Source of the DNA: Paludibacteraceae bacterium
GTDB lineage: Bacteria > Bacteroidota > Bacteroidia > Bacteroidales > Paludibacteraceae
Direction of reading: 5' to 3'
NCBI GenBank assembly: GCA_017542915.1
Contig: JAFXWI010000031.1
Span: 1 to 29,957 of the forward strand
Length of the DNA: 29,957 nucleotides
How positions within the stretch are numbered: the first letter of the stretch is position 1; each line of letters starts with the position of its first letter. This document shows positions 1-29,957 of the stretch, piece after piece. The position numbers and the translations under genes are program-made. The notes below the pieces were generated by a model, which was not told the origin of the DNA, searched no databases, and saw nothing but the letters and a program-made list of their open reading frames with translations.

Positions 1-64
1 AGCTACTGCAGAGGCTTTGAAGAAAGCTCTCGAAGAGGTAGGTGCTGAGGTAGAACTCAAGTAA
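1..64 (+). CDS. rplL: Ribosomal protein L7/L12, C-terminal end (partial)
   Basis: The window opens inside a reading frame whose last 20 residues are ATAEALKKALEEVGAEVELK followed by TAA at 62-64. This is the typical C-terminal helix and strand of bacterial L7/L12 (…LKKxLEEAGAxVELK), the ribosomal stalk protein that recruits translation factors. The N-terminal dimerisation domain and most of the C-terminal domain lie outside the window. Its position directly before rpoB and rpoC matches the conserved rplJ-rplL-rpoB-rpoC order of bacteria, which strongly supports the call despite the short visible length. Confidence 0.93.
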   Translation, partial: ATAEALKKALEEVGAEVELK

Positions 65-100
65 TACCCCACTGACCAACCACCTAAAGTAGGGTGGAAT

Positions 101-139
101 AGGTTTAGATCCACACACAAATGTGGGTCTAAACCTTTT
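101..139 (+). terminator. Hairpin with T-run between rplL and rpoB (terminator or attenuator)
   Basis: A 15-bp stem pairs 101-115 with 122-136 with a single G-U pair, around a 6-base loop, and the 3' arm runs into TTTT (136-139). It has the shape of an intrinsic terminator. Because rpoB follows 158 bases later and no clear Bacteroidetes promoter is visible in between, it may work as a partial terminator that sets the ratio of ribosomal protein to polymerase transcripts. A smaller hairpin (CCACC 80-84 with GGTGG 93-97) lies just before it. Confidence 0.75.
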
Positions 140-297
140 CTGCTCAATAGGACAGAATGATTAATAAACTGCAATATTTGGTAATTATTTAGGGGTAAAG
201 ATTAAATAAAGTTAAATATAAAACCCGCCGATTTAGATTTAAATTATTCATTACCAACAGTTTAATTCTGTTAAACAATTTTCAACCATCTAAAATA

Positions 298-3200
298 ATG
301 GCTACAACAAAAAAACAGCAGAGAGTCAATTTCAGTCGTATGCAAAAGCATATGCCGTATCCTGACTTTCTGGAGATTCAGTTGAAGTCCTTCGAGGATT
401 TTGTTCAGATGGATAGTACACCTGAGCAACGTCGTAAAGAGGGACTCTTTAGGGTATTCTCGGAGAACTTCCCGATTCAGGATACCCGAAATAGTTTTAC
501 TTTGGCTTTCTTGGACTACAGCGTCGATCGTCCTCGTTACACCATCGAAGAGTGTATCAAACGCGGTCTGACCTATTCCGTGCCTTTGAAAGCTAAACTG
601 CGCCTCAGTTGTGAGGATCCGGATCACGAGGATTTCGATACCGTCGTTTCCGATGTGTATCTGGGTACTATCCCTTACATGACTCCGAAAGGAACCTTCG
701 TCATCAATGGTGCTGAGCGTGTAGTAGTAAGTCAGCTGCACCGTTCACCGGGTGTGTTCTTCGGAACATCGATGCACTCCAACGGTACCAAGCTCTATTC
801 GGCTCGTATCATCCCCTTCCGCGGATCGTGGATCGAGTTCGCTACCGACATCAACAAGGTCATGTATGCATACATCGACCGTAAGAAGAAATTGCCGGTA
901 ACAACTCTTCTCCGTGCTATCGGATTTGAGTCCGATAAGGACATCCTCAACTGCTTCGACCTTGCCGAAGAGGTAAAGGTAAACCGTGAGGCGCTGGAGG
1001 CTTGTATGGGTCGTAAGTTAGCAGGTTACGTGATGAAACCGACTATCGAGGATTTCGTAGATGAGGATACCGGTGAGGTATCGTCCATCGAGCGTAACCA
1101 GATCGTCGTTGAGCGTGAGGAAGAACTGACTCCCGAGGTAATCGACATCATCATGGAGTCCGGTTCGAAATCCGTTCTGCTCCACAAAGATCAGGAGCGT
1201 GAGAACGATTTCTCCATCATCTTCAACACCCTGCAGAAAGACCCGGCTAAGACCGAGAAAGAGGCAGTGCTGTATATCTACCGTCAGTTGCGTAACGCCG
1301 AGCCGGCAGATGATGCTACGGCACGAGAGATGATCCAGAACCTCTTCTTCTCTCAGAAACGTTATGACCTGGGTGAGGTAGGACGTTACCGTATCAACCG
1401 AAAGTTGAATATGTCCATTCCTGACGACACCCGTGTGTTGACCAAAGAGGACATCATCGAGATCATCAAGTACCTCGTCATGCTCATCAACAGCAACGCA
1501 GAAGTAGATGATATCGACCACCTCTCCAACCGTCGTGTTCGTACCGTAGGTGAGCAGCTCTTCAACCAGTTCGGTATCGGTCTGGCTCGTATGGCTCGTA
1601 CTGTTCGTGAGCGTATGAACGTTCGCGACAACGAGGTCTTCACCCCGACCGACCTGATCAATGCGAAGTCGATCTCTTCGATCATCAATAGCTATTTCGG
1701 AACGAACGCGCTGTCTCAGTTCATGGATCAGCAGAACCCGTTGGCTGAGATCACGCACAAGCGTCGTATGTCTGCGCTGGGTCCCGGTGGCCTGTCCCGT
1801 GACCGTGCAGGTTTCGAGGTGCGAGACGTACACTATACTCACTACGGTCGTCTCTGTCCTATTGAGACACCGGAAGGACCGAACATCGGTCTGATCTCGT
1901 CCATGTGTATCTATGCGAAGATCAACAACCTCGGATTCATCGAGACGCCGTACCGTAAGGTCGAGAACAGCGTGGTGAACCTCAAAAACGAGGATGTGAT
2001 CTATCTCTCTGCCGAGGACGAGGAGAATCAGGTAGTTGCTCAGGGTAACGCACCGCTCCGTGAGGACGGTAGCTTCATCCGCAGCAAGGTTAAGACCCGT
2101 CTGGGTGCCGAGTTCCCGGTAGTAGCTCCGAGTGAGGTGAACCTCATGGACGTAGCTCCGTGTCAGATCGCTTCTGTAGCTGCTGCACTCATTCCGTTCT
2201 TGGAGCACGATGATGCACACCGTGCGTTGATGGGATCGAACATGATGCGTCAGGCAGTACCTCTGTTGACTTCCGAAGCACCGATCGTAGGTACCGGTAT
2301 CGAGGAGCAATTGGTTACCGATAGCCGTACGCAGATCGTAGCGGAAGGTAAGGGTACCGTGACGTACGTGGATGCAGACATCATCCGCATCGAGTACGAG
2401 CGTACCGAAGAGGAAGAGGCTGTTAGCTTCGACTCGCCGATCAAAGAGTACAAGATGCCGAAGTTCGAGAAAACGAACCAGAATACCACTATCGACCTGC
2501 ACCCGATCGTTCGTAAGGGCGACAAGGTAGAGAAAGGTCAGATCCTCACAGAGGGCTATGCAACTGCAGGTGGTGAGTTGGCGCTTGGTAAGAACCTCAA
2601 GGTAGCTTACATCCCTTGGAAAGGTTACAACTACGAGGATGCTATCGTGCTCAGCGAGCGTATTGTACGCGAAGATATGTACACCTCCGTACACGTAGTA
2701 GAGCAGCTGCTCGAGGTACGTGATACCAAGCGTGGTATGGAGGAGTTCACTGCCGATATCCCGAATATCTCTGAGGATGCTACCAAAGATCTGGACGAGA
2801 ACGGTATCATTCGTATCGGTGCTCACATCCAACCGGGTGATATCCTGATCGGTAAGATCACTCCGAAGGGTGAGACGGATCCGTCTCCGGAAGAGAAACT
2901 GCTCAAGGCGATCTTCGGTGACAAAGCAGGTGATGTGAAGGATGCTTCTTTGAAAGCTTCTCCGTCGCTGGATGGTGTGATCATCGATAAGAAACTGTAC
3001 TGCCGTGCGAACAAAGACCGCAAGCAGAAGATGGAGGATAAAGAGACTCTGCAGAAGATGGATCTCAAGTTCCGCGAGAAAGCAGAGGAACTCCGTGATC
3101 TTCTCATCGACAAGCTCTATAACCTGCTCAATGGTCGTCAGGCTGTTTCCGTCAAGGATATCCTCGGTACGGAACTCATCGCTAAGGGTCAGCATTTCAG

Positions 3201-4110
3201 CAAGGAGCGTCTGAACGAGATCGATTTCTTCTCCGTGCTCCTCGAAGGTTGGACTGCAGATGAGCATAAGAACGAACTCGTAGCACAGTGCGTCATCAAC
3301 TATATTGCTAAATATAAGGAGATGGATGCTCAGCTCAAGCGCGAGAAATTCAACCTCACCATCGGTGATGAGCTGCCGAACGGCATCATCCAGATGGCTA
3401 AAGTCTATATCTGTAAGAAGCGTAAGATCCGCGTAGGTGATAAGATGGCAGGTCGTCACGGTAACAAAGGTATCGTTTCGAAGATCGTGCGTGTAGAAGA
3501 CATGCCGTTCCTCGCAGATGGTACGCCGGTAGATATCGTCCTCAACCCGATGGGTGTGCCTTCCCGTATGAACATCGGTCAGATCTTCGAGGCTGTACTC
3601 GGCTGGGCCGGCGCTGAATTAGGCGTTAAGTTCTCGACTCCGATCTTCGATGGTTGTACGATGGAGCAACTGGATGAGTGGACCGACAAAGCCGGTCTGC
3701 CTCGTGCCGGTAAGACACAGCTCTATGATGGTGAGACCGGTGAGCCGTTCGACCAGATGGCAACCGTCGGTGTGACTTACTTCATGAAGCTCGGTCACAT
3801 GGTGGACGATAAGATGCACGCCCGTTCGATCGGTCCGTACAGCTTGATTACCCAGCAACCTCTTGGAGGTAAGGCTCAGTTCGGTGGTCAGCGTTTCGGA
3901 GAGATGGAGGTTTGGGCACTGGAGGCACACGGTGCCGCTCATGTGCTCCAAGAGATCCTTACCATCAAGTCTGATGATGTCACCGGTCGTGCACGTACCT
4001 ACGAGGCTATCGTCAAAGGTGAACCCTTCCCGACACCGGGTCTGCCCGAGTCGCTTAACGTGCTCCTGCACGAATTGCAAGGTCTTGCACTCAGTATTAA
4101 CATGGAATAA
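298..4110 (+). CDS. rpoB: DNA-directed RNA polymerase subunit beta
   Basis: Full-length beta subunit (1270 aa), which with beta' forms the catalytic core of RNA polymerase in the cytoplasm. Clear landmarks are the rifampicin pocket (LSQFMDQ at 472-478, then ITHKRR and SALGPGGL), [46 protein letters not shown], and near the C-terminus [24 protein letters not shown]. Rifampicin-contact residues equivalent to E. coli Q513, D516, H526, R529 and S531 are all present (Q474, D477, H487, R490, S492), so the sequence shows no classic resistance change. A charged helical insertion (about residues 905-945) of the sort seen in Bacteroidetes beta subunits is present. The start [12 protein letters not shown] is preceded by A-rich sequence without a Shine-Dalgarno motif, usual in this phylum. 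rpoC follows after 15 bases. Confidence 0.99.
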
Positions 4111-4125
4111 GATTGGAGGACTAAA

Positions 4126-7100
4126 ATGGCTTTTAAACAAGATAATAATAAGAAAACCGGTTTTACTAAGATCACTATCGGTCTGGCTTCCCCGGACGAG
4201 ATCATGCAGATCTCTTCGGGTGAGGTACTCAAACCGGAAACGATTAACTATCGTACCTACAAACCCGAACGTGATGGTTTGTTCTGTGAGCGTATCTTCG
4301 GTCCTACCAAAGACTACGAGTGTCACTGCGGTAAATACAAACGTATCCGCTATAAAGGTATCGTCTGCGAGCGTTGCGGCGTAGAGGTAACCGAGAAGAA
4401 AGTACGTCGTGAGCGTATGGGTCACATCAAACTCGTTGTACCCGTTGCTCATATCTGGTACCTCCGTTCGCTGCCTTCTAAGATGGCAGCTCTGCTCGGT
4501 ATCCCGACCAAGAAACTGGAGTCGGTCATCTACTACGAGAAATACCTCGTCGTTCGTGCCGGAGCTCTCGAAGGTCAGGAGATCGGCGAGAAGCACGAGA
4601 CAGACAAGAACCGTCTGCCTATCGAGAACTGCATGCTGCTCGATGAAGATCAGTATATGCAAGTGATGGCAATCATCCCGGAAGGCAATGACCTGTTAGA
4701 GGATACCGATCCGAACAAGGTAATTGTTAAGATGGGTGCTGAAGCAGTCTATGACCTGCTCTGCAACCTCAATCTCGATGAACTCAGCTATGAGCTGCGT
4801 GCTACAGCAGACAAATCGACCTCTGTACAGCGTCGTCAAGAGGCACTCAAACGTCTGCAGGTAGTAGAGGCATTCCGTGCATCGAACGGTAAGAACCGTC
4901 CGGAGTGGATGATTCTTCAGGCGCTGCCTGTGACTCCTCCGGAGCTTCGTCCGCTCGTTCCGCTGGACGGTGGTCGTTTTGCGACCTCTGACCTCAACGA
5001 CCTCTATCGTCGCGTCATCATCCGTAACAACCGTCTCAAACGTCTGGTTGAGATCAAGGCTCCGGATGTGATCCTGCGTAACGAGAAACGTATGTTGCAG
5101 GAGGCAGTGGACTCGCTCTTCGATAACAGCCGTAAGACTACGGCAATGAAGTCCGAGGCTAACCGTCCGTTGAAGTCTCTCTCTGACTCGCTCAAGGGTA
5201 AACAAGGACGTTTCCGTCAGAACTTGCTCGGTAAACGTGTGGACTACTCCGCTCGTTCGGTTATCGTGGTAGGTCCGGAGCTGAAGATGCATGAGTGCGG
5301 TCTGCCGAAAGAGATGGCTGCCGAACTCTATAAACCGTTTATCATCCGTAAACTCATTGAGCGCGGTATCGTGAAGACCGTTAAGTCGGCTAAGAAGATC
5401 ATCGATCGCCGTGAGCCGGTTATCTATGAGATCCTTGAGCACGTGATGGAAGGACACCCCGTTCTGCTGAACCGTGCTCCGACACTGCACCGTCACGGTA
5501 TCTTGGCGTTCCAGCCGAAGATGATCGAGGGTAAGGCTATTCAGTTGCACCCACTGTCCTGCGCCGGATTTAACGCCGACTTCGATGGTGACCAGATGGC
5601 TGTTCACTTGCCGTTGAGCAATGAGGCTATCTTGGAGGCACAGCTCCTGATGTTGGGATCCCATAACATCCTTGACCCCGCAAACGGAAACCCGATTACC
5701 GTACCTTCGCAGGATATGATCCTTGGTCTGTACTATATTACTAAGGAACGTGCAGGCGTGAAGGGCGAAGGTCTCGCTTTCTACTCGGAAGAGGAGGCTA
5801 TCGTAGCTCTGAACGAAGGTCGTGTAGATATCCACGCTAAGGTCAAAGTGCGTATTAACGGTGTACTCGTTGAGACGACTCCGGGTCGTGTGATCGTTAA
5901 CCAATACGTACCGAAAGAGCTCGGATTCCAGAATGTGCTCATGAAGAAAGGTGCTGTTAAGTCCATCATCTCGCAGGTGATCAAGACCTGTGGTGTGGCT
6001 CGCGCAGCACAGTTCCTCGACGATATTAAGGACTTGGGTTACTACCGTGCATTCCGTGGTGGTTTGTCCTTCAACCTCAATGATATTATTATCCCGGAGG
6101 AGAAGCAAGCCCTCATTGACAAGGGTAACGAGATAGTGGATCAGATCACCGAGCTCTATAACGAAGGTGAGGTTTCCGATGATCAGCGTTACCGTCAGGT
6201 AGTTGATACTTGGAAGCAGATCGACAGCGAGATGACCACGATTCTGATGGATCACATGAAGAGTGCTGACCAAGGCTTCAACTCCGTTTACATGATGATG
6301 GATTCCGGTGCCCGTGGTAACCAACAGCAGATCAAACAGTTGGCAGGTATCCGTGGTATCATGGGTAAGCCGTTGAAGGCCGGTTCTACCGACACCCGTA
6401 CCGATATCGAGAACCCTGTCCTCGCAAACTTCAAAGAGGGAATGTCCGTGTTGGAGTACTTCATCTCTACCCACGGTGCCCGTAAGGGTCTTGCCGATAC
6501 CGCTTTGAAGACTGCCGATGCCGGTTATCTGACCCGTCGTTTGGTCGATGTATCGCACGACGTGATCATCAATGAGGAAGACTGTGGTACCCTCCGTGGT
6601 TTGACCGCACGCGCTATCAAAGATGCCAATGGTCATACGATCGCTTCTCTGACTCTCCGTATCCTAGGTCGTGTATCGGTTCACGACATCCTCGACAACG
6701 AAGGCAAGCTCATCGTAGCTGCCGGAGAGGAGATCCGCGAGCCGCAATGCGAAGCTATCGAGGCTGCAGGTATTGAAGAGGTAGAGATCCGTTCAGTTCT
6801 CACCTGCGAATCCAAACACGGTGTATGTGCTAAGTGTTACGGACGTAACCTTGCATCCCGTAAGATGGTTCAGAAGGGTGAAGCAGTCGGTGTCATCGCA
6901 GCACAGGCTATTGGTGAGCCGGGTACTCAGCTGACCCTCCGTACCTTCCACTCCGGTGGTTTGGCAGGTGGTGCTGCTGCACAAGGTACATACGAACTCA
7001 CCCGTGAAGGTATTGTGGAGATCGAAGATCTGCGTACCATCACAACGGCTGCCGGAGATGTGATCGTCGTTAGCCGTCAGAACGCTATGACCCTCAAAGA

Positions 7101-8415
7101 TGAGAAGACCGGCGTTGTACTCTCTAACTTCGATATCCCGTACGCAGCTAAGCTGTTCATTACTCCGGGTGAGAAATACGACAAGGGTACGGTAGTATGC
7201 GAATGGGATCCGTATAAGACTCCGTTGGTAATCGAACAAGACGGTTTCATCAAATACGAAGATGTCATCGAGGGTGTAACCTCTAAGACGGAGATTGATG
7301 AGCAGACCGGTAAGCGTGAGGTTTCTATTACCGATACCAAGGATAAGACCAAGATGCCGCAGGCTCATATCGTAGATAAAGAAGGAAATATCCTCCGTAC
7401 CTATAACTTGCCTGTGAAAGCATCCCTTATCTTCACCGACGGTGCAGCCGTTAAGATCGGAGATACCTTGTTCTCCATGGCTCGTGCTACCAACAGTGGT
7501 GGTGATATCACCTCCGGTCTGCCGCGTATCACGGAGCTGTTTGAGGCTCGTAACCCGTCTAACCCTGCTGTTGTAGCCGAGATTGATGGTGAGATCTCCT
7601 TCGGTAAGATCAAACGTGGTAACCGTGAGTTGTTCATCACCTCTAAACTCGGTGAGCAGAAAGCATATCTCATTCCGCTGTCCAAACAGATTTTGGTACA
7701 AGAGGGTGACTATGTTCGTGCAGGTGTGGCTCTCTCGGACGGTTCTATCACACCGGAAGACATCCTTGCTATTCAGGGACCGACAGCCGTACAGGACTAC
7801 ATCGTCAACGAGGCACAAGCGGTTTACCGTATGCAGGGTGTGGAGATCAACGATAAGCACTTCGAGATCATCGTACGTCAGATGATGCGTAAGGTAGAGA
7901 TCCTCGAACCGGGTGACACCCGTTACTTGGAAGGCGATATTGTTGACAAACTCGACTTCTTGGAGGAGAACGACCGTATCTGGGGTCGTAAGGTAGTTAC
8001 CAATGCCGGTGACTCCGAGTCGCTCCATGAGGGTCAGATCGTGACCGCACGTCGTCTCCACGATGAGAACTCTTCGCTCCGTCGCCGCGATAAGAAACTC
8101 GTTCAGGCACGTGATGCAGAGTGTGCTACGGCTCGTCAGATCCTGCAGGGTATTACCCGTGCCGCTCTCGGTACCAAATCGTTCATGTCCGCCGCTTCCT
8201 TCCAAGAGACGACTAAGGTGCTCAACGAAGCCGCTGTTCGCGGTCGCGTAGATTACCTCGAAGGCATGAAAGAGAACGTGATCTGCGGTAACCTCATCCC
8301 TGCCGGTACCGGTTTGCGTGAGTTCTCCAAGATCGTAGTTCATAACGCAGAGGAGTATGCCGCTATGCAGGCTGCACGCGAGGCTGGTGAAGGACTCGAA
8401 GAAGAGGAAAATTAA
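4126..8415 (+). CDS. rpoC: DNA-directed RNA polymerase subunit beta'
   Basis: Full-length beta' subunit (1429 aa), partner of the upstream beta subunit in the RNA polymerase core. The N-terminal zinc ribbon has four cysteines (C66, C68, C81, C84). The catalytic NADFDGD motif holding the magnesium-binding aspartates is at 483-489 (D485, D487, D489). The second zinc site is formed by C820, C894, C901 and C904. The trigger-loop region ([21 protein letters not shown]) is intact. The spacing after rpoB is 15 bases and contains GGAGG about eight bases before the ATG, one of the few clear Shine-Dalgarno sequences in this window, consistent with co-translation of the two large subunits. The gene ends with a run of glutamates and is followed by a strong inverted repeat at 8459-8503. 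Confidence 0.99.
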
Positions 8416-8458
8416 ACCGTCATAAAGACCGTAAGACCGATGACGAATGATCGTCGGT

Positions 8459-8503
8459 TATAGACAGAAAAATCGCTCGCTTAGGGCGGTTTTTCTGTCT
8501 ATA
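8459..8503 (+). terminator. Long inverted repeat after rpoC, likely terminator
   Basis: An 18-bp stem pairs 8459-8476 with 8486-8503 with one G-U pair and a 9-base loop. The upper part has AAAAA on one arm and TTTTT on the other around a GC core, the arrangement of an intrinsic terminator that can act in either direction. It lies 44 bases after the rpoC stop and before the next promoter, so it most likely ends the rplL/rpoBC transcript. Confidence 0.85.
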
Positions 8504-8604
8504 AGGTGGGGCATTTAAGGTGTGGCGATTTAGCGATAAATAGACAGATTTTGGACTGCTTTTTGGACGATGGACCGATTTTTTGCCTTATTTTTAGAAA
8601 AAAC

Positions 8605-8635
8605 TTGCATATGTGCAAAAAAAGCAGTACCTTTG
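8605..8635 (+). promoter_or_regulatory. Bacteroidetes sigma-ABfr type promoter for the sufT-like/lpxH/mazG set
   Basis: TACCTTTG at 8628-8635 fits the -7 consensus TAnnTTTG, with TTG at 8605-8607 exactly 20 bases upstream as the -33 element. An A7 tract and GCAG precede the -7 box. A 6-bp hairpin (CAGCCG 8636-8641 with CGGCTG 8647-8652, loop TTTTA) lies right at the expected transcript start. The first gene begins at 8694. Confidence 0.8.
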
Positions 8636-8693
8636 CAGCCGTTTTACGGCTGGAACTCTTAAATGATCCGGCGAAACACAGCAAACAGATGTT

Positions 8694-9008
8694 ATGAATG
8701 AATTTTTAGAAAAAGAAGAAGCAATACTGAAGATGATCAAGACCGTTTATGATCCTGAGATACCGGTTAATATTTACGACTTGGGACTCATCTACGGTAT
8801 CGATATCAAGGACGATGGTGTTTGTGATATCACGATGACGCTGACTGCACCGTCTTGCCCGGCGGGTGATTTCCTCGTAGAGGACATCCGTCAGAAAGTG
8901 GGTTCCGTGGACGGTATCAAGGATGTGAACGTGAATATTGTCTTTGAACCTGAATGGACCAAGGATATGATGTCCGAGGAAGCCAAGCTTGAGCTCGGTT
9001 TTCTTTGA
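8694..9008 (+). CDS. MIP18/DUF59 family Fe-S assembly protein (SufT-like)
   Basis: A 104-aa cytosolic protein that consists almost entirely of one MIP18/DUF59 domain. The signature YDPEIPVNIYDLGLIY is at residues 19-34, and TAPSCP at 51-56 carries the conserved cysteine (C55). This family includes SufT and the PaaD-like proteins, which help mature iron-sulfur proteins. Bacteroidetes commonly carry a stand-alone copy like this one. It is the first gene after a good promoter and precedes lpxH by 64 bases. The start fits family length. The exact client proteins cannot be read from the sequence, so the symbol is left empty. Confidence 0.9.
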   Translation: MNEFLEKEEAILKMIKTVYDPEIPVNIYDLGLIYGIDIKDDGVCDITMTLTAPSCPAGDFLVEDIRQKVGSVDGIKDVNVNIVFEPEWTKDMMSEEAKLELGFL

Positions 9009-9042
9009 AAACCTCGCGTTAAACAGTTAAATACTTAAAAAG

Positions 9043-9061
9043 GTTTTGATTGCATCAAAAC
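9043..9061 (+). other. Hairpin in the gap before lpxH
   Basis: A perfect 8-bp stem (GTTTTGAT 9043-9050 with ATCAAAAC 9054-9061) with loop TGC ends 11 bases before the lpxH start. It has no T-run after it, so it does not look like a terminator. It could affect lpxH translation or mRNA processing; AAAACC at 9008-9013 could compete for the GGTTTT arm. Confidence 0.5.
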
Positions 9062-9072
9062 GTTAAATCGTT

Positions 9073-9885
9073 ATGATTTATTTTTTATCAGACGCACATT
9101 TAGGCAGCTTGGCGATCGAGAGAGGCTGGGCTCATCAGAAAAAACTCATTGACCTATTGGAGGAGATGAGTAAAGATGCCGTTTCTATCTATATGCTCGG
9201 TGATATGTTTGATTTCTGGATGGAGTATTTTATCCATGACAAGAGCAAGCGGCAGTTCCATCCTTTCTGTAAGGAGATACGCAAGTTGACCAAGAAAGGT
9301 ATCCATGTGCATATGTTTACCGGCAACCATGATCTTTGGACGTTCGGAGGCTTGAGCAAGCTGACCGGCGCGGAGATCAGTTATACGCCGGTGACGATTA
9401 ACAGGTACGGTAAGACGCTGTACCTCGCTCATGGAGACGGTTTGCTTCCGTCCGATTGGGAGACGTATTACCCGAGTCGTGTGCGTAGCAAAATCAAACA
9501 TTTCATGTTCTTGCGCAAGGTCTTCAGTTCGGAGACGATGCAGTTCCTGTTCCGCATGTTGCCTCCTTCATGGGGCAATGCTTTCGGGTATAACTGGGCA
9601 AAGAAAAGCCGTCTGAAGGAATTGGCAAACCCTTGTCCGTACAAGGGAGAGCATAAAGAAGAATTGGTGCTTTTTGCCAAAGATCAAGAGAAACAAGGTA
9701 ACCACCGTGACTACTATATCTTCGGGCATCGTCATATAGAATTGGATCTTCAGTTGGAAACAGGTGCCCGCGTGGTGATCTTAGGCGACTGTTTCAAGCA
9801 GTGGACGTATGCCAAATTGGATCATAAGGGTCATCTAACTATGCATAATTATGAGCCGGAGACAGGAGCAACTGAAAGCCTTTGA
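9073..9885 (+). CDS. lpxH: UDP-2,3-diacylglucosamine diphosphatase (LpxH-type)
   Basis: A 270-aa metallophosphoesterase that fits LpxH, the peripheral membrane enzyme cleaving UDP-2,3-diacylglucosamine to lipid X and UMP in lipid A synthesis. All calcineurin-type metal motifs are seen in order: SDAHLG (D7, H9), GDMFDFW (D44), GNHDLW (N85, H86), HGDG (H120) and GHRH (218-221). The central insertion between HGDG and GHRH (about residues 130-200, rich in basic and aromatic residues) matches the lipid-capping region of LpxH. Lipid A synthesis fits a Gram-negative Bacteroidetes cell. The end overlaps mazG by 35 bases, indicating one transcript. Other metallophosphoesterases share the motifs, but length and insertion favour LpxH. 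Confidence 0.9.
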   Translation: MIYFLSDAHLGSLAIERGWAHQKKLIDLLEEMSKDAVSIYMLGDMFDFWMEYFIHDKSKRQFHPFCKEIRKLTKKGIHVHMFTGNHDLWTFGGLSKLTGAEISYTPVTINRYGKTLYLAHGDGLLPSDWETYYPSRVRSKIKHFMFLRKVFSSETMQFLFRMLPPSWGNAFGYNWAKKSRLKELANPCPYKGEHKEELVLFAKDQEKQGNHRDYYIFGHRHIELDLQLETGARVVILGDCFKQWTYAKLDHKGHLTMHNYEPETGATESL

Positions 9886-10696
9886 GCGGCTGTTGGACAT
9901 CATGGACGACCTGCGGGAGAAATGTCCGTGGGATCGCAAGCAGACTTTTGACAGTCTGCGTCAGAATACTATCGAAGAGACGTATGAGTTAGCGACTGCT
10001 ATCAGCCGTCATGACATGAACGAGATCAGTAAGGAGCTCGGAGATGTGTTGCTGCATGTTGTCTTCTATGCCAAGATGGGTTCGGAGGATAAGAATAACT
10101 TCTCCGAACTGCCGGATGCGAATGCGCCGAGTGAGCGTTTCGATATAGCGGATGTCTGCAACCGGCTTTGTGACAAACTCGTCTTCCGTCATCCGCACGT
10201 GTATGGCGAAGCAGCAGCACAGAATGCGGAAGAAGTGTCGAAGCTCTGGGAGCAGGTGAAACTGAAAGAGAAGGGTGGTAATAAAACCGTCTTGGGCGGT
10301 ATTCCGGATAGTTTGCCATCTTTGGTAAAAGCGTATCGTATTCAGGACAAGGTCGCGAATGTGGGCTTTGATTGGAGAGAACGGGAAGACGTCTGGGCGA
10401 AGGTGAAAGAGGAGATTGCGGAGTTTGAGGCGGAAGTGCGCAAATGTCCTGATGGTCAAACGGTCAATGATCAAATGACAGCGGAATTCGGGGATTTGAT
10501 GTTTGCGCTCATCAATGCTGCGCGGTTATATAAGATCAAGCCGGATAATGCGTTGGAGCAGACGAATCTGAAGTTCATTCGCCGATTCAATTATATCGAG
10601 CAACGCGCCAAAGAGCAAGGCAAAGAACTGAAAGAAATGAGCCTTGAGGAGATGGACGAACTTTGGAACGAAGCCAAAGAAAACGAAAAAAGCTGA
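9851..10696 (+). CDS. mazG: Nucleoside triphosphate pyrophosphohydrolase MazG
   Basis: A 281-aa two-domain MazG, a cytosolic enzyme that hydrolyses NTPs to NMP and pyrophosphate and clears abnormal or signalling nucleotides. The N-terminal domain has the family opening REKCPWDRKQTFDSL (22-36) and the EExxE…ExxD metal site (E42, E43, E46, E62, D65). A second MazG repeat with EFGDLMFALINAARL lies near residues 210-225. The start at 9851 lies inside the end of lpxH (35-base overlap, different frame). A later ATG at 9902 would cut the helix before CPWD, so the upstream start is preferred. The final codons and stop form part of the 5' arm of the terminator at 10687-10726. Confidence 0.95.
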   Translation: MSRRQEQLKAFERLLDIMDDLREKCPWDRKQTFDSLRQNTIEETYELATAISRHDMNEISKELGDVLLHVVFYAKMGSEDKNNFSELPDANAPSERFDIADVCNRLCDKLVFRHPHVYGEAAAQNAEEVSKLWEQVKLKEKGGNKTVLGGIPDSLPSLVKAYRIQDKVANVGFDWREREDVWAKVKEEIAEFEAEVRKCPDGQTVNDQMTAEFGDLMFALINAARLYKIKPDNALEQTNLKFIRRFNYIEQRAKEQGKELKEMSLEEMDELWNEAKENEKS

Positions 10697-10726
10697 CAAC
10701 CGTTATCTGACAGCTGACAGCTTTTT
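10687..10726. terminator. Two-way terminator between mazG and tRNA-Leu
   Basis: AAAAAGCTG (10687-10695) pairs perfectly with CAGCTTTTT (10718-10726). The A-run on the left and T-run on the right make it usable from both strands: it can end mazG transcription going right and the tRNA transcript going left. The mazG stop codon (10694-10696) is inside the left arm, and the tRNA 3' end is one base past the right arm. Confidence 0.8.
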
Positions 10727-10727
10727 G

Positions 10728-10809
10728 TGCGGCATAAAAGACTCGAACTTTCACTCCTCTCGGAACCAGATCCTAAGTCTGGCGCGTCTACCAATTCCGC
10801 CAATGCCGC
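10728..10809 (-). tRNA. tRNA-Leu (anticodon UAG)
   Basis: Read on the minus strand, the gene starts GCGGCATTGGCGG and folds as a class II tRNA of 82 bases. The 7-bp acceptor stem is perfect (GCGGCAT with ATGCCGC), the discriminator base is A, the anticodon stem CCAGA/TCTGG holds the loop CTTAGGA with anticodon UAG, the extra arm is of the long type, and the T-arm is GAAAG-TTCGAGT-CTTTT. The A73 discriminator and long variable arm support leucine. CCA is not encoded (the genome has CAA after the discriminator), so it must be added by the CCA-adding enzyme. Confidence 0.95.
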
Positions 10810-10852
10810 GGTGCGAGCGTAGCGAGCACCCATCACATTTTTTAAGCGGCTG

Positions 10853-10883
10853 CAAAATTACTGCTTTTTTTTGAATTATGCAA
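10853..10883 (-). promoter_or_regulatory. Promoter of the tRNA-Leu gene
   Basis: On the minus strand TAATTTTG (complement of 10853-10860) fits TAnnTTTG, and TTG (complement of 10881-10883) lies exactly 20 bases upstream. The same A-tract plus GCAG precedes the -7 box as in the promoter at 8605-8635. The -33 element lies within the first codons of the divergent M16 peptidase gene (start 10878). Between promoter and tRNA is a 43-base leader with a quasi-palindrome, GGTGC at 10810-10814 and GCACC at 10826-10830. Confidence 0.75.
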
Positions 10884-12137
10884 GAAAATTCGCAAACTTT
10901 TTATCATATTTTGTCAAATGGCGTCAAAATTGTGCATAGATGGACGCCTTCACCCGTTGCATATGTGGGTGTGATGGTCGGAGCCGGTACGCGCGATGAG
11001 CTGCCGGAAGAGAACGGAATGGCCCATTATATCGAGCATTGCGTGTTCAAAGGAACGACTCATCATTCAGCTCGCGCTATTATTCATGCTATCGAAGGTA
11101 TAGGAGGAGAGATCAACGCCTATACGACCAAAGAGGAAACGACATTTTATGCCGCTATCCTCTGTGAGCATGTGCAACTGACGCTGCATCTGATTGCGGA
11201 GATGATCCTTCATCCGGCTTTCAAGAAAGAGGAGACGGACAAGGAGAGGATGGTCATTTTGGATGAGATAGAGAGTTATAACGACAGCCCTTCTGAACTT
11301 ATATACGATGATTTCGAGAGCCTTGTGTTTGAAGGCAGTCCTTTGGCGATGCCTATATTGGGAACAAGAAAAACGCTTCGTCATATTTCTTCGAAGCCGG
11401 ACTATGCGTTGCAATGGATGAAGGAGCATTATAGGCCGGAGAGAATGGTGGTTTTTTGTCAGGGAAACATCAAACCGGAACGGATTTTTAAGCTTGCGGA
11501 AAAGGAGTTTGGAAGCCTCGCAACGTCGTTATCTCTCGAAAACGGACCGACAACGGATCGAGATTGGACCGATATCGGACCGAAAATGCCCCGAAAAATG
11601 AGTTTCAAAAAACACACGCATCAGATCCATGCGATGCTTGGCGGACGAGCGTACGAGATTGGACATGAGAACCAATTGACGATGTTTTTGCTCAATAATA
11701 TCCTTGGCGGAGGGAGTCTCAACAGCAGGCTTAATCTGAGTTTGCGTGAGAGTAAGGGACTTGTCTATACGGTAGAATCGACCTATACGCCGCTTAGTGA
11801 CACCGGTTATTGGTGCGTCTATTGGGCGTGCGATCCGGAGGACTTTGAGCAGAGTAAGGGCTTAGTATGTAAGGAATTGGACAAATTATGCAACACACCT
11901 CTGACAGAGAGTGCGTTGCGTCACGCGCTTGCGCAGCTTAGGGGACAATTGGCTATTTCTGCACAGAATCAGGAGAATAGCGCCATCGCGATGGCTAAAT
12001 CTATGCTCTATAGGGGTAACTCGCCGTCTTGGCAGGAAACGATGGAAAAAATAGAACATATTAGCACAATGCAACTCCAAAAGGTAGCAAAAGAGTTGCT
12101 AAGTACGGATTACACTTACATTTTGACATATGAATAA
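10878..12137 (+). CDS. M16 family zinc metallopeptidase (pitrilysin-like)
   Basis: A 419-aa protease with the inverted zinc motif HxxEH of family M16: HYIEH at residues 50-54 (zinc ligands H50 and H54, catalytic E53), with the third ligand E131 in LDEIESYNDSP 77 residues later, the family's usual spacing. The C-terminal M16 half includes LGGGSLNSRLNLSLRESKGLVYTVES, the conserved arginine/tyrosine segment that contacts substrate. No signal peptide is seen, so it probably acts in the cytoplasm on peptides; related proteins resemble mitochondrial processing peptidase beta. No plus-strand promoter is evident in the 68 bases between it and tRNA-Leu, and there is no Shine-Dalgarno before the ATG. 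The start is supported by FYHILSNGVKIVH, the usual first strand of the fold. Confidence 0.93.
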   Translation: MQENSQTFYHILSNGVKIVHRWTPSPVAYVGVMVGAGTRDELPEENGMAHYIEHCVFKGTTHHSARAIIHAIEGIGGEINAYTTKEETTFYAAILCEHVQLTLHLIAEMILHPAFKKEETDKERMVILDEIESYNDSPSELIYDDFESLVFEGSPLAMPILGTRKTLRHISSKPDYALQWMKEHYRPERMVVFCQGNIKPERIFKLAEKEFGSLATSLSLENGPTTDRDWTDIGPKMPRKMSFKKHTHQIHAMLGGRAYEIGHENQLTMFLLNNILGGGSLNSRLNLSLRESKGLVYTVESTYTPLSDTGYWCVYWACDPEDFEQSKGLVCKELDKLCNTPLTESALRHALAQLRGQLAISAQNQENSAIAMAKSMLYRGNSPSWQETMEKIEHISTMQLQKVAKELLSTDYTYILTYE

Positions 12138-12239
12138 GCTTAGAATTATCTTTTTTTGTACATATTCTGGTCGTTTTTGCTAAACAAACGTAACAAATTC
12201 AAGAAAAATAAGAAAAAAAAGCATTTTTATTGCAAAAAG

Positions 12240-12271
12240 TTTGGCTGTTTGAAAAAAAAGCAGTATCTTTG
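12240..12271 (+). promoter_or_regulatory. Promoter of the SusC/SusD-type operon
   Basis: TATCTTTG at 12264-12271 fits TAnnTTTG, with TTTG at 12240-12243 and exactly 20 bases between. An A8 tract and GCAG precede the -7 box, as in the two other promoters at 8605 and 10853. The expected transcript start is 5-7 bases downstream, leaving a leader of about 110 bases before the start codon at 12388. Confidence 0.8.
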
Positions 12272-12297
12272 CGCACTTTTTCGTCCATGCGCGTCAT

Positions 12298-12325
12298 GCG
12301 TATACCTTATTATATGCATATACGC
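12298..12325 (+). other. Hairpin in the SusC leader
   Basis: GCGTATA (12298-12304) pairs with TATACGC (12319-12325), flanked by a second complementary pair GCGCAC (12271-12276) and GTGCGC (12330-12335). The outer pair overlaps the promoter edge, so only the inner hairpin is certain to be transcribed. It may regulate expression of the receptor gene at the RNA level. Confidence 0.45.
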
Positions 12326-12387
12326 GTATGTGCGCAGAGGAAAAAGCGATAAGTTTAACGGGAAAATAATTAACAAACAAACTTATA

Positions 12388-15300
12388 ATGAAGCGAATTT
12401 ACTTTTTGATGGTCTGCATGTGCTTGCTGCCGATGAGCTTGCTGGCGCAGATGAAGGTAACGGGTACGGTCTTTGACGAGAACGGCGATGGTGCTATTGG
12501 TGCTAACGTCGTAGTTGAAGGCACGACTGTCGGTACCGTGACAGACTTTGATGGCCAGTTCGAATTGACAGTACCTGAGGGGAAGAAAGTTCTGGTTATC
12601 TCGTATTTGGGTTACAAGACTGTGACAGTTAATGCAAAACCCAACATGAAAGTGACGCTGGAGCCCGAGTCCCAGCAGATTCAGGAAGTGGTGGTAACCG
12701 GTATGGTAAAGCAAGACAAGCGTTTGTTTACCGGTGCGACGACTAAACTGGAGGCTGAGGAGACGATGCTCTCCGGTGTAGCGGATATCAGCCGCTCTCT
12801 GGAAGGTAAAGCTGCCGGTGTCAGTGTGCAGAACGTAAGTGGTACGTTTGGTACTGCTCCGAAGATCCGTGTCCGTGGTGCTACCTCTATCTATGGTGCG
12901 TCCAAACCGCTTTGGGTTGTTGATGGTGTCGTGTTGGAGGATGCTGTGGAGATGAGCGCTGATGATCTTTCGTCAGGAGATGCCAAGACGCTGATTGCCA
13001 GTGCGATCGCAGGTATCAACGCGGAGGATATCGAGAGCTTCCAGATCTTGAAGGACGGTTCCGCTACCTCTATCTATGGTGCGCGTGCAATGGCCGGTGT
13101 CATCGTTGTGACAACCAAGAAAGGTCAGGCAGGTAAGTCCCGTTTGCAGTACACGAGCGAGATCACGTATCGTATGATTCCTTCGTACAGAGACTATAAC
13201 GTTTGTAACTCCCAAGAGCAGATGGGTATCTATCAGGAGTTGGAGCGTAAGGGTTGGTTAGAGTACTCTTCGTTGCAGACCGCAAAGAACTACGGTGTAT
13301 ATGGCAAGATGTATGATCTGATCACTTCCGGTCAGTTGGATAACACTACCGCAGCTAAGAATGCTTATCTGCGTGAGGCTGAGTTCCGCAATACGGATTG
13401 GTTCAAAGAGCTCTTTAACCAGACCGTAATGCACAATCACTCGCTTTCCTTCTCGGCAGGTACTGAGCGTGCCCGCGTATATGCATCGCTTTCTGCAATG
13501 CACGATCCGGGATGGTATAAATCGAGCCAGATTGCCCGTTTCACCGGTACAGCGAATGCGAACTTCGACCTTCTGCCCGCCAACAGCAAGCAGAAGTTGA
13601 CAGCTGGTATCAACTTTATGGGTAGTTACCGTAAACAGAAAGCTCCGGGAACTATCTCCTCGAATACCGACCCGATCACCGGTGCGGTAAGCCGTGAGTT
13701 TGATATCAACCCGTTCTCGTACGCGATGAACACTTCGCGTTCGATGTCGGCTGATGAGACTTATCGTCGTAACTACTGCGATTTCAATATCAAAGATGAG
13801 TTGAAGCAGAACTATATCGACATCAAGGTAACGGATGTGAAGTTCCAAGGTGAGTTGAACTACAAGCCGATTCGTGGTCTTGAGTTCAGTGCATTGGGTG
13901 CTATTCGTTACCAGAAGAGTCGTCAGGAGCACAATATCATGGATGATAGTAACCAAGCACGTGCTTATCGTGCGGGTATTGATCCGGAGAATAACACGAT
14001 CCGTGAGGCGAACTCGTTCCTCTATGATGATCCGGATGATCCTTTGGCATTGCCGCAAACGGTATTGCCGGTGGGCGGTATCTATGACCTGACCGAGTAC
14101 TCGCTGATGTCGTATGACTTCCGTGGTACGGTACAGTACAACCGGGATCTCGGTCGCAACGGAGACCATATTATCAGTTTGTTCGGTGGTGCAGAGTTGA
14201 ACTCTACCGACCGTCAGTACACTTGGTTCCGAGGCTGGGGTTATCAGTACAACAACGGTGGTGTTCCTTATTCTGATTACAAATTGTTCAAACAGAGCCA
14301 AGAGGAGAATGCTGCTTATTTCAGCAATGAGTTCTCGTACTACCGCAACCTCGCTTTCTTCGGCATGGCGACCTATTCGTACAAAGGACGTTACACAGTC
14401 AATGGAACGATTCGTTACGAGGGTACGAATAAATTAGGTAAGAGTCGTAGCGCACGTTGGTTGCCGACTTGGAACGTTTCTGCAGCATGGAATGCGCATG
14501 AGGAGCGTTGGTGGGCAGAGACCTTCGATAAATGGTGGACGTACGCCAGCATCAAGGCAAGTTACTCTCTGACCGCAGACCGTGGTCCGTTCTGGGTAAC
14601 GAACTCGCTGGCAGTCTTCCAGAGCTATCGTCCGTACCGTCCGAGCACGAATGCATCGGAAACGGGTATCGAGCTCTACGACTTGGAGAACTCGGAGTTG
14701 ACGTATGAGAAGAAACATGAGTTGAACATCGGTGTTGCTTTCGGTTTCATAGATAACCGCATTAACTTGGAGTTTGATTGGTATCGCCGTAATAACTTCG
14801 ACCTGATCGGTTTGGTTCAGACGATGGGTATCGGAGGCCAAGTAACCAAGTATGCCAACGATGCTACGATGCGTTCGCAAGGTGTTGAGTTCACCCTCTC
14901 TACCGTGAACGTGAAAGCAGGTGATTTCAAATGGACAACCGACTGGATCTTCGGATGGTCGAAGAATAAGATTACCAAACTGGATTCCCGTCCGCGTATC
15001 TATGAGCTCGTTTCGGGTTCTATCAACTCACGTCGTCAGGACTATCCGGTGGGTGCTATGTTCTCTATTCCGTTTGCCGGTCTGACTGAGGAAGGTCTGC
15101 CGATGTTCTACATGAACAAAGAGCGCACACTGATCGCCGGTCCGGATAACTACGATCTGATTAACTTCCAAGAGTATGAGGATATTGATTATCTGAAATA
15201 CGAGGGTGTTGTAGATCCGACCATCACCGGTTCGTTCGGTAATACGTTCTCTTGGAAAGGTTTGAAACTCAATATCTTCTTTACCTATAGCTTTGGTAAT

Positions 15301-15744
15301 GTGCTCCGTCTGGATCCGCTTTGCTACGTATATAGCAGCCAGTACAGCGACATGACGGCGAACATGAAGGAGATGAAGAACCGTTGGATTGTACCGGGTG
15401 ACGAGGCAACGACTACTATTCCGGCAATTGCTACGAAGCGTCAGTACGCAGAGATCAACGACTTGAGTTGGGCTTACTCCGCTTACAACTACTCGACAGA
15501 GCGTGTAGCAAAGGGTGATTTCATCCGTTTGAAGGAGTTGTCTGTCAGCTACGACCTGCCTGCTAAGGTGTTTGAAGGTCAGAAAGCCGTTTCGAGCTTT
15601 GGCGTGAAGGTAACCGCAACTAACCTCTGGTTAGCATATGCAGATAAGAAATTGAACGGTCGTGATCCGGAGTTCTATAATGCCGGTGGTGTAAGTTCTC
15701 CGAACCCGCGCCAATTCACGCTGACGCTTAAATTAGGATTCTAA
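12388..15744 (+). CDS. SusC/RagA-family TonB-dependent outer membrane receptor
   Basis: An 1118-aa outer membrane receptor of the SusC/RagA type, which imports a substrate held by its SusD partner using energy from TonB. Visible parts in order: signal peptide (residues 1-20, cleavage after LLA), a carboxypeptidase-like beta-sandwich (about 22-95, with GTVFDENGDGAIGANVVVEG), the TonB-box-like EVVVTGM at 100-106, the plug domain with IRVRGATSIYGASKPLWVVDG and ILKDGSATSIYGARAMAGVI, then a long beta barrel ending in FTLTLKLGF with the usual terminal phenylalanine. No STN domain is present, so anti-sigma signalling is not expected. It is the first gene of a five-gene operon with its own promoter. 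Substrate cannot be told from the receptor; the neighbouring metallopeptidase points away from a plain glycan locus. Confidence 0.96.
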   Translation: MKRIYFLMVCMCLLPMSLLAQMKVTGTVFDENGDGAIGANVVVEGTTVGTVTDFDGQFELTVPEGKKVLVISYLGYKTVTVNAKPNMKVTLEPESQQIQEVVVTGMVKQDKRLFTGATTKLEAEETMLSGVADISRSLEGKAAGVSVQNVSGTFGTAPKIRVRGATSIYGASKPLWVVDGVVLEDAVEMSADDLSSGDAKTLIASAIAGINAEDIESFQILKDGSATSIYGARAMAGVIVVTTKKGQAGKSRLQYTSEITYRMIPSYRDYNVCNSQEQMGIYQELERKGWLEYSSLQTAKNYGVYGKMYDLITSGQLDNTTAAKNAYLREAEFRNTDWFKELFNQTVMHNHSLSFSAGTERARVYASLSAMHDPGWYKSSQIARFTGTANANFDLLPANSKQKLTAGINFMGSYRKQKAPGTISSNTDPITGAVSREFDINPFSYAMNTSRSMSADETYRRNYCDFNIKDELKQNYIDIKVTDVKFQGELNYKPIRGLEFSALGAIRYQKSRQEHNIMDDSNQARAYRAGIDPENNTIREANSFLYDDPDDPLALPQTVLPVGGIYDLTEYSLMSYDFRGTVQYNRDLGRNGDHIISLFGGAELNSTDRQYTWFRGWGYQYNNGGVPYSDYKLFKQSQEENAAYFSNEFSYYRNLAFFGMATYSYKGRYTVNGTIRYEGTNKLGKSRSARWLPTWNVSAAWNAHEERWWAETFDKWWTYASIKASYSLTADRGPFWVTNSLAVFQSYRPYRPSTNASETGIELYDLENSELTYEKKHELNIGVAFGFIDNRINLEFDWYRRNNFDLIGLVQTMGIGGQVTKYANDATMRSQGVEFTLSTVNVKAGDFKWTTDWIFGWSKNKITKLDSRPRIYELVSGSINSRRQDYPVGAMFSIPFAGLTEEGLPMFYMNKERTLIAGPDNYDLINFQEYEDIDYLKYEGVVDPTITGSFGNTFSWKGLKLNIFFTYSFGNVLRLDPLCYVYSSQYSDMTANMKEMKNRWIVPGDEATTTIPAIATKRQYAEINDLSWAYSAYNYSTERVAKGDFIRLKELSVSYDLPAKVFEGQKAVSSFGVKVTATNLWLAYADKKLNGRDPEFYNAGGVSSPNPRQFTLTLKLGF

Positions 15745-15763
15745 CGATTAATACGAAGCAGAT

Positions 15764-17488
15764 ATGAAAACGAAACATACTATAGTTATCTCGGCGCTGA
15801 CGATTGTGTCTTTGTTGATGACGGGTTGCCATTTTCTGGACAAGAACCCGGATATGCGTGCGACGATAGATACCAAAAGAAAAGTACAGTTGCTGCTCGT
15901 CAGCGCTTATACACCGGCTAACTTCGGTCCGCTTTGCGAGTTCTCGTCTGATCAGGTGGTAGATAACAATGCACCTGATAAAGCCGGGCACGTACAGCAT
16001 CGTAATCCGCTGGATAAGATGTACAATGAGATTTTTGCATGGGAAGCCATTAAAACCGATGGTGGGCAGGATTCTCCCGAGTATATATGGGAGGGTTGCT
16101 ATACCGCAATCGCTACCTGTAACCAAGCTTTGAAAGCTATTGAGGAGCTGGAGGCTAAGGGCATCAATATGAATGCAGAGAAAGGTGAGGCTTTGCTTAG
16201 CCGTGCTTACCACCATTTCATTTTGGCGAATGTGTTCTGTCAGGCCTGGAGAGATGATAATTACAACAAGCAGGCATTGGGTATTCCATATACTACGGAA
16301 CCTGAGACCGAGGTGAAACCGCAATACGAGCGTGGTACGCTCTATGATACGTATGCTGCCATCGAGCGTGACTTGGAGGCAGGTTTGCCGCTGATCGAGG
16401 ATAGTTATTATTCCGTACCGGCATACCATTTCAATACGAAAGCCGCACATGCTTTTGCTGCCCGTTTCTACCTCTATACTCGTAAATGGAACAAGGTCGT
16501 TGAACATGCTGACGCGGTATTGGGAACCAGCGATGAAGGAACTTTGGCTTGTCTATACGATTCTAAATGGGGTCGTGATTTAGGTGATCCGGAGCAAGAA
16601 CAGTTATACTGGATTGATCCGGCAGGTAAATATAACCTCTTGCTGAATACAACTATGTCGCAGGCATCCTATACGATTATTCCTTCTTATAGCCGTTACC
16701 AGCATAATGGAACCGCCAGTGAGCAATCGACTCAAGCATCGGGTCCGTGCTGGTCAGGTAGTTTCCCCGGCTTCCCGATGTGGACGTATGGTCAGGAGCA
16801 CGGTTCGTTCTGCGCTAAGTTCCTTTGGTTGTTCGAGTACACGGACAAGGTGAACGGTTACGGTTATTTGCATGGTGTGACGCGTGCGTTCTGCACGAAC
16901 GAGACCTTGCTTTGCCGTGCTGAAGCAAAAGCGTATTTGAATGATTTCAATGGTGCAGCCAATGACCTGCGTATGTGGGCTCAGGGCTATAACTCCAACG
17001 GTCGTATGGATACGTTAGCAGGCGGAAATGTAAACTTGACTGCGGCAAAGATCCGTTCGTTCTATGGTTCCAATGCAGCCAGCTACTATGTACCGGAATT
17101 GCATAATACGGATTTAAGTCCTGAGTTTACGATTAGCGCAAATCAGAAGCCGTTTATCTATTGCGCATTGCATTTCCGTCGTTTGGAGACGATTCATGAC
17201 GGTCTGCGTTGGTTTGACTTGAAGCGCTACGGTATTGAGATTACTCACCAGCGTGGTACAGATCCGCTCCGTACGCTGGTATGGAACGATGACCGTCGTG
17301 CATTCCAGTTGCCGCAGAAGGTGCTGATTGCCGGAATGACTCCGAACCCGCGCGTTCATAAAGGTGATTTCGTAAGCTCCGAGTCTGTGGGCGTAGCTGC
17401 TCCTAATGAGGAGGGACACTTGAGCACCATCGTATTCCCGGAAAGCAAGGCGGGGATCACAGTATATACAAATGACGAAAATAACTAA
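15764..17488 (+). CDS. SusD/RagB-family nutrient-binding lipoprotein
   Basis: A 574-aa lipoprotein that should cap the SusC-like receptor and bind its substrate at the cell surface. The signal peptide ends in the lipobox LMTGC with acylated C22, followed by HFLDKNPD, the usual start of mature SusD proteins. Helical TPR-like segments follow (for example EALLSRAYHHFILANVFCQAW and KAAHAFAARFYLYTRKWNKVVEHADAVLG), and the C-terminal RagB/SusD part carries LRRLETIHDGLRWFDLKRYGIEI. Spacing from the receptor is 19 bases. The protein is somewhat diverged from glycan-binding SusD proteins, but the architecture is clear. Confidence 0.94.
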   Translation: MKTKHTIVISALTIVSLLMTGCHFLDKNPDMRATIDTKRKVQLLLVSAYTPANFGPLCEFSSDQVVDNNAPDKAGHVQHRNPLDKMYNEIFAWEAIKTDGGQDSPEYIWEGCYTAIATCNQALKAIEELEAKGINMNAEKGEALLSRAYHHFILANVFCQAWRDDNYNKQALGIPYTTEPETEVKPQYERGTLYDTYAAIERDLEAGLPLIEDSYYSVPAYHFNTKAAHAFAARFYLYTRKWNKVVEHADAVLGTSDEGTLACLYDSKWGRDLGDPEQEQLYWIDPAGKYNLLLNTTMSQASYTIIPSYSRYQHNGTASEQSTQASGPCWSGSFPGFPMWTYGQEHGSFCAKFLWLFEYTDKVNGYGYLHGVTRAFCTNETLLCRAEAKAYLNDFNGAANDLRMWAQGYNSNGRMDTLAGGNVNLTAAKIRSFYGSNAASYYVPELHNTDLSPEFTISANQKPFIYCALHFRRLETIHDGLRWFDLKRYGIEITHQRGTDPLRTLVWNDDRRAFQLPQKVLIAGMTPNPRVHKGDFVSSESVGVAAPNEEGHLSTIVFPESKAGITVYTNDENN

Positions 17489-17494
17489 ACGAGT

Positions 17495-18391
17495 ATGAAA
17501 AAGGTTCACTATATATTCCTTGTATGCCTCGTGGCATTAGGAATGGCGTCCTGTAAGGACAATCAGTTCACGGATACGATTTATGTGGATCCGGTAGAGA
17601 AGACAGACGTGAGTACGCGTGCGTTTGATGAGTGGCTTTTGGAGCATTTTACCAAGCCGTACAACGTTGAGTTTATTTATCGTTTGGACGATAACTCTAC
17701 TGATCCGAGTTACAATATCGTGCCTGTCAGCCTTGGTATGGCGGATACAGTTGCGCACGTTGCGTTGTACCTCTGGTATGATGTATATGATCAGGTAGTG
17801 GGTAAGGAGTTCCTTCCGACGTATGGTCCGAAGATGCTGCAGTTGATCGGTTCTGCGATGATCAATGCTGCCCAAGGAACTGAGAAACTCGGTTACGCGG
17901 AGGGAGGAAACAAGATCACGCTGCTGAAGATCAATGCAATGGAGACGGATAATATGGAGCAGATGAACGAGTATATCTTCAAGACGATGCACCATGAGTT
18001 CTCACATATTCTGCACCAACAGCGGGCTTATCCGATTGAGTTCAGTCTGATCAATCCGGGTGATTACGATCCGAACCGTTGGCAGGATCGTACGAATGCA
18101 GAAGCTTTGAAACTCGGTTTTATCACTCCTTATGCCAGCAGTCAGGCGCGTGAGGACTTTGTGGAGACGATTGCTAACTATATCGTTAAATCGGATGCCG
18201 AATGGTCCAACAGTATAAAGATTGCCGGTGAAGATGGCGCTGCCATCATCAACCTGAAATTGGATATGTGCCGTACTTATCTGCAAGATAGATGGGGCAT
18301 TGATTTAGAGGCGCTTCATAGAGAGGTGCAGACTCGTCAAGAGAATCTGGACTGGGACAAGGTAATGCATTTGGAATTTTTGAATAAATAA
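17495..18391 (+). CDS. HExxH zinc metallopeptidase lipoprotein linked to SusC/SusD
   Basis: A 298-aa lipoprotein (lipobox GMASC, acylated C20) with a metallopeptidase motif HEFSH at residues 167-171, followed by H174, and a downstream acidic helix EDFVETIANYI (218-226) that may supply the third zinc ligand. This fits the family annotated in Bacteroidetes as substrate import-associated zinc metallohydrolase lipoprotein (putative zinc-binding metallopeptidase). The gene starts six bases after the SusD-type gene, so the two are tightly coupled. As a surface or periplasmic lipoprotein it probably trims a peptide or protein ligand, or its carrier, for import; that substrate assignment is inference from the motif and neighbours. 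Confidence 0.88.
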   Translation: MKKVHYIFLVCLVALGMASCKDNQFTDTIYVDPVEKTDVSTRAFDEWLLEHFTKPYNVEFIYRLDDNSTDPSYNIVPVSLGMADTVAHVALYLWYDVYDQVVGKEFLPTYGPKMLQLIGSAMINAAQGTEKLGYAEGGNKITLLKINAMETDNMEQMNEYIFKTMHHEFSHILHQQRAYPIEFSLINPGDYDPNRWQDRTNAEALKLGFITPYASSQAREDFVETIANYIVKSDAEWSNSIKIAGEDGAAIINLKLDMCRTYLQDRWGIDLEALHREVQTRQENLDWDKVMHLEFLNK

Positions 18392-18408
18392 GATAAACAG
18401 GAAAAGAG

Positions 18409-19722
18409 ATGAAAGCAAAATATCTATTCATAGCAGTAGCGGTAGTGAGCTTATTTAGTGCTTGTAACCGTGATGAGAAGAGCCTGTTCGATCAGTCGGC
18501 AGCTGAGCGTTCTCAGTTGGCGTTGGACAATGCTCAGAAGATGCTTGTGGCTCATGATTCTTGGGAGATGCTTTATTTCGCTAACCGTGAGTCTCGCGGT
18601 TACAACATAGTAGTAAAGTTCTTTTCCAATGGTAAGGTAATAGCAACTGCACAGAATGCGCTGACAACCAAGAACCAGTTGTTGACGGACTCCAGTACGT
18701 GGGTATTGCGTAATGACTACGGACCTATTATCTCGTTTGATACGTATAATAAGGTATTGCACGCGTGGGCTGATCCGCAGGAAGATGGTGACGGATACTT
18801 GGGCGACTATGAGTTTTTGATCTTGGAAGCTAATGCAAATCGCATTATGCTGAAGGGTAAGAAACACTCTGCTTATATCATCCTGCGTCCGATGCCGAAG
18901 ATGGAGATTGCCGATTATTTCAAGACTTGTAATTCGCAGTTGTCGAAATACTTCGGGAACGACGCTATTATGACCTTGTATCAGGGCGGTAATGCATATT
19001 ATCTGCATAATGGAGCGTCAGGTATCTTTACCTTGACGGCGGTTGGTAAGCCGGTTCCGGAGGTAGATCCGGTTATCTATCCGATTTGTCCGACGCTGGA
19101 CGGTTTTGTCGTTTGCTATGCATTCAACAGCACGCTGTATATGGATCGCGGTGTAGCGATGGAGCATCTGTTCACGCTGTCGGGAGACAAATTTGTCGGT
19201 GAGGGCGGTTCTACCATCAGCGCGGGTGATTTGAGCACGCTGTTTATGACCTATATCTCGAACAACAAAGGTTGGAAGGCTGATTTGACGGCTTCTACGG
19301 GTACGTTTGCTGATGCAGCATCTGCTTTCACAGCGGCGCTTGTTGCTCAATCGAAAGATAGCAAGGCTAAACTGAGCAGTGTAGCTATTACGTACAGCGG
19401 AACAGAGCTGATCGGTAAGTATGTATTGCGTGTCAAATTTGAGTACAAGAAGAATGGTCAGGGTACGAAGCAGAATATAACGACGGATTATGTCATCGCT
19501 CTTAAGTCTCAGAATGGAAATATAGGTCTGACTTATCTTGAACCGGCAAGCGATCTGGCAGCAACTTGGTACAATCAGTTCCCGGAAATGGGTGCTTTGA
19601 TCAATACGGTAATGAATACGTTTACGCTGTCTGCTGTAGATCAACTGAATCCGACGAAAGGTTTGAGCCTCAATACCTCTGCTACATCGATTGTAGTGAG
19701 CGGTAATGGTAATTTGAAATAA
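18409..19722 (+). CDS. DUF4302 domain lipoprotein
   Basis: A 437-aa lipoprotein with signal peptide and lipobox LFSAC (C19). The mature part begins NRDEKSLFDQSAAERSQLAL and contains WEMLYFANRESRGYNIVVKF and YEFLILEANANRIMLKGKK, which match what is known of DUF4302, a Bacteroidetes family found next to SusC/SusD pairs and HExxH lipoproteins. No catalytic motif is visible, and the beta-rich sequence suggests a binding or accessory surface protein. It follows the metallopeptidase by 17 bases. Function is unknown; its constant company with the import pair suggests a role in capturing the same substrate. Confidence 0.82.
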   Translation: MKAKYLFIAVAVVSLFSACNRDEKSLFDQSAAERSQLALDNAQKMLVAHDSWEMLYFANRESRGYNIVVKFFSNGKVIATAQNALTTKNQLLTDSSTWVLRNDYGPIISFDTYNKVLHAWADPQEDGDGYLGDYEFLILEANANRIMLKGKKHSAYIILRPMPKMEIADYFKTCNSQLSKYFGNDAIMTLYQGGNAYYLHNGASGIFTLTAVGKPVPEVDPVIYPICPTLDGFVVCYAFNSTLYMDRGVAMEHLFTLSGDKFVGEGGSTISAGDLSTLFMTYISNNKGWKADLTASTGTFADAASAFTAALVAQSKDSKAKLSSVAITYSGTELIGKYVLRVKFEYKKNGQGTKQNITTDYVIALKSQNGNIGLTYLEPASDLAATWYNQFPEMGALINTVMNTFTLSAVDQLNPTKGLSLNTSATSIVVSGNGNLK

Positions 19723-19729
19723 AATAAAT

Positions 19730-19747
19730 GGGAGTAGCAATACTCCC
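19730..19747 (+). other. Intra-operon hairpin with GCAA tetraloop
   Basis: GGGAGTA (19730-19736) pairs perfectly with TACTCCC (19741-19747) around GCAA, a GNRA tetraloop. It sits between the DUF4302 gene and the last gene of the operon and lacks a following T-run, so it more likely stabilises or marks a processing point of the mRNA than terminates it. It also shows that the in-frame ATG at 19728 lies within the stem and is an unlikely start. Confidence 0.6.
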
Positions 19748-19775
19748 GAAGTTTCACTTTAAATATAAAAAAAGT

Positions 19776-21476
19776 ATGAAAAAGTTTTTACTTATCGGTG
19801 CATTGGCTGTATCTTATTTGGCAAATGCGTATGGCTTTGATGTGACTAAATTTGAGAAAGTCCAAGTTCGTAACAAAGCAGTTTCTTCTTTGGAATTGAC
19901 GAAGCAGACAGCAGCTGAGTCTTATCAGCTGATGGATATTCAGTCTCTTATGGAAGCTCGTAAGCAACAGAAAGATGCTTCTTATGATCTTATTGACGAG
20001 TATTATGCTCTCGGAGCTTTCCATCTGGGAATATATGAAGGAACCGGTTCTTATAAATTAGGTCTCTTCATTCTCCCGTATATGGATTCGGTTGTTTATC
20101 AAAATGCCTATGGACATGCGGATTGGTTGGAGAATGGTGACACAGTTGCAAAAGCCGCTGACTCATATATTACCGGCTATGGAATTAGTAGTACTTATTA
20201 TATTCCTGAGGTGGCAGATCATACCTTCAACCCGTCGAAAGATTGGGGGCCATCTTACAAAGACACGACATTTCAAGTAAAGGGCTCAAAGTACGCAAGT
20301 ACAGCAAATGCTCAATATGTATTCTCTGCTGTTCCGAGTAAGTTTATGGGTGGCGGAACCGAAAATGCAAATATGACTCTTTGTGCTATGTGGGCAGATC
20401 CGGCACTTGATCCGGATGATGATAACCCCGACGGAAATGATTTATGGAGGGTCGGTGGTCGTCTGACCGGTGATGTGTATCTGAATGGAACGGGTGTTCA
20501 CTTGGATTCCGCCAACCGTAGCGTGACGGCTGATACGCTTGGTATCATCGTGGACAACCGCGGTTTGATGAAGATTGAGCAGATCCTTTGGCCGATTTAC
20601 AACGATGGTAAAGCTGATGCTGTTAATAAATTCATCCCGGATGGTGCTCAATTGCGCGTAAATATCTTCCCAATTAAAGGTAATACTATTTATGTAGATG
20701 ATACTATCGCAAGCGCTGTGATGACTAACGCAGACTATGTTAGCGCTGGAACAGGTTATGAGTGGCTTGGTACATTGCATACCAAATTCTATGAGGAAGA
20801 TATGTGGGGAAGTTTGGTTCAGACTCCGATCTGGATTGATGGTGATTTCTATGTTCAGTTGACCAACTTCAACGAGACCGGTTGTGATTTCGGTATCTTT
20901 TCGGACTTCTATAATTCGAATACCGCTACTACCGTTTACCAGCAAGATGGCAAGTTTAGCTTCCGTGCCAGCCGTGGTGGCGGTGGTAAATATGGTCAGA
21001 ACCTTGGTGTATCTTTCGACGCTTATTTCCCGACGCTGATCAGTGGTGAAGAGAGCAATATTATGTATGTTCCGAATGAGGGAGGCTATGCATATCATAG
21101 TGATCCTGATACTATTGGTACGATACTCTATGCCAATGTTCACCCCGAAGATTGGGAGTTTGAGATTGAAGAGGATTGGTTGCAGGTAGCAGAAGTTGAT
21201 ACTGCTTACTATGCACAATATCGTGCAGGTATTATATATCTTCAGGCAGAAGCTCTTCCTGATGGTGTTACCAGCCGTTCGGCTCTTGTAAACGTGATCG
21301 CTGATGGTGCCGTTCAAACCTTCATTGTTTATCAAGGTGTTGGTCAGGGTATTGAGAATACCAAGGCTGATGCGATCTTCGACAATAAGAACTATGACGT
21401 TTTGGGTCGTGAGATCAAAGATCAGAACTTCAAGGGTGTAGTGATCCGTAACGGTCAGAAGAAGCTCGTTAAGTAA
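19776..21476 (+). CDS. Secreted protein with BACON-like domain and sorting-type C-terminus
   Basis: A 566-aa exported protein. The start at 19776 gives a clean signal peptide (MKKFLLIGALAVSYLANA, cleavage after residue 18); an upstream in-frame ATG at 19728 would bury it and lies in a hairpin. Most of the protein has no recognised family. Residues about 455-535 (WEFEIEEDWLQVAEVD … SRSALVNVIADGAVQTFIVYQG) resemble a BACON domain, an all-beta module of Bacteroidetes surface proteins. The last 30 residues (YDVLGREI … KGVVIRNGQKKLVK) resemble the final strands of type IX secretion sorting domains, in a shortened form common in Bacteroidales. As the last gene of the import operon it may be a surface or secreted substrate-binding component. 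Function not known. Confidence 0.8.
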   Translation: MKKFLLIGALAVSYLANAYGFDVTKFEKVQVRNKAVSSLELTKQTAAESYQLMDIQSLMEARKQQKDASYDLIDEYYALGAFHLGIYEGTGSYKLGLFILPYMDSVVYQNAYGHADWLENGDTVAKAADSYITGYGISSTYYIPEVADHTFNPSKDWGPSYKDTTFQVKGSKYASTANAQYVFSAVPSKFMGGGTENANMTLCAMWADPALDPDDDNPDGNDLWRVGGRLTGDVYLNGTGVHLDSANRSVTADTLGIIVDNRGLMKIEQILWPIYNDGKADAVNKFIPDGAQLRVNIFPIKGNTIYVDDTIASAVMTNADYVSAGTGYEWLGTLHTKFYEEDMWGSLVQTPIWIDGDFYVQLTNFNETGCDFGIFSDFYNSNTATTVYQQDGKFSFRASRGGGGKYGQNLGVSFDAYFPTLISGEESNIMYVPNEGGYAYHSDPDTIGTILYANVHPEDWEFEIEEDWLQVAEVDTAYYAQYRAGIIYLQAEALPDGVTSRSALVNVIADGAVQTFIVYQGVGQGIENTKADAIFDNKNYDVLGREIKDQNFKGVVIRNGQKKLVK

Positions 21477-21503
21477 TACGAGGTGATCGATCGTGATAGC
21501 TAA

Positions 21504-21535
21504 GCAGCCTGCCTTTTGGCGGGCTGCTTTTTTTT
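21504..21535 (+). terminator. Terminator of the SusC/SusD-type operon
   Basis: GCAGCCTGCC (21504-21513) pairs with GGCGGGCTGC (21518-21527) with one G-U pair and loop TTTT, followed by eight T (21528-21535). A textbook intrinsic terminator 27 bases after the last gene's stop. Confidence 0.93.
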
Positions 21536-21775
21536 GTGTATGGTCTTGTGTATGATTGTGTATATGAGCGGAAAAGGTGGAGTATTTGGGTGAAGTTGGT
21601 TGATGTTATGGATTTATCCACCATTTTGCCCCACTTTTTATTAAAATGTTAATAATCTATGTAAGATGTACAAAATAAGGGTGTTTGCGTGCAATTGATG
21701 TTGTTGAAATCCTGTTAATAAAACAATTGATAAATTTTTTTGTGGGGAAATGTGGTGGATGTGAAATATTTTTTG
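21536..21775. other. Non-coding stretch between operon terminator and mraZ promoter
   Basis: No gene is supported here. GTGTAT occurs three times with 12- and 10-base spacing (21536, 21548, 21558), which could be a weak direct-repeat operator but is too short to be sure. The rest is AT-rich with no clear structure. Confidence 0.4.
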
Positions 21776-21783
21776 TAACTTTG
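21776..21783 (+). promoter_or_regulatory. Promoter -7 element before mraZ (dcw cluster)
   Basis: TAACTTTG fits the Bacteroidetes -7 consensus TAnnTTTG. A matching TTG at the -33 distance is not seen (GTGG is there instead), so the -33 part is weak. The expected transcript starts near 21789 and has a leader of about 140 bases before mraZ. The element probably drives the whole dcw set. Confidence 0.65.
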
Positions 21784-21788
21784 CACTC

Positions 21789-21899
21789 GCATTCGGCAAA
21801 TGGATCGCAATACCCAAACCGCTCCGCTAATTGGGAGGTGCGACCATTGCCTCTGCTCTCCCCACCGAATGCACTGCGTTGGCATTCGTCGGGGACCCC
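21789..21899 (+). promoter_or_regulatory. Structured mraZ leader with competing stems
   Basis: GCATTCGG (21789-21796) is complementary to CCGAATGC (21865-21872), but the latter can instead pair through CGAATGC with GCATTCG (21882-21888), extended by CCCC (21860-21863) with GGGG (21891-21894). The middle also holds CCCAA/TTGGG and GCAAT/ATTGC pairs. The two main pairings exclude each other, as in a switch or attenuator, though no T-run follows the second hairpin. The mechanism is inferred from pairing only. Confidence 0.45.
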
Positions 21900-21929
21900 A
21901 GTAATAAGATGTGAAAGAAAAATAGTATT

Positions 21930-22385
21930 ATGCAGACATTTATTGGAAATATAGAAGGACGGTTGGATGAGAAGGGACGTATATTCGTGCCGGCTGTTTA
22001 TCGTAAGATATTAGCTGAGGCTGAGAGTAAGCGGATCGTCATGCGTAGAGATACGGACAACGAATGTCTGATGTTTTATCCCGAGGCGGTATGGAATGAG
22101 AAAGTAGAGGCATTGCGTCAGGCATTGGACGAGTGGGATCCGGAGGATCAGCTGATTTTGATGCAGTTTATGGCAGATGCGGAATATTTGGAACCCGATG
22201 GTCAGGGCCGCATCCTGTTGCAAAGGAAAAATTTGGAGACTATAGGTGCGCAACAGGATGTGCTCTTTGTCGGGATGCTGAACCGTTTTGCACTTTGGGC
22301 TCCTGAGAAATTTGCGGAGAAACGTTTGAGCCAAAGCGAATTGGCAGCAAGACTGCGTGCAAAAATGAGTAAGAAGGAAGCCTGA
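21930..22385 (+). CDS. mraZ: Division/cell wall cluster transcriptional regulator MraZ
   Basis: A 151-aa protein made of two SpoVT/AbrB-like half domains, seen as DEKGRIFVPAVYRKIL near residues 13-28 and DGQGRILLQRKNLETIG near 90-106. MraZ is a ring-shaped DNA-binding protein that in other bacteria represses the dcw promoter from which it is made. As in most bacteria it is the first gene of the cluster and precedes rsmH. The start is preceded by A-rich sequence with no Shine-Dalgarno. TGGG-type MraZ boxes known from proteobacteria are not evident upstream, so the binding site here is unknown. The gap to rsmH is 118 bases, unusually wide, and filled by repeats. Confidence 0.96.
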   Translation: MQTFIGNIEGRLDEKGRIFVPAVYRKILAEAESKRIVMRRDTDNECLMFYPEAVWNEKVEALRQALDEWDPEDQLILMQFMADAEYLEPDGQGRILLQRKNLETIGAQQDVLFVGMLNRFALWAPEKFAEKRLSQSELAARLRAKMSKKEA

Positions 22386-22420
22386 CGTTCACAGAGGTGA
22401 TGAGATGATAAGTCGAATTA

Positions 22421-22460
22421 CCTACTAATCACCTACTAATCACCTACTAATTTCCTACTA
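22421..22460 (+). repeat. 11-bp tandem repeat between mraZ and rsmH
   Basis: The unit CCTACTAATCA begins at 22421, 22432 and 22443 (third copy ends in TT instead of CA), followed by a partial unit CCTACTA at 22454-22460. About 3.6 copies. The 11-base period is close to one helical turn, and each unit carries stop codons. Role unknown; it could be a slippage-prone spacer or a protein-binding array. Confidence 0.85.
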
Positions 22461-22503
22461 CAATACCGAAGGGAAGAGTTAAGAGTTAAAAGATAAAAGA
22501 TAA

Positions 22504-23604
22504 ATGGAGAATGTGTACCACATACCGGCAATGCTGAAAGAGACGATCGAGGGTTTGGCAATCAAGCCGAACGGGGTGTATGTGGATGTTACTTTCGGTG
22601 GAGGAGGACACAGCCGTGCAATTCTTGGTGAATTGAACGGAATTATAAATGAAAAATTAAAAATTAAAAATGAGGTTAACAGCGGCAAGTATGCCGCTGA
22701 ACAGGACAAAGAGGAAAGAGGCGGGCGGCTATACTCTTTTGATCAGGATATAGAGGCATATGAAAATGCGATCAAAGGAGAGGGGGAAGATCGCGCATTC
22801 ATGCACGATGCAAAATGGACGTTTGTGCATAGTAATTTCCGGTATTTACGGAACTGGATGGATTACTACGGAGTAACGGAGATTGATGGATTGTTGGCGG
22901 ATTTGGGCGTTAGTTTTCATCATTTTGATTGTCCGGAGAGAGGATTCAGTTTTCGGTTTAGCGCGCCGTTGGATATGCGGATGAACCAGACTGCCAAACG
23001 GACGGCGGCAGATATAGTGAATACTTACAGCGAGGAGGAATTAGCAAAAGTTTTTTGGTTATACGGCGAATTAAAGAACGGGAGGAGCATCGCAAGGAAT
23101 ATATGCAAGGCTCGTTCTCAGAAGCCGATTTTACGGACGGAGGAGCTGGTGGAAGCAGCGATGGGACTCCCGCTCGCGAAACTCACGGGCACAGAACACC
23201 GTGAGGCGCAAGGAGAAGAAGAGGGAAATCCGCCAAGATTGGCGGATGTAAGAGAGTTGGATATACCAGCACAGTACAAGAAGGATCTGGCACGGCTGTT
23301 TCAGGCGTTACGAATAGAGGTGAACGATGAGATGGGGGCACTGAGGGAGATGTTGGTGGCAGCGAGGGATCTGTTGAAACCCGGAGGAAGGATAGCGATC
23401 TTGACGTACCATTCGTTGGAGGATCGGTTGGTGAAGAATTTCCTGCGAAGCGGCAACTTGGAGGGGACGATAGAAAAGGATTTTTATGGAAATAACCTGA
23501 GTCCGTTTGAGGTGATCGAGAAAGGTCGTGAGGCGAGTGAGGAAGAGGTGGAACGCAATCCGCGGGCACGGAGCGCCAAGTTGAGGGTTGCGGAAAAGAG
23601 GTGA
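22504..23604 (+). CDS. rsmH: 16S rRNA (cytosine(1402)-N(4))-methyltransferase, with repeat-derived insertions
   Basis: RsmH (MraW) uses S-adenosylmethionine to methylate C1402 of 16S rRNA in the decoding site. The SAM motif TFGGGGHSRAIL (30-41), SFDQD (78-82), LADLGVSFHHFD (131-142), GFSFR, PLDMRMN and the C-terminal FQALRIEVNDE (266-276), TYHSLEDRLVKN and RNPRARSAKLR are all intact. At 366 aa it is about 60 residues longer than the roughly 300 expected from Bacteroides relatives. The extra residues fall in three places: about 45-72 (after the SAM motif), 91-104, and 219-258. Each coincides with repeat or palindrome DNA: an AT-rich repeat plus hairpin element, the 28-base GCATTCATGC element, and two perfect hairpins. 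All are in frame, so the enzyme is probably active, with surface loops enlarged. Confidence 0.95.
   Translation: MENVYHIPAMLKETIEGLAIKPNGVYVDVTFGGGGHSRAILGELNGIINEKLKIKNEVNSGKYAAEQDKEERGGRLYSFDQDIEAYENAIKGEGEDRAFMHDAKWTFVHSNFRYLRNWMDYYGVTEIDGLLADLGVSFHHFDCPERGFSFRFSAPLDMRMNQTAKRTAADIVNTYSEEELAKVFWLYGELKNGRSIARNICKARSQKPILRTEELVEAAMGLPLAKLTGTEHREAQGEEEGNPPRLADVRELDIPAQYKKDLARLFQALRIEVNDEMGALREMLVAARDLLKPGGRIAILTYHSLEDRLVKNFLRSGNLEGTIEKDFYGNNLSPFEVIEKGREASEEEVERNPRARSAKLRVAEKR
22641..22673 (+). repeat. AT-rich AATTAAAA repeat inside rsmH
   Basis: A run of AAATTAAA-type units ending in AATGA, in frame within rsmH and encoding a stretch like INEKLKIKNE. Nearly the same sequence occurs between ftsI and murE (26053-26086) and between murE and mraY (27564-27606). 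Inside rsmH it sits directly before the hairpin element at 22680, and both together form the first insertion in the protein. Confidence 0.75.
22680..22708 (+). repeat. Stem-ARTA-stem plus AACAGGACA element, copy in rsmH
   Basis: CAGCGGCA (22680-22687) pairs with TGCCGCTG (22692-22699) around AGTA, followed by AACAGGACA. A 29-base element of identical shape lies at 24226-24254, with stem CACGGCGG/CCGCCGTG and loop AATA. The inner stem bases differ between copies but pairing is complete in both, while the outer CA/TG, the loop and the AACAGGACA tail are shared. This copy is translated in frame as part of RsmH. Confidence 0.75.
22789..22816 (+). repeat. 28-bp GCATTCATGC palindromic element, copy 1 (in rsmH)
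   Basis: The core GCATTCATGC is flanked by CGC/ACG arms, preceded by GAT and followed by GATGCAAAAT. It is 27 of 28 identical to the copy at 23725-23752 and 23-24 of 28 identical to that at 26288-26315. Here it is read in frame as DRAFMHDAK (residues 96-104), within a segment that is longer than in usual RsmH proteins. Confidence 0.85.
23182..23205 (+). repeat. Perfect hairpin in the third rsmH insertion
   Basis: CTCACGG (23182-23188) pairs with CCGTGAG (23199-23205) around a 10-base loop. It lies in the stretch encoding residues about 227-234, where RsmH normally has only a short link before FQALRIEVN. No second copy was found in the window, so its membership in a repeat family is inferred from context. 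Confidence 0.5.
23228..23247 (+). repeat. Second perfect hairpin in the third rsmH insertion
   Basis: ATCCGCCA (23228-23235) pairs perfectly with TGGCGGAT (23240-23247) around AGAT. It is preceded by GAGGGAAA, which also precedes the intergenic hairpin at 23643-23659. It encodes part of the extra segment (NPPRLADV, residues 242-249) of RsmH. Confidence 0.55.
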
Positions 23605-23610
23605 AAGGCT

Positions 23611-23659
23611 CCGACCCCCCCCATGGAGGGGGAGGGAAAAGCGGACGATGACATCGTCC
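23611..23659 (+). repeat. GC-rich palindrome plus GATGACATC hairpin, copy 1 (rsmH-ftsL gap)
   Basis: A C8 run (23615-23622) leads into CCATGG and GGGGG (23628-23632), then GAGGGAAAAGC, then GGACGAT (23643-23649) pairing with ATCGTCC (23653-23659) around GAC. The same order, a C-run/G-run hairpin, an AGGG(G)AA linker and a hairpin with core GATGACATC, recurs at 24131-24166 with different outer arms that still pair. Confidence 0.7.
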
Positions 23660-23724
23660 TGACTATATTGACAGATGCCGAAGAAGGGGAAGAACGGAAG
23701 AGAGAGAAGGAATAGAGAAAAATA

Positions 23725-23752
23725 GATCGTGCATTCATGCACGATGCAAAAT
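23725..23752 (+). repeat. 28-bp GCATTCATGC palindromic element, copy 2 (at the ftsL start)
   Basis: This copy has the fully paired arms CGTGCAT/ATGCACG around TC and ends at the base before the ATG at 23753. It supplies an alternative in-frame ATG (23744) and GTG (23729). In the ftsL frame it is read differently from the copies in rsmH and murE, so the element is not kept for one peptide sequence. Confidence 0.85.
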
Positions 23753-24067
23753 ATGGCAGATGCACATGATATACAGAGTTGGCTGAACGGCGATAAGCTG
23801 CGGAGTCAGAAGATCAGGGAACAATATCCGTTGATCGGATTGATTGTGGCGTTGGTGTTTGTGTATATCTTTGCAGGGTATCAGGCTGCCAAACAACAAC
23901 ACCGTCTGACGGACACGAAGAAAGAGATGTTAGACGCTAAGTTCCGCTATATGACCATCAGCGCGGAGTTGACGAACTTGACGAGACAGAGTACGGTGGT
24001 TGAGGTGCTGAAAGAAAACGGAAGTGAGCTACGGGAGAATAACGTAGCGCCGGTGAAGATAGAATAA
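23753..24067 (+). CDS. ftsL: FtsL-like cell division protein
   Basis: A 104-aa (from 23753) single-pass inner membrane protein in the position of ftsL, between rsmH and ftsI. It has a short cytoplasmic N-terminus, one membrane segment (about residues 27-46, LIGLIVALVFVYIFAGYQAA), then a periplasmic helical part with spaced leucines and isoleucines suited to a coiled coil, and ends PVKIE like Bacteroidetes FtsL proteins. FtsL links FtsB/FtsQ to FtsW/FtsI in the divisome. Start choice is uncertain: ATG at 23753 follows directly after a palindromic repeat, ATG at 23744 and GTG at 23729 lie inside that repeat. The 23753 start is chosen because it leaves the repeat untranslated. Sequence similarity in this family is low, so position and topology carry much of the weight. 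Confidence 0.85.
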   Translation: MADAHDIQSWLNGDKLRSQKIREQYPLIGLIVALVFVYIFAGYQAAKQQHRLTDTKKEMLDAKFRYMTISAELTNLTRQSTVVEVLKENGSELRENNVAPVKIE

Positions 24068-24075
24068 GAACCCCA

Positions 24076-24193
24076 CCCAGACTTTGTTCTACGGGCGTCC
24101 ACTGGACGTCCGATCGGGCAAAGCCCTTCACCCCACAAGGGGAGGGGAAGCCGGATGACATCCGGCGGAATGGACGACGAAAACAAGGCTGGG
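24076..24193 (+). repeat. Nested multi-hairpin structure in the ftsL-ftsI gap
   Basis: An outer stem joins CCCAG (24076-24080) and CTTTGTT (24082-24088) to AACAAGG (24182-24188) and CTGGG (24189-24193) with one bulged A and one G-U. Inside are four hairpins in a row: CGGGCGTCC/GGACGTCCG (24092-24100 with 24104-24112), GGGC-AAA-GCCC (24116-24126), CCCC-ACAA-GGGG (24131-24142), and GCCGGAT-GAC-ATCCGGC (24150-24166). The last two form copy 2 of the compound repeat at 23611-23659. No T-run follows, and there is no coding potential that continues the neighbours. Confidence 0.7.
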
Positions 24194-24225
24194 CTAATGA
24201 CCCGAGGACAGAACGAAGAGATAAA

Positions 24226-24254
24226 CACGGCGGAATACCGCCGTGAACAGGACA
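24226..24254 (+). repeat. Stem-ARTA-stem plus AACAGGACA element, copy before ftsI
   Basis: CACGGCGG (24226-24233) pairs with CCGCCGTG (24238-24245) around AATA, followed by AACAGGACA; it ends seven bases before the ftsI ATG. It is the same length and layout as the copy inside rsmH (22680-22708) with compensating stem differences. Its location means it will shape the ftsI ribosome-binding region. Confidence 0.75.
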
Positions 24255-24261
24255 TCATAAG

Positions 24262-26058
24262 ATGAGTGACGAGCAAAGAAATACGGTATGGCGATTTGCG
24301 ATGATATTTATTGTCATCTTTATCGGCTTTGTGGCTGTGCTCGGGAAGATTGTGTATATACAGGCGGTAGAGCGGGACGAATGGTTGAAAGTGGCAGAGA
24401 AACAAGTGCCGACGAACCGTCCGATCAAAGCGACCAGAGGCAATATATTGGATTGCAACGGTCGATTGTTGGCAAGCAGTATGCCGCAATACTATGTATA
24501 TATGGATACACGCGTGCCCGCGTTGCACGACAAAGGCGGTGAGCTTTTTCAGAAACATATTGACTCTTTAGCGTTAGATTTGGCGGCAGTGGTGGGAGAG
24601 AAGAGTGCTGCGGAGTACAAGACGCGGATCGTGGATGCGTACCGTCATGGAGAGAAAAGGCTGAGGGTGTGCGACCATCGGATCAATTATTTGCAGCGTC
24701 AGGCTTTGGAACAGAACAAACTCATTAAGAAAGGTAAGTATAAGAGCGGTATTTTCTTTGAGGACCAGCATAGACGGATCAAACCTTATGGGATCTTGGC
24801 GAGCCGAACAATCGGCGGCATCTATGGTGAAGGCGGCAACGGGAAGTCGGGTTTGGAGAAAGGTTTTGACAAAGAGTTGCGCGGCGAGGACGGAATGAGC
24901 AGTATTCAGCGTATCGGCGGACGAAATGAGTCGGTGACGGTGGAGGAAGCGAAAGACGGTCTGGACGTGGTGACCACTATTGATGCGAACCTGCAGGACA
25001 TCGTGGAGAACGCGTTGCTCGTCAAGACGGCTGAAAGGAATGCGAAATGGGGTTGCGCTATCCTGATGGAGACGCAGACCGGATATATTCGTGCGATTGC
25101 GAACATAGACCGAGACGAGAACGGTGAGTATTTAGAGGCGCAGAATCATGCTGTACAGCGTGTGGAGCCGGGATCGACGTTTAAGACGATCGCTTTGGTG
25201 GCAGCCTTGGACGACGGGAAGATCGATATAGATGATACGGTGACGGTGAGTCGTCAGCCTTGGAAATACTTCTCGGTGAAACACACGGACGCTCACCCGA
25301 TGGACACGATGCTGACCGTTCGGTCGGCTTTGGCGGTGTCGAGTAACATCGCTTTGGCGAAACTGATCACACGCAGTTATGAAGGATCGGCGAAGAAATT
25401 CGTGAGAAGGATAGAGAAAATGGGTCTGTTAGACAGCGTGTATTGCGAGATCCCGGGAGCCGATAAAGTGCGAATCGATGTGCCGAGAGACACGGTGACG
25501 CTGAGTAAGATGAGTTACGGGTACTCGGTGGAGATGAGCCCGATGCAGATTTTGATGTTTTATAACGCGATTGCCAACAACGGAAGGATGATGCGACCGA
25601 TGTTGGTGACGAGTATTCAGCAGAACGGCGAGGAGGTGAAGCGTTTTAGGCCGGAGACGGTGGAGAGCTCGATCTGCGGAAGCCGGACGCTGAGAGATAT
25701 TCAAGGAGCGCTGCACGATGTGGTGTGGGATGACCATTTGGGAACGGCAGCGAAGAAGAAATGGAGCCGTAAGGCACAATCGAACTTGGTGTCTATTGCC
25801 GGAAAGACAGGAACGGCTCAGTTGATTATCCCCGGGCATGGTTATTCGGGCAAACACCACCGAATGACGTTTGTGGGCTATTTCCCGGAGGAGAATCCGC
25901 GGTACACTTGTATCTGTATGATTGAAGATCCGCAATACCCGTACGATGCGGGAATGGATTGCGGCAGTACGGTGAGGGTGATTGCGGAGAAGACGATGGC
26001 TTACACAGGATGCTATGTTTGGAGAGATGGGGTAAGACATCTCGAAAAACGCAATTAA
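24262..26058 (+). CDS. ftsI: Peptidoglycan D,D-transpeptidase FtsI (class B PBP), no PASTA domain
   Basis: A 598-aa class B penicillin-binding protein, the septal cross-linking enzyme working with FtsW. It has one N-terminal membrane anchor (about residues 12-34), the dimerisation region with KATRGNILDCNGRLLASS, and the penicillin-binding domain with all three active-site motifs: S305-T-F-K308, S360-S-N362 and K515-T-G517. It ends about 80 residues after KTG. Bacteroides FtsI homologues are usually near 700 aa with a C-terminal PASTA domain; none is present here. The stop codon lies inside an AT-rich repeat that runs to the murE start. The nearest upstream gene is ftsL, 194 bases away across a heavily structured gap, whereas these genes are usually adjacent or overlapping. 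Confidence 0.95.
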   Translation: MSDEQRNTVWRFAMIFIVIFIGFVAVLGKIVYIQAVERDEWLKVAEKQVPTNRPIKATRGNILDCNGRLLASSMPQYYVYMDTRVPALHDKGGELFQKHIDSLALDLAAVVGEKSAAEYKTRIVDAYRHGEKRLRVCDHRINYLQRQALEQNKLIKKGKYKSGIFFEDQHRRIKPYGILASRTIGGIYGEGGNGKSGLEKGFDKELRGEDGMSSIQRIGGRNESVTVEEAKDGLDVVTTIDANLQDIVENALLVKTAERNAKWGCAILMETQTGYIRAIANIDRDENGEYLEAQNHAVQRVEPGSTFKTIALVAALDDGKIDIDDTVTVSRQPWKYFSVKHTDAHPMDTMLTVRSALAVSSNIALAKLITRSYEGSAKKFVRRIEKMGLLDSVYCEIPGADKVRIDVPRDTVTLSKMSYGYSVEMSPMQILMFYNAIANNGRMMRPMLVTSIQQNGEEVKRFRPETVESSICGSRTLRDIQGALHDVVWDDHLGTAAKKKWSRKAQSNLVSIAGKTGTAQLIIPGHGYSGKHHRMTFVGYFPEENPRYTCICMIEDPQYPYDAGMDCGSTVRVIAEKTMAYTGCYVWRDGVRHLEKRN

Positions 26059-26086
26059 AAATTAAAAATTAAGAATTAAGAATTAT
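26053..26086 (+). repeat. AT-rich AATTAAAA/AATTAAG repeat before murE
   Basis: Three AATTAAAA-type units followed by two AATTAAG units and AATTAT, reaching to the base before the murE ATG. Related to the runs at 22641-22673 and 27564-27606. It overlaps the last two codons of ftsI. Confidence 0.75.
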
Positions 26087-27565
26087 ATGCTTTTATCCGA
26101 GTTATTGACAGCGATTGAGCCGATAGAGGTGATCGGTTCGACAGAGAAAGAGATCAAGGGTCTGCATTTTGACAGCCGTAAGGTGGGTCAAGGCGATCTG
26201 TTCGTTGCGCAAGTGGGAACGGCAGTAGATGGACACACGTTCATTGAGGGTTGTGTGGAGAAAGGCGCGACTGCGGTCGTTCTGAGTGATCGTGCATTCA
26301 TGCACGATGCGAAGGACGTGACCTATATTTTGGTTGAGAACACGGATAAGGCGTTGGGATTGTTGGCAAGTAAGTGGTTTGGTGAGCCGAGTAAGGCGTT
26401 GACGCTTGTGGGCGTGACGGGAACGAACGGCAAGACAACTATTGCGACCCTGCTGTACAAACTCGTGCGTGCTTTGGGACACAAGGCTGGATTGCTTTCG
26501 ACCGTGGTCAATTATATCGAGGATGAGGCGGTTCCTGCAACCCACACGACGCCGGACGCGATCGAGTTGAACGGACTCTTGAGAAGGATGGTGGATGCAG
26601 GTTGTGAGTACGCGTTTATGGAAGTGAGTTCGCACGCGATTGCTCAAGAACGTATCGCCGGTTTGGACTTTGACGGGGCGCTGTTTACTAACCTGACGAG
26701 GGATCATATAGATTACCATAAGACCTTTGACAACTACCGCGATACGAAAAAACGGCTGTTTGACGGATTGAAGAAGACAGCTTTCGCGGTGACGAACAAA
26801 GATGACAAGAACGGACTCGTCATGACGCAGAACTGCAAGGCGGAAGTGAAGACTTATTCGACCCGCTCGTTGGCGGACTACAAGGCGCAGATCTTGGAAG
26901 AGGGTTTTGAAGGGATGATGCTGAATATCAATGGGAAAGAGGTGTTTGTGCCGTTGGTGGGACGATTCAATGTCAGCAATCTGCTGTGTATCTACGGCGC
27001 GGCTTTGTGTCTTGGCTTTGAGGAGTTGGAGGTGCTGCGTGTTCTGAGTACGTTGAAACCCGTGAACGGTCGTTTTGAGACGATCCGCAGCCCTAAAGGG
27101 TGGACGGCGATAGTCGATTATGCCCACACGCCGGACGCTGTTGATAATGTGATAAGTACCATAAGGGAGATCATAGATGGCCAAAACGGGACAGAGCCTG
27201 TCGAAAGTCGAAAGCCAAGATTGATTACCGTAATCGGTTGCGGCGGTAATCGGGACAAGGGCAAACGACCGATGATGGCGCAGATCGCAAAGAAGGGTAG
27301 TGAGCAGTTGATCTTGACGAGCGATAACCCGCGTGACGAGGAACCGGCTGATATTCTGAACGATATGAAAGCCGGGCTGACGGAAGAGGAGTTGCGAAGC
27401 ACCTTGGTGATCGAAGATCGCGCTGCGGCAATCCAGACGGCTTGTACGTTAGCGCAAGCAGGAGACGTGATACTCGTTGCCGGTAAGGGCCATGAAGACT
27501 ATCAGATTATCAAGGGCGTGAAACACCATTTTGATGACCACGAACAAGTGCGGAAACACTTGTAA
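26087..27565 (+). CDS. murE: UDP-MurNAc-L-Ala-D-Glu:meso-diaminopimelate ligase MurE
   Basis: A 492-aa cytosolic Mur ligase that adds the third amino acid to the peptidoglycan stem peptide using ATP. The ATP loop GTNGKTT is at 112-118, the carbamylated-lysine segment YRDTKKRLF near 217-225, YAHTPDAVDN near 345-354, GCGGNRDKGKRP near 384-394, and DNPR at 413-416, the motif that marks meso-diaminopimelate specificity. Two oddities: residues 68-76 (DRAFMHDAK) are encoded by the 28-base palindromic element, replacing a variable surface stretch of the N-terminal domain; and about 12 residues (365-376, QNGTEPVESRKP) appear extra before the LITVIGCGGNRD strand, their DNA including a small GACAG-AGC-CTGTC hairpin (27190-27202). 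Active-site motifs are untouched, so the enzyme should work. Confidence 0.97.
   Translation: MLLSELLTAIEPIEVIGSTEKEIKGLHFDSRKVGQGDLFVAQVGTAVDGHTFIEGCVEKGATAVVLSDRAFMHDAKDVTYILVENTDKALGLLASKWFGEPSKALTLVGVTGTNGKTTIATLLYKLVRALGHKAGLLSTVVNYIEDEAVPATHTTPDAIELNGLLRRMVDAGCEYAFMEVSSHAIAQERIAGLDFDGALFTNLTRDHIDYHKTFDNYRDTKKRLFDGLKKTAFAVTNKDDKNGLVMTQNCKAEVKTYSTRSLADYKAQILEEGFEGMMLNINGKEVFVPLVGRFNVSNLLCIYGAALCLGFEELEVLRVLSTLKPVNGRFETIRSPKGWTAIVDYAHTPDAVDNVISTIREIIDGQNGTEPVESRKPRLITVIGCGGNRDKGKRPMMAQIAKKGSEQLILTSDNPRDEEPADILNDMKAGLTEEELRSTLVIEDRAAAIQTACTLAQAGDVILVAGKGHEDYQIIKGVKHHFDDHEQVRKHL
26288..26315 (+). repeat. 28-bp GCATTCATGC palindromic element, copy 3 (in murE)
   Basis: Identical to the ftsL copy over the first 23 bases including the full CGTGCAT/ATGCACG palindrome, differing only in the last few bases. 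It is read in frame as DRAFMHDAK, the same peptide as in RsmH although the two enzymes are unrelated at this position. Shared DNA, not shared protein function, is the only sensible reason for the match. Confidence 0.85.
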
Positions 27566-27606
27566 ATTAAAAATTAAAAATTAAAAATGAAGAATTACGA
27601 ATTATT
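27564..27606 (+). repeat. AT-rich AATTAAAA repeat before mraY
   Basis: Repeated AAATTAAA units then AATGAAGAATTACGAATTATT, filling the whole gap between the murE stop and the mraY start. Same family as 22641-22673 and 26053-26086. It may supply an unstructured A/T-rich ribosome landing site, which Bacteroidetes favour. Confidence 0.75.
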
Positions 27607-27609
27607 GTC

Positions 27610-28881
27610 ATGCTATATTCATTCTTTACATCTTTAGGACAGTTTCCGGGATACCGATTGTTCTCGTACATTTCTTTTAGGGCGATTATTGCCGGTATTA
27701 TCGCACTGCTGATCAGTGTGTGGTTCGGCAATTGGTTTATCAACTACATGAAGCGTCATAATATCTCCGAGACGCAGCGTGACGAGAAGACTGATCCGTT
27801 CAATGTGGCAAAGAAAGGGGTGCCGACGATGGGCGGATTGATTGTCATTGCTGCCATCTTGGTGCCGTGTCTGCTGCTCGGCAAATTGACCAACGTGTAT
27901 ATGATCTTGATGCTGATCACAACGCTGCTGATGGGGGCGTTGGGTTTTGCGGACGACTATATCAAGACGTTTAAGAAGAATAAAGACGGTCTCAACGGCT
28001 GGATCAAGATAGCAGGGCAGGTGAGTTTGGGTCTGATCGTGGGTCTGACGCTGCGTTTCTGCCCGGCAGTGAGCATGAATGAGGTGGTGACGAGCAAGAT
28101 TGAGAATAACGTGGTGGTGTTTGAGAAGACACCGGAACTCAAGTCCACACAGACGACGATTCCTTTTGTGAAGCATCATAACTTCAACTATGCCGACCTG
28201 TTTTCATGGACAGGCGAGCAGAACAAATACCGCTTCGGGTGGATTTTCTTTGTGCTGCTGACGGTGTTTGTGGTGGCGGCAGTAAGCAACGGAGCTAACC
28301 TGAACGATGGTATGGACGGAATGTGTGCGGGTAACTCGGCGATCATCGGAATAGCCTTGCTGATACTCGCTTATACGAGCGGTAGTGTCGTTTGGGCGCA
28401 GTATTTCGATGTGATGTACATCCCCGGCAGCGAAGAGTTGGTGGTTTTCTTGGCTTCGTTCGTCGGTGCGTTGGTGGGTTATCTGTGGTTTAACGGATTC
28501 CCGGCTCAGGTGTTCATGGGCGATACCGGCAGTCTGACGGTGGGCGGTATTATCGGAGTGTGTGCGATGGTGATTCATAAGGAGCTGTTGGTGCCGGTGT
28601 TGTGCGGTGTGTTCCTCATGGAGAGCGTGAGTGTGATTGTTCAGACGCAGACCTATAAGTTCTTTAAGAAGCGCGGACAACATGTGCGTGTATGGAAAAG
28701 AACCCCGTTGCATGATCATTTCCGCACCTCTGTGGAGCAGGTACTCAAGAACGATCCGACCTGTGTGTTCGTTTTCAAGGGCAGTAAGAACCTGCATCAT
28801 GAGAACAAGATCGTGCTGCGGTTTTGTATCGTGACGCTGATTCTGGCGGCGATCACTATATTGACATTGAAGATAAGGTAA
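27610..28881 (+). CDS. mraY: Phospho-MurNAc-pentapeptide transferase MraY
   Basis: A 423-aa polytopic inner membrane enzyme that joins phospho-MurNAc-pentapeptide to undecaprenyl phosphate, making lipid I. Catalytic aspartate motifs are present: ADDYIK (D115, D116), NLNDGMDG (230-237) and GDTGSL (304-309), and the cytoplasmic HDH segment (TPLHDHFRTS, H368-H370) matches the Bacteroidetes version of the usual HHH motif. About ten hydrophobic segments are spread along the sequence. The insertion around residues 155-205 is the extended loop typical of Bacteroidetes MraY, and the C-terminus ending AITILTLKIR is also typical. The start MLYSFFTSL follows an AT-rich repeat and fits the family N-terminus. 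Confidence 0.97.
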   Translation: MLYSFFTSLGQFPGYRLFSYISFRAIIAGIIALLISVWFGNWFINYMKRHNISETQRDEKTDPFNVAKKGVPTMGGLIVIAAILVPCLLLGKLTNVYMILMLITTLLMGALGFADDYIKTFKKNKDGLNGWIKIAGQVSLGLIVGLTLRFCPAVSMNEVVTSKIENNVVVFEKTPELKSTQTTIPFVKHHNFNYADLFSWTGEQNKYRFGWIFFVLLTVFVVAAVSNGANLNDGMDGMCAGNSAIIGIALLILAYTSGSVVWAQYFDVMYIPGSEELVVFLASFVGALVGYLWFNGFPAQVFMGDTGSLTVGGIIGVCAMVIHKELLVPVLCGVFLMESVSVIVQTQTYKFFKKRGQHVRVWKRTPLHDHFRTSVEQVLKNDPTCVFVFKGSKNLHHENKIVLRFCIVTLILAAITILTLKIR

Positions 28882-28886
28882 CGACC

Positions 28887-28901
28887 GCAGGCAAAGCCTG
28901 C
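28887..28901 (+). repeat. GGCAAAGCC-core hairpin between mraY and murD
   Basis: GCAGGC (28887-28892) pairs with GCCTGC (28896-28901) around AAA. The core GGCAAAGCC is shared with the hairpin at 24116-24126 (GGGC-AAA-GCCC) while the outer arms differ and still pair. A short A-rich stretch follows rather than T, so it is not a terminator in the gene direction. Confidence 0.55.
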
Positions 28902-28943
28902 TAAAAGAATAAAGACCGTTTCACTAAAAGACAAAAGACAAAA

Positions 28944-29957
28944 ATGAGTAAGCGAATAGTTGTATTGGGTGCAGGGGAGAGCGGCTCGGGAGCTGCTATT
29001 CTGGCGAAGGAGAAAGGTTTTGACGTGTTCGTGAGTGATTGCGGGACGATCAGTGAACCGTATCGCGCGCTGTTGGATCAGAACGGTGTGCAGTGGGAGG
29101 ACGGAAAGCATAGCGAGGAGTTGATACTCAATGCGGATGAGGTGGTGAAATCGCCGGGTATTCCGTTGACAGCTCCGCTGATTCAGAAGTTGCAGGCACA
29201 AGGAACTCCGATCATCTCGGAGATTGAGTTTGCAGCGCGTTACACGAACGCGAAGATGATCTGTATCACCGGTTCGAACGGCAAGACAACCACTACTTCG
29301 CTCATCTATTATATCCTGCGCAATGCCGGGCTGAACGTCGGTTTGGCGGGAAACATCGGTAACTCGCTGGCATTGCAGGTGGCGCATGAGGACCATGACT
29401 ACTATGTGATTGAGTTGAGTTCGTTCCAGTTGGATAACATGTACGATTTCAAGGCGGACGTAGCGATCTTGCTCAATATCACGCCGGATCACTTGGATCG
29501 GTACGACTATAAGTTCCAAAACTATATCGATGCGAAATTCCGTATCACGCGCAATCAGACCAAAGAGGATAGTTTTATTTACTGGGCGGAAGATCCGGTT
29601 ATTGATCGCGAGATGAAGAAGATTCAGCTCGGTGCAACGCTCTATCCGTATGGCTTCAGTGTGCCTAATCCGCTGCCGTTGGGCGAAGAGGAGTTGGCGC
29701 TCAAAGGGCGGCATAATGTGCTCAATTCTATGGCAGCAACGATAGCAGCGAAGGTAGTGGGTATCAAGAAAGAGGTGATCCGCGAGAGTTTGAAAACATT
29801 CCAAGGGGTGGAGCATCGTCTGCAATACGTAGCGACCGTGCGAGGTGTCAGGTGGATCAATGACAGCAAGGCAACGAACGTCAACAGCTGTTGGTACGCC
29901 TTGGAGTCCATGACGACGCCGACCGTGCTGATCTTAGGCGGCAAGGACAAAGGCAAC
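28944..29957 (+). CDS. murD: UDP-N-acetylmuramoylalanine--D-glutamate ligase MurD (partial, runs off the end)
   Basis: The first 338 residues of MurD, the cytosolic ligase that adds D-glutamate to UDP-MurNAc-L-alanine; there is no stop before the window ends. It opens with SKRIVVLGAGESGSGAAIL, the UDP-binding Rossmann-type domain, followed by the ATP loop GSNGKTTTTS (110-119), LAGNIGNSL, IELSSFQLD, NITPDHLDRY, then KGRHNVLNSMAA and EHRLQYVATVRGVRWINDSKATN of the last domain, breaking off at LILGGKDKGN. It lies 62 bases after mraY in the expected dcw order. The start ATG follows an A-rich stretch with no Shine-Dalgarno and matches the family N-terminus. Confidence 0.97.
   Translation, partial: MSKRIVVLGAGESGSGAAILAKEKGFDVFVSDCGTISEPYRALLDQNGVQWEDGKHSEELILNADEVVKSPGIPLTAPLIQKLQAQGTPIISEIEFAARYTNAKMICITGSNGKTTTTSLIYYILRNAGLNVGLAGNIGNSLALQVAHEDHDYYVIELSSFQLDNMYDFKADVAILLNITPDHLDRYDYKFQNYIDAKFRITRNQTKEDSFIYWAEDPVIDREMKKIQLGATLYPYGFSVPNPLPLGEEELALKGRHNVLNSMAATIAAKVVGIKKEVIRESLKTFQGVEHRLQYVATVRGVRWINDSKATNVNSCWYALESMTTPTVLILGGKDKGN

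Follow-up and report, generated by a model that had tools for sequence, protein, structure and literature searches.

The window analysed here, a stretch of 29,957 nucleotides from a Paludibacteraceae bacterium, contains three copies of a short palindrome, F1, which is very probably a REP-like element, that is, a short hairpin, itself non-autonomous, served by a single transposase of the HuH/tyrosine RAYT (TnpAREP) type. We read F1 in this way because RAYT-like genes in related genomes carry the same palindrome as their own flanks, above the level found in shuffled pairings. Two of the copies lie within rsmH and murE, and the third precedes the gene at 23753..24067, which we take to be ftsL from its position in the cluster and its conserved MADAHDIQ start. 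The features of the window are as follows (coordinates are those of the window):

22504..23604, + strand: rsmH, containing F1, F2 and F3 in one copy each
22680..22699, + strand: F3-type 20-bp hairpin with the tail AACAGGAC, in the rsmH frame
22790..22811, no strand assigned: F1 palindrome (22790-22809) with its GC foot, reading DRAFMHDA in the rsmH frame; whole copy at 22788-22816
23228..23247, no strand assigned: F2 palindrome ATCCGCCAA-GA-TTGGCGGAT, reading NPPRLAD in the rsmH frame
23643..23659, no strand assigned: 17-bp palindrome between rsmH and ftsL
23726..23747, no strand assigned: F1 palindrome (23726-23745) with its GC foot, directly 5' of the ftsL ATG (23753); whole copy at 23724-23752
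23753..24067, + strand: ftsL, start codon abutted by F1
24150..24166, no strand assigned: 17-bp palindrome with the tail GGAATGGACG, between ftsL and ftsI
24226..24245, + strand: F3-type 20-bp hairpin with the tail AACAGGAC, 16 nt 5' of the ftsI start codon
26087..27565, + strand: murE, host of one F1 copy
26289..26310, no strand assigned: F1 palindrome (26289-26308) with its GC foot, reading DRAFMHDA in the murE frame; whole copy at 26287-26315

F1 is a 20-bp palindrome, ATCGYGCAT-NN-ATGCRCGAT, followed on the + strand by GC in all three copies. The 9-bp arms are perfect in the ftsL and murE copies, with 2 nt between them, and one pair is mismatched in the rsmH copy; the original prediction of three near-identical palindromes with paired arms is confirmed. 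Its claim that three copies exceed chance also stands, as F1 with up to two mismatches matches three times in the window and not once in 100 order-1 Markov shuffles (a looser 10-mer test allowing one mismatch, weak alone, gave 6 matches against 2.35 expected). The shared phase that it described in rsmH and murE is likewise present, both copies reading DRAFMHD, and the placement of the remaining copy at a start codon is exact, with the 28-mer ending at 23752 and abutting the ATG that begins at 23753. In a larger collection of contexts, comprising 100 F1 ends and 94 F2 ends and including orthologues, the F1 arms are constant and the central dinucleotide varies widely. The GC foot, which is YYGC on the complementary strand, is kept in 38 of 50 F1 contexts and may substitute for the role of GTAG. 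The GT[AG]G foot itself occurs at 0/100 F1 ends and 0/94 F2 ends, and for this reason we do not class F1 as a canonical REP; a CGTC, TGTC or CCTC foot is equally absent from these ends (0/100 and 0/94).

Other palindromes of the window also recur in relatives. The rsmH genes of RUG715 and RUG455 contain additional F3-type units, and in both the 17-bp palindrome with the tail GGAATGGACG lies in frame within rsmH. Among the 5-mers flanking the hairpins, mostly AT-rich words, we found no tag common to all families; some 17-bp families have CGTCC a few bases off.

Allowing one mismatch, F1 is found in 10 of 61 genomes, all of them within the genus (10/37 inside, 0/24 outside), and the reversed F1 used as a control matched in a single genome, G006. 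Exact copies number 9 in RUG715, 11 in RUG454 and 9 in RUG225, against 0 for the reversed control. The original reading of F1 as a dispersed palindrome that can also occupy genes in frame is thus supported by its additional copies in relatives. The presence of F1 in eight of nine genomes does not represent a frequency, RUG225, UBA4331, RUG455, RUG454 and the SRR12081302 bin having been chosen for holding it. Exact F2 is present in 16 of the 61 genomes, again in the genus only, with 26 copies in RUG715 (control 0), and F2 or an F2-like stretch occupies the inter-domain linker of polA in 5 of 22 genomes. A sample of RUG715 (380,654 bases in 28 loci) holds 63 palindromes of length 20 against 12-23 in five shuffles and 54 of length 17 against 15-23, with lengths 19 (42 against 12-18) and 28 (43 against 14-23) likewise over the shuffles, an excess that is inflated because 8 of the 28 loci were picked for holding F1. 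In the same sample the arm ATCGTGCAT was seen 21 times where 5.8 were expected, about 17 of these within full or near palindromes, and the arm ATCCGCCAA 31 times where 10.4 were expected, about 21 within palindromes. Single arms therefore show no excess beyond full palindromes, and an uptake signal was rejected.

Genes resembling RAYT transposases carry the same palindromes. A 407-codon frame of G009, which matches the NCBIfam family REP_Tyr_transpos under its cut-off, has four F1-type palindromes in front of it and within it, of which three are exact and the other carries a mismatch; relatives of this protein were found in 29 of 41 genomes of the genus. RUG454 and RUG225 share a syntenic RAYT-like gene with an exact F1, ATCGTGCATTAATGCACGAT, just 5' of it; in RUG225 the first F1 copy stops one base short of the ATG, much as F1 is positioned at ftsL. 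The RUG225 gene is at L245:4284-5399. Within this F1-type gene three copies lie in frame in both genomes: an exact F1 at aa 28, another at aa 128 in the HuH-Tyr linker, and a near-copy at aa 250, which in the predicted structure forms part of a well-predicted helix and no loose loop. All of these copies are upstream or internal, and none was seen downstream of the gene in either genome. F2 has a RAYT-like gene of its own in both RUG454 (at L272) and RUG225. No RAYT-like F1 gene lies in the window, and the F1-type gene was found in only two of the seven F1-carrying genomes searched. It was not found in RUG715, which has nine exact F1 copies and is 94% complete; a protein query recovered two RAYT relatives there, carrying 17-bp palindromes and not F1, and Y1_Tnp matched none. 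In F1 genomes lacking the F1-type gene, the F1 copies would be mostly orphans, or the gene would be missing from the assembly.

To relate each enzyme to its hairpin, we compared the palindrome in the linker between HuH and Tyr with those flanking the same gene. The linker palindrome matches the gene's own flanks in 26 of 54 distinct RAYT-like loci (27 of 55 if L200 and L226, which are the same place, are counted separately; L244 and L245 are orthologues), and 1000 shuffled linker-flank pairings, run on the 55 loci, averaged 3.36 matches and reached 10 at most. Under the rule used, 28 of the 54 distinct loci lack an own-flank match; the rule is loose, and it detects a linker palindrome of some kind in 45 of the 55. 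Across 62 homologues H97 and Y182 are invariant and H99 is kept in at least 90%. All 62 match NCBIfam NF047646 (REP_Tyr_transpos) at E up to 0.01, with P0121 scoring 45.1 bits, under the curated cut-off of 80. A homologous protein is predicted to fold like the E. coli REP transposase and to continue into a C-terminal domain of predicted DprA fold (residues 202-371). A profile search of PDB sequences reached TnpA at E 0.01 and found no DprA at E up to 1, and Pfam gives the C-terminal domain no name, so that the putative relation to DprA is one of fold only.

To assess how the three copies reached their sites, we compared them with the corresponding stretches in relatives. The murE tree groups the window with RUG715, RUG454, the SRR12081302 bin and RUG455 (clade A), with RUG225, UBA4331 and G023 as the sister clade B. 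At the ftsL site RUG454 reads AAATAG-ATCGTGCATTAATGCACGATGCAAGAT-ATGG where G023 reads AAATAAGAAT-ATGG, and in G005, G032 and G062 the sequence runs almost straight into the ATG. Against G023, G005, G032 and G062 the alignments show a plain insertion at ftsL, the only one among the three copies. The ftsL copy is absent from the compared congeners outside clade A, and RUG455 has two F1 copies at the site as a 50-bp tandem.

The murE and rsmH copies show a different pattern, and the nine-residue insertion originally proposed for both enzymes is not supported. In murE (36 aligned rows, of which row L155 is misaligned) congeners have equally long loops in which different DNA encodes S(D/N/K)Rx(Y/F)(M/L), and in G004, G037, G062 and G063 the length is an identical 54 nt, so there is no gain in length. 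The occurrence in relatives of the DRAFMHDAK residues on unrelated DNA, which had been named as a sign of ancestral protein sequence, is therefore half borne out for murE. Six of the 36 rows contain F1 (the window, RUG454, RUG455, the SRR12081302 bin, RUG225 and UBA4331); it is absent from RUG715 and G023, where other repeats occupy the site, and G037 has F1 with one mismatch. The window is identical to RUG225 or UBA4331 over about 58 nt around the murE copy, and each differs from it at 33 of 280 nt overall. In rsmH (35 aligned rows; L004, L008, L124 and L128 were dropped and not all recovered later) F1 is present in all four clade-A genomes with the stretch in hand, namely the window, RUG715, RUG454 and RUG455, and the site in RUG225 and G023 reads GAAGCGGCATTCATAGATAATCCGAGATGG. 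By comparison with this sister clade, the rsmH F1 is aligned as a replacement of a native segment that already contained GCATTCAT, lengthening the site by a net 6 nt. The description of the sites as variable or shorter in homologues thus applies to rsmH, against much of the genus, and not to murE. Both loops are hot spots, in which congeners carry heptamer repeats, C-rich hairpins or other palindromes in frame. On the sequences compared, the ftsL copy fits insertion, and the murE and rsmH copies better fit the replacement of partly matching sequence. Hairpin DNA of the F1 kind can evidently settle in essential genes without breaking them.

The constant arms and variable center of F1 would also be expected of a site for a dimeric DNA-binding protein, such as a regulator or nucleoid factor, arising by point mutation, with selection keeping the arms while the center drifts. 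The murE and rsmH copies, which lie on similar native sequence with no clear insertion, and the identity of the window with clade B around the murE copy, despite the differences beyond it, are in keeping with such a site. However, RAYT-like genes bearing the same palindrome exist both for F1 and for F2, the ftsL copy is an insertion, and single arms are no more frequent than full palindromes account for; we consider a binding site improbable. An element of the CGTC-tagged or Rickettsia type, with no transposase of its own, has appreciably less in its favor and is very improbable: the 8-9 bp stems starting with AT and the in-frame copies in housekeeping genes agree with the description in the available text of PMC3733652, and CGTCC stands near some 17-bp families, but the CGTC-like foot is missing from every F1 and F2 end scored and cognate transposase genes exist in relatives, which largely refutes this alternative. 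The likeness to Rickettsia palindromic elements suggested in the original prediction accordingly extends to behavior, in that copies are dispersed and in frame, and not to an enzyme-less type.

That F1 acts as an RNA hairpin on the transcription or translation of ftsL and its neighbors is slightly less probable again. One F1 does abut the ftsL start and another hairpin precedes that of ftsI, but two of the three F1 copies are inside reading frames, compared congeners outside clade A lack the ftsL copy, and a search of 21400-27600 against Rfam found nothing at E up to 1; regulation of the ftsL region could be a side effect of the hairpin. Least credible, to the point of being nearly negligible, is a coding coincidence, with an ancestral DRAFMHD loop and a merely accidental likeness in DNA. 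The DRx(Y/F)(M/L) part of the murE loop is indeed old and G037 has its one-mismatch F1 there, and the murE copy, taken alone, may have originated in place, but 20 bp are common to three unrelated sites, one of them non-coding, with none in the shuffles, and the dispersed copies against controls near zero refute coincidence for the set.

We therefore return to the REP-like reading, in which F1 would be moved by its enzyme. E. coli TnpAREP processes its own REP in vitro (PMC8266576, available text), and by likeness to it we infer that the F1 enzyme acts on F1 by recognizing its single-stranded hairpin and copying or moving it. The copies that persist would be those in frame or just 5' of a start codon, and the F1 enzyme of the window's clade would be the source of the three seen here. 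Counting against this reading are the scarcity of the F1-type gene among F1-carrying genomes, RUG715 included; the missing GT[AG]G foot and the NF047646 scores under cut-off; the murE and rsmH copies, which are no simple insertions; the loci without an own-flank match, given how many have some linker palindrome; and the aa 250 copy within a predicted helix. A more far-reaching proposal, which we regard as doubtful, is that the genus harbors a new class of REP system, in which a TnpAREP is joined to a DprA-fold domain that possibly handles single-stranded DNA, carries its own REP in frame inside the gene, and spreads it partly by templated overwriting of resembling sites and not by insertion only. 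Overwriting would explain how the murE and rsmH copies came to replace native stretches, in rsmH around the pre-existing GCATTCAT, with the frame kept.

The spread of REPs is described as poorly understood in the available text of PMC8266576. Several enzyme-hairpin pairs in one genus, with many genes marked inside and outside by their own hairpin, allow recognition to be compared pair by pair; the predicted DprA-fold domain suggests a means of handling the single strand; and essential genes, rsmH, murE and polA among them, show where such DNA is tolerated and by what route copies arrive.

Like the REPtrons of E. coli and Stenotrophomonas type (REP with TnpAREP/RAYT), the F1 system combines dispersed short palindromes with one HuH/Tyr transposase gene bearing the same palindrome at its ends, and several hairpin-enzyme pairs occur per genome; it differs in that a GT[AG]G foot is missing, the palindromes are perfect with a 9-2-9 layout, the transposase is predicted to end in a DprA-fold domain, and the palindrome is found inside the gene as well. 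The available text of PMC6006769 reports both in-frame REPs between HuH and Tyr of tnpAREP genes and GTAG-less structures beside Bacteroidetes genes. With its subclass 2.4 our system shares the in-frame REPs at that position and the occurrence in Bacteroidetes, although the REPs of that subclass have GT[AG]G feet and those of the window do not. With subclass 2.6 it shares Bacteroidetes hosts, hairpins without GT[AG]G and the HuH-Tyr distance (85 residues here, from H97 to Y182, against a median of 82), whereas in-gene REPs are given in that text as unique to subclass 2.4, and a DprA-like domain is not mentioned there for 2.6. The CGTC-tagged REPs of PMC3733652, including Rickettsia RPE-4 and RPE-6 and Neisseria dRS3, are similar, as far as the available text goes, in their 8-9 bp stems starting with AT and their presence in frame in housekeeping genes, including that of DNA polymerase I, whereas F1 and F2 lack the CGTC foot and have a cognate transposase. 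In-gene REPs, including those of Bacteroidetes tnpAREP, are thus already published in these two sources, and of the behavior thought to be undescribed for Bacteroidetes dcw genes it is the meeting of several families there that we did not find in print. Nor did the literature searched (most subscription journals and bioRxiv lie outside its scope) return DprA and RAYT together, and the matches listed held no report of palindromic repeats in Paludibacteraceae, of REPs with rsmH or murE, or of RAYT work on GTAG-less 20-bp families. Compared with these known systems, three features are apparently novel: the GTAG-less 20-bp families, the transposase's C-terminal domain of predicted DprA fold, and the co-occurrence of several families in the dcw cluster.

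In DNA polymerase I (polA; L178, L279-L300), the linker between the domains is a hot spot for F2, the second palindrome family, and for other short repeats, with F2 or F2-like DNA present there in 5 of the 22 genomes. Copies of F2 are also found inside one longer repeat, for which the flanks are near-identical among the six sites and the central dinucleotides differ:

L058:2883, F2 copy
L063:2667, F2 copy
L171:6745, F2 copy
L172:6427, F2 copy
L175:957, F2 copy
L177:7187, F2 copy

The heptamer AATTAAA is repeated at three places in the window, one of them inside rsmH:

22641-22674, heptamer repeat
26053-26086, heptamer repeat
27558-27605, heptamer repeat

Several other heptamer families are present in frame in the murE and rsmH loops of congeners, and these families also rank with the words most strongly enriched in RUG715. 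In the rsmH of G019 (L118) we also observed a long in-frame expansion composed of several repeat kinds: an array of heptamers, a hairpin rich in C, a 17-bp palindrome, a tandem series of several hairpin units, each about 39 bp long and with changing outer pairs, and an F2-like palindrome.

Comparison of RUG454 with RUG225 (L244, L245) gives 96.7% identity for the transposase gene of F1, a 20-bp palindrome family, whereas the adjoining gene at the same site shows 83.3%. The transposase gene may owe this greater similarity to a recent transfer, to conversion or to strong constraint. UBA4331 carries an F1-type palindrome in frame within a DAHP synthase/chorismate mutase gene, and RUG225 has one at the same place (L004:4819, L253:2730). 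At a RAYT-like gene of G004 (L196), one palindrome occurs five times at 77-bp spacing before the gene, once inside it and once at its end.
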